The notes under the pieces were generated by a model. It was not told the origin of the DNA and searched no databases. It saw only the letters and a list, made by a program, of their open reading frames with translations. From positions 8,525-51,148 of the forward strand of contig PCCI01000013.1 of NCBI GenBank assembly GCA_002731655.1: a DNA stretch of 42,624 bases, written 5' to 3'. The DNA comes from Methanobacteriota archaeon. GTDB taxonomy: Archaea > Thermoplasmatota > Poseidoniia > MGIII > CG-Epi1. Both the position numbers and the translations under genes were made by a program. Shown here in pieces: positions 1 through 42,624 of this stretch (positions within the stretch are counted from its first letter, which is position 1; the number at the start of each line of letters is the position of its first letter).

Positions 1-1131
1 GCGGTGCGGCAGCTGCACCGCGAGGAGAGGCACGAAAACGTGATGTTCATCCACACCACGCTGGTGCCGGTGATTGGCGCTGTCGGCGAGCAGAAGACCA
101 AGCCGACGCAGCACTCGGTCAAGGAGCTGCAGGGGCTCGGCATCCGGCCAGACGTAATCGTCGGCCGCTCGACCGACCCACTCGAGCCCGATATCGCGGC
201 CAAGATTGCCTTTTTCGCTGACATTCCACCCGAGAACGTGGTTTCAGCACCCGACGCCGAATCAATCTATGATGTCCCGATACACTTCGTCGACCAGCAG
301 ATTCCGCAGCTCATCGAGGAGCGACTAGGGCTGAAGCGGCGTGAGCCCGACATGACGCAATGGCAGAACTTCACCGAGCGCATCAGCAACGGCACGCGCG
401 AAGTGGAAATTGCGCTGATTGGCAAGTATACCGACCTCAAGGATTCCTATATTTCGCACGAGGAGACGCTGCGCTACACCGGCGCACTGGAGGATTGCCG
501 CGTCCGCATCCGCTGGCTCGAGGCGCCTGACCTGGAGGAGGCGGGAAACGCCGCGGCACTGGAAGGCGTCAACGGCGTCGTCGTGCCGGGCGGATTTGGT
601 AACCGCGGTGCCGAAGGCAAAATTATGGCGGCGCAATGGGCACGCGAGAATCGCGTGCCCTATCTCGGCGTCTGCTTCGGCTTCCAGCTAGCGGTCATTG
701 AATTCTGCCGAAACGTCCTCGACCTTAAGGGGGCGAATTCCAGCGAGCTGGACCCGGATTCGCCCCACCATGTCGTGGACCTGCTGCCAGAGCAACGCGA
801 GGTGACCGAGATGGGCGCCACGATGCGGCTGGGCGACCACGACGTGGCGCTCGACGAGGGTGTCGCGAGCAAGCTTTACGGCAGCGACTCAATCCAGGAA
901 CGTCACCGCCATCGCTTCGAAATCAATCCCGACTACATCGAGCGCATCGAGGCAGCAGGAATGCGATTCACCGGCCGCGACACCTCGGGCCGCCGCATGG
1001 AGGTGCTGGAACTGGAGGGGCACCCCTACTTCCTGGCATCTCAGTTCCACCCCGAGTTCAAGTCGCGTCCCGACGCGCCTTCGCCACTGCACCTGGGGCT
1101 GGTGCGCGCAGCGCTCGAGCACGCAGCATAA
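1..1131 (+). CDS. pyrG: CTP synthase, C-terminal part (5' end cut by window)
   Basis: CTP synthase makes CTP from UTP, ATP and glutamine in the cytoplasm. The open frame runs in from the window edge, so about the first third of the amidoligase domain is missing. The remaining part starts with the end of the synthetase domain (TKPTQHSVKELQGLGI). It continues into a class I glutamine amidotransferase domain with the oxyanion strand VPGGFGNRG, the nucleophile elbow LGVCFGFQLAVIEF and the catalytic His-Glu in SQFHPEFKSRP. The CFGFQ form of the elbow fits archaeal CTP synthases. The C-terminus looks complete. A new promoter follows at once (1133-1140), so this is probably the end of its transcription unit. 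The identification is secure. Confidence 0.97.
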   Translation, partial: AVRQLHREERHENVMFIHTTLVPVIGAVGEQKTKPTQHSVKELQGLGIRPDVIVGRSTDPLEPDIAAKIAFFADIPPENVVSAPDAESIYDVPIHFVDQQIPQLIEERLGLKRREPDMTQWQNFTERISNGTREVEIALIGKYTDLKDSYISHEETLRYTGALEDCRVRIRWLEAPDLEEAGNAAALEGVNGVVVPGGFGNRGAEGKIMAAQWARENRVPYLGVCFGFQLAVIEFCRNVLDLKGANSSELDPDSPHHVVDLLPEQREVTEMGATMRLGDHDVALDEGVASKLYGSDSIQERHRHRFEINPDYIERIEAAGMRFTGRDTSGRRMEVLELEGHPYFLASQFHPEFKSRPDAPSPLHLGLVRAALEHAA

Positions 1132-1132
1132 G

Positions 1133-1140
1133 TTTATAAC
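1133..1140 (+). promoter_or_regulatory. TATA-like box for the gene at 1162
   Basis: TTTATAAC lies 22-29 bases before the ATG at 1162. That spacing fits an archaeal TATA box driving a leaderless mRNA. No Shine-Dalgarno-like stretch complementary to the 16S rRNA end lies just before the ATG. Confidence 0.5.
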
Positions 1141-1161
1141 TGGCCAGAGCCCCTCGGGGGC

Positions 1162-1455
1162 ATGTCCGAAGAGGATGGAGAATACCCTGAATTTACCGCC
1201 CCGGCACCCACGGACGAGAGCGACGGCCCCAATGTGGGCGTTATCCTTGCCGCTGTTTCTGGCTTGCTGGTAGTGGTTGGCTTCTACTTCGGGTTCACCA
1301 GCCTGCAAGCAATGGGCGATGGGCTGGTAGCTGCCGACATGGACGCGCAGCAGGGGCAGCTCATGCTGGGCTACCTGCTGATTACGGGCGGCATATTCCT
1401 GGCGGCGCTACTCTCACTGGGCGGCGTTATTCGCGGCTTTTTCTCCAGCGACTAG
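1162..1455 (+). CDS. Small two-helix membrane protein
   Basis: A 97-residue protein of no family I recognise. The first 30 residues are acidic and rich in Glu, Asp and Pro. Two hydrophobic helices follow, at about residues 27-50 (VGVILAAVSGLLVVVGFYFG) and 68-93. The short linker between them is acidic and polar, so a hairpin in the membrane with both ends on one side is likely. The start is supported by the TATA-like box 22-29 bases upstream. Its stop overlaps by four bases the stop of the convergent pilin-like gene, so the two transcription units meet tail to tail. The function is unknown. Confidence 0.7.
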   Translation: MSEEDGEYPEFTAPAPTDESDGPNVGVILAAVSGLLVVVGFYFGFTSLQAMGDGLVAADMDAQQGQLMLGYLLITGGIFLAALLSLGGVIRGFFSSD

Positions 1456-1832
1456 ACCGTTGCGGTCCGTTCGAACTCGATATCCAGCAGGCCGTCGCTG
1501 AGCAGGATTGTATAGCTGAAGGTGGTCGTGCTACCATCAGTGCTGCTTGAATCCAGCTTCAGGGCCAGCGCATAGCCATGCGCCGCGAAACTGTTCTCGA
1601 ACTCCCCTGCTGCCGCAGCGAACGCCGCCTCGGCAGTCGCGCCGCCATCCAGCTCGGCGTCTAGTGCCGGTGGCAGGTGTGCGTCGAGCATTGTCAGTAG
1701 CGGTGCCGGGTCGTGCCGCTCACCCTGGTAACGGCCCAGATTGGCCGAGTGGGAAACCGAAATCGAGATGGTGAGCACCGTCAGCGTCATCAGCAGGCCA
1801 GCTATCATCAACATCTGGCCGCGGTTGTTCAT
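1452..1832 (-). CDS. Pilin-like protein, last gene of the pilus operon
   Basis: A 126-residue protein with a short polar N-terminus (MNNRGQ) followed at once by one hydrophobic helix, about residues 7-27, and then a soluble domain. That is the shape of archaeal type IV pilins and minor pilins, whose helix packs in the fibre core after prepilin peptidase cleavage. The Arg-Gly-Gln just before the helix resembles the NRGQ opening of archaeal pilin-like proteins. It overlaps the upstream pilin-like gene by four bases (ATGA) and closes the seven-gene operon. The soluble part is Ala-rich and ends in beta-type sequence. I assign a minor pilin or pseudopilin from shape and context only. Confidence 0.65.
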   Translation of the reverse strand: MNNRGQMLMIAGLLMTLTVLTISISVSHSANLGRYQGERHDPAPLLTMLDAHLPPALDAELDGGATAEAAFAAAAGEFENSFAAHGYALALKLDSSSTDGSTTTFSYTILLSDGLLDIEFERTATV

Positions 1833-2269
1833 GCTGTCCCCCGCGGGCCATACCAGAGGCTCAGCTCAAGCTCCCACAGCTCAGAGCCAACCCAGACCAG
1901 CCGAAAGGCGATGCTAACCGTCCCTTCTGGCGTGCCGCGCTCGACCAGCGTCTCACTACTCCCACCATGCGCCCCCGTCAGGCGATAGCTCGCCGCCACC
2001 GGCAGTCCGCCGTCCAAGTACGACAGCAGCGCGCTGCTATTATCCTCGCTGAGCCAAGTCGCGAGCGTCGACTCACCTGCGTCAGTCTGCCACTCATCAA
2101 GTACCTGCAACAACTGCATCCCCTGATGGCGCAGATTGTCGTCGCCAACCCGGGTCGCGTCGCTGGCTGGCAAGCTGATAACCGCGACGTTGACCGCCGA
2201 GGTGAAGAGCGTCGCGAGCAGCAGGACCTCCAGCACGTGCATCTGCGCCGCGCGGCCGGGTAACTTCAT
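1829..2269 (-). CDS. Pilin-like protein of the pilus operon
   Basis: A 146-residue protein with a basic N-terminus (MKLPGRAAQ), a hydrophobic helix at about residues 10-33 (HVLEVLLLATLFTSAVNVAV) and a soluble domain of about 110 residues ending in Trp-rich beta sequence. The Glu near the start of the helix (HVLEVLL) is reminiscent of the Glu at position 5 of mature type IV pilins. The gene lies one base after the stop-to-start gap from the TadC-like gene and overlaps the next pilin-like gene by four bases. It is probably a minor pilin or assembly component. No sequence family was recognised. Confidence 0.6.
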   Translation of the reverse strand: MKLPGRAAQMHVLEVLLLATLFTSAVNVAVISLPASDATRVGDDNLRHQGMQLLQVLDEWQTDAGESTLATWLSEDNSSALLSYLDGGLPVAASYRLTGAHGGSSETLVERGTPEGTVSIAFRLVWVGSELWELELSLWYGPRGTA

Positions 2270-2270
2270 T

Positions 2271-3455
2271 TCAGCCGATAGTACCAGGACTGATGACAGA
2301 TGTGGCGATTCCCATCACTTCGAAGACCAGCCAGCCGATAAAGAGCAACATCGAGGAACGGTTGAACGCCGAGTAGAGCTTGCCAGTGGCCATGAAACCG
2401 GCCGCCATGCCGTTGCCAATGCTCTGGACAATTATGCTGTAGAGGAATATGGTCGAAATCCAGACTTCGTTCAGGTTGCGCACCTGCAGGTTACCGATGG
2501 ACATACCCTCTCCGCCGGTGGCAGAGGCGGAATCGGCAATCGCCGGGACGAAAGTGCTGGCCAAGACGAGGATAATAATCAGGTAGACCATAAACGAAAC
2601 GTATACCACCATCATATAGCTGGTAACTTCCTGCGCTCGCTCGGTCTCGAGCGCCTTGATTTCCCTGGCGTCATAAGAGGCGGCGAGCAGGATGTCCGAA
2701 ATGCGGCCTCCCGCGCGGTTGGCCTCATCGACCATGCGGACCGCCCGCGACACGATGGGCGACCGGACCCGTTCGGTAAACATCCCCAGCACTTCACTGA
2801 AGGAGATACCCCACGAAATCTGGGTTGACATCTTGTGTACTTCGTCGTTGAGGTTGCCATATTCGCCCCGCGCCAGCGTCTGGATAGCGACGGTCATGCT
2901 GAGACCGCCCTTCCAGTACTCGGCAAGGTCGCGCAGGAAGTCGGGGAATTTCTCCTCAACCCGCGTCCGGAGCTTGTCCTCACGCCAGCCCCAGATGCCA
3001 TAAGGCAGCATCAGCGCAATCAGTGCAAAAATGTAGTAGTCAAGGGTCGAAATTTCAGGATAGTATCGATACCAGGTTGTAGCTTCTACATCCTCGTCAA
3101 TACCGTTAATCAACGGGTCAGCGTCACGACTCTCGTTCTTGGCAATCGAGGGGAGGCCATACATGTAGGGCGTAATCGTGAAGGGGCCATCGTTCATGGC
3201 CTCCGGATTGTCGAACTGCGAATCACCGTCGAAATCGGTGACGACCGTTGTCAGGTCGGCCTGGTGATTCAACTGCCCCAGCGCGATGAACGCGCCGCCC
3301 ATCATCAGCGAGAGGAAGACGACGACATAGATCGTAATGTCAGTCTTGCCCTCCTTCACCTCGATCCACTTCAGCGCCATGCGGTAGGTCATCCAGCGCC
3401 GCTTCTTGCCGGTCCGCTCATCGCGGTAGACCCGTTTCTCGAGATTACTTGCCAT
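2271..3455 (-). CDS. Type II/IV secretion membrane protein, TadC/FlaJ-like (T2SF)
   Basis: A 394-residue inner-membrane platform protein of the GspF/TadC/ArlJ family. The secretion ATPase pushes on this type of protein to insert pilins. Membrane helices are visible at about residues 39-60, 139-157, 278-306, 331-349 and 367-387. An external loop lies at 61-137. The cytoplasmic T2SF helical domain at about 160-277 carries the usual amphipathic pattern (FPDFLRDLAEYWKGG and VRMVDEANRAGGRISD). Its start overlaps the stop of the companion T2SF gene by one base (TAATG). This is the second of two platform proteins in the operon, as in Tad systems, where TadB and TadC act together. The family is secure; the exact orthology is not. 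Confidence 0.88.
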   Translation of the reverse strand: MASNLEKRVYRDERTGKKRRWMTYRMALKWIEVKEGKTDITIYVVVFLSLMMGGAFIALGQLNHQADLTTVVTDFDGDSQFDNPEAMNDGPFTITPYMYGLPSIAKNESRDADPLINGIDEDVEATTWYRYYPEISTLDYYIFALIALMLPYGIWGWREDKLRTRVEEKFPDFLRDLAEYWKGGLSMTVAIQTLARGEYGNLNDEVHKMSTQISWGISFSEVLGMFTERVRSPIVSRAVRMVDEANRAGGRISDILLAASYDAREIKALETERAQEVTSYMMVVYVSFMVYLIIILVLASTFVPAIADSASATGGEGMSIGNLQVRNLNEVWISTIFLYSIIVQSIGNGMAAGFMATGKLYSAFNRSSMLLFIGWLVFEVMGIATSVISPGTIG

Positions 3456-4396
3456 TAATCAATTGCGACCTCATTGCTCAGTGCGAGGAAAATATAGGCG
3501 AAGAAAATCTGGATTATCGGGAACATCAGGAAGACCATCATGTAGAGGTGCTCTTCCTCCAGTTTCATCCCGGACCCGGAAACCCAGAAGGTGATCACGG
3601 CCATAATCATCGCGAAAATTGGAAGTGCCACCGCCATCACCACATACGCTTCCGCAAAGAGTGCCATCTGCTGGATGACACTCTTGACATGCACCCGGTT
3701 GGCCTGCGCGTAGTATTCTGCCCGGTTCAGGAAGTAGAGCTTCAGGTTACCGCCCGAGGTAAGCGTGCCGACAATTCCCTGCAAGAACTCGGCAAATCGT
3801 TCCGAGGGCGACCGTTCGACGGCCTCCTTGAGCGTCGTCACCAAGTCACGAGCCATGAACTCAACAGAGTGGTAAACCCAAGCCGCATCCTTCGAAATCT
3901 CACCGTAAATATCCTCACTACGAGCGAGCGATTTGAAAATCATCGCCGGCGTTGCATTAGCCGCCGCCATCGCTGCTGTGTAGCTGGCGGCGAAGGGCAG
4001 CTTGCGGTCCATGTCCGTGGCGCGCGAGCCAACTCTCAGCCCGGGCTCGAGCCAGTTCACCATCGCTATCAGCAGCGGCAGTACGATAACCAGCACCAGT
4101 GCTAGGATAGCCTGTATGAATTCCGAGACGATGATCGGCTCACCGTCTGGACCAGTCATTTGCGCTAGGAATGGAACGCCGACGACGATGAAAGCAAACA
4201 CCAGCGCCAGCCCAGCGATGAAAGTAGCGAAAACCTGCATTGCGGCGTGGGCAACGTAGCCTTCGGGCAGCAGCGGAATGCGCGCCTTCACGAGCTGTTG
4301 CTTGAGCCCGAAGGAATTCTTGGTCAGCAAGCGACCCAGCCAGCCGAAAAGGAGCAGGCTGAGTGACTGCAGGCCGCTTAGAACCACCGGTGCCAC
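3455..4396 (-). CDS. Type II/IV secretion membrane protein, TadB-like (T2SF)
   Basis: A 313-residue platform protein paired with the larger T2SF protein downstream. Hydrophobic helices lie at about residues 50-75, 92-114, 246-273 and 286-306. The loop at 130-240 forms the cytoplasmic T2SF domain, with FAASYTAAMAAANATPAMI and the helix LTSGGNLKLYF. The start is a GTG at 4396, which lies inside the last codons of the ATPase gene; the 19-base overlap suggests translational coupling. Two adjacent T2SF proteins plus one ATPase resemble the TadA-TadB-TadC core of Tad-type pili more than the single ArlJ of archaella. The family is clear from the layout and motifs. Confidence 0.85.
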   Translation of the reverse strand: MAPVVLSGLQSLSLLLFGWLGRLLTKNSFGLKQQLVKARIPLLPEGYVAHAAMQVFATFIAGLALVFAFIVVGVPFLAQMTGPDGEPIIVSEFIQAILALVLVIVLPLLIAMVNWLEPGLRVGSRATDMDRKLPFAASYTAAMAAANATPAMIFKSLARSEDIYGEISKDAAWVYHSVEFMARDLVTTLKEAVERSPSERFAEFLQGIVGTLTSGGNLKLYFLNRAEYYAQANRVHVKSVIQQMALFAEAYVVMAVALPIFAMIMAVITFWVSGSGMKLEEEHLYMMVFLMFPIIQIFFAYIFLALSNEVAID

Positions 4397-6654
4397 CAGC
4401 GCGGATTGGCCGAGTGCTCAACGCGCTTCGCCAGATTGCTCTGTAGATTGGTCAGCGCATTGGCCTGCCGGGCCTCTTCCTTAGCCGCTTCCTTAGCCTG
4501 CTTGTCTGGACTGGAGGAAAGCTTGACCTGCTTGGCTTCGGCCTTGGCACGCTTCGTTAGCTCGCGGTTGCACGACTTCAACAGTCGTCCCGCCTCACGT
4601 ACTGAGAGACTGGATACGTCACCGATACCAAGCTGCGTCGCAGCGGGTGTAAGCTGCCGTAGCGGAGCATAGCGCGCCTGCGCCTTCAGCATATCACGCT
4701 CGAGATAGGCGTCTGACTTGGCGCGGCGAGTCGCTTCCTTCGCCTCGAGCTTGGCGCGCTTGGCCTCGTCGTCAGTATCAGCCGCCCGAGTATCGGCCTT
4801 CGCGCGAGCCGCCGCCTCCTTAGCGAACCGATTCTGGAACTTCTCCTGCACCCCGGCCGGGAACTCGGTGATATCGACACCCTCATCGGCTGCGCCAGCA
4901 CCGCTCAGGTCAAGGTCACGCTCCTTCACCTTGCGGCGGCGCTTGCGACCGCCCACCTGCAGGTCAGCATAGACCCGGCGCATCACGTCCTCGGGGTGGA
5001 CGTAGTACTCGGCCACCACCCGGGCGAAGTCGCGGTAGTCACGGATGCTCTTCTTGAGGCACCACTCGATGACCAGCTGTCGCCGCTTGATTTCGTCCAT
5101 GATTTCGACGCGGTTCAGGTTGGCCTTCAACATGATTTTCTCAAGCACGTAGGACTTGCCGGTGAAGACAAACTCATCGGTGGCGTTGTCCCAGCGGAAT
5201 GCCTCGTTGGTCAGCAGCTCGTGCGAATGGGGGTCAATGCCGATAATTTCGACGATGTTCTTGTTGCGCCGCACGCGCTTCCCACCGACGCGGGTCTGAA
5301 TCTGGATTGAAATCGCGTCAAGCGACGGAATCAGCACGCGCGGAATCTCAATCGGCTTATTCTCAAGCCGGTGCACCAGGCTCTGGATTGAATCGGCGTG
5401 GAAGGTGGAATAGGTAGTGTGCCCAGTCGCCATGGCCTGGAACAGCACGTACGCCTCTGCACCACGGATTTCTCCCACAATGATGTATTCCGGCCGCTCA
5501 CGCAACGCTGCCCGCAGCAGGTCGTACATGTCGACCACTCCTGCCGCCTTGGCGCCCGCCATAGCGGACTCACCACCGAAACCCTCACGGGTACAGCCAG
5601 GAATCCAGTTGGGATGCGGCAGGTTCAGCTCACGCGTCTCCTCAATACTCACAATTTTGTGCTGCCACGGCAGGAAGAGTGAGCAGGCATTGAGGGAAGT
5701 GGTCTTGCCGGAAGCAGTACCACCGACAAACAGCATCGACATGCCGTACTGCATCGCGAGCCAGAAGAAGGCAATCTGCATTGAGGAAAAGGTCTTGAAC
5801 TCGAGTAGGTCCACCGGCGTGAACGGTTCGTCACGGAAACGCCGGATGGTAAAGGTCGAACCTTTCGTGGAGACCTCACGGCCCAGCGTCATGACGATAC
5901 GCGAACCATCCATCAGTGTCGCGTCGAGCAGTGGTTCAGCAATCGAGATGTGCTTACCGCAGCGCTGTGCCATGCGGATGATGTATCGCTCCAGCTCAAA
6001 CTCGTCCGTCCAGAGGACATTGGTCCGCAGCGACTCGAAGCGCCGGTGGTAGACGAACACCTCGACGCCGGGGCCGTCGCAAGAAACGTCCTCGATATTC
6101 GGGTCGTGCATCATGGTATCAATCAGGCCGTAGCCCACCAAGTCACGCTCGATGTAGTAGTGGATTTTCTCGCGGTTGCTCTTGCGACTCGGAAGCCGGT
6201 ATGCGTCGAGGATGTCGTCAACCGCCTGATGCAGGAACTCGTCCTGCCCCTCTTCGAGGGTTTCGCGGCTGATATTCAGCGCCCGCTGGAGCACATCCTG
6301 GATGGTCTGCAGGTCCTGTTTCTCCTGTTCGGACGCTTTTGGTTCGACGACATAGTAGAAGCGAGAGTAATCACGCTTGTCGAACAGGATGCGGACGTAG
6401 GAGAAGGGGGGCCTTACGGGGTAGGTATCAAGTTCCTCGAAATCCTCGCCCAACTCGATGTCGTCCATGACGAGGTCATGGATGACGCCCGCCTTCTCGG
6501 CCGCCTTGCGGGACTGATCCTGCTGCTTGCGCTCCTTGCGCAAGCGCCGTTTTTCACGCCATGAAAGCTGGCTCTCGTCGACCGTTTCCTCAGTCGGCGA
6601 TAGCATACCGAGAGGGGCTGATTCTGTGTCAATTGAGTCGCCGGCAGCTCCCAT
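4378..6654 (-). CDS. Type II/IV secretion ATPase (TadA/ArlI/VirB11 family) with long C-terminal extension
   Basis: The motor of the pilus, 758 residues. The N-terminus (1-75) is charged and poorly ordered. An N-terminal docking domain runs to about 285. The RecA-like domain has Walker A GGTASGKT (311-318), an Asp-box with SIEETREL (336-343), a Walker B region PEYIIVGEIRGAEA (388-401) and the His box GHTTYSTFHAD (411-421). The core ends near residue 570. A 180-residue Ala/Lys/Glu-rich tail follows, probably helical or coiled coil, ending in Trp-rich PRWWHRWF. Such a tail is not part of the usual 450-550 residue enzyme. The gene starts 10 bases after the upstream pilin-like gene and overlaps the TadB-like gene. 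The function is secure; the role of the tail is unknown. Confidence 0.93.
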   Translation of the reverse strand: MGAAGDSIDTESAPLGMLSPTEETVDESQLSWREKRRLRKERKQQDQSRKAAEKAGVIHDLVMDDIELGEDFEELDTYPVRPPFSYVRILFDKRDYSRFYYVVEPKASEQEKQDLQTIQDVLQRALNISRETLEEGQDEFLHQAVDDILDAYRLPSRKSNREKIHYYIERDLVGYGLIDTMMHDPNIEDVSCDGPGVEVFVYHRRFESLRTNVLWTDEFELERYIIRMAQRCGKHISIAEPLLDATLMDGSRIVMTLGREVSTKGSTFTIRRFRDEPFTPVDLLEFKTFSSMQIAFFWLAMQYGMSMLFVGGTASGKTTSLNACSLFLPWQHKIVSIEETRELNLPHPNWIPGCTREGFGGESAMAGAKAAGVVDMYDLLRAALRERPEYIIVGEIRGAEAYVLFQAMATGHTTYSTFHADSIQSLVHRLENKPIEIPRVLIPSLDAISIQIQTRVGGKRVRRNKNIVEIIGIDPHSHELLTNEAFRWDNATDEFVFTGKSYVLEKIMLKANLNRVEIMDEIKRRQLVIEWCLKKSIRDYRDFARVVAEYYVHPEDVMRRVYADLQVGGRKRRRKVKERDLDLSGAGAADEGVDITEFPAGVQEKFQNRFAKEAAARAKADTRAADTDDEAKRAKLEAKEATRRAKSDAYLERDMLKAQARYAPLRQLTPAATQLGIGDVSSLSVREAGRLLKSCNRELTKRAKAEAKQVKLSSSPDKQAKEAAKEEARQANALTNLQSNLAKRVEHSANPRWWHRWF

Positions 6655-6664
6655 CCTTACTCGT

Positions 6665-7120
6665 CTATCCTGCGGTCAGGGTGACCACTTGGGATGTTGC
6701 GTCATACTGCACGACTATATAAGAAGTGCTAGAGTACACTTTCCCCTCTATAGCCGTGGCTGGCGCAAGCGGAAAATCCGCTGTGTATCGACCCCCCACA
6801 GGAGCCTTGCTGACCACTTTCAGGCCGGTCTCGGTGCCGATTACCGTGTAGAGCACGCCGTGCTCCTCGGTGGCGGCGGGAATATTCAGAGTGGCGTCAA
6901 TTCCGGGATAAGCACGGACCATCGCGAGCAGCTCCTCAACCAGTTGCTGCAGTCGCACGCCCACCTGTTCCACCTCTTCCTGTGCCGTGAAGGTGTGGTT
7001 GCCCTTCAGCACGTCGGCGACCGCCATGGTCACCGCCGACAGCAGCAGTACTGCCAGCAACGAGGTGTAGATGAACCCTATTTCCTGCGCGCCTGACTCA
7101 GCGCAATCCAAACGATACAT
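6665..7120 (-). CDS. Pilin-like protein of the pilus operon
   Basis: A 151-residue protein with a polar leader (MYRLDCAESGAQEIG) and a hydrophobic helix from about residue 16 to 37 (FIYTSLLAVLLLSAVTMAVA). A soluble domain follows. The AQEIGFIYT opening is like archaeal class III signal peptides, where a charged leader ends just before a Glu-containing hydrophobic helix. The start overlaps the end of the major pilin-like gene by 23 bases. The ATPase gene follows after 10 bases. I read it as a second pilin or minor pilin. The presence of a Cys in the leader is unexplained. Confidence 0.65.
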   Translation of the reverse strand: MYRLDCAESGAQEIGFIYTSLLAVLLLSAVTMAVADVLKGNHTFTAQEEVEQVGVRLQQLVEELLAMVRAYPGIDATLNIPAATEEHGVLYTVIGTETGLKVVSKAPVGGRYTADFPLAPATAIEGKVYSSTSYIVVQYDATSQVVTLTAG

Positions 7121-8090
7121 GCACCGTCCTCTCCATCAGGCGTAGGTCTAGCGAGGTCGTCTGTGTCAGGTAGACCTCGTCATTCTGCAGGTCACGGCTG
7201 AATCCCCACTGGGACTGGAAGAAGCCGTAGGTTCCATACTGTGCATCGCCATCCACGACGATACGCAGGCTGTAAGCCTCAATACTCCCGGAATCGCTGC
7301 CGCCCTGGTTGCGCAGCGAGAAGTCGAAGTTGGAGGGGCCAGTCATACTGCTCATCTGCGAGCCGCTGTTGTTGTACGAAACTAGGTATATCGACAGCGC
7401 ATCCACGTTTCCGCTGCCGCGCACCAGCGGGCGGTCCTCGAAGTAGTACCCGCCACCCGGCTCATGCGACAGTACCGCACCGTTGAACAATCGCATCTGG
7501 AACTGCCCTGCCGTCGAGCGGTACTTGTAGGAGAGGACATCCTGCATGTAGTAGCGGAACTCGCCAATGGCGGTACCGTTGGCGGCAGCAGCGGTACCGG
7601 TCACGCCCGCCACGATGGGCGGCAGCGGTCCCAGCCGGTTGCCGTCGGTGTCACCGCTCCATACCGTCCCGTTGGGATAAGTGATGGTGACCGTCAGCGT
7701 CGCCACGGTTTCGGTCAGGTCCTCGACGCGCAGGATTGTGGCGCCCGCTTCCACGTTACGCGCCGAAAGCTGCGCCCAAGAAACGGTGCTCCAACAGAGC
7801 AGCAGGTCTTCCTGCGCCTTCTTCAGCGTGAAACTACCCGAGCCGAGCGAGACGGTCGAGGTGCGCGAGGCGCCCTCACCCTGCAGCAGCACCTGGTCCA
7901 TGTCAGCGTCCAAGTTGAGCAGGTTGGAGCGCGTCGTCGCATACTGCGCCCACGCCTCGTTGTTCTGGATTTGCGGGATACCCCACGCCAGCATAGTACC
8001 TACGATGGTGACCATCATTACCATAATCAGGATGGTACCAATAACCTGGCTTACACCATCCTCGTCGCGAGGCAGGAGCTGACGCTTCAC
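7098..8090 (-). CDS. Archaeal type IV pilin N-terminal domain protein, first gene of the operon
   Basis: A 330-residue protein with a classic archaeal pilin start. A charged leader RDEDG is followed by VSQVIGTILIMVMMVTIVG, matching the 'VSxVIG' N-terminal domain of archaeal type IV pilins (DUF1628 type). The prepilin peptidase should cut before or within GVSQVIG. The remaining 280 residues are a secreted, Gly/Ser/Thr-rich beta domain. At this length it is larger than most major pilins and may be an adhesive subunit. It opens the seven-gene operon. The start is a GTG at 8090, preceded by a GGTGA Shine-Dalgarno-like stretch (8095-8099). Assignment to the pilin family is firm; major versus adhesive subunit is inference. 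Confidence 0.85.
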   Translation of the reverse strand: MKRQLLPRDEDGVSQVIGTILIMVMMVTIVGTMLAWGIPQIQNNEAWAQYATTRSNLLNLDADMDQVLLQGEGASRTSTVSLGSGSFTLKKAQEDLLLCWSTVSWAQLSARNVEAGATILRVEDLTETVATLTVTITYPNGTVWSGDTDGNRLGPLPPIVAGVTGTAAAANGTAIGEFRYYMQDVLSYKYRSTAGQFQMRLFNGAVLSHEPGGGYYFEDRPLVRGSGNVDALSIYLVSYNNSGSQMSSMTGPSNFDFSLRNQGGSDSGSIEAYSLRIVVDGDAQYGTYGFFQSQWGFSRDLQNDEVYLTQTTSLDLRLMERTVHVSFGLR

Positions 8091-8094
8091 GCCT

Positions 8095-8148
8095 TCACCA
8101 CGCGGTGGGGGACTAAAAAGCGTGCGTGCCGAACAGCGCTATAAAAGT
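8095..8148 (-). promoter_or_regulatory. Promoter and ribosome binding site of the pilus operon
   Basis: On the minus strand, CTTTTATAGC (8139-8148) is a good TATA-like box. A second candidate, CTTTTTAGTC, sits at 8111-8120. The first would give a leader of about 25 bases containing GGTGA (8095-8099), four bases before the GTG start. The second would give an almost leaderless transcript. Both lie in the only gap upstream of the seven overlapping pilus genes. Confidence 0.5.
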
Positions 8149-8150
8149 CG

Positions 8151-9068
8151 CTACTGCGCCTCGAGCCAGCGCTCGGCGTCTATCGCCGCCATGCAGCCCA
8201 TTCCGGCCGCAGTCACCGCCTGCCGGTAGCGCGTGTCGACGACGTCGCCCGCCGCGAATACGCCCTTCACGGAAGTCATCGAGTGCTGCTTCCAGAGCAG
8301 GTAGCCCGAAGCGTCGGTCTCAAGCTGCCTGTCCAGGAAGCTGGTAATCGGCTTGTGGCCGATGGCGATGAACGCCCCTTCGCAGGTGAAATCCTCCTCG
8401 CTGTCGTCAGCGGTCGAGCGCAGTCGCGCGCCGCGGAAGTCGCCCTCCGCGCCGAGCCAGCCGGTGACCGTGTGGTTCAGCTTCCAGGCGATACGCGGAT
8501 TGTCGCGGGCGCGTAGCCCCATAATCTGCGACGCGCGTAGCCCCTCACGGCGGTGGACAATCGTCACCTTGGGGCAGAAACGGGTCAGGAAAGTCGCCTC
8601 CTCCATAGCCGAGTCGCCGCCACCGACAACCATGACTTCCTTGTCGCGAAAGAAGGCGCCGTCGCAGGTGGCGCAGGTCGAAATCCCGCGCCCCTTGTGC
8701 ACTTCCTCGTTCTCGACACCGAGCCAGATGGCCTCGGCGCCAGTGGCGATAATCAGCGCCTCCGCCTGCCAGGACTTATCGCCGCTGGTGACCCCGAACG
8801 GTCGGTGCGAGAGGTCGACGGAGTCGACGTTGCGGTCGAGGATGCGGGTGCCGAACCGCTCCGCCTGCGCGCGCAGCTGCATCATCATCTCCGGTCCCTG
8901 AATGCCTTCGGGGTAGCCGGGGTAATTCTCGACGTCGCTGGTGAGCATCAGCTGCCCGCCGCTGGCGTAACCGGCGAAAAGCAGCGGCTCGAGCATCGCC
9001 CGCGACGCGTAGAGCCCGGCGGTGTAGCCGGCCGGCCCGGACCCGATGATTATCAGCTTCTCAACCAT
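8151..9068 (-). CDS. trxB: Thioredoxin reductase
   Basis: A 305-residue cytoplasmic FAD/NADPH enzyme that reduces thioredoxin-like proteins. The FAD-binding motif GSGPAGYTAGLYASRA is at residues 9-24. The redox-active CATC is at 132-135, within the STCATCDGAFF signature. The NADPH-binding VVGGGDSAMEEA follows just after it, and the second FAD motif GVFAAGDVVD lies near the C-terminus. Length and motifs match the low-molecular-weight TrxR family. The gene stands between the pilus operon promoter and trmI, with a weak TATA-like CCTTAACC at about 9092-9099 upstream. No thioredoxin gene is seen in the window. Confidence 0.96.
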   Translation of the reverse strand: MVEKLIIIGSGPAGYTAGLYASRAMLEPLLFAGYASGGQLMLTSDVENYPGYPEGIQGPEMMMQLRAQAERFGTRILDRNVDSVDLSHRPFGVTSGDKSWQAEALIIATGAEAIWLGVENEEVHKGRGISTCATCDGAFFRDKEVMVVGGGDSAMEEATFLTRFCPKVTIVHRREGLRASQIMGLRARDNPRIAWKLNHTVTGWLGAEGDFRGARLRSTADDSEEDFTCEGAFIAIGHKPITSFLDRQLETDASGYLLWKQHSMTSVKGVFAAGDVVDTRYRQAVTAAGMGCMAAIDAERWLEAQ

Positions 9069-9100
9069 TGCTGCGCCAGTCGGGCCGGTGGGTTAAGGTT

Positions 9101-9841
9101 TCACCCGAAATGGCGCGCGCTGACGATGAAACCGGTGTGCCCCAGCATGCGGTGTTGCGGTCGCAATGATTGCGGTTTCGGCTCCCAGTCGCGCTGCAGG
9201 TTTTCCAGAACGCGCAGCTCGCCCCACCCTTCGAGCGTCCTCAGAAGCTGCGCCACCTGCGGGGTCGTCGGGAGGTATGCCACCAGCCGCCCGCCGGGCG
9301 CGAGCGACGCGGCGGCCCAGCCGACCAGCTCCCACGGTTGCGGCAGGTCCAGCGCAACAGCGTGGCATTCGCGGGGATCAGTTTCGGGCGTCAGCGATTC
9401 CGGGATTACCTCGATCAGCGCCGCGTGCGGGCTGCGTTGCAAGTTGCGCTCGAGCACCTGTCGATGCGCCGGCCGCGGCTCGAAGCTCGCGACTCGCCCG
9501 TCGGGGGCGACCGCACGCGCCAGCGCCAGCGTCAGCCCGCCCGAGCCGCCACCCGCCTCGACCACGCTGTCACCCGGCTCCAAGGCAAGCGCCCACGTTA
9601 TCCACGCCAGGTCGCGCGGCAGGATTACCTGCGGGCCGCGCGACAGATTCGCCTCGAGGTCGGGCAGCGTCGGCTCGAACAGCCGCGCCGGGGTGCCGAC
9701 TAGGTCGAACTCCTCACCGAGGGGGGCGGCGCGCAGCACCGCCGAGTGGAAACTGCCCAGTCCGGGCAACTCCTGTTTCTCGGCATTGAGGTTTACAAGG
9801 TGCGTTTTTCCCTGCGCCAGCAGCAGCCGCCAGTTCGCCAT
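9101..9841 (-). CDS. trmI: tRNA (adenine-N1)-methyltransferase, TrmI family
   Basis: A 246-residue AdoMet-dependent enzyme that makes m1A in the T-loop of tRNA (positions 57/58 in archaea). It has the TrmI order: a small N-terminal beta domain (1-75), the GPQVILPRDLAWI motif that precedes the catalytic fold, and the SAM-binding VVEAGGGSGGLTLALAR. An acidic DLPQPWE follows the sheet strand, where TrmI has its D-x-P-x-P active-site motif. The C-terminal part closes the Rossmann fold. It lies 21 bases after the RecJ-like gene, on the same strand. Family assignment is good; the exact target adenine is inference. Confidence 0.88.
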   Translation of the reverse strand: MANWRLLLAQGKTHLVNLNAEKQELPGLGSFHSAVLRAAPLGEEFDLVGTPARLFEPTLPDLEANLSRGPQVILPRDLAWITWALALEPGDSVVEAGGGSGGLTLALARAVAPDGRVASFEPRPAHRQVLERNLQRSPHAALIEVIPESLTPETDPRECHAVALDLPQPWELVGWAAASLAPGGRLVAYLPTTPQVAQLLRTLEGWGELRVLENLQRDWEPKPQSLRPQHRMLGHTGFIVSARHFG

Positions 9842-9862
9842 GCGGGGTCAGCTGCCGCGGTA

Positions 9863-11206
9863 TTAGAGCCCTAGCTGCGCGGCGACCTGCTCGTCGGCTG
9901 CGGCGAGGAATTGCTCTTCTGCGTCGAGGGGGACAGTCGCGCCCGCCGCGATGGCGTGGCCGCCGCCGATGCCACCGCACTTGCCGGCGGACTGCGACAT
10001 GACCTCAGCCAGGTTGAGCCCGCGTTCGATGAGCTCGGGCGTCGCGCGCGAAGAGACAATCAGCTCGCCGTCGCGTGGCGAAAGGCCGATGGCGGGCAGC
10101 GAGCGGTCGAGGAAGTAGCCCAGCGCCAGCCCGCAAATCGTGCCTTTCAGCGCCGGCTCGCTGGTGCTAAAGTGCTGGATGGCGTTGCGCCGCTCGAACT
10201 TCGCCGCGCTGAGCAGCGCGAGCAGTTGCTTGCGCTGAGCCAGCTCATGCGCCCCCGCACGGCTACGCGCCGCCGTCGAGCCGAGCAGCAGCGCAATCCC
10301 GGTCGAGGTGTCATCCTGCCGGCCGCTGGCATCGACCAGCGACGCCAGCTCAGAGACGGTGCAGCCCCATCCCGGCAACTGATAGCTGGGCGCGAAAAGC
10401 TGCTTGCACTGCTCGCTCCCGGCGCCCTGCTCGAGCAGCTTCAGCGCCAGCCAGTCTGCCAGCCGCGCCGCCTCCTCGCCCGCAAGGCCATCCGACGCCG
10501 CGGTGGGGTCGAGGCCGATTTCGCGCAGCGCCTCTTCCGCCGCAGTGGGCTGCCCGGAGACGCCGACAAGGTACGGCTCGAGCGACCCCTCCAGCGCCTC
10601 GGCCAGGCTCGCGCCGTGGAGCGGAAGTTGCTGCTTTTCTTTTAAATAATTATCTTCAGTAGCCATATTGGCGATTTCGAGGTTCCAACCCTTCCATCCA
10701 CCGGTCATCTGGCGGTCGCCGCAGGCTCCCGCCAGCGCGATGGGGGCAAGGTCACGGTTCGCCTCGTCCAGCGTTAGCGCCAGCGCGAAGGCGACACTCG
10801 CGGCGGACGCCTCGCGATTGCCGTCAACCCCTGCCTTGTGGGCATTCAGCTCTAGGACGTTGCCGGGAACCTCACCCTGCGGCAGGTGGTGGTCAACCAC
10901 CAGCGCGGGCGCCTCGAGCTGCGCCAGCAGGTCCATGTAGCCCGACCCGAGGTCGGTGAAGAGCACCAGCGCGGGCGCCTCGCGGTTCAGCCGCTCGATG
11001 ACACCGGGCGCCAGCGAGAGGACATTGCTGAGGTGGAAACGCTTCCCGAGCCGCAGCAGCGTCTGAACCAAGATAGCCGACGAAGTCAGCCCGTCGCAGT
11101 CGTAATGGCCGATGATGCGCACCGGCTGCTCGATTTCCCGCAGGCGATCTGCCAATGGTTGTGCCGCTTCCGCCAGCGGCTGCGGCATCGCCGCGGCGGG
11201 GTTCAC
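9863..11206 (-). CDS. DHH-family single-strand nuclease, archaeal RecJ-like
   Basis: A 447-residue member of the DHH/DHHA1 phosphoesterase family. The first motif is GHYDCDGLTSS, the equivalent of the DHDADG metal site. The DHH motif is VVDHHLP, and a downstream Asp is in FTDLGSG. The DHHA1 substrate domain carries the GGGHAIAAGA motif near the end. Archaeal RecJ-like proteins act in replication and repair, some as the GINS-associated nuclease. Linkage to the S15 gene is a common archaeal arrangement and supports this. The GTG start overlaps the S15 stop (GTGA), so the two are coupled. Which archaeal RecJ subgroup it belongs to cannot be decided by eye. Confidence 0.85.
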   Translation of the reverse strand: MNPAAAMPQPLAEAAQPLADRLREIEQPVRIIGHYDCDGLTSSAILVQTLLRLGKRFHLSNVLSLAPGVIERLNREAPALVLFTDLGSGYMDLLAQLEAPALVVDHHLPQGEVPGNVLELNAHKAGVDGNREASAASVAFALALTLDEANRDLAPIALAGACGDRQMTGGWKGWNLEIANMATEDNYLKEKQQLPLHGASLAEALEGSLEPYLVGVSGQPTAAEEALREIGLDPTAASDGLAGEEAARLADWLALKLLEQGAGSEQCKQLFAPSYQLPGWGCTVSELASLVDASGRQDDTSTGIALLLGSTAARSRAGAHELAQRKQLLALLSAAKFERRNAIQHFSTSEPALKGTICGLALGYFLDRSLPAIGLSPRDGELIVSSRATPELIERGLNLAEVMSQSAGKCGGIGGGHAIAAGATVPLDAEEQFLAAADEQVAAQLGL

Positions 11207-11655
11207 CCGACCAGCAGCTTGGCGTTGGCGAGCGTGTATTTCCAGTCGTCCGGCAATACGCTGCTGCGCTTGTAGTAGCGCACCAGCCGCAGTATCTTCG
11301 ACTCGGTGAGCTGCAGCGCCCGCCGGTTGTGGACGTCCTTGCGGTTGGACTCCAGATGCTCGCCCAGTCGCACCGCCTTGCGCATCAGGTTCGACAAATC
11401 CTCGGGGAGGTCGGGTGCCAGGCCGGCGTCGCGCACCATAGCCGCGACTGCCTTGCCGGTTGCCAGCTTGACGCTCGGGATGCCGTGCGAATCGCGCAGC
11501 TGGAGACCAATTTCGGCCGTCGAAAATCCCTCTTTCGAGAGCTTGCCCACCATCTCCTCGACCTCTTTCGGTTCGGGAGCCCAGGCAGGGTGCTCGCTGC
11601 GGGGCAGCGCGCTGGAGCCGGAACGGCCTTTCCGTCGAGCGTAGATTCGTGCCAT
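11203..11655 (-). CDS. rpsO: Small ribosomal subunit protein uS15
   Basis: A 150-residue archaeal-type S15 with the typical N-terminal extension MARIYARRKGRSGSS. The helical body includes the DSHGIPSVKLATGK segment and the C-terminal RRALQLTESKILRLVRYYK rRNA-binding helix. It binds 16S rRNA at the central domain. The open frame extends further upstream, but the ATG at 11655 gives exactly the family's start and length. A TATA-like CTTTTAATAG (11684-11693) lies about 30 bases before it. The gene overlaps the RecJ-like gene by four bases. This identification is firm. Confidence 0.96.
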   Translation of the reverse strand: MARIYARRKGRSGSSALPRSEHPAWAPEPKEVEEMVGKLSKEGFSTAEIGLQLRDSHGIPSVKLATGKAVAAMVRDAGLAPDLPEDLSNLMRKAVRLGEHLESNRKDVHNRRALQLTESKILRLVRYYKRSSVLPDDWKYTLANAKLLVG

Positions 11656-11683
11656 AGCTGGAATGTGGGCGGCAGTTAACCCT

Positions 11684-11693
11684 CTATTAAAAG
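11684..11693 (-). promoter_or_regulatory. TATA-like box upstream of the S15 gene
   Basis: CTTTTAATAG on the minus strand lies 29-38 bases before the S15 ATG. A strong AT stretch in GC-rich surroundings, it sits between the stop of the membrane protein gene (11696) and S15, and so probably starts the S15-RecJ-TrmI transcript. Confidence 0.5.
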
Positions 11694-11695
11694 AC

Positions 11696-13291
11696 TCACA
11701 CCGCGTAGCCGTAACTCCAGTAGAAAGCGAGCTCGTCGTCAGCGTAGACACGATAGCAGAACCAGTCAATCCAGCGGTAATGGGTGCTGATGATGATGGA
11801 TTCGGGAATGCTGGCGCTGCCGGTCGCCTCCGGGAAGGCGAGGTTCACCAGCGAGAGGCTACGGTCAGCCGAGATGTTCTCGTTGAACTCGTTCCGGTTT
11901 TCCCACGTCCAGAGATTGTCGTTCTGCTCCGTAAAGAGCACGCGCCAGCCAAGGTATTCCAGCTCCATCGCGGCCGGGTCGATGACGCCCTGCGCCAGCC
12001 CATCGGCGTCGCGCGTCGCGATTAGCCCGGAGTAGGCATCGACCCGTCGGGTGCGCTTGATGTCGTTCGCCTCGAAAAATTCGCCATCGGCGTGCGCGCT
12101 GCCCCAGAATGCGGCGGCGATGGTCGGCTCGCGCACGTGGTAGCTGTAGCTAGTCTCCGGCCGCTCCATGTGGTCGATGCGTCCGCGCAGGTCGACCGCG
12201 CCCGAGACTCCCGACAGCACGAATAGCGCCGCCACCAGCGCCGCCCGGCCACGACGGGATGGCAGCTCACGCAGCAGCATCTCGGCGCCCGGTCCGACCA
12301 GTAGCAACATCCCGAGCAGCAGCAGGTAGACGAGGTAAATCCGGTCGAGGATAACGTAGGCGCCGAGCGCCAGCCACGTCAGCGCTAGCCATGTCGCCAG
12401 CGTCGGGCGCCCCTGCTGGAGCGTGCCGCCCACGCCGAGCAGTGCCAACAGCAGCAATGGCCCACCGAGTAGTCCATAATGCACCGCGAGGTTGGCGAAC
12501 CGCACCGGCAGCGTTTCGCCCTCGAAAAGGTAGACGCTGAACAGCCCCTCAGACGGGGCGTAGAGCGTGCCGCCGAGGTAGGTGAGGTAAGCGAGGTAGA
12601 GGCCAAGCCCGGTGCAGAAGGCGACCCCCTGACGCGCTGCGCGCTCGCGGTCGAGCGCGCCCGCCTGCCAGCGGCTGAGCGCCGCCGCCAGCGCGAACGC
12701 CAGCAGGAAGCCCGGCAGCAGCAGCCCCATACGGTGGACCGCCGGCAGCGCCAGCCCCAGCGCCAGCCCCAGCGCGATGAGCCGTGCCGGATGGCGGCCG
12801 TAGCGACGATGCTGGCTGCGCAGCAGCGCCCAGAGGAAGAGCGGCAGCAGCACCACCATCAGGTAGCGCAGCGAAAGCCGCCAGAGCGCGAAAGTGATGA
12901 AGCGCGGCGCGACCGCAAACGAGAGCGCCGCCAGCCAGCGCGCTGCGGGCGAGACACCCAGCTCGCCCGCCAGCAGCCACATCCCGGCGACGCCGAGCAG
13001 CGAAATCGCGAGCGAGAGCAGCAGCGCCGACCCCTCGAAGCCGAGCCCCGTGGTTTCCTCGAAGGCGCCGGTCAGCGCCAGGTGACCAGCCGGCGAGGTG
13101 CCGGGGTAGAGGCCGAAATAGGCGGCCGGGTGGAGCAGCCATTCCATCGCACCCGCATCGCGCAGCGACGCAACCTGGACGAAATACTCGAAACTGTCGC
13201 TGCCGGTCGGGCGAGGCGTCAGGGGCCAGCGTAGCAGCAGTGTCACCGCCACGAGGAGTGCGCCCGCAACCCGGGGGAGAGGCCGGCCCAT
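11696..13291 (-). CDS. Polytopic membrane protein, GT-C glycosyltransferase-like
   Basis: A 531-residue protein with about ten to twelve membrane helices in the first 380 residues and a soluble C-terminal domain of about 150 residues. After the first helix comes TGSDSFEYFVQVASLRDAG, an acidic loop where GT-C sugar transferases keep their catalytic Asp/Glu. The overall plan, multi-helix plus external domain, is that of GT-C enzymes using lipid-linked sugars, or of related uncharacterised families. The start at 13291 (MGRPLPRVAGA) is preferred over an upstream one, because a TATA-like CGCTTTTAGC (13311-13320) lies 20-29 bases before it. The gene stands alone. The glycosyltransferase idea is inference. 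Confidence 0.6.
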   Translation of the reverse strand: MGRPLPRVAGALLVAVTLLLRWPLTPRPTGSDSFEYFVQVASLRDAGAMEWLLHPAAYFGLYPGTSPAGHLALTGAFEETTGLGFEGSALLLSLAISLLGVAGMWLLAGELGVSPAARWLAALSFAVAPRFITFALWRLSLRYLMVVLLPLFLWALLRSQHRRYGRHPARLIALGLALGLALPAVHRMGLLLPGFLLAFALAAALSRWQAGALDRERAARQGVAFCTGLGLYLAYLTYLGGTLYAPSEGLFSVYLFEGETLPVRFANLAVHYGLLGGPLLLLALLGVGGTLQQGRPTLATWLALTWLALGAYVILDRIYLVYLLLLGMLLLVGPGAEMLLRELPSRRGRAALVAALFVLSGVSGAVDLRGRIDHMERPETSYSYHVREPTIAAAFWGSAHADGEFFEANDIKRTRRVDAYSGLIATRDADGLAQGVIDPAAMELEYLGWRVLFTEQNDNLWTWENRNEFNENISADRSLSLVNLAFPEATGSASIPESIIISTHYRWIDWFCYRVYADDELAFYWSYGYAV

Positions 13292-13375
13292 GGCGGTGCA
13301 GCCAGCGCGTGCTAAAAGCGGCTGCTGCGCCACGCAACCTTTCAGTCACCAGCGCTGCAACGCTTCTCAATATCA

Positions 13376-13418
13376 TTATATAGGGTAAGCCATCCTCGCA
13401 GGCGACCTGACCGGAGGT
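13376..13418 (+). promoter_or_regulatory. Promoter and Shine-Dalgarno of the cytochrome b / Hdr operon
   Basis: TTATATAG (13376-13383) is a strong TATA-like box. A 5' leader follows with a canonical GGAGGT Shine-Dalgarno (13413-13418), four bases before the GTG at 13423. A leadered, SD-driven start is unusual in this window, where most single genes look leaderless. No other clear promoter is seen before 19517. Confidence 0.65.
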
Positions 13419-13422
13419 TACG

Positions 13423-14118
13423 GTGGCTCTTCGAAAAAGACGTAATTTCGGACTGATTTTCGCATTGCTTTCAGCCGCACTCCTGACGGGCGGAAGCGTG
13501 GTCGGGTATTCCGGAGGCGGCGACACCGGCGGCGATGACTGGGCTGCCGGCGTGATGGTGGAGGGCTGCAGCTGCCACAACCTCGAGCAGAGCGAAACCG
13601 GGATGTGGGCGCTCGAGGGCTTCCCGGCGCGCTACGGGCCCGGAACAGTCTACAACCTAACGCTCACGATTGCCGATTCCAGCGTCACCGACGCTGCCGA
13701 CCCGGCGGCGGCGGGCGGCTTCCTGCTGCGCGTCACCAACGGCAGCTTCGCCAGCGGCGATGGTTTCTGGACCGGCGATAGCGGCCGCCTGCTCTCGCAC
13801 AACGCCGACTCGGACGACCGGCGCAACTGGACTGTGACGTGGACCGCACCCGACGAAGGGACGGGCGACGCGGTGCTGACCGTCTACTTCAACGTCGTCA
13901 ACGGCGAGAACGGCAACGACGCCGGCGACGGCTGGACCCGGCTCGTGGCGGTCTCGCTCGGGACCCCACAGGCGCTGGAGGACGAGAAGGGCATCCACGA
14001 GCTGGGAGTCAGCCTGAAACAGTACTGGATTGGCCTGATTGGCATCGCCGTGACGCTGGTCTTCGTGCTGCTGGCGTACATCGTACTACGAGGGGGGAGT
14101 GCCAATTACCGAGGTTAA
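13423..14118 (+). CDS. Membrane-anchored CxCH protein, choice-of-anchor V/Reeler-like
   Basis: A 231-residue protein with a basic N-terminus and a signal/anchor helix (about 9-28). A secreted domain follows, then a C-terminal membrane helix (about 201-226). Just after export there is a GCSCHN motif (Cys49, Cys51, His52). The domain that follows, with RYGPGTVYNLTLTI and a GGFLLRVTNGSF strand, resembles the Reeler or choice-of-anchor V family, where a CxxCH or CxCH sits at the same place. A heme or metal could be held here, but a CxCH is not the canonical CxxCH. It opens the eight-gene Rieske/cytochrome b operon from a strong promoter. An electron-carrying or assembly role is inference. Confidence 0.6.
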   Translation: MALRKRRNFGLIFALLSAALLTGGSVVGYSGGGDTGGDDWAAGVMVEGCSCHNLEQSETGMWALEGFPARYGPGTVYNLTLTIADSSVTDAADPAAAGGFLLRVTNGSFASGDGFWTGDSGRLLSHNADSDDRRNWTVTWTAPDEGTGDAVLTVYFNVVNGENGNDAGDGWTRLVAVSLGTPQALEDEKGIHELGVSLKQYWIGLIGIAVTLVFVLLAYIVLRGGSANYRG

Positions 14119-14470
14119 CGAAATCCTCGAGCAGGTCGCCAGCGGCGAGCTGACGCAGGCGGACGCGCAGAAGCTGCTCGGCACCCGCGGTGACGAGCAG
14201 CTCGGTGCAATCCGGCACGAGACGCCGGCGCCGGAACAGCTCTCGATTTTCGCGATTATCATGCTGCTGATGGTGGTGCAGCTGCTCTACGACGCACTCT
14301 TCATCTTCGGGCTGATTGAGGGATGGGACCAGACTTTCCTATCATTCATCATCGGTATGGCGATGCTGACGTTCGGGCTGATGCTCGACCTCTACCGCCG
14401 CAGCTTCCTGCCCGACGTACTCGAAACCAAGCGCCGTCGCGACAAGGTCGTACCGCGGCTGGAGCGATAG
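14099..14470 (+). CDS. Small two-helix membrane protein in the cytochrome b operon
   Basis: A 123-residue protein of no recognised family. The first 35 residues look like a short helical domain with a SHOCT-like or UBA-like pattern (ILEQVASGELTQADAQKLLG). Two hydrophobic helices follow at about 47-71 and 79-96, and the tail is basic. It starts from GTG at 14099, inside the end of the previous gene, with purine-rich GAGGGGGGA just before it. Its stop is directly followed by the ATG of the Rieske gene. Position suggests an accessory or assembly subunit of the Rieske/cytochrome b complex. The function is not known. Confidence 0.65.
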   Translation: MPITEVNEILEQVASGELTQADAQKLLGTRGDEQLGAIRHETPAPEQLSIFAIIMLLMVVQLLYDALFIFGLIEGWDQTFLSFIIGMAMLTFGLMLDLYRRSFLPDVLETKRRRDKVVPRLER

Positions 14471-15151
14471 ATGCCGGTCACACGGCGCAATTTCCTGAAA
14501 GGCGCCCTCGCGCTTGCCGGGAGCGGCATGGGCGGCGCACTCTCGGTGCCGGCGTTGATGACGCTGCTGCCGCCACCCGTTGTCCGTTGCAACTCGGACG
14601 AGGCGTACGACACTCTGCTCTTCAAGGAACGGGAGCCGGGCACGTGGTACGAACCGCTGGCTGGCAAGGTGGCACGCAAAGAGGACTTTGCGTTGAACCA
14701 GGCGGCGATGGTGACCTGGGCGCCGAAGGAACTGGAGGAGGGGCTGGGAACCTGCGAAATCGTGCTAACGCTAATCAAGCTGCCAGCCGAGGAGGCAATG
14801 ATTGAATGGGGTATCTCCGACGATGGGGGCAACGCGGTAATGATGGCGTACCACACCTACAAGTGCCCGCACCTCTGCTGCAAACCAGTCTTTATGGAAA
14901 AAGAGGAACTCAGCAGCCTCAGCGGCGACACCTACGTGAACATGTTCCTCTGCCCGTGCCACTTGAGCCTCTTCGACCCGCTCTCGATTGTCGAGGCTAC
15001 CGACGAGCTGGGACGCAAGGTAATGGTCGCCGAGCTGGTCGAGGGGCCGGCGCCGTACGGGCTGCCGATTGTGCCAATCATCGAACGCGACGGCGAGCTT
15101 GTAGGGCGAACTGATAAACTGGAGTGGCTGAAATACTGCGGACAGGGATGA
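14471..15151 (+). CDS. Rieske [2Fe-2S] protein with Tat signal
   Basis: A 226-residue Rieske subunit of a bc-type complex. The N-terminus TRRNFLKGALALAG is a twin-arginine signal that probably stays as a membrane anchor. Cluster box 1 is CPHLCC (Cys132, His134, Cys137) and box 2 is CPCHLSLFD (Cys161, Cys163, His164). Ligands are Cys132, His134, Cys161 and His164, with a disulfide between Cys137 and Cys163. The usual CTHLGC and CPCHGS are changed to CPHLCC and CPCHLS; the Ser/Tyr positions that tune the redox potential may differ. It is followed by the cytochrome b gene with ATGA overlap. The family is certain. Confidence 0.93.
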   Translation: MPVTRRNFLKGALALAGSGMGGALSVPALMTLLPPPVVRCNSDEAYDTLLFKEREPGTWYEPLAGKVARKEDFALNQAAMVTWAPKELEEGLGTCEIVLTLIKLPAEEAMIEWGISDDGGNAVMMAYHTYKCPHLCCKPVFMEKEELSSLSGDTYVNMFLCPCHLSLFDPLSIVEATDELGRKVMVAELVEGPAPYGLPIVPIIERDGELVGRTDKLEWLKYCGQG

Positions 15152-16092
15152 GAACGACAATAGCGGCTGCAACCGCCCTCGCGCTGCTCGCGCTGGCCGG
15201 GAGCGCCCGCGCCGAGACGCCGCTGCTGGAGGAGTTCATGCGCGACTACACCTTCCTGCTGATTTTCCTCTCGCTGGTCGGCGCAGTGGTCGGCTTCGCC
15301 TTCCTCTGGGCAACCGGGGCGCTGCCGCAGGTGCTGCTGTCGACCTGGGCCTGGCTCGACGAGCGATTTGCGCTGCGGCGCTACGCCAGCCTAGCGCGGC
15401 GCGAATACTACTCGGTGGTCTTCACGCTGCTGCCGGCGAGTGGACGCACCTTCCCGCAGTCGCACACCGAGCGGTACAACGTCAAGGCGGTCTGGTACTG
15501 GTACCCCTTCTACTGCCTCGGCGGGCTTTCGTTCCTGGCGTTCATCATCCTGACCATTACCGGCATCTATCTCGGTTTCTACTACGTCCCTGACGGCGAT
15601 TTCGTCGAGGGCGCTGACGGCGAGATGACCTCCGGAGCGTACGAGTCTATGGAACTCATCATGACCGAGGTGAGCTTTGGCTACATCATGCGTGCGGTGC
15701 ACCACTGGGCGGCGCACTTCATGGTCGCAGCGGTGTTCCTGCATATGATGCGGGTCTACTTCGTGGGGGCGTATCGCAACCCGCGCGAGCTGAACTGGAT
15801 TCTGGGGTCCATCCTGCTGATGGTGACTATTTTCTTTGGCTATACCGGCTACCTGTTGCCGTGGGACGAACTGGGCTTTGCTGCCGGGTCAATCGGGCTC
15901 GAAATGGCGACCTCGATTCCGGCCATGGGGCCGCTGATGGCGCAAATCGTCTTCGGCGGGACGCAGCTTACCGGCACGACCGTGCTGCGGATGTACTGGC
16001 TGCACGTCTTCGTGCTGCCCGCAGTGGGAATCGCGCTGATGGTGCTGCACATGGCGCTGGTCTGGATACAGGGGGAGGCGGAGCCGCACTGA
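15148..16092 (+). CDS. Cytochrome b, N-terminal (b6-type) subunit
   Basis: A 314-residue diheme cytochrome b subunit, equal to cytochrome b6. I choose the ATG at 15148, which overlaps the Rieske stop and begins a signal-like MRTTIAAATALALLALAG ending SARA-ET. An extra helix (about 35-57) precedes the core. Heme ligands are His185 and His199 in helix B (RAVHHWAAHF, then FLHMMR) and His286 and His301 in helix D. The spacings are 14 and 15. The FYCLGG motif (Cys123) matches the Cys that binds heme c_n/c_i in cytochrome b6. The Qo side has GYLLPWDELGF. The quinone pool, probably menaquinone, is the likely donor. Confidence 0.93.
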   Translation: MRTTIAAATALALLALAGSARAETPLLEEFMRDYTFLLIFLSLVGAVVGFAFLWATGALPQVLLSTWAWLDERFALRRYASLARREYYSVVFTLLPASGRTFPQSHTERYNVKAVWYWYPFYCLGGLSFLAFIILTITGIYLGFYYVPDGDFVEGADGEMTSGAYESMELIMTEVSFGYIMRAVHHWAAHFMVAAVFLHMMRVYFVGAYRNPRELNWILGSILLMVTIFFGYTGYLLPWDELGFAAGSIGLEMATSIPAMGPLMAQIVFGGTQLTGTTVLRMYWLHVFVLPAVGIALMVLHMALVWIQGEAEPH

Positions 16093-17153
16093 TGGGCGAC
16101 GACACCGAGAACCTGATTAGCGAATACCAGCAAGGGCGGCAGGCGGAGGACGCTGCCGAGCGCATCGGGCGCAGGACCGAGTTCACGCGAGAAACGCCGC
16201 GGCAGGCGCACTCGGTGCTCGAGGCGTCGCACGTCAAAGGCGAGCCGCTCTACCCGCACGAACTGGTGCGCGACAGCGTGCTGACGCTCTACGTCACCTC
16301 CATCCTCTTCTTCCTGTCGGCGTTCATTCCGCCGCCGTTGCACCGGGCGGCCGACCCCGCCGCCTCGACCGCCTTCCCGCCGCCGCTGCCGGACTGGTAC
16401 CTGCTCTGGGCGTTCGGCTGCCTGAAGGTGGCGTGGGACATCGAGTTCACCATCCTGGGTCACCACTTCTTCCTGATGACTGCCAAGGTCTGGGGAACGC
16501 TGGTGCAGGGGATGATTATCGGCATGGTCGTCGCGGTGCCATTCATCGACCGCGCGCTGGGCTACCTGATTGACCCCGGGCCGAAGGAGGGGATGATGGA
16601 CGTCCTCAACTCCGGCCACGCGCGCCGCCCCATCGAGGACCCCGTGCGCGCCGCGATTGGCGTCTGGGGGCTCGCCTTCGTCGTGATGCTCTCAATATAT
16701 TCCATCAACGCCAACATCGTGCTCTACTACCCCGCCGTCACGACCTCCGTGCTGGCAAGGGTGACGCTGTGGGGGCCGCTGGCGTGCGCCGGGCTGACCT
16801 ATCTCTGGCTCGACCGGCGCCGTGCCGAAGGGGCGCGGCCGCTGAGCGATGAGGAGCGGTTCGAGCTCTATCGCGACGGGATTACCAGTCGCCGCATGCA
16901 GCGCATCTACGAGTTCAAGCTCAACCGCTGCTACCAGTGCGGCCTCTGCGACGACATCTGTCCGGTGCGCACCAACGAGGGCGAGGAGGAGCTGAACATC
17001 ATTTTCAATACTTTCCAGAACGAGCACGACGGCGTCGCGAAATGGTCGTGCATCACCTGCGGGATGTGCACCGCCATCTGCCCGCAGAACATCGAATACG
17101 TGGATTACGTCCTCGAGCAGCGCGCAATTGCGCTGCAAGGAGCCGCAACATGA
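16092..17153 (+). CDS. Cytochrome b C-terminal domain fused to an HdrC-like two-[4Fe-4S] domain
   Basis: A 353-residue fusion. After a soluble N-terminus (1-55) come cytochrome b helices like subunit IV (PetD), with the Qo-site motif PDWY at 100-103 in place of PEWY. Further helices lie at about 65-80, 135-152, 188-210 and 220-240. After residue 250 comes a cytoplasmic HdrC-like domain. Its clusters are Cys280/283/286/290 (CYQCGLCDDICP) and Cys320/323/326/330 (CITCGMCTAICP). The start ATG overlaps the cytochrome b stop. HdrC passes electrons to HdrB in heterodisulfide reductases, and an HdrB-like gene follows. A direct covalent link of the quinone-oxidising site to an Hdr module is very unusual. 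Confidence 0.9.
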   Translation: MGDDTENLISEYQQGRQAEDAAERIGRRTEFTRETPRQAHSVLEASHVKGEPLYPHELVRDSVLTLYVTSILFFLSAFIPPPLHRAADPAASTAFPPPLPDWYLLWAFGCLKVAWDIEFTILGHHFFLMTAKVWGTLVQGMIIGMVVAVPFIDRALGYLIDPGPKEGMMDVLNSGHARRPIEDPVRAAIGVWGLAFVVMLSIYSINANIVLYYPAVTTSVLARVTLWGPLACAGLTYLWLDRRRAEGARPLSDEERFELYRDGITSRRMQRIYEFKLNRCYQCGLCDDICPVRTNEGEEELNIIFNTFQNEHDGVAKWSCITCGMCTAICPQNIEYVDYVLEQRAIALQGAAT

Positions 17154-18034
17154 GTCGCACCGAACCCTACGCCCGCACCATCCCGCACCCGCTCTTCGAG
17201 CGCATGATAATCAACGACGTCGACACGCCCGACGAAGCGCCGTGGCAGCCCGAGCGGCAGCACGAATACGGCTACTTCCCCGGCTGCGTCGACTTCATGG
17301 ACGTCGAAGTCAAGTTCTCGCACCTGAACAAAGGCGATGCCGACCACGCCTCGATTGCGGCGGCGGCTATCAAACTGATGAACGCCGCCGGCATCGACCC
17401 TCTGATTCTCGACATGAACTCGTTCAAGTGCTGCGGGCACGACCAGCTCTGGCAAGGACAGCTCGAGGTCTTTGACGAGCTGAAGGCGCACAACCTGCGC
17501 CGCATGCAGGAGAGCGGTATCCGCACCCTCGTCGTCACCTGCGCCGAAGGCTACCGCACCTTCGCGGTCGACTACGACCTGCCCGGTCAAGGCATCCAGG
17601 TCGAGCACATCACGCAGACGCTGCGCGGGCGCGGTCTCAAGTTCAAGTCACCCGAACCGGTGCGCGTCACCTTCCACGACCCGTGCCGGCTCGGCCGCAT
17701 GATGGGTGAATACGACGCGCCGCGCGACCTTATCCAATTGGTGGACGGCGCCGAGATGGTTGAACTGGAGAACAGCCGCGAGAAGGCGCTCTGCTGCGGC
17801 GTCTCGTCGATGATGTATTGCAACGACGCGACCAAGGCGGTGCGCAAGAAGCGGCTGGACCAAGGCACCGACGCCGAAATCCAGGTGATGCTTGGCGGCT
17901 GTCCCAAGTGCTACATGCATATGCAATGTCTGCTCAACGAGGAGCGCATGGACCCCGGCGAACACAACCACTCGTTCGAGATGCTGGACCTGATGCAGTT
18001 CCTCTCCGCCTGCCTTGTTGAGGAAGCCGCCTGA
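17150..18034 (+). CDS. HdrB-like CCG-domain iron-sulfur protein
   Basis: A 294-residue protein with two CCG (cysteine-rich) domains, as in HdrB, HdrD, GlpC and LutA. The C-terminal domain is complete: Cys179, Cys215-Cys216 and CPKC at 251-254, the ligand pattern for a noncubane [4Fe-4S] cluster of HdrB. The N-terminal domain has Cys46, Cys94-Cys95 and Cys131 in TCAEGY, lacking the last Cys of the usual CPxCY, so its cluster is probably degraded or different. It overlaps the HdrC fusion gene by four bases. In HdrB this active site reduces heterodisulfides; the natural substrate here is unknown. No HdrA is seen in the window. Confidence 0.88.
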   Translation: MSRTEPYARTIPHPLFERMIINDVDTPDEAPWQPERQHEYGYFPGCVDFMDVEVKFSHLNKGDADHASIAAAAIKLMNAAGIDPLILDMNSFKCCGHDQLWQGQLEVFDELKAHNLRRMQESGIRTLVVTCAEGYRTFAVDYDLPGQGIQVEHITQTLRGRGLKFKSPEPVRVTFHDPCRLGRMMGEYDAPRDLIQLVDGAEMVELENSREKALCCGVSSMMYCNDATKAVRKKRLDQGTDAEIQVMLGGCPKCYMHMQCLLNEERMDPGEHNHSFEMLDLMQFLSACLVEEAA

Positions 18035-18882
18035 TGGCTGCTGGCATCGACCGACAATACCTCTCCGCCTGGAAGCAGGCCGCAACGCACGCGGGTGACA
18101 GCGAGCCGGTGCAAATCTGGACACAGGACGGCACCTACGGCGGACTCGACTCGGGCAAGCTCGGCATCTGGGGCACCGTCGTCGGCGTCGATTTCGACAT
18201 GTGCATCGCCGACGGGGCGTGCATCGACGCCTGCCCGGTCGACGTCTACGAGTGGATTGATTCTCCCGGCCACGCCGCGTCGGAGCGCAAGCCGTTCATG
18301 CCACGCGAGCCGGACTGCATTGTCTGCCGCGCCTGCGAGGAGGTCTGCCCGGTCGACGCGGTGCTGATTACCGACCCGGGCGACGTCGAGGCGGCGATGG
18401 CGGGCGCGGACGCCGCGGCCGCCCCGGCAATCACGGAAGCGGTCGCCACCGAAGGCGAAGCCTCGGCCGAAGCCGCCGCTACCGTTGCGGCTGAACCGGC
18501 AATCGCAGCACCGGTGTGGGAGCCGAAGCCCGATGTGTGGCTCCAGCGCATGAAGGAATCGCTGGCGGACGCCAATCTGCCCGATACCGGCATGGCGAAG
18601 GCGAAGCCGCTCTTCAAGGAAATCCGCAAGGAGACGCTCGACTCGCTCTCGCGCGGCAAGGAATTCATCGCGCTGGTGCACAACGACAAGTGCATCGGCT
18701 GCACGCAGTGCGTCTATTTCTGCAACTTCGCGTCAATTGACATGATTGGGTGGGAACTCGAAACACGCACCGACGCGTTCGAATCGAAGAAAGCGCTGAT
18801 TGTCGAAGATACCTGCACCGGCTGCACGCTCTGCGTCTTCGCCTGCCCCGTCGAAGCAATCACCATGGAAGCGCGGGCGTGA
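18034..18882 (+). CDS. Zinc-type ferredoxin fused to a second 2x[4Fe-4S] ferredoxin
   Basis: A 282-residue protein with four cluster sites. The N-terminal part matches archaeal zinc-containing ferredoxins: GIWGTVVGVDFDMCIADGAC. Its first cluster has Cys57, Asp60, Cys63 and Cys67, the arrangement that holds a [3Fe-4S] in some Sulfolobus ferredoxins. Its second has Cys95/98/101/105. A 60-residue Ala/Glu-rich linker (115-165) and a helical stretch lead to a second ferredoxin with Cys220/223/226/230 and Cys261/264/267/271. The gene overlaps HdrB by one base. It would suit moving electrons between the Hdr-like module and soluble ferredoxin, which is inference. Confidence 0.88.
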   Translation: MAAGIDRQYLSAWKQAATHAGDSEPVQIWTQDGTYGGLDSGKLGIWGTVVGVDFDMCIADGACIDACPVDVYEWIDSPGHAASERKPFMPREPDCIVCRACEEVCPVDAVLITDPGDVEAAMAGADAAAAPAITEAVATEGEASAEAAATVAAEPAIAAPVWEPKPDVWLQRMKESLADANLPDTGMAKAKPLFKEIRKETLDSLSRGKEFIALVHNDKCIGCTQCVYFCNFASIDMIGWELETRTDAFESKKALIVEDTCTGCTLCVFACPVEAITMEARA

Positions 18883-19517
18883 GCCCGACTGCGTCAGATA
18901 ACCTGTTGCGCGCCAGCTTCGGTATTTGTGGGATGTTAGCGCTGCTCGACGCACTGCTGACACAGAGCGTGCCAGTTGAGTACTTGGCCTATCTAACGGC
19001 ACTTGCTGTGTTTGGGATAACGACGGTGTGGCGAGACTCACTGCCGTCCGACAAACTGAGGCTGCGCTACGGCATCGTGGCCGTGGTCTGGCTGCTGGTG
19101 CTGGGGCTCGCCGGGCTCGCCACCCGCGCCGGCGACCCCGGCTTCGGGCAGGCGTCATTCATCCTGCTCGGCACGCTGCTGACCTGGGTCGTGCTGCGCG
19201 CCTGGCCGCCGCCGGCGGTCGAGCCGCCGCCAGCCGAGATTGTCATCGAGACGCCGATTGACGCTCCCGAGTGGGGCATCAGCGAGAACGGCTATCGGCG
19301 GCTGACCTGGGCGACGATGATACTCGCCACCGGCTGCGTCGCGGTCTTCCTGGAGGGGCTGATACAAGAGCGCTTCGCCGCCGCGCTGGGGATGCTGCTG
19401 CTCGGCAGCGTCATCGCGGTGCTGCCGCTCATCATCCCGGTGCGCGAGACCGAGGCGACCATCCGGCGCCTTGCGGAGCGCAAACGGCGCAAGGCATGGC
19501 GCCGGCGCGAGCAATAA
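18879..19517 (+). CDS. Membrane protein closing the cytochrome b operon
   Basis: A 212-residue protein of unknown family with four to six hydrophobic helices. Two to three are at about 8-50, two at 64-110, and two after the Pro/Glu-rich loop (PPPAVEPPPAEIVIE), at about 150-195. The C-terminus is strongly basic (RRLAERKRRKAWRRRE). The start is GTG at 18879, overlapping the ferredoxin stop, so it is in the same transcription unit. A good guess is an accessory or assembly subunit, but nothing in the sequence shows the function. Confidence 0.65.
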   Translation: MSPTASDNLLRASFGICGMLALLDALLTQSVPVEYLAYLTALAVFGITTVWRDSLPSDKLRLRYGIVAVVWLLVLGLAGLATRAGDPGFGQASFILLGTLLTWVVLRAWPPPAVEPPPAEIVIETPIDAPEWGISENGYRRLTWATMILATGCVAVFLEGLIQERFAAALGMLLLGSVIAVLPLIIPVRETEATIRRLAERKRRKAWRRREQ

Positions 19518-19545
19518 CCCTAATCACCCGGCCTGCTGGCGCGCC

Positions 19546-20721
19546 ATGCAGGAGCTACTGGAAGAGGCACTCGCCACGCTGGTCCCGTCTGACGCGGAGC
19601 AGGCGGCCGTCGCGGCGCTCTGCGACTCGCTGCTGGCGCGCGCCCGCAAGGCGGCGCCGGACGGCGTCGAGCCGCTGCTGGTCGGCTCGGTCGCGAAGGG
19701 GACCTGGCTGCCGGGCGCCGATATCGACCTGTTCCTGCGCTTCCCGGAAGGCGCGGACCTGAAGACGGAAGGGCTGGCGCTGGCGCGCGCGGTGCTGCCC
19801 GACGGCGAGGAGCTCTACGCACAGCACCCCTACCTGCGCGGATCGGTCGAGGGGCACAGCGTCGACGCGGTCCCCTGCTTCGCCATCAGCGACCCGTCGC
19901 AGCCAGCGTCGGCGGTCGACCGCACGGTGTTCCACACCTCGTGGGTACACGATAATCTCACCGACGCGCAGCACAACGATGTGCGGCTCGCGAAGCGCTT
20001 TCTCGCAGTCGCAGGCGCCTACGGGGCGGCAGCGGCCGTCGGCGGTTTCTCGGGTTACCTGGTCGAGGTGCTGGTACATCGCGCCGGCGACTTCCCCGCC
20101 TTCGTGGAGGAAGTCGCCGGCTGGCGGCCGCCGGTCGCGCTAGGCGCGGTGCCGGGAGCACCGGAGGCGGAAATCACACTCCCCGACCCCGTCGACCCCG
20201 GCCGCAACGTCGCCGCCGGCGTGATGCGCGACGGGCTGGCGCGCGCGGTGCTGGCGGCGCGACGATTTCTGGCGGAGCCGATCGCGGACGCGTTCGTCGT
20301 TGGGACGGCAGAGCGCAAGCCACTCGGCTGCGTCACGACGGTCGTGCTGCCGCACCCCGGCGGCGTCGAGGAGACCGCGCTGCCGCACATACAGCGGCAG
20401 GGGCGCAAGCTAGTGCGCGCGCTCGAGCCGTTCGGCGTGCTCGGCAGCCACTGCTCGCTCGGCAACGAGGGGTTCATCGTGCTCGAGACCGCCGCAGTGG
20501 AGCTGCCCGAGCGGCAGCTTCACCGCGGTCCGGCGGCGTGGGACGCGGGCACGTTCGAGTTTCTGGCGGCTTACCCACAGGCACCGCTGCGCGACGGCCG
20601 TTTCTGGGCGCTGAAACCACCGCTACATCCCGACATCGCCAGCGCGGTGCAGACGCTGTTGCCGAAGGCGCGCGTGGTCGAGGGGCTCGCCGACGGGGCG
20701 GAGCCGTTGCCGGCCGCCTGA
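19546..20721 (+). CDS. cca: CCA tRNA nucleotidyltransferase, archaeal (class I)
   Basis: A 391-residue enzyme that adds or repairs the 3' CCA of tRNA. The nucleotidyltransferase motif is LLVGSVAKGTWLPGADIDLF, with the two catalytic Asp in DID. A third carboxylate follows in SVDAVPCFAI. The helical domain after it holds the VRLAKRFLAVAGAYGA pattern of archaeal class I CCA enzymes. It is slightly shorter than the usual 430-450 residues. The ATG at 19546 is preferred to upstream in-frame codons because it follows the end of the previous operon. The one tRNA in this window already encodes CCA, so a repair role is plausible. Confidence 0.94.
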   Translation: MQELLEEALATLVPSDAEQAAVAALCDSLLARARKAAPDGVEPLLVGSVAKGTWLPGADIDLFLRFPEGADLKTEGLALARAVLPDGEELYAQHPYLRGSVEGHSVDAVPCFAISDPSQPASAVDRTVFHTSWVHDNLTDAQHNDVRLAKRFLAVAGAYGAAAAVGGFSGYLVEVLVHRAGDFPAFVEEVAGWRPPVALGAVPGAPEAEITLPDPVDPGRNVAAGVMRDGLARAVLAARRFLAEPIADAFVVGTAERKPLGCVTTVVLPHPGGVEETALPHIQRQGRKLVRALEPFGVLGSHCSLGNEGFIVLETAAVELPERQLHRGPAAWDAGTFEFLAAYPQAPLRDGRFWALKPPLHPDIASAVQTLLPKARVVEGLADGAEPLPAA

Positions 20722-20765
20722 CGCGGCGCGCGAACCGACTTAACCGGCGTCCCGCTCCGCAGCGT

Positions 20766-21533
20766 ATGGGCAAGGAGGTCATAGTCTCGCGCGAGGGAAA
20801 TATTGGCCGCGTCACGGTCAACCGGCCCGAGCAGCTCAACGCGATGAACACGGCGGCACGCAGCGCAATCGCCGCGGCCTTCGAGCAGTTCGGTGCTGAC
20901 CCCGAAGTGCGCGCGATTATCCTCGGCGGCACGGGCGAGAAATCGTTCATCGCCGGCGCCGACCTCGGCGAGTTTGCCGCCAGCGGCGAGCTCGACCCGG
21001 AGCGAATGCGTGACGAGTGGCGCATGACTGACGTCGCCGCAAGTTGCCCGACGCCGATTATCGCGATGGTTGACGGCTTCTGCCTCGGCGGCGGAATGGA
21101 ACTGGCGATGGCGTGCGACCTGCGGGTGGCGAGCGACCGCTCGCGCTTCGGGCAGCCGGAAATCAACCTCGGCATCCTCCCCGGTGCGAGCGGCACCCAG
21201 CGGCTGCCGCGGCTCGCGGGCGAAGGACGTGCGCTGGAGCTGATGCTCACCGGCCGCATGATTCCGGCCGAGGAAGCGGAGCGCTACGGCATCGTCAATT
21301 TCGTCTGGCCGGCGGAGGAACTAGAGGCGCGCACGGTCGAGCTGGCGGAGCAAATCGCTTCGAAACCGGCGTTCGCCGCCGAGCGAATCAAGCGCGCAAC
21401 GCGCAGCGGGCTGCCACTGGCGGAGGGGCTGCGGAACGAGCAGAAACTGTTCGCCGAGTGCTTCAACTCCCCCGACGGGAAAGAGGGCGTCGCCGCCTTC
21501 CTCGAGAAGCGGAAGCCGCGCTTCAACCGCTGA
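20766..21533 (+). CDS. Enoyl-CoA hydratase/isomerase (crotonase family)
   Basis: A 255-residue crotonase-fold enzyme, most likely hydrating trans-2-enoyl-CoA in fatty or amino acid breakdown. The oxyanion-hole strand is KSFIAGADLGEF and the CoA/catalytic region is FCLGGGMELAMACDLRVAS. The second catalytic Glu is in FGQPEINLGILPGASGTQRL. Both Glu of hydratases are present, so hydratase rather than isomerase is favoured. A TATA-like GACTTAACC (about 20738-20746) lies about 25 bases before the ATG. Length fits the family. It is followed two bases later by the endonuclease III gene, perhaps by chance rather than function. Confidence 0.92.
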   Translation: MGKEVIVSREGNIGRVTVNRPEQLNAMNTAARSAIAAAFEQFGADPEVRAIILGGTGEKSFIAGADLGEFAASGELDPERMRDEWRMTDVAASCPTPIIAMVDGFCLGGGMELAMACDLRVASDRSRFGQPEINLGILPGASGTQRLPRLAGEGRALELMLTGRMIPAEEAERYGIVNFVWPAEELEARTVELAEQIASKPAFAAERIKRATRSGLPLAEGLRNEQKLFAECFNSPDGKEGVAAFLEKRKPRFNR

Positions 21534-21535
21534 CC

Positions 21536-22216
21536 GTGGTGAAACTGCACGGCCGCGAGTCGCCGAAACAGCGCGCGGCGCGAGCGCAAACCGTGCTCGC
21601 GGGGCTGCGGCGCGAATACCCACAGGCGGAGTGCGCACTGCTCCACCGCGACCCGTTGCAACTGCTAGTCGCCACCATCCTCTCGGCGCAGTGCACCGAC
21701 GAGCGGGTGAACATGGTCACGCCGCCGCTGTTCCGCAAGTATCCCGATGCGGCGGCGTTCGCCGCCGCCGACTTCGCCGAACTGGGCGAAGTTATCCACT
21801 CGACCGGCTTCTTCAACGCCAAGGCGCGGCACATCATCGGCGCCTGCAACGCCATCGTCGAGCGCCACGGCGGCGAGGTGCCGCGCACGCTGACCGAGCT
21901 GGTGGCGCTGCCGGGCGTCGGGCGCAAGACCGCCTCGGTCGTGCTGGGCGTCGCGTGGGGGCTGGTGGAGGGCGTCGTCGTCGACACACACGTCCACAGG
22001 CTGACGCGGCGACTCGGGCTGTCGCACGGCAACAGTCCGGAGGCGGTCGAGCGCGATCTGATGGCGCTGCTGCCACAGGGCGACTGGATTGAGTGGTCCA
22101 ACCGGCTAATCTGGCACGGTCGGCGGGTCTGCGACGCGCGCCGGCCGCGCTGCTCCGGCTGCTTCGCCGAAGGCATTTGCCCGCAAGTCGACGTGACGCG
22201 CCGGGCACAGGTATAA
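21536..22216 (+). CDS. nth: Endonuclease III (DNA glycosylase/AP lyase)
   Basis: A 226-residue base excision repair enzyme for oxidised pyrimidines. The helix-hairpin-helix is LPGVGRKTASVVLG, with the catalytic Lys in GRKTA. The catalytic Asp is in VDTHVHR. The C-terminal [4Fe-4S] loop has the spacing C-x6-C-x2-C-x5-C, in CDARRPRCSGCFAEGICP. All three signatures are complete, and the length fits the family. The start is GTG at 21536 or the adjacent GTG at 21539; the upstream gene stops at 21533, so coupling is likely. Confidence 0.96.
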   Translation: MVKLHGRESPKQRAARAQTVLAGLRREYPQAECALLHRDPLQLLVATILSAQCTDERVNMVTPPLFRKYPDAAAFAAADFAELGEVIHSTGFFNAKARHIIGACNAIVERHGGEVPRTLTELVALPGVGRKTASVVLGVAWGLVEGVVVDTHVHRLTRRLGLSHGNSPEAVERDLMALLPQGDWIEWSNRLIWHGRRVCDARRPRCSGCFAEGICPQVDVTRRAQV

Positions 22217-22241
22217 CAGCGCCGCGCCGCTGTCGGCGAAG

Positions 22242-22676
22242 ATGGCTGACTGGGACGGACGTTTCCTCGGGCTGGCGGCGCACATCGCCGGCTGGAGCAA
22301 GGACCCCTCGACGCAGGTGGGGTGCGTCATCGTCGGCCCCGACAGGGAGGTGCGCAGCACCGGCTTCAACGGGCTGCCGCGCGGCATCGCCGATACCCGG
22401 GAGCGGCTGGAGGACCGCGAGCTGAAATATCCACTAATCTGCCACGCCGAAGAGAACGCCATCATGCACGCGGCGCGCATCGGCATCTCGCTCAAGGGGT
22501 GCACCGTCTACGTCACGTGGCCACCCTGCACCCGCTGCGCGCGGTCGCTGATACAGGCGGGCGTCAGCGAAGCAGTCTATCCCGCCAGCGCCGAAGTGCC
22601 CGAGCGCTGGGCCGGAGACTTCACGCTCGCGAAGGATATGCTGGCCGAGGCGGGCGTCACGTTGCGCGCCGCTTAG
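22242..22676 (+). CDS. dCMP deaminase
   Basis: A 144-residue zinc deaminase that converts dCMP to dUMP, feeding thymidylate synthesis. The zinc site is HAEENAIMHAAR with PPCTRCARSLIQAG. The N-terminus WDGRFLGLAAHIAGWSKDPS is the usual opening of the dCMP deaminase family, and the long insert FNGLPRGI is typical too. A TATA-like GGTATAAC (about 22210-22217) overlaps the end of nth and lies about 25 bases before the ATG, giving a leaderless start. The last four bases overlap the convergent gene that follows. Confidence 0.93.
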   Translation: MADWDGRFLGLAAHIAGWSKDPSTQVGCVIVGPDREVRSTGFNGLPRGIADTRERLEDRELKYPLICHAEENAIMHAARIGISLKGCTVYVTWPPCTRCARSLIQAGVSEAVYPASAEVPERWAGDFTLAKDMLAEAGVTLRAA

Positions 22677-23554
22677 TCTTTCCCGAGCAGTTCCTCGATG
22701 CGCTTCAGGTGCTCGACGCCGGTATCGTCCTGGATGTTCTGCGTAATCAGGTCGCGCACGCGTCCCGGGTCGGGGACGCCGTAGAGCGAGTCGCGCGGGT
22801 CCTGCGTCGCGCGGCGCGCCGAGCGGCGGCTACCGCCCGCCAGACCGGCGGCGAAGCCTTTCGCTTCACCACCCACCGCGGCAATCATCAGCGCCTCGTC
22901 GGTGCCGGTGCCGAGGCCGGATCCGGTTACCGGCACGACGGTGCCGAAGCCGAAGATGCGGCCGAACAACGACTGCATGAGCTTGATGTCCTCGATGTGG
23001 TTGTAGCGCACCTGCCGCTCGTGCTTGCTCAGCCCGAGGAAATCCTGGTGCATCGCGACGCGGATGTCGGTCAGGTAATAGGTGAAGCTGCGGCGATACT
23101 GGTCGACAATCACCATCCCGCCCCCGCCGACCAGCAACGTCAGCAGCGGGATGAACCATGTACCGAACGCCATCGTGTCGCCTTCGGCCTCGCCGATTTT
23201 CCAGAAGTGTAGCACCATCACCCCGATGCCGAACAGCGCCAGCCCTCCGTAAAGCCGGAAGATGTCACGGCCGCCGTTATCGAGGAACAGGTAGCGCGCC
23301 GCGAAGCCGATGGCTAGCAGCGCCAGTGACCAGATAATAGATGCAGCGACCACTTCGTTAATTACTGAAATACCAATCAGGAAACTGTAGAACGGTACCT
23401 GGCTGAACCAGTCCTGGCTGAAGAAGCGGTGGATGACGAAGCCCCACACCAGCAACAGCAGGAAGACGAAATAGAGGTGTAGGAACGAGAGCGGGTGTGG
23501 CTGCGCCTTGAGTTTCATCTCCTCGTTGCGCATCAGAGTGAAGCGGGCCATCAT
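22673..23554 (-). CDS. Membrane protein with PH-like (bPH2) domain
   Basis: A 293-residue protein. Helices lie at about residues 23-42, 48-67, 72-90, 100-116 and 120-140, allowing for helix pairs. A soluble domain follows with FTYYLTDIRVAMHQDFLGLS and RQVRYNHIEDIKLMQSLFGR. That pattern, a strand ending in a tyrosine followed by 'I-R-I' and then 'I-x-D-I', is like bacterial PH domain (YdbT/DUF304) proteins. The C-terminus is Arg/Asp-rich. The start is ATG at 23554 (or 23551), with the TATA-like TCTTATATG at 23574-23582, 20-28 bases upstream. The function is unknown. Confidence 0.68.
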   Translation of the reverse strand: MMARFTLMRNEEMKLKAQPHPLSFLHLYFVFLLLLVWGFVIHRFFSQDWFSQVPFYSFLIGISVINEVVAASIIWSLALLAIGFAARYLFLDNGGRDIFRLYGGLALFGIGVMVLHFWKIGEAEGDTMAFGTWFIPLLTLLVGGGGMVIVDQYRRSFTYYLTDIRVAMHQDFLGLSKHERQVRYNHIEDIKLMQSLFGRIFGFGTVVPVTGSGLGTGTDEALMIAAVGGEAKGFAAGLAGGSRRSARRATQDPRDSLYGVPDPGRVRDLITQNIQDDTGVEHLKRIEELLGKD

Positions 23555-23573
23555 CCCAGATTGTTTCACAGAG

Positions 23574-23590
23574 CATATAAGATTAAATGT
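23574..23590. promoter_or_regulatory. Divergent promoter region between PH-domain and zinc-ribbon genes
   Basis: CATATAAGATTAAATG holds two AT-rich boxes. Read on the minus strand, TCTTATATG lies 20-28 bases before the ATG at 23554. On the plus strand, AGATTAAATG lies about 25-33 bases before the ATG at 23614. The two genes thus share a short promoter region of about 60 bases. Confidence 0.45.
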
Positions 23591-23613
23591 AGCCAAAAGC
23601 TGGGTTGCACCCC

Positions 23614-24123
23614 ATGAAGAACTGCGGCACCTGTGGAGCCCCCGTTGCCGATGCGGTCGAGAAGTGCTTCAAGTGCGGCTCACCCATCCAGCCTGCCAAG
23701 GACGGTCCGAAGCTAATGCAGAAGTTCACGAAGGGGAAGACCGTGAAACGCGTCCGCGGCAAACCGCTCCGCAAGCGACCTCTCAAGGCAGCCCACAAGC
23801 GCAAGGCGACCGCCGAGGAGCGGCAGCTGAAGAAGCTGGCCAGCGGCGACGAAGGGGCGGTCGCCGCGCGCATCCTACGGGAGCTGATTGACGAAGGCGC
23901 CATCGGCAAGACTAAGGCCGCCTCGGCCGAGAAACTGGTCGGCAAACTGGGCGCTGCGCTGCCGCCGTCGCAGCCGAAGCCGGAGCCAGCAGCAGAGCCC
24001 GCGCCGGAAGCGGCCGACCCGAAGCTAGCGCGGCTGAAGGAACTGGGGGCGCTGCGCGATTCGGGCATCCTGACCAAAGCAGAGTTCGCAACGCTCAAGC
24101 AGCAGATAATTTCGAGGGAGTAG
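23614..24123 (+). CDS. Zinc-ribbon and SHOCT-domain protein
   Basis: A 169-residue protein. The N-terminus is a zinc ribbon, CGTCGAPVADAVEKCFKCG (Cys at about 4, 7, 18 and 21). A very basic stretch follows (about 30-75), then a helical middle and a Pro/Ala/Glu linker. The C-terminus is a SHOCT-like helical hairpin: LKELGALRDSGILTKAEF. I prefer the ATG at 23614 to the TTG at 23605, since it gives the zinc ribbon a compact start. SHOCT domains often mediate oligomerisation and the ribbon may bind nucleic acid or protein. It overlaps by 29 bases the convergent transporter gene. Confidence 0.8.
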   Translation: MKNCGTCGAPVADAVEKCFKCGSPIQPAKDGPKLMQKFTKGKTVKRVRGKPLRKRPLKAAHKRKATAEERQLKKLASGDEGAVAARILRELIDEGAIGKTKAASAEKLVGKLGAALPPSQPKPEPAAEPAPEAADPKLARLKELGALRDSGILTKAEFATLKQQIISRE

Positions 24124-24970
24124 CGACCGCCCAGATGCCTGCCAGCACCGCCGCGCCTCCCAGCAGCTCGGGCCAGCCGGGCTGTTCGCCGAAAATCGCG
24201 AGCGCCAGAAGGCCAGAGCCGACCGGCTCCGCCAGCAGCGTCACGGTCACGACAAACGCCGGCAGGTAGCCGAGCGCCCAGTTCTGGAGCGTGTGCCCGA
24301 GAAGCGTCGGCACCAGCGCCATCAGCCCAAAAAGTAGGTATTCGCGCTGCGGCAGCCCCTGCCACGTGTCGCCGGCGGCGAAGACCGCGCTCCACAGCGC
24401 CAGCGCGCTGAAGGCGTAGACCACGAGCGCGTAGTCGGCCAGCCCGACCGTCTGCCGCAGCGAGCGGCCGCCAAGATAGTAGGCACCGGCGAGCAGCCCC
24501 GAGACCAGCGCGAGCACGTTGCCGTGCAGCGTCCCAGGGTCCTGCAGCAGGTCTCCGCCGAGCAGCAGCAGCATCCCGGCCAGCGCCAGCGCCAGCCCGT
24601 GCTGCGCCTGCCGGGAGAGCGTCTCGCCCAGCACCACCGCCCCGATGGCGGCGACAAAGACGGGATGGCAGGTCGCCAGCAGCACCGCCGCGGCGACCGA
24701 AGTCGCCTTTACCGCGGCGAAGAAAAAGCCGAAGTGCGCGCCGAGCAGCAGCCCGATAATGGCCATGCTCGCCAGCTCGCGGCGCGTCAGCCGGCGCAGC
24801 CCGGCAGCGCGATTCCAGAGCAGCGGCGGCAGGAACAGCAGCATCGCGAACGCCTGGCGGTGCGCGGCGGCCACGAGCGGGCTGCTTTCGCTCCAGCGGA
24901 TGAATATAGCCGAAAGCGAAATCGCGACCATCGCAACCCCCAGCGCGAGGTGCGGCAGCCGCTCCTTCAT
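24095..24970 (-). CDS. EamA/DMT-type transporter
   Basis: A 291-residue protein with ten predicted membrane helices in two five-helix EamA repeats, the usual layout of drug/metabolite transporters. The first repeat spans about 1-140, the second about 148-288. Short features are IRWSESSPLVAAAHR near helix 2, and the end-of-repeat strand VTVTLLAEPVGSGLLALAIF with the family's Glu-Pro. The substrate cannot be told. The ATG overlaps the TiaS stop by four bases. It is also preceded by a Shine-Dalgarno GGAGGAG (24973-24979) and by a TATA-like ATATTTAAAAC (24980-24990) inside TiaS. Confidence 0.88.
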   Translation of the reverse strand: MKERLPHLALGVAMVAISLSAIFIRWSESSPLVAAAHRQAFAMLLFLPPLLWNRAAGLRRLTRRELASMAIIGLLLGAHFGFFFAAVKATSVAAAVLLATCHPVFVAAIGAVVLGETLSRQAQHGLALALAGMLLLLGGDLLQDPGTLHGNVLALVSGLLAGAYYLGGRSLRQTVGLADYALVVYAFSALALWSAVFAAGDTWQGLPQREYLLFGLMALVPTLLGHTLQNWALGYLPAFVVTVTLLAEPVGSGLLALAIFGEQPGWPELLGGAAVLAGIWAVATPSKLSAA

Positions 24971-26301
24971 CTCTCCTCCGTTTTAAATATGGGTCGTCGA
25001 GAGCTAGAAGCCGTCTCCATCAACCGTGCCGGCCGCACCAGGTGCCGACGCGCCGACGTGGGTGGATCATACCAGCCCGGCGCGAGCGCGGGCGCGACCG
25101 GTTCCGGCGTCGGTGCCGGCACCCGGGTGCCGCAAGGGCGACAGCGGTAGCCCGCGTCGCGGCCGGCCGAGTGGGTGCGTGCGCCGCATTCGGGGCAGGC
25201 GGGGTTAGGCGGCTTGCGCTGCCGGGGCGCGAGCGCGATGACGCGCAGCTTCTCCAGTTTCAGCACCCCTGCCTTGACGCTGCCGCACACCTCCAGCTCG
25301 TCGCCCGGCGCAAGCTGGTCAACAACATGCCGGAAGTCGCCCGACGGCTCGAAGGCGGCACACTCGAGTTCGCCACCTTCGTGCGCGAAGCGGAAGAAGC
25401 GGTGGCCGCCTCGGTGTGACCGTGGCGGCCCAGCGACGGCGCCGGTGAGCCGCACGCTCGCTCCGCCCTCGGCCGGCAGCGTCGTCGCGTAGTGATCGTC
25501 AGTGGCCTGATTGGTCTGCCACAGCAGCCAGCGCTCTGGCTGCTCGGGACCGAGTGCAGCGAAGCCCGCGGTGAGCGGCGCGGGCTCGAGCCCGCGCAAG
25601 CCCCACAGCACGGGGCAGGGCGAGTGCGGCACCATCGCCGGGCTCCCATCGGGGTCGCGGCAGCCGAATGTTTTTTCGACCGCGGCAACCGCGGTGACCG
25701 ACTCGGCGGAAATCTTGCGCGGCGTGCCCCAGCGGTCGCGCTCGCGGTAGCCGAGTAGCTCCCAAGTATAGCGCAGGGCGACGCCGCCACTGCGGGGCGA
25801 CCACGCCAGTGCGCACGCGGCGCCCGCCAATCCGCGGCCGCCATTCAGGCCGGCGTGTGCGGAGCCTTCCAGCGCTTCGCGCAGCTGCGTGTCGCGCACA
25901 ATTCCGCGCACGCCCTGCCAGTAAAGCCCCTCGGGCGGTCGCGCCTCGCTGACGATGACGCCCGGCTGCGCCGACGGTCGCGCCTCCGCGCGCACGATAG
26001 CGAGCACGCGCTCGAGCAGCGCTTCGGCATCCAGCGCGGTCGGCGGCGCTTCCGCGTGCGCGAATACTGGCCCACCCGGCAGTTCACCGACCTGTATTTG
26101 CTCCCCCGCACCGCGGCCGAAGGCGAGCGCGACGGCACCGTTGCCGCGCGTCTTCCACAGGACGTCGGGGTTGAGCCGCACCAGCCGCGGCGGCCCGATG
26201 AGGTCGAAATCTGGCTGCAGCTCCTCGATAACCCGCAAGGCGACCCATGTCGTGCAGCCACCGTCGAGCGAATCGGTGTCATCGATGCCGACGTGGAGCA
26301 T
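24967..26301 (-). CDS. tiaS: tRNA(Ile2) 2-agmatinylcytidine synthetase
   Basis: A 444-residue enzyme that attaches agmatine to C34 of the CAU-anticodon tRNA-Ile, so that it reads AUA codons. The N-terminal signature is MLHVGIDDTDSLDGGCTTW, followed by the PRLVRLNPDVLWKTRGNGA block, both typical of TiaS. An OB-fold domain is likely at about 310-370. The C-terminal zinc ribbon, CPECG then CRPCG, is present at about 383-404. It sits in an operon between DUF2240 and the EamA transporter genes. The start overlaps the end of the DUF2240 gene by one base. Assignment is firm. Confidence 0.95.
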   Translation of the reverse strand: MLHVGIDDTDSLDGGCTTWVALRVIEELQPDFDLIGPPRLVRLNPDVLWKTRGNGAVALAFGRGAGEQIQVGELPGGPVFAHAEAPPTALDAEALLERVLAIVRAEARPSAQPGVIVSEARPPEGLYWQGVRGIVRDTQLREALEGSAHAGLNGGRGLAGAACALAWSPRSGGVALRYTWELLGYRERDRWGTPRKISAESVTAVAAVEKTFGCRDPDGSPAMVPHSPCPVLWGLRGLEPAPLTAGFAALGPEQPERWLLWQTNQATDDHYATTLPAEGGASVRLTGAVAGPPRSHRGGHRFFRFAHEGGELECAAFEPSGDFRHVVDQLAPGDELEVCGSVKAGVLKLEKLRVIALAPRQRKPPNPACPECGARTHSAGRDAGYRCRPCGTRVPAPTPEPVAPALAPGWYDPPTSARRHLVRPARLMETASSSRRPIFKTEER

Positions 26302-26759
26302 CAGTCGCGCGCCAGCCCTTGCCGCGCCTCGTCCAAGAACGGCGCGACGTTGACGCCCGCGTCGGCCGCCAGCAGTAGCGCCTCGGTCGTGGAGCGGATT
26401 CCGTAATGCGTTTTCTGCCCCCGGTTCACCTTGCGGATGACCTCGCGCTGTGAGTCGCCGGTCGCCTCCGCGACCGCGGCGACGACGCGATGGAACAGGT
26501 CGGGCGTATCGTCGGCGGGCGGTGGTGCGACAGCGGGCACCGGTTCTTCGGCCGGCGCGTCGCCCTCCCCGACTAGCCGCAGCTGTTCGCCCACCGGCTC
26601 GAGCAGCCCGCTCGCAAGCGCCGCCTCGATGGCGGCGGCGGCAGCGGTGGGCGACATCAGGTGCAGACTGAACGCCAGCTCCTGCACCAGCTCCTCGCGG
26701 CGCAGCTTTTCGGCGTTGCGTGAGTGGAAGGCGGCGGCGACTAGTTCCGGCTTAACCAA
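26301..26759 (-). CDS. DUF2240 family protein
   Basis: A 152-residue archaeal protein. The N-terminal region AAFHSRNAEKLRREELVQEL resembles the start of DUF2240 proteins, a helical family of unknown function found mainly in Euryarchaeota. The middle has an Ala/Pro/Glu-rich linker (68-88). The C-terminal helical part is RKVNRGQKTHYGIRSTTEALL. Both conserved blocks point to a winged-helix-like or helical domain. The gene overlaps TiaS by one base and the upstream gene by eight, so it is co-transcribed with them. Confidence 0.7.
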   Translation of the reverse strand: MVKPELVAAAFHSRNAEKLRREELVQELAFSLHLMSPTAAAAAIEAALASGLLEPVGEQLRLVGEGDAPAEEPVPAVAPPPADDTPDLFHRVVAAVAEATGDSQREVIRKVNRGQKTHYGIRSTTEALLLAADAGVNVAPFLDEARQGLARD

Positions 26760-27324
26760 GGCGAAACACCTCGCCAGTCCAGTTTGGCGGATGGCCGTCG
26801 GTGAGCATCACGACGTCGAGCCGCACGCTGCCGGCGAGCCCGGCCGGGATGAAGGGGAAGCTGCCGTCGAGGCTGTTGACCATCACACGTGGGACATTGC
26901 GGCGCAACAGCTGGCGCAGCAACTCGACGATGTCACCCTGGAAATCGGTGTGCGCGGCGACAGGCTCTTCGGCCCAGTCAAGGCTCACCAGCTCCAGCTC
27001 GGCGTACGCCAGCGCCTCGTCCAGCTCGCCCCAGCCGCGCAGCGACCGCAGCGGGACGATGACGCTGCCGCGGTCGGCCATGATAGCGTCGATGACGTCC
27101 TCACCCCATGCCATCCCCGAGTCGACCAGCGTCTCGCGCTTCGGGTTCAGTGGCAGCAGTCCCGGCGCGGGGCGGTTCTTCAGGATGCCGCGCAGGTCCC
27201 ACACCAGCAGCGACCCCTCGCCATCGAACTCTAGCGGTTCGTCGGCGCGGCCGGTCACCAGCCGCTCGCCGTTCCACGCGACGCTGACGCGCCTGTTATT
27301 GAGGTACGCTACTGCTTCCGCCAC
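26752..27324 (-). CDS. Hypothetical protein, possible HisA-related TIM barrel
   Basis: A 190-residue protein of uncertain family. Phrases such as LLVWDLRGI, ETLVDSGMAWGEDVID, SVIVPLRSLRGWGELDEAL and LVSLDWAEEP recur in order. Each is a short strand ended by an Asp or Gly and followed by a helix, as in (beta/alpha)8 barrels related to HisA/HisF (COG1411-like). It is shorter than a full barrel of about 230 residues. The start is GTG at 27324, with a TATA-like AACCTAAATC (27345-27354) 21-30 bases upstream, at the tail of the surface-protein gene. It leads the operon with DUF2240, TiaS and EamA. The TIM-barrel link is tentative. Confidence 0.55.
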   Translation of the reverse strand: MAEAVAYLNNRRVSVAWNGERLVTGRADEPLEFDGEGSLLVWDLRGILKNRPAPGLLPLNPKRETLVDSGMAWGEDVIDAIMADRGSVIVPLRSLRGWGELDEALAYAELELVSLDWAEEPVAAHTDFQGDIVELLRQLLRRNVPRVMVNSLDGSFPFIPAGLAGSVRLDVVMLTDGHPPNWTGEVFRLG

Positions 27325-27347
27325 GACAGGCGAGCGCTGCGGCTGAT

Positions 27348-29429
27348 TTAGGTTTGCGCGGGACGGGAGGCCAACGTATTCCTCTGGCGCCGATAATTCA
27401 GCCCAACCACCAAAAGGACTGAAAGCACGGGTGCCAGCAGTGTCGAGAATTCCGGGATTGCGGCAGGGGTAGTGTAATCGCCTTCACTAGCACCTGGAGT
27501 TGGGTTTCTAGTCGTTTTCCAATTTGAACTAGAATCAAACATATCCCCTGCAGTGTTTGAAGTAACTGCCTTGAAGATGTCAGCCCCGTCCACTGGTGTA
27601 AAACTATCAGATATACTTATGGCCAAGGCAACTCTTTCTTGATTATCGGTTGTTGAATAAACAAAATAGTTACTATCACACTTTTCCGCATCTCCAACCC
27701 ATCTACCGCCAAATGAAGAACTCCAAGTATAAACTCTGGCACAGGATTCACTATAGGATGCTATAAGAAAATCGAAGTTTGAATCACTACTACCATCATT
27801 CATAAGGATGGCATATGTCACATCATCTGCTGTAGGGTCTGCCTCTAAGAAAAATTGAAAATACATAAATTCAGACCCATCATAGTTGTACATTAGATTA
27901 TCAAATCTGCTACCACTGGCTGTATTGAATATATCTGCTGCATTTGTTGAAGCATCATTATTATCGGCTCCTAATATTTCCCAATCTCCGCTATTCCAAG
28001 CAGGTATACTGGGGGTGCCTCGGCTCCCGGACTTATCTTCCTGTTGACTAAATCCAGCAGAGTCCTCCCCAGCATCCCAGCTGGTCAAGTGGATGTAGTA
28101 TGAACTGTCGCTCCCGGGGATGTAGGCTTCGAGTTCAATCTCGCTTCCCGCCGTAGCTGCATCGATCGAGGTGGCGCTGCCCCAGGTAAAATCATCGCCA
28201 TCGCCAGTATAGGCCTTAATGACACGCTGGCCGATTACCCCTAAATGGCCGGTAATCTCAATCATCATATCGGCACCCATCTGGACTTCCAGTCCTTGGT
28301 AACCGGTGAAGAGGTCGTCATCGGTATCGAAGAATAACCGGATGGCATCAATGCTAGTGTCTACCGGGAGTAGTGTGGACTGCTGGTTGCCGCTGACCTG
28401 TTCTGGTTCTCCGGTAAGATCGCCTGAAGGGCGGGAATGGCTTTCGAGTTCCGGAATCGCGACGCCCGCCAGGACATCGCCCTCGACCTTGAGGTAAAAG
28501 GAGGTCAGGCCGGACTGCTGGATAGTAGCATATTCGGACAGGTCAACATTGGGGTTTCCCGCGTCGCCACTGCCATCTGACTGTTTCGAAATAGGAGTCC
28601 AGTCGTCAAACTGGCCATCGATGGAGATGACGGGACCGGTCCTCTGTGAGTTCGCGACCTGCCGGGCATTCGAGATTGCGCTGTCCAAGGCGATATTACC
28701 TGATTGCAGGGAGACTATGTTGTCTCCCAGATCATCGTTGCCCATGCTGTCGCCGGTCTGCCACAGGAGGCGGGCGTCGGCGCTCCTGCTCATTCCAAGG
28801 TCGAAGAGGGGTACCTGCATCTCAACCGAGGTGCCGGTGCTGTCGGTTCGAGCCTCCAGCCATGTCAGGGCAGTGAAACCATTCCAGTCATGGCGATCGC
28901 GCGAGTCATCGAAAGTGTAGAGCACGGTCACGTTGGTGAGGCCAGATGAAGACAGTGTAGTCTGGGATCGGCCGTATACCTCAATGAGGTGGTCTGCACC
29001 GATACCGGGCAGGGCATAACCCGTCATGGCATTTTCATCGCTGTCAATCAGGACACGCAGTGTATGGCCCTCCTGCGAGGTGAAGATTGGCTCAGCCGTG
29101 GTGGTCAGTAACGAGAGGAAAACCGCATCAATCTGGAAGGCGTTTTCAATTAGGTCAATATTGGCGTTACCGGTGTCGCCAAGGGCGTCAGCAGTGCGTG
29201 TAACACCGTCCCAGTCCTCCATATCTCCATCGATGTTGATTAACCCTTCATATTCCTGCGTCTTCCAGAGGACAAGATAGGCAAAAAGCGAGAGCAGCAG
29301 TAGAATTACGACAATTGTCACGATATATGGACGCATTGCTTCCAGTCTGCGTATACGTGAGTGGAATCCGTGCGTAACCGCCCGTTCCAACGCCTTGCGT
29401 AAGACCGCCGCCGTTGATGAAAACCCCAC
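27348..29429 (-). CDS. Surface protein with repeated beta domains and PEF-CTERM-like anchor; N-terminus frameshifted
   Basis: A 693-residue open frame. It has an internal membrane helix (VTIVVILLLLSLFAYLVLW, about 38-56). Domain A starts at INIDGDMEDWDG, domain B at SIDGQFDDWTPIS, and a third, divergent domain follows. All carry 'DGxxxDW' openings and Asp-rich calcium-like loops (DSDENAMTGY, DTDDDLFTGY), like CBM9-type or related carbohydrate-binding folds. The C-terminus has AIPEFSTLLAPVLSVLLVVG followed by NYRRQR, the pattern of a PEF-CTERM archaeosortase signal. Part of it, about 27450-28010, is clearly AT-rich against its GC-rich neighbours. The first 31 residues are read in a frame that probably belongs to the longer gene beginning at 29526. 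The first downstream Met is at 29336. Confidence 0.75.
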   Translation of the reverse strand: MGFSSTAAVLRKALERAVTHGFHSRIRRLEAMRPYIVTIVVILLLLSLFAYLVLWKTQEYEGLINIDGDMEDWDGVTRTADALGDTGNANIDLIENAFQIDAVFLSLLTTTAEPIFTSQEGHTLRVLIDSDENAMTGYALPGIGADHLIEVYGRSQTTLSSSGLTNVTVLYTFDDSRDRHDWNGFTALTWLEARTDSTGTSVEMQVPLFDLGMSRSADARLLWQTGDSMGNDDLGDNIVSLQSGNIALDSAISNARQVANSQRTGPVISIDGQFDDWTPISKQSDGSGDAGNPNVDLSEYATIQQSGLTSFYLKVEGDVLAGVAIPELESHSRPSGDLTGEPEQVSGNQQSTLLPVDTSIDAIRLFFDTDDDLFTGYQGLEVQMGADMMIEITGHLGVIGQRVIKAYTGDGDDFTWGSATSIDAATAGSEIELEAYIPGSDSSYYIHLTSWDAGEDSAGFSQQEDKSGSRGTPSIPAWNSGDWEILGADNNDASTNAADIFNTASGSRFDNLMYNYDGSEFMYFQFFLEADPTADDVTYAILMNDGSSDSNFDFLIASYSESCARVYTWSSSFGGRWVGDAEKCDSNYFVYSTTDNQERVALAISISDSFTPVDGADIFKAVTSNTAGDMFDSSSNWKTTRNPTPGASEGDYTTPAAIPEFSTLLAPVLSVLLVVGLNYRRQRNTLASRPAQT

Positions 29430-29526
29430 CGTTCGTCAGCCCGTTGCCGTTCGTCAGCCCGTTGCCGTTCGTCAGCCCGTTGCGTTCCCTAAAGGCGTTC
29501 CTGCTATCAAAGTCGTCTTTACTCAT
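29337..29526 (-). pseudogene. N-terminal segment of the surface protein gene, in another frame
   Basis: An ATG at 29526 opens MSKDDFDSRNAFRER, then three tandem copies of a G-N-G-L-T-N hexapeptide, then GGVFINGGGLTQGVGTGG. Similar Asn-Gly-rich repeats of the 'NGLTNG' type at the start of secreted proteins are known to me from Thermoplasmata. The frame then loses coherence near 29365-29385, while the frame of the gene at 27348 continues as VTHGFHSRIRRLEAMRPYIV. A single-base indel in this stretch would join the two parts. Either the gene is inactive, or it uses frameshifting or a later start, or the sequence has an error. A TATA-like TTATTTAT lies at 29570-29577. Confidence 0.5.
29431..29484 (-). 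repeat. Three tandem 18-base repeats coding for Gly/Asn-rich hexapeptides
   Basis: On the plus strand the unit GTTCGTCAGCCCGTTGCC is repeated exactly twice (29431-29448, 29449-29466). A third copy at 29467-29484 differs only in its last base. Read on the minus strand each unit encodes a permutation of N-G-L-T-N-G. Such perfect short repeats are prone to gain or loss of units in replication. Confidence 0.85.
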
Positions 29527-29663
29527 GACTGCTGCAAATGGCGAACCGGAACTGCTTATTGAGGGGGAGATAAATAACCCTAGATAGTAACTGAAGCGTT
29601 TTTTCCCTGAGGAGATGAGCAAACGCCATCTGAATCAATCACCACGAAAAGCGAGAGCAGCTT

Positions 29664-30068
29664 CTACAAGTCGAGGATGACGCGCAACTGTGCTGGCGGC
29701 CCCGGCTCGACCTGCAATTCATGGTACGAAATCGCCTTCACCTCGACGCCGTAGCCGTCGCGCTCCGCGTCCCAGGCGGCGCCGCACAGCGTCGCCGCCA
29801 GCCGCCCGTCCGCAAGCGTGACCTCGGCTGCGCCCGGCAAGAATCCGTCGCCGTCGAACTCGACCAGCAGCCGCGACAGGAAGCGCACCAGCAGCTGCTC
29901 GCGCGTCCCGGCTTCCACCGCGAGCGTGCGCTCCTCCTGGGCGGGCGGTAGCGCACCGCCGGTAACAACCTCAGCCAGCGCCAGCGCCGCCTCGCCGAAG
30001 GCCGCGTCGAGCGACTCCGCCTCGATGGCGAGGCCGATGTCAGCAGTGTGTTCGAAGGTGCGGTGCAT
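29664..30068 (-). CDS. Archease
   Basis: A 134-residue protein of the archease family. It activates the RNA ligase RtcB, and so serves tRNA splicing or repair. The opening MHRTFEHTADIGLAIEA is the family's metal-binding N-terminal motif, and ISYHELQVE near the end is the other conserved block. A TATA-like CCACTTTTAC (30091-30100) lies 23-32 bases before the ATG, suggesting a leaderless mRNA. That box overlaps the 3' end of the tRNA gene. No rtcB gene is in the window. Confidence 0.93.
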   Translation of the reverse strand: MHRTFEHTADIGLAIEAESLDAAFGEAALALAEVVTGGALPPAQEERTLAVEAGTREQLLVRFLSRLLVEFDGDGFLPGAAEVTLADGRLAATLCGAAWDAERDGYGVEVKAISYHELQVEPGPPAQLRVILDL

Positions 30069-30097
30069 TGGTTGGTTGATATCGATCGCAGTAAAAG

Positions 30098-30175
30098 TGG
30101 TAGCGGGGGATGGATTTGAACCATCGATCTCCGGGTTATGAGCCCGACGGGATTTCCTAGCTACCCCACCCCGCT
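30098..30175 (-). tRNA. tRNA-Met (CAT), initiator type, with encoded CCA
   Basis: Read on the minus strand, the acceptor arms AGCGGGG and CCCCGCT pair over seven bases, with A1-U72 as in initiator tRNAs. The discriminator is A and the CCA end is encoded. The anticodon arm TCGGG-CTCATAA-CCCGG has anticodon CAT and three G-C pairs at the base of the loop, a hallmark of initiator tRNA. The T-arm GATGG-TTCAAAT-CCATC is complete. No intron is seen. The A1-U72 pair and GGG/CCC anticodon stem argue against elongator Met or the TiaS substrate tRNA-Ile2. Confidence 0.93.
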
Positions 30176-30212
30176 ACGCTGCTTCCCCGATGGGGAGCCG
30201 GTCCACTCCTGC

Positions 30213-30225
30213 GGGATTAAAAGGG
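30213..30225 (-). promoter_or_regulatory. TATA-like box for the tRNA gene
   Basis: CCCTTTTAATCCC on the minus strand ends 38 bases before the tRNA's first base at 30175. This fits a TATA box with a short 5' leader removed during tRNA maturation. Confidence 0.5.
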
Positions 30226-30301
30226 TTGGCGGCGGCGCGTCGCTGGCGGCGCGGTGTGGTGGCTGCAAGGTTAATATCCGGCACGCCAGCATCACGGGGT
30301 G

Positions 30302-31840
30302 ATGCGAATGCGCATGGCATGGCTGGCACTGCTGCTCCTGCTCCCGGCTACGCCGGTTGCCAGCGAGGGACTGATGCCCGAAGTGTGGCTCGAAGCGAAC
30401 TTCGAAACTGACCGTAAGCTGGTGGTCGAGCTGCGGGTGGCAACCGGCGGTGGCTTGGCGGGGGACCGCCTACCGGGCGGCGCTGACGAACTGGCGCGGC
30501 CTGCCTTCGGTGTGCCGGCGCTGAACCGCGTAGCGCGCGCGCTCGCGAACGACTCGAGCGGCTTCTCGGCGCAATTGCTGGCGGGGCAATTGCTCTTCGG
30601 TCACCTCGCGTGGGAGACCCTCGAGGGGAGCGAACTCTACTCGAACGAAGTGGCGCTCAACACGGTCGAACTCTACCCCAACGGCTTCCGCATCGTGCTG
30701 GCGGTGATGCTCGACCCGGCGCTGCCGCTCGAGCTGAGGCCGCTCTACTGCCTCTACGACAACCCACGGCTGGTGGGCGGCGAGGAGCCGGCCTTCAGCG
30801 GCTACGAGGTGACGCTCACCGCGCGCGGCAGCACCACCTTCAGCGCCAATGGCGTCCACTTCAACCACCTGCGCTGGCTGCAACCGGGCGCGACGCTGGC
30901 AATGCCGAGCTTCGGCGTCACCTTCAGCACCGAAGAACTCTACCTTGACCCGACCGAGTTGCTGGGGGTCGGCGAGCGCTACGACGCGCAGACGACGGTC
31001 ATCGTGGTCGTCCCGGCTGGGCAGCACAGCAACCCCTACCTGATGCTGGGCGCCTACGCGCTGCTCATCGGCTTCAGCTGGCTACTGCTGCGGCGCAACC
31101 GCGAGTACCGGCTCCGTTTCGGCGTCTACCGCTGGCTGGCGGTGGCGGCAATCTTCCCGCTGGCGTTCGTCCCGCTCTCGGGGCCGCTCTTCATGGTCGC
31201 CGCACTACTGAGCGCACTGTGGGACACAGCGCGCATGGCGCAGGTGAGTCAGGGGCGCAAGGAGAAGCGAGCGCAGTTCCCGGTGCTGGAGGAAATCGAG
31301 GCACCGGAGGAAATTATCGACGGCTCCGACCGGCAGCTGACCGACGAAGTGCTCCCTGGCGAGCGCGAGCTCCTTGACGATCTGCTGGAGGAAACGACCC
31401 CGGATGCGCTGGGCGAGCTCGCCCCCGGCGAAGGCAGGCTGCTCGAGGGCGAGTTCGAAGAGACACAGGTACTCGCTAACCGCCAGCCCGAAGGCCGCGA
31501 GCTGCATCCACTCCCGACCGGCAGCTGCCCCAACTGCGACACGTCAGTCGAGGATGACTGGAAGGCGTGCCCGAAGTGTGGCGAGCTGCTGGGCAGCGAG
31601 GGACTGGTGGCAGCGGTACGGGAAGCGAGCTGCGGTGCGGGCAGCGCCGGTACAGATGGCAGCGAGGCCCTCGAGGCACAGCCGGTCTCCATTGATGACC
31701 TGCTCGCGAGCCTAGACGAGAAAGGCGAGTTGCCGGAGGGCGAGGAGGAAGAGCCGGGTGAAGATGGTGGTGCGGCAGGCAATGCGAGCGGTGACGGGAT
31801 GGACGAGCTGAAGAAGAAGCTGGAAGAGATGGACGAGTAG
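30302..31840 (+). CDS. Secreted/membrane protein with C-terminal zinc ribbon
   Basis: A 512-residue protein of no recognised family. A signal peptide ends near VAS-EG (about residue 22). The external domain runs to about 240 and is beta-rich. Membrane helices lie at about 245-264, 277-293 and 295-309. The acidic cytoplasmic tail holds a zinc ribbon (CPNC at 409-412, CPKC at 423-426) and a Glu-rich C-terminus. I choose ATG at 30302 rather than the GTG at 30299; a TATA-like GTTAATATCC (30270-30279) lies 23-32 bases upstream, so it is leaderless. It stands alone and divergent from the tRNA. Confidence 0.7.
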   Translation: MRMRMAWLALLLLLPATPVASEGLMPEVWLEANFETDRKLVVELRVATGGGLAGDRLPGGADELARPAFGVPALNRVARALANDSSGFSAQLLAGQLLFGHLAWETLEGSELYSNEVALNTVELYPNGFRIVLAVMLDPALPLELRPLYCLYDNPRLVGGEEPAFSGYEVTLTARGSTTFSANGVHFNHLRWLQPGATLAMPSFGVTFSTEELYLDPTELLGVGERYDAQTTVIVVVPAGQHSNPYLMLGAYALLIGFSWLLLRRNREYRLRFGVYRWLAVAAIFPLAFVPLSGPLFMVAALLSALWDTARMAQVSQGRKEKRAQFPVLEEIEAPEEIIDGSDRQLTDEVLPGERELLDDLLEETTPDALGELAPGEGRLLEGEFEETQVLANRQPEGRELHPLPTGSCPNCDTSVEDDWKACPKCGELLGSEGLVAAVREASCGAGSAGTDGSEALEAQPVSIDDLLASLDEKGELPEGEEEEPGEDGGAAGNASGDGMDELKKKLEEMDE

Positions 31841-31852
31841 GTTAATCGACCT

Positions 31853-31981
31853 TCAATCGACACCCTTCCTCCGGTTGCAGTCCCGGCAAAGCAGTTCCAG
31901 GTTTTCCCGGCGGCTGCTGCCAATCATGGCTTGTGGAATTATGTGGTGAATTACCATATTCTTCTTTGAACCGCACTTCAC
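31853..31981 (-). pseudogene. Remnant of an HNH endonuclease domain
   Basis: A 42-codon frame that opens with GTG after a stop codon and ends with TGA. It reads KCGSKKN, then VIHHIIPQAMIGSSRRENLE, then LLCRDCNRRKG. The paired His (HH), the Asn-Leu-Glu stretch and the final CxxC are the core of HNH endonucleases of the McrA type. The first CxxC is half lost (only KCGS). The upstream part is cut by a stop codon in the same frame. It looks like the 3' end of a decayed selfish or restriction endonuclease gene. It could instead be a tiny functional ORF, which is less likely. Confidence 0.65.
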
Positions 31982-32000
31982 GCCTTAATTCTGCCAGCGC

Positions 32001-32387
32001 TTAATCCTTTCCCGTCCTCTCAATCAACTCAATCCAGATGCCATTGGGATCCTTGAGGAACGCCAGCGTCGTGGTCGCGCCGGGGAGCGAGTAGGGTTCC
32101 TTGGCGATTACGACGCCTGCCTTGCAGGCATCCGCGACGAGCGCCGCCACGTCGGGGACATGGAACGCGAGGTGGTCCAGCTCGTCGCCCTCGGTCCAGT
32201 CCTGCTTGTCCCACCACCAGGTCAGCTCCAGGAGGGCGTCGGTATCGGTGTCCTTGAGGAAGGCGATATCGGCGCGGTTGCTCTCGATGGGGTGCCGTCT
32301 TTCGAGCCGCATCCCGAGCCAGCGCTCGTAGAAGGCAATGCTCACCTCCATGTCACGGACGGTGATGGAGGTGTGCGCGAAGCTCAT
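32001..32387 (-). CDS. VOC-family protein, lactoylglutathione lyase-like
   Basis: A 128-residue single-domain protein of the vicinal oxygen chelate fold (glyoxalase I type). It has the usual N-terminal FAHTSITVRDMEVSIAFYER and a metal-ligand His in DHLAFHVPDVAAL. The C-terminal Glu lies in DPNGIWIELIER. The pattern H...E...H...E holds a divalent metal. The substrate may be methylglyoxal-thiol hemiacetal, but other VOC activities fit. It follows the peroxiredoxin gene by five bases, in the same orientation, consistent with a detoxification pair. Confidence 0.88.
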   Translation of the reverse strand: MSFAHTSITVRDMEVSIAFYERWLGMRLERRHPIESNRADIAFLKDTDTDALLELTWWWDKQDWTEGDELDHLAFHVPDVAALVADACKAGVVIAKEPYSLPGATTTLAFLKDPNGIWIELIERTGKD

Positions 32388-32392
32388 TGCTG

Positions 32393-32956
32393 TCAGAGGG
32401 TTTTCCGGCCGGGGCGCCAGCTGGCGGGGCAGGACTTGCCGGTCTGGAGTGCCTGCAGCAGCCGCACGATTTCGTCAATGTTGCGGCCGGTGTCGGCGGG
32501 GTAGACCGAGTAGGCGCGCACGATACCCTCGTCGTCGATGATGAAGGTACCGCGGAGCGCCATTCCGGCGCGCTCGTCGAGGATGCCGTAGGCGCGGCTG
32601 ACGCGCAGCGAGGGGTCTTCCAGCAGCGGGTAGCCCAGCTTGTCGATGCCGCCGCGCGTGCGCGGGCGCTCCATCCACGCCTGGTGGCTGTACTTCGAGT
32701 CGGTCGAGCAGCCGATGACCTGTGCGCCCGCCTGCTCGAAGTCGCGCAGCCGCCGGTTGAGGGCGTGCAGCTCGGTCGGGCAGAGCCCCGAGAAGTCGCG
32801 CGGATAGAAGAACAGGACGGTCCAGTGACCGCGCTTGCAGTTCTCCGCCAGGCTCACCAGCCGCTCCTCGAACCGCTTCTTGCGCGGGTTCCAGCGGATT
32901 GCGGCGCCGTCGAACTCGGGCGCCGGCTGTCCCATCTCTGCCTGTTCGCCTGCCAT
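32393..32956 (-). CDS. Peroxiredoxin (AhpC/TSA, typical 2-Cys)
   Basis: A 187-residue peroxidase that reduces hydrogen peroxide and organic peroxides with thiol donors. The peroxidatic Cys59 is in FYPRDFSGLCPTEL. The resolving Cys176 is in CPASWRPG at the C-terminus, as in typical 2-Cys AhpC-type enzymes. The catalytic Thr in PTEL is kept. A possible promoter, GGCTTAAAGC, lies around 32989-32998. It is read with the VOC gene downstream. The likely reductant is the thioredoxin system, for which a reductase gene lies at 8151-9068. Confidence 0.93.
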   Translation of the reverse strand: MAGEQAEMGQPAPEFDGAAIRWNPRKKRFEERLVSLAENCKRGHWTVLFFYPRDFSGLCPTELHALNRRLRDFEQAGAQVIGCSTDSKYSHQAWMERPRTRGGIDKLGYPLLEDPSLRVSRAYGILDERAGMALRGTFIIDDEGIVRAYSVYPADTGRNIDEIVRLLQALQTGKSCPASWRPGRKTL

Positions 32957-32992
32957 CGTTGCCTCGCGGGAACGGGGGAAACCGGCGCCGCT

Positions 32993-34051
32993 TTAAGCCG
33001 TTGGCGCGAAGTCGCGCACGGCGTCAATCACGGTCCCGACGTCCTCCTCCGAGAGGCCGGGGTGCACCGGCAGCGAGAGCACACGAGCGGGTAGCGCCGC
33101 CGCCCGCGGCGTCAGCGCTGCGAACTCTGCCAGCGGCCGCGCCTCGTAGAGCAGCGCGGGATAGTAGATGCCGCTGCCGATACCCCGTGCGGTGAGGTGC
33201 TCGCGCAGCGCGTCGCGCGCGTCAGACTGGATGGTGTACTGGTGGAAGACGTGCCCGCGCCGCTCGGTGGGCACTTGCACGCAGTCGGCCAGCGCCGCGC
33301 TGTAGCGGCGGGCGTTGGCGCGGCGCGCCTCGTTGTAGCCGTCGAGCTTGCGCAGCTGCACACGACCAATCGCGGCGGCGATATCGGTCATGCGGTAGTT
33401 GAACCCCAGTTGCAGGTGCTCGTAGCGTTCGCTCTGCCCGTGCGCGCGCAATTGCGCCACCGCGGCGGCGACGTCATCGTCATCGGTGGTCACCATCCCG
33501 CCCTCACCGGTGGTCATGTTCTTGGTGGGGTAGAAGCTGAAGCAACCCGCGAGTCCGTGCGACCCCGCCCGGCCACCCGCCTCGGCGCCGTGCGCCTGGC
33601 AGGCGTCCTCGATTATCGGTACCGTGTCGCACGCCTCACGCAGCGCGTCCATGTCACACAACTCACCGTAGAGGTGGACCGGCATCACCGCCTTCGTGCG
33701 CGGGGTGATGGCGGCCACGACCGCCGCGGGGTCGAGCGTGTAGCCGTCTCGCTCGAGATCGACGAAGACCGGCTTCGCGCCCGCCATGCGGATGCTCGAG
33801 GCGGAGGCGAAGAACGAGAAGGGGGTCGTGATGACTTCGTCGCCCGGGCTGACTCCCGCCGCGAGCAGCGCCAGATGCAGCGCGGTGGTGCCATTGGTCG
33901 TCGCGAGCGCGTGCTTCGTCCCGCAATAAGCGGCGAACTCGGCCTCGAACGCCGCCACTTCAGGGCCTTGCGCCAGCGAGCCCGAGCCAAGGACGCGCGC
34001 GACCTCACGCTGCTCCTCGTCACCGATTAGCGGCTCCGCAATCGGAATCAT
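32993..34051 (-). CDS. DegT/DnrJ/EryC1 sugar aminotransferase
   Basis: A 352-residue PLP enzyme of the DegT family, which aminates keto-sugars for surface polysaccharides or glycans. The PLP Lys is in FSFYPTKNMTTGEGGM. The cofactor Asp-Ala-Cys stretch is EDACQAHGAEAGGR. The start opens at MIPIAEPLIGDEEQ; an upstream Met in the frame is less likely, because a TATA-like CCATTAAATGG (34073-34083) lies 22-32 bases before the ATG at 34051. It stands alone, with no sugar-nucleotide genes around it. Substrate cannot be told. Confidence 0.92.
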   Translation of the reverse strand: MIPIAEPLIGDEEQREVARVLGSGSLAQGPEVAAFEAEFAAYCGTKHALATTNGTTALHLALLAAGVSPGDEVITTPFSFFASASSIRMAGAKPVFVDLERDGYTLDPAAVVAAITPRTKAVMPVHLYGELCDMDALREACDTVPIIEDACQAHGAEAGGRAGSHGLAGCFSFYPTKNMTTGEGGMVTTDDDDVAAAVAQLRAHGQSERYEHLQLGFNYRMTDIAAAIGRVQLRKLDGYNEARRANARRYSAALADCVQVPTERRGHVFHQYTIQSDARDALREHLTARGIGSGIYYPALLYEARPLAEFAALTPRAAALPARVLSLPVHPGLSEEDVGTVIDAVRDFAPTA

Positions 34052-34168
34052 CGCTGGCGCACGCCCGGCGAGCCATTTAATGGCGTTGGCTGAGGGGGGT
34101 TGCAACTACCCCGTAAAACCACAGAAAGGTGGTACCTAATGCCAAGTTTAACTATAAACATCACCGAA

Positions 34169-34205
34169 GTTATTAAATAGTCCCTTCTACACCCCGTCTT
34201 TGGTG
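34169..34205 (+). promoter_or_regulatory. Promoter upstream of the MIP channel
   Basis: GTTATTAAATAG (34169-34180) is an archaeal TATA-like box, 32-43 bases before the ATG at 34212. A short leader would carry a GGTG (34202-34205), six bases before the ATG, as a weak Shine-Dalgarno-like element. Confidence 0.5.
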
Positions 34206-34211
34206 TAAACC

Positions 34212-34802
34212 ATGTTTGAAGACACGAACATGAAAGCCGTCAGTGCTGAAGTCATGGGAACCTTTTTCCTGGTTTTCATAGGCATCACTGCTTTCGGCGC
34301 GCTTGATGGGGGTATTGATGGGGCTTTTGCCCTCGGAGCTACCCTCATGGTCCTGATGCACGTCATGGGACCCATATCTGGATGTCACCTCAACCCTGCG
34401 GTGTCCATCGGGAATTTCATGTCGAACAAGATGTCGCAGGACGACACGGTCGCATACGTCCTAGCGCAGATTGCGGGCGCGTTCATTGCCTTCGCAGCAA
34501 TAGCGGAAGCCCCGTTCGGTATGGACGCTAACATAGCCTTCCTCGGGGCTGCGGCGGTCGGCACGGCCTTCTTTGTGATTGTCCTGCTCTCGACCTCGGA
34601 CCCCTGGGCGGTAGGCGGCGCCCTATTCGTGGTGAGCACCCTAGCTTACGGCGATGTCAACCCCGGCATCCTGGCGGGCGATGGCATCAATACCGTAGTG
34701 CTGGCGAAAGAAACAATCAACGACTCCGCCCTGTATGCCATGGTCGGCGGCGTCATTGGCGCCGTAGCTGGCTGGGCCGTCAAGGACAACGTCCTCGACT
34801 AG
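34212..34802 (+). CDS. MIP/aquaporin-family channel, short
   Basis: A 196-residue membrane protein with six hydrophobic segments at about 10-30, 35-57, 76-98, 106-127, 131-150 and 174-191. The first pore motif is GCHLNPAVSIG, the canonical NPA. The second pore loop has YGDVNPGILAG, so NPG in place of NPA. The Arg that normally follows the second NPA is absent. Length is shorter than the usual 220-290. It is probably a water or small-solute channel with altered selectivity. It has its own promoter and a strong terminator hairpin after it. Confidence 0.82.
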   Translation: MFEDTNMKAVSAEVMGTFFLVFIGITAFGALDGGIDGAFALGATLMVLMHVMGPISGCHLNPAVSIGNFMSNKMSQDDTVAYVLAQIAGAFIAFAAIAEAPFGMDANIAFLGAAAVGTAFFVIVLLSTSDPWAVGGALFVVSTLAYGDVNPGILAGDGINTVVLAKETINDSALYAMVGGVIGAVAGWAVKDNVLD

Positions 34803-34836
34803 AACACACACCTTCGGGGCTTGCGTCCCCAAACCC

Positions 34837-34870
34837 GTGTCCCGCCTTCGGGCGGGGCACACCCCTTTTT
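34837..34870 (+). terminator. Intrinsic terminator hairpin between convergent genes
   Basis: GTGTCCCGCC, a TTCG loop, GGCGGGGCAC form a ten-pair stem (one G-U) at 34837-34860. A T-run follows at 34866-34870. It lies 35 bases after the MIP stop and 19 bases before the end of the convergent ferritin-VIT gene. Confidence 0.75.
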
Positions 34871-34888
34871 CCAGTTCGACTGCTGGCG

Positions 34889-35794
34889 CTACGGCGATAT
34901 ATCGAAGTAGCCGCGCAGCATGATTGCCACTCCGTAGGAGAGCAGCGCCACACCGCCCGAGATGGCGCACATCTCGATGAAACGACGGCGGAAGGGCTGG
35001 TTCTGCGCCACAGAGACGTAGAAGTTGAACGCGCCGACAATGCCGACGCCAATCAGCAGCGTCGCGCCGAGCGCCTGGTGCAGCACCGATAGTCCCAGCA
35101 GCTCGGGGGCGTCGGGCTGCAGCGCGAGGTAGGGCATTACCAGCAGGAATACCGTCACGAGGTACGCCACACCGGTGTAGAACGCGGCGCGAAGCGGGTT
35201 GCGAGCGTCGCCCTCGGTGCGTGTCGCGAGGAATTCTGAAGCGGCCATCGACATCGCCGCCGCGATCCCCGTGACGAGCCCCGCCAGCGCAACCAGCCGC
35301 AGGTTCTGGAACGCGAAGGTGAGGCCGGCCAGCGCGCCCGTGAGCTCCACGAGCGCGTCGTTGAGGCCGAGCACCATCGAGCCAGTGTACAGTAATCGCT
35401 CCTCGTCAAGCATCCCCAGCAGGTGCTGCTCGTGTGCCTCCTCCTCCTCCATGATTGGCCGCGCAGCGGGGATTATGTCGAGGATGTTGCGATATTCGGC
35501 GGCGATGTTCACCTCGTCGCGCTCGAGCAGGTTGACGCAGAAGGTTATACCGAACAGCCGCGCCAGCAGCGAGAACCACGCTACGCGTAGCCGTGACGGC
35601 GCCACTTCCTGCCCCGAATATTCCTTCCAGAACTCGTAGTGCCGCACCTCGTCGTTGGCAATCTGCTGTAGCACCTTGCGGTTGGCAGGATTGCGCTCGC
35701 GCCGCGCCAGCCGCTCGTAGATGAGCGCCTCGGTCAGCTCCAGGTACTGGAACCGCAGCACCTGCTTCAGGGTCGCCGCGTCAAGCTCCATCAT
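34889..35794 (-). CDS. Ferritin-like domain fused to VIT1/CCC1 transporter
   Basis: A 301-residue membrane protein. The N-terminal about 130 residues form a ferritin-like four-helix bundle (rubrerythrin type) with ELTEALIYERLARRE and two E-x-x-H sites, NDEVRHYEF and EEEEAHEQH. The C-terminal about 170 residues are a VIT1/CCC1-type transporter with five helices, opening at SMVLGLNDALVELTGALAGL. Similar fusions (MbfA-like) export or store iron after oxidation at the ferritin site. It acts in the membrane. It ends close to the terminator after the MIP gene and lies 21 bases after the stop of Cgi121 on the same strand. Confidence 0.92.
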   Translation of the reverse strand: MMELDAATLKQVLRFQYLELTEALIYERLARRERNPANRKVLQQIANDEVRHYEFWKEYSGQEVAPSRLRVAWFSLLARLFGITFCVNLLERDEVNIAAEYRNILDIIPAARPIMEEEEAHEQHLLGMLDEERLLYTGSMVLGLNDALVELTGALAGLTFAFQNLRLVALAGLVTGIAAAMSMAASEFLATRTEGDARNPLRAAFYTGVAYLVTVFLLVMPYLALQPDAPELLGLSVLHQALGATLLIGVGIVGAFNFYVSVAQNQPFRRRFIEMCAISGGVALLSYGVAIMLRGYFDISP

Positions 35795-35815
35795 CTTCCC
35801 AGCGCGGGGCAGTTT

Positions 35816-36286
35816 TCACCCCTTGCCCCGCACTGGCAGCAAAGCGCAGTGCGTCAACACCAGCTCCGGCCAGCGCTCGCGTGGATTGGCGTCGAGCGCC
35901 GCCTGCGGCAGCCCAAAGGCACGGTAGTCGAAGTCCTCCCCGTCCAGCACGCGCTCGTCCTCCGCGACCAGCCCTGCCAGCTCCGGCGGCGGTTCCCCAA
36001 AGGCGACCCACGCCGCCGCCTCGGTCGCCGGCGTCAGCCCGGCACGGTCGATGGCGCGCGAGACCTGCCGCTGGCCTGTCAAGTAGAGCAGCACTTCGCT
36101 GGCGCGGGTGTGCGAGAGCGCGTATTCACCGTCGTGTGCGCGCTGCGCCAGCTCGGCCGCCTGCCGCAGGTGCAGTACGCCGCAAACCGCGCGTGCGTCG
36201 GCGAACGCCAGCCGTGGCCCGAGCAGCTCCCTGAGCGCTTCGTCGCTGCCTGCTGCACAGCGGCCGCCCCCGACGGTGAAAACCAC
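35816..36286 (-). CDS. KEOPS complex subunit Cgi121
   Basis: A 156-residue protein of the CGI-121 family, which helps KEOPS make t6A37 in tRNAs by recruiting the tRNA. The key block is EVLLYLTGQRQVSRAIDRAG, close to 'LSGTRQI...AI' of the family, with the helix before it. Of the long open frame only the end is real. I place the start at GTG 36286, because a near-palindromic TATA-like box (36302-36316) lies 16-30 bases before it and the sequence before it has no conserved features. The stop at 35816 is close to the ferritin-VIT gene. Other KEOPS genes are not in the window. Confidence 0.8.
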   Translation of the reverse strand: MVFTVGGGRCAAGSDEALRELLGPRLAFADARAVCGVLHLRQAAELAQRAHDGEYALSHTRASEVLLYLTGQRQVSRAIDRAGLTPATEAAAWVAFGEPPPELAGLVAEDERVLDGEDFDYRAFGLPQAALDANPRERWPELVLTHCALLPVRGKG

Positions 36287-36301
36287 GCTGGCGCAGGCAG
36301 G

Positions 36302-36316
36302 GGATATTATATATCC
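36302..36316. promoter_or_regulatory. Two-way TATA-like element
   Basis: GGATATTATATATCC reads almost the same on both strands. On the plus strand it lies 23-37 bases before ATG 36339; on the minus strand 16-30 bases before GTG 36286. Both genes would have leaderless or nearly leaderless mRNAs from one AT-rich core. Confidence 0.5.
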
Positions 36317-36338
36317 GGCAGCACCATCGCGACGTCCC

Positions 36339-37040
36339 ATGGCCGACGGCGACGAACAGACATCCCAGCTTGAGAGCGCACTGGCGCAGGAGCAACAGCG
36401 ACTCGAGAAGCTGTGGGATGCATACGAGCAGCAGGAGCAGGACCTGAACGCGTCACTCGACCGCATCAACCGGCTGGAATCCGATCTGGAGACCAAGCAG
36501 GCGATGGTCCAGTCACTCGAGGAACTGCTCAGCGAACGCGACAGCCACATCCGCGAGCTCGAAATCGAGCGGCAGCGGCAGGCGAAGGTCGAAGCGGAAT
36601 ACGCGCCGCGCGTGGATTCACTCGAGGAGAAGGTCGCCGACCAGACCGAAAAATACGACCGGCTACTCTCGATTACGCAGGAAATGGAAGAGGAGCTCGA
36701 GTTCGCCAAGCAGGCGGTCCGGGCGCGCGACGGCTGGTTCAACCTGAACGTCAGCAGCCTCGAAGCTATCGCCGCAATCTCGAAGGAGTGGCGCTCAATC
36801 CAGTCGGGCAATTTCCCCGCTCCCAGCAGCGGCGGCGGTCCGAGCGGCTCGAAGGCAGACTTCATCAGCGCCGTCTCGAAAATCAAGGGGCTCGGCAAGG
36901 TAAAGGCAGAGCAGCTCTACGACGGCGGCTTCCACACCATCGAAACGCTCAAGGCTGCCTCGCTCGACGATGTCAGCGGCGTCAGCGGCTTCACCAAGCT
37001 GACCGCGCAGAAAACCGTCGACGGCGCCAAGTCGCTCTAG
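36339..37040 (+). CDS. Long coiled-coil protein with C-terminal helix-hairpin-helix
   Basis: A 233-residue protein. Residues about 5-130 form one long coiled coil with heptad pattern (QEQQRLEKLWDAYEQQEQ). The stretch SLEAIAAISKEWRSI follows, then a Gly/Ser linker (about 155-168). The C-terminus (about 175-233) has tandem helix-hairpin-helix motifs: IKGLGKVKAEQLYDGGF and VSGVSGFTKLTAQK. HhH of this sort binds DNA backbone. A dimeric DNA-binding or structural role is plausible. The gene is divergent from Cgi121 and convergent with the amidotransferase (4-base overlap). Confidence 0.75.
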   Translation: MADGDEQTSQLESALAQEQQRLEKLWDAYEQQEQDLNASLDRINRLESDLETKQAMVQSLEELLSERDSHIRELEIERQRQAKVEAEYAPRVDSLEEKVADQTEKYDRLLSITQEMEEELEFAKQAVRARDGWFNLNVSSLEAIAAISKEWRSIQSGNFPAPSSGGGPSGSKADFISAVSKIKGLGKVKAEQLYDGGFHTIETLKAASLDDVSGVSGFTKLTAQKTVDGAKSL

Positions 37041-37576
37041 ATCGCGAGAAAGCTGCGCACTAGCTGCTCGTTGCGAACCTCGGGGTGAAACAGCACTCCC
37101 CACGCTGGCAGCTCGCGGTGTCGCACCACCTGCGCACATGCCTTGGACCGCGCCAGCACTTCCAGCCGCGCGCCGGGCTCCACCGCATGGCGATGCAGCG
37201 CGAAGGCTTCGAAGCGGCTGGCGCAGAGCGGATTCTCCGCCAGCGTCTCGACCGCGACCATCCCGATTTCGCGCTGCGCGATGATTTCGCCGCCGGAAGC
37301 GGCCGCCAGCAACTGCATCCCGGAGCAGATCGCCAGCAGTGGCACGCCGGTCTCCAGCAGGCGTTCGACCGCACCAATTTCTTTTAAATATTTGTCGTCC
37401 TGAAGCGTAGTCCCCGCCAGCAGGATGTGTGACACCCCCTCCGGGACGCTGTTTAGTGTGCCGAGACTGCTGCTTTCGACCGTCGCACCGGCGTCGCACG
37501 CGATGCGCTCCAGCGGCGCGACGAACTCCGCTTCGCTGAACGGCTCGGCGCAGGTCGAGACGAGTAGCACGGTCAC
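37037..37576 (-). CDS. Class I glutamine amidotransferase
   Basis: A 179-residue stand-alone class I GATase that would release ammonia from glutamine. The nucleophile Cys84 is in LAICSGMQLLAAASGG; His164 and Glu166 are in VLFHPEVRN. It resembles the GuaA-type glutaminase subunit, but the N-terminus (LLVSTCAEPFSEAEF) lacks its usual start. It is the last gene of the HEAT-RlmE-Dph6-GATase operon and overlaps Dph6 by four bases. It may hand ammonia to the Dph6-like ligase, or act with an absent partner. Its acceptor is not known. Confidence 0.82.
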   Translation of the reverse strand: MTVLLVSTCAEPFSEAEFVAPLERIACDAGATVESSSLGTLNSVPEGVSHILLAGTTLQDDKYLKEIGAVERLLETGVPLLAICSGMQLLAAASGGEIIAQREIGMVAVETLAENPLCASRFEAFALHRHAVEPGARLEVLARSKACAQVVRHRELPAWGVLFHPEVRNEQLVRSFLAI

Positions 37577-38250
37577 GCGAGCACCGCCTTGCGGATTTGC
37601 AGCCGGCCGGCGCCGGCGTGGAACTCCGGGCTGGTCTCGACCAGTCGCAGCCGCTGGCGGAATAGCGGTGCGGCGAGCACCAGCGTCTCGAGCTCGCCGC
37701 CTTCACCGGCCGGGTTCAGCCCGTAGCGGTCCGCCAGTACCAGCAGCTCGTCGACCGACGCCCGGTCCAGCCTGCGGCCGAGCCATTCCGGGCCAAGGCC
37801 GTCGGCCGCGACCGCAGTCACGACGACCTCGTAGCGCTCGGCAAGCAGCATCTCGAGCAGCTGTGTCTGCGGCAGCTGCCAGAGCGGGTTGAAGCACCAA
37901 AGTCCCAGGTCGGCGCAAGCGCGCTGGATGCGTATCGCCTGGTAGGTCGACGCCAACGCACCGGTAACGACGCCGGCGATGCCGGTTTCGCGCTGCGCGA
38001 GCGCCAGCAGTGCCTGCATGTCAGCCAGCTCCGCCTCCGGCTCGCCCGACGTGGCGGCGGTGAGCTGCACGATGCCCAGCGCCTCGGCCTGCAGCGCAGT
38101 CCACTCCAGCGCCGGGGTGTGGAACATCCAGCTGTCGTCGCGCTCGGGCAACAGCGTCAGCAGGCACGCCACTTCGTGGCCGGCCGCGACGGCGCGGTGT
38201 AGCGCCAAACAGGAGTCCTTGCCGCCCGAGAAGAGCAGGCCGAGCTTCAT
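37573..38250 (-). CDS. Diphthine-ammonia ligase (Dph6-type)
   Basis: A 225-residue N-type ATP pyrophosphatase. The P-loop is FSGGKDSCLALHRA. The family blocks LLTLLPERDDSWMFHTP and VVTGALASTYQAIRIQRACA follow. The C-terminal GLNPAGEGGELETLVLAAP is also conserved. Dph6 adenylates and amidates diphthine on elongation factor 2, completing diphthamide. It overlaps RlmE by four bases upstream and the glutamine amidotransferase downstream. Known Dph6 uses free ammonium, so the amidotransferase neighbour is notable. Confidence 0.9.
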   Translation of the reverse strand: MKLGLLFSGGKDSCLALHRAVAAGHEVACLLTLLPERDDSWMFHTPALEWTALQAEALGIVQLTAATSGEPEAELADMQALLALAQRETGIAGVVTGALASTYQAIRIQRACADLGLWCFNPLWQLPQTQLLEMLLAERYEVVVTAVAADGLGPEWLGRRLDRASVDELLVLADRYGLNPAGEGGELETLVLAAPLFRQRLRLVETSPEFHAGAGRLQIRKAVLA

Positions 38251-38834
38251 CGCCGTTTCCGCTTCGCGATGAGGTAAACCTCACTCGACGCCTTGCGCGA
38301 CGCCTCGGGTGAGAGCGTGCGCACCGAGCCGAACTCCGCCTGCACCGCGACGCGAAACTGCTGGAAATCCTCGCCCTCGAACACCTTGACCACAAAACAG
38401 CGCGCCTGGCTCTCGCTGGCGATGGCAAGTGCCAGCTCTGCGAGCTCGATTGAACGCGCCTGGTCGACCGAATAGTTGCCGCTCAGGTCGGGGCTCATGT
38501 CTGAAATCACGACCGCGGCGGTCGGCGCCAAGTCGCCGAGCTGGCTCCGTAATTCGGCGTCGCGCAAATCCCCTTGCAGAAACTCGACGCCCTCGAGCGA
38601 GGCGATGTGCGCCAGATCTATGCCGATGACCCTGCCTTCGGCGCCGACCATTTCCTGCGCCACCTGGCTCCAGCCTCCCGGCGCGGCACCCAGATCTAGG
38701 ACGGTGTCGCCCTTGCGGAAGAGCTGGCTGCGCCGCTGGATTTCCTGCAGTTTGTAAGCCGAGCGCGCGCGGTAGCCCTCGCGTCGGGCGCGACGCTGGA
38801 ATCCGTCGCTGCCGCGGCGGCCCCTGCCCGGCAT
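38247..38834 (-). CDS. rlmE: 23S rRNA 2'-O-methyltransferase, RlmE/RrmJ (FtsJ) family
   Basis: A 195-residue AdoMet methyltransferase that methylates a uridine 2'-O in the large rRNA A-loop. The N-terminal GYRARSAYKLQEIQRR has the catalytic Lys. The SAM site is VLDLGAAPGGWSQVAQ. The catalytic Asp is in VISDMSPDLSGN; another Lys is in FVVKVFEGEDF; the last Glu is in EVYLIA. The K-D-K-E tetrad is complete. The stop overlaps Dph6; the HEAT gene lies just before. Assignment is firm. Confidence 0.94.
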   Translation of the reverse strand: MPGRGRRGSDGFQRRARREGYRARSAYKLQEIQRRSQLFRKGDTVLDLGAAPGGWSQVAQEMVGAEGRVIGIDLAHIASLEGVEFLQGDLRDAELRSQLGDLAPTAAVVISDMSPDLSGNYSVDQARSIELAELALAIASESQARCFVVKVFEGEDFQQFRVAVQAEFGSVRTLSPEASRKASSEVYLIAKRKRR

Positions 38835-39890
38835 TCAGCTGCCGCCCGCCTTGCGGAGCGCCCACTTGGCAGTCTGAGTGATGTTGCGGTCGGCGGCGCG
38901 GGTGGTGCGGCTACGAATAATTGCGAGATGCGGCTTGACCAGCGCCGGCTTGTTGGCGCCGATATAGCCCAGCGCCTTCAGCACCTCGACATGGATGTAC
39001 CAGTCGTCGTTCTCCAGCGCCTTGGCGAGATGCGGCACCGCCTGTATCACCACTAACGCGTCCCGGTTGCCGATGCGCCCCAGCGCAGTGGCGCACGACT
39101 TGCGCAGCTCCGACGAATTTGACTTGAGCCCCCGGATGAGCGACGGAACCGCCGGCGCGACCGCCTGCGGACTGTGCCGCCCCAGCACGCCGACACACTC
39201 GGCGGCGCGCTCCTGCACCCGGTCGCGCGACTTGAGCGCCGCCACCGCGGCGGGCGCCAGCTTGACGGCGGCCTGCGGCTGCTTACCCGCAAGCGCGGTG
39301 AGCAGCACGATGGCGTGGTAGCGCACGCGCCAATCCCGGTGCTTGAGCGCGTCGCGCAGCTTGGGGAGCGCCTGCGCCGGTGCTTTGTGGAGCACGCGGC
39401 CGAGCGCCTCCTGCGTCGCGTAGCGCACGTCCTTGTCGTCATCGTCAAGCAGTTCGAACAGGTCGGGGATGGTTTCATCGCGGCGCTTGTCGGACTTTAT
39501 AGAAAGGCTAGTCCACAACTTGACGACGTGCAGCCGCACCTCTCGGTGGGGGCTGTCGAGCGTTTCCTGGATTGCCGCAAAGAAATCGTCCTGCCGTTCC
39601 GGCAGCAGCTCGCGCAGGACCCGTAGCGCCGCGATAATCTCGAGCTGCGCCTGCGCCGGCTGCTCCGGGAGCGTCCCGAGCAGCGCCTTGATAATGGAAT
39701 CACGCCAGCGCTCGGCCGCCTGCACCTGCACCAGCAGCGCCTTGACCGCGGCGGCGCGCGCCTGCTCGCTGCCTGACTTGAGTGTGGTCAGGTGCTTCTC
39801 GACCTGACTGTCGAAGCTGCGGTCGGCCGAGCCGTCTCGCCATTCGTCAACAGAATCCTTCAGTTCACTGAAACGGTCGCGCCATGACAT
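38835..39890 (-). CDS. HEAT-repeat protein
   Basis: A 351-residue protein that is helical throughout. Repeats of about 38 residues are visible from about residue 45 to the end, such as VRLHVVKLWTSLS, VRYATQEALGRVL and VRYHAIVLLTALAG, with the conserved Asp/Arg of HEAT units. About eight units fit. The first 45 residues are charged and helical. HEAT proteins are protein scaffolds, so the function is not shown. Start at ATG 39890 is supported by a TATA-like CCTTATTACC (39910-39919) 20-29 bases before. It leads the operon with RlmE, Dph6 and GATase. Confidence 0.82.
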   Translation of the reverse strand: MSWRDRFSELKDSVDEWRDGSADRSFDSQVEKHLTTLKSGSEQARAAAVKALLVQVQAAERWRDSIIKALLGTLPEQPAQAQLEIIAALRVLRELLPERQDDFFAAIQETLDSPHREVRLHVVKLWTSLSIKSDKRRDETIPDLFELLDDDDKDVRYATQEALGRVLHKAPAQALPKLRDALKHRDWRVRYHAIVLLTALAGKQPQAAVKLAPAAVAALKSRDRVQERAAECVGVLGRHSPQAVAPAVPSLIRGLKSNSSELRKSCATALGRIGNRDALVVIQAVPHLAKALENDDWYIHVEVLKALGYIGANKPALVKPHLAIIRSRTTRAADRNITQTAKWALRKAGGS

Positions 39891-39909
39891 TGCGGTGCGA
39901 AGGGATGAA

Positions 39910-39919
39910 GGTAATAAGG
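39910..39919. promoter_or_regulatory. Shared TATA-like element between HEAT and gatD genes
   Basis: GGTAATAAGG lies 19-28 bases before the ATG of gatD (39938) on the plus strand and, read as CCTTATTACC, 20-29 bases before the HEAT ATG (39890) on the minus strand. The 47-base gap holds no other AT-rich box. Confidence 0.45.
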
Positions 39920-39937
39920 CTCGCGTGATGGCGCGCC

Positions 39938-41206
39938 ATGCCGACCTCGGCGGAGCAATTCCTCAAGGCACACGACGCCCGGCTGCACGACCACGTGCGC
40001 ATCAGCGCGGGCGGCCGCAGCCACGAAGGGCGCGTCATGCCGGCGCACCGCTTCTCGGGCGACCACATCGTGGTGCTCAAGCTCGCCAACGGCTACAACA
40101 TCGGCGTCTCGTGCGAAGGTGCCGAACTGGAGCTGCTCGAGCGCGCTCCCGCCGCGCCGGAAGCAACCGCGGCAGACGCGCCCCTGCCAAGCGACCTGCC
40201 GCCGCTGACCGTGCTCGGGACGGGCGGCACGATTGCGTCCTACGTCGACTACCAGACCGGCGCGGTCCATCCGGCCAAGAGCGCCGAGGAAATTGTCGCG
40301 GCGGTCACGAGTCTGGCCGAAATTGCGAACATTCACGCCGAAGCATTGCTCTCGCTGGCATCGGAGGATCTGCGGCCCGACGACTGGAGCGCGATAGCGA
40401 AGCGCGTCAGCGAGCTGCACGCCGAAGATGGCACCGGAGTCGTAATCGGCCACGGCACCGACACTATGGCCTACACCGCCGCCGCGCTCGCGTTCCAGCT
40501 GCCGGCACTGCGCGCACCGGTCGTGCTGACTGGCTCGCAGCGCAGCAGCGACCGCCCTTCGAGCGACGCGCACCTGAATCTCGCCGGCGCGGCGCGCGCG
40601 GCACTCACAGACCTAGGCGAAGTTGCTATCGCGATGCACGCTTCTTCTAGCGACGACATCGTCGCCATCTGGCGCGGGACGCGCGCGCGCAAGGCGCACT
40701 CATCGCGCCGCGACGCGTTCACGGCGCCGAACGGCGGCCGGCTCGGGAGCGTCGGCGACGCTGTCAACTTCGACGCCGAATACCGGCCGGTTGCCAACGA
40801 GACGCGGCTCGAAGCAGGCTTCGACCCCGACGTAGCGCTGGTCTGGAGCCACCCTGCGCTTACGGCGGGCGACTGGGAGGCGGCGACCGCTGGCAAGCGC
40901 GGGGTCGTCGTGGCGGGAACCGGGCTCGGCCACATTGGGAGCCATTTGCACGCCGCCGTGCGGGCGACCGCGCGCGACGCGGTCGTGGCGATGACGACGC
41001 AGTGCCTTGGTGGGAGCACTAACCTGAACGTCTACCGCAACGGCCGCGAACTGGGCGAGGCGGAGGTCGTGGAAGCGGGCGATACGCTGCCGGAAACGGC
41101 ACTCGTCAAACTGATGTGGCTGCTCAAGCATCGCCCCGACTCGGTCGCCGCGGGCATGGGCGAGAACTTAGTAGGCGAACTGGGCTCGCGCCGGTTTCTA
41201 GATTAA
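39938..41206 (+). CDS. gatD: Glu-tRNA(Gln) amidotransferase subunit D
   Basis: A 422-residue asparaginase-type subunit of archaeal GatDE, which makes Gln-tRNA(Gln) by hydrolysing glutamine and passing ammonia to GatE. An N-terminal SH3-like domain (1-85) precedes the asparaginase core. Catalytic motifs are VLGTGGTIASYVDYQTG with the first Thr and VIGHGTDTMAYTAAAL with Thr-Asp. A Lys in ARKAHSSRRD is also kept. A gatE gene is not within the window. The start ATG is favoured by the shared TATA-like box 39910-39919. Confidence 0.95.
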   Translation: MPTSAEQFLKAHDARLHDHVRISAGGRSHEGRVMPAHRFSGDHIVVLKLANGYNIGVSCEGAELELLERAPAAPEATAADAPLPSDLPPLTVLGTGGTIASYVDYQTGAVHPAKSAEEIVAAVTSLAEIANIHAEALLSLASEDLRPDDWSAIAKRVSELHAEDGTGVVIGHGTDTMAYTAAALAFQLPALRAPVVLTGSQRSSDRPSSDAHLNLAGAARAALTDLGEVAIAMHASSSDDIVAIWRGTRARKAHSSRRDAFTAPNGGRLGSVGDAVNFDAEYRPVANETRLEAGFDPDVALVWSHPALTAGDWEAATAGKRGVVVAGTGLGHIGSHLHAAVRATARDAVVAMTTQCLGGSTNLNVYRNGRELGEAEVVEAGDTLPETALVKLMWLLKHRPDSVAAGMGENLVGELGSRRFLD

Positions 41207-41236
41207 GCTTTTAGCAGCCCGGAACTGGCGCGCTCC

Positions 41237-42352
41237 ATGTCTGACCCACGCTACGCGACGCTCGCGTCGAACCTGATAAACTATTCCATTCACCTACAAA
41301 AGGGCGAAAAGGTGCTCATCGAGGCGTTCGACCTGCCGGAGGCGATGGTCATCGCGCTGGTGCGCGCCGCACGCGAGGCGGGTGGCGCGCCGTTCGTGAC
41401 GCTCAAGAACAACCGCGTCCTGCGCGAGCTTTACGTCGACGCGACCGCAGAGCAGATGCAACTCTGCGGCGAGGTCGAGCTGGCTCGCATGCGGGAGATG
41501 GATGCCTACATCGGCATGCGCGGCAGCCGCAATATCGCCGAGATGTCCGACGTGCCTTCCGACAGGATGCAGCTCTACCAGACGCACTGGCTCCAGCCGG
41601 TCCACTTTCAGGAGCGCGTGCCGAACACCCGCTGGGTCGTCCTGCGCTGGCCGTCGCCGTCGATGGCGCAGCAGGCGGAGATGTCGACCGAGGAGTTCGA
41701 GGATTTCTACTTCGACGTCTGCTGTCTCGATTACGCGAAGATGGGCAAGGCGATGGAGCCGCTGAAGGCGCTAATGGAGCGTACCGACCGCGTCCACATC
41801 ACCGGCCCCGATACCGACCTGCGCTTCTCCATCAAGGACATCCCGTCCATAATCTGCTCCGGGGACCGCAACATCCCCGACGGCGAATGCTTCACTGCGC
41901 CCGTGCGCGATTCGGTCGAGGGATACATCCACTTCAACGCGCGCACGCTCTACAACGGCACGATCTTCAGCGACGTGCGGCTCGAGTTCGCGGCGGGAAA
42001 AGTCATCGCTGCGACCGGCAGTGACGACGCGCGGCTCAACGAAATCCTGGACAGCGACGAAGGCGCGCGCTACGTCGGCGAGTTCTCGCTGGCGTTCAAC
42101 CCCTTCATCCGCGAGCCGATGCTCGACATCCTGTTCGACGAGAAAATCGCCGGCAGCTTCCACTTCACCCCGGGAAACGCCTACGACGAGGCGGACAACG
42201 GCAACCGGTCGGAAGTCCACTGGGACATGGTGATGATTCAACGCCCGGAACACGGCGGCGGCGAAATCCGCTTCGACGACGTGCTCATCCGCAAGGACGG
42301 GCTGTTCGTGCTGCCGGAGCTGGAAGGGCTTAACCCGGAGAACCTGCGCTAA
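41237..42352 (+). CDS. M29-family aminopeptidase (thermophilic aminopeptidase type)
   Basis: A 371-residue cytoplasmic metallo-aminopeptidase with two metal ions. Conserved blocks are the N-terminal [12 protein letters not shown], the [13 protein letters not shown] stretch, the metal-site region [15 protein letters not shown], and near the end the histidines in [12 protein letters not shown] and SEVHWDMVM. The Glu and His residues expected for metal binding are present. A TATA-like AAGCTTTTAGC (41205-41215) lies 22-32 bases before the ATG. The length fits the family. A palindrome follows the stop. Confidence 0.92.
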
Positions 42353-42369
42353 CGGGGCTACCGCACGGA

Positions 42370-42395
42370 GGGGCTGGCGGCGCGCCGCCAGCCCC
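42370..42395 (+). repeat. Perfect 26-base palindrome after the M29 gene
   Basis: GGGGCTGGCGGCG followed by its exact reverse complement forms a 13-pair perfect inverted repeat. It lies 17 bases after the stop of the aminopeptidase. It is followed by TTAAG, not by a T-run, so it could be a transcript-end hairpin or a protein site. The TATA-like CCCCTTAAGCC just after it (42392-42402) probably serves the next gene. Confidence 0.7.
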
Positions 42396-42421
42396 TTAAG
42401 CCCCCCGCGTTTCGGGCAGCA

Positions 42422-42624
42422 ATGGCGTATAGCGACCTGTCACCGGCCGACCGCAAAGTGTACGACTACCTGCGCCAGAATGATTTCGTCGCGAAGCCGT
42501 GGTCGACCGCGAAAGCGGCGAAGGCGCTGAAGCTGAAGCCGGCGCAGGTCTATGAGTCATTGAGCAGCATCGCGCACAACATGCGCAGCAACATCCACAT
42601 CCACTACCGTGACGGTGCGCTGCG
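42422..42624 (+). CDS. Winged-helix DNA-binding-like protein, 5' part (cut by window)
   Basis: The ATG at 42422 opens a frame that continues to the window edge (67 codons seen). It reads YSDLSPADRKVYDYLRQNDF, then STAKAAKALKLKPAQVYESL. This is a short helix-turn-helix pattern in which the second helix could recognise DNA. It is probably the N-terminal winged-helix domain of a regulator, but the remaining sequence is needed. A TATA-like CCCCTTAAGCC lies 20-30 bases upstream. Confidence 0.6.
   Translation, partial: MAYSDLSPADRKVYDYLRQNDFVAKPWSTAKAAKALKLKPAQVYESLSSIAHNMRSNIHIHYRDGAL

Follow-up and report, generated by a model that had tools for sequence, protein, structure and literature searches.

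A private single-base frameshift between the NGLTNG tail and the membrane helix of a surface-protein gene in a marine group III archaeon

In the stretch of DNA analysed here (the window, 42,624 nucleotides, part of a 43-contig genome that is 81% complete), a surface-protein gene carries one extra base between its N-terminal NGLTNG tail and its transmembrane helix, which places the tail out of frame with the rest of the protein. Among named genomes, the close relatives of this uncultured ocean archaeon include marine group III euryarchaeotes, and it most likely belongs to that group itself. On sequence comparison, the two halves are one gene that is split in the window sequence. The frameshift is most likely ordinary, i.e. 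a private indel or an assembly slip instead of a built-in switch, and a genuine recent indel (giving a broken or tail-less allele), not a programmed shift, is the favoured reading, with a probability of roughly 0.55. In practical terms, mechanical open reading frame (ORF) calling places the start of the gene on a false GTG and overlooks the tail.

The original prediction, made from the letters of the window, was that a surface-protein gene is split by a frameshift after NGLTNG repeats. This has been confirmed, as the two frames differ and the orthologue in genome G018 is continuous. The whole gene lies on the minus strand (27348-29526), and the frame bearing NGLTNG is not the long frame that ends at 27348. 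Frame 1 opens with ATG 29526, reads MSKDDFDSRNAFRER NGLTNG NGLTNG NGLTNG GVFINGGGLTQGVGTGGYARIPLTYTQTGSN... and terminates at 29250-29248, while frame 2 supplies the transmembrane helix from Met 29336 followed by the long ectodomain. Both frames are open from 29429 to 29250. The perfect 18-base tandem repeats noted nearby were recovered by TRF. The features of the locus are collected in Table 1, in which G018 and G020 denote the two genomes whose genes were compared with that of the window, and G016 a close relative in which the gene is missing.

Table 1. Features of the surface-protein locus in the window, listed in the direction of transcription of the gene
Feature	Position	Strand	Basis or remark
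Archease gene, upstream neighbour and anchor of the orthologous locus	29664..30068	-	Pfam PF01951, E 8e-29
AT-richer leader or intergenic stretch, 47% GC	29527..29663	-	Conserved in G020 and G018
N-terminal tail in frame 1, MSKDDFDSRNAFRER(NGLTNG)3...GGYARIPLTYTQTGSN, continued by out-of-frame residues as far as the stop (29250-29248)	29248..29526	-	MSKDD start conserved in G020 and G018
18-base tandem array encoding NGLTNG, 3.3 copies, perfect	29429..29487	-	TRF
Conserved pre-membrane motif GGYARIPL, frame 1	29359..29382	-	Reading frame shared with the array in relatives
One base more than in the orthologue, true frame joint; exact base ambiguous within the triplet	29336..29338	-	DNA alignment and codon-position pattern
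Internal Met 29336 in frame 2 and the transmembrane helix MRPYIVTIVVILLLLSLFAYLVLW that follows it	29265..29336	-	Met inside a continuous frame in G018
Two ectodomain beta domains with IDGxxxDW motifs	28017..29246	-	75-86% amino acid identity to G018
Variable third module, 34-53% identical to G018, GC3 0.35	27459..28016	-	Comparison with G018
C-terminal IPEFSTLLAPVLSVLLVVGLNYRRQR membrane anchor and stop	27348..27458	-	Common to family members
Downstream neighbour gene	26752..27324	-	Matching flanks in G016, 63 bp apart (surface-protein gene missing)

The position of the extra base is given by the nearest orthologue (G018, Euryarchaeota archaeon isolate NP112, PCBV01; L034), which reads ...NGLINGGGLTHGVGTGGYARIPLTYTQAGSMRPYIVTIVVILLLL... 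in a single frame and has its array, GGYARIPLTYTQ, helix and ectodomain all in that frame. Alignment of the window and G018 DNA over the tail and membrane region contains one internal gap, where the window has one base more, at 29337 +/- 1. The differences between the two sequences at 29412-29342 are distributed over frame-1 codon positions as [1,0,6], against [0,6,1] in frame 2, and those from 29333 downstream over frame-2 codon positions as [8,3,26], i.e. mostly at third positions. Because third-position differences move from frame 1 to frame 2 at the indel, the frame under selection switches there, and not at 29365-29385, where the jump had originally been placed (a displacement of ~30-50 bases). 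Furthermore, the window copy of the conserved motif GGY[AS]R[IV]PL lies in frame 1 across that proposed joint (29382-29359), which, together with the codon-position statistics, rules it out. GTG 29429, listed mechanically as the start of a 693-aa ORF, was likewise rejected as a start, lying as it does inside the frame-1 tail; the 693-aa ORF is an artefact of the shift.

Comparison with related genomes bears out the split as a property of the window. All of the other array-bearing genes with a readable array-to-helix junction (23/23, from marine group III and the other Thermoplasmatota loci fetched, the G018 orthologue among them) are single-frame, and the shift is private to the window, being found in no relative that could be read. 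The third-position excess is kept in the first ~400 codons of the downstream half, and frame 2 stays open to 27348. Of the earlier suggestions, two readings are still in play, namely a recent indel and an error of assembly or base calling. Neither relaxed constraint nor further lesions, the hallmarks of a pseudogene, were seen in the gene. Since both halves still look constrained, the event, which is private, would be recent if real.

A programmed +1 ribosomal frameshift joining tail and helix, also raised originally, would be possible in principle in the stretch where frames 1 and 2 overlap openly (29429 to 29250), but it is unsupported and highly improbable. The nearest orthologue needs no shift, 22 further genes likewise keep to one frame, and no conservation of a shift position or direction was found among the homologues. 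At the joint, neither a slippery heptamer nor an A-site stop was seen by eye, and no stimulatory RNA structure emerged from folding, with z-scores (+0.67 and -0.79) no better than those of shuffled sequences. Slippage of the 18-base units as a source of phase variation fares worse still and is, in principle, excluded. The number of units does vary between relatives, being 3 in the window, at least 4 in G020 and at least 9 in G018, but 18 is a multiple of 3, so that whole-unit changes keep the frame, as had been anticipated, and the indel lies outside the array, ~90 bases downstream, where no short slippage tract or other frame-altering tract was found.

A weightier alternative, and a real possibility even at somewhat below even odds, is an assembly or consensus artefact, whereby the base would be absent from the cells and would have arisen as the assembler crossed a short, possibly collapsed array shared by paralogues or strains. 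Of the 20 NGLTNG arrays in the order, 12 are no more than 20 bp away from a contig end; arrays thus break assemblies, making the consensus within ~100 bases of an array suspect, and the joint falls ~90 bases past this one. With only 3 units, as against the higher counts in G020 and G018, the window array may itself be collapsed. The literature prior points in the same direction, as Antonov et al. (2013; PMC3711429) expect most singleton frameshifts with homologues to result from sequencing errors. The window gene resembles such singleton frameshifted genes and young pseudogenes in its private indel, full-length homologues and lack of a recoding motif, but, unlike them, it comes from a metagenome-assembled archaeon and lies near an assembly-breaking repeat, where error is possible. 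Constraint on both halves is compatible both with a healthy gene in which the extra base is an error and with a mutation that happened very recently. Evidence against the artefact comes from the contig itself: across 29 ORFs (~9,400 codons; some few of the ORFs could be shadow frames) compared with G016, 0 coding-frame breaks were observed, so that indel errors are rare on this contig. Moreover, the extra base sits in unique sequence with no homopolymer longer than 2 at the joint, and both halves belong to the locus, which excludes a paralogue chimera. A genuine recent indel is favoured because no other frameshift occurs in the 29 neighbouring ORFs, no homopolymer is present and the gene has been lost in the closest relative.

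That loss is evident in G016, which is ~90% identical to the window in DNA over 27 kb and is devoid of the surface-protein gene (L133/L134, G016:C3 141.7-142.4 kb), having 63 bp where the window has 2.3 kb (window 27346-29663). Because so close a relative lacks it, the gene is dispensable in its lineage. The G018 orthologue, on the other hand, shares with the window gene its locus after the archease gene, the MSKDD start, the NGLTNG array, the helix, two IDGxxxDW domains and the C-terminal anchor, and differs from it in the continuous frame across the joint, the larger number of repeat units and a different third module. It is cut by the assembly within the array (end of C46, start of C21), and the genes that follow match the window order. 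The N-terminal fragment in G020 is also alike in its locus after the archease gene, MSKDD start and NGLTNG array, with more repeat units. Judged by these comparisons, the gene is old at the locus, lost in one close relative and broken in this assembly. A paralogue chimera at the array was ruled out by synteny and by the orthology of both sides (tail with G020 and G018; downstream part with G018 C21). Recent transfer from a G018-like cell was also rejected, as third-position divergence from G018 over the first 200 codons (~0.36) is like that of most neighbours (0.35-0.47); vertical descent would suffice for the first half of the gene, though its GC3 is low. The tail and first half have a GC3 of 0.63-0.68, which drops to 0.35 in the second half; in the other window genes tested it is 0.75-0.91. 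The second half, the part differing from G018 (34-53% identity), suggests a swapped C-terminal module.

For an indel that the cells themselves carry, the following history and fate of the products may be proposed. The gene is an ancestral one, flanked by the archease gene and the gene at 26752-27324, and it encodes a tail, probably cytoplasmic, of NGLTNG units, one transmembrane helix, extracellular beta domains and a C-terminal membrane anchor. One base would recently have been inserted at 29337 +/- 1, in the stretch that separates tail from helix, and would have put the tail out of frame; the start at 29526 would yield a product of ~92 residues without a membrane helix, and the ectodomain could be made only from a fresh start at the internal Met 29336, keeping Arg2 and the full helix.

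Compatible with such a recent indel, the split might function as two genes, the internal start at Met 29336 giving a tail-less surface protein with a positive-inside Arg2 and the helix. Frame 2 does offer an ATG right at the joint, and the helix after it is intact and the ectodomain constrained, but this reading is quite unlikely: the Met lies inside the continuous gene in G018 and is absent in other relatives, no clear ribosome-binding site is seen by eye, and the tail is kept in every other family member with a readable junction. Relatives beginning at Met 29336 had been named as an outcome that would overturn the split; this outcome was not seen, since G018 has the Met within its continuous frame and both G018 and G020 keep the MSKDD...NGLTNG start behind the archease gene. 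That the lineage has truly uncoupled the NGLTNG tail, with a tail-less ectodomain made from Met 29336, is very unlikely; if true, the uncoupled tail would serve as a natural deletion test of the function of the NGLTNG tail.

The gene belongs to a group termed here the Thermoplasmatota NGLTNG-tail surface proteins, a grouping made in this work. Its members start with an NGLTNG array at the N-terminus and a single helix, continue with two IDGxxxDW beta domains and a third module that varies, and end in the C-terminal anchor IPEFxxLLxPxxSVLxxxG. The window gene has the IDGxxxDW ectodomains and the C-terminal PEF...LLxPxxSVLxxxG anchor, as well as the N-terminal array and the single helix, but in different frames, whereas array and helix share one frame in all 23 of the others with a readable junction. 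Among 102 units matching the NGLTNG codon pattern, 60 different DNA versions occur; the peptide and not the DNA appears to be conserved, although the pattern itself requires the peptide. Strict arrays are present in 12 of the 21 genomes of the order and were found in none of ~120 sampled genomes of other families of the class, while four other sampled genomes of the phylum (G029, G099, G338 and G375; L138-L141), from scattered Thermoplasmatota families, do carry them. Arrays at contig ends are those of G018 C46/C21, G019 C6, G020 C137, G016 C8, G009 C26, G004 C2, G011 C15/C63, G007 C92 and G012 C15/C17. NGLTNG was not found in the literature searched, and the tail is apparently undescribed.

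Structural models of the ectodomain, with mean pLDDT values of 66 and 70, are moderately good and point to beta sandwiches. The two-domain model is beta-rich and matches family 9 carbohydrate-binding modules (1i82) with a Foldseek probability of 0.99 and a TM-score of only 0.43 on the target, while the single-domain model gave only generic beta-sandwich Foldseek hits, and profile searches of the ectodomain returned no Pfam or PDB-sequence match to such modules. The resemblance may be taken as a lead and not as a test passed. PADLOC and viral-contig searches of the locus gave nothing informative.

A front end made of NGLTNG tail and helix is thus common to surface proteins of the Thermoplasmatota. 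Since assemblies often break at the arrays, such surface-protein genes are probably under-counted, as in marine group III genomes. On the minus strand of another locus (L117, G011:C58), this tail and helix are followed by an ectodomain of another type, which looks beta-helical by eye, as though the pair could be carried from one surface protein to another. In G014:C12 (L052/L044, 39.8-40.9 kb), a gene of the family that is inverted and truncated lies directly next to an NGLTNG array, a join that is probably an assembly or amplification chimera.
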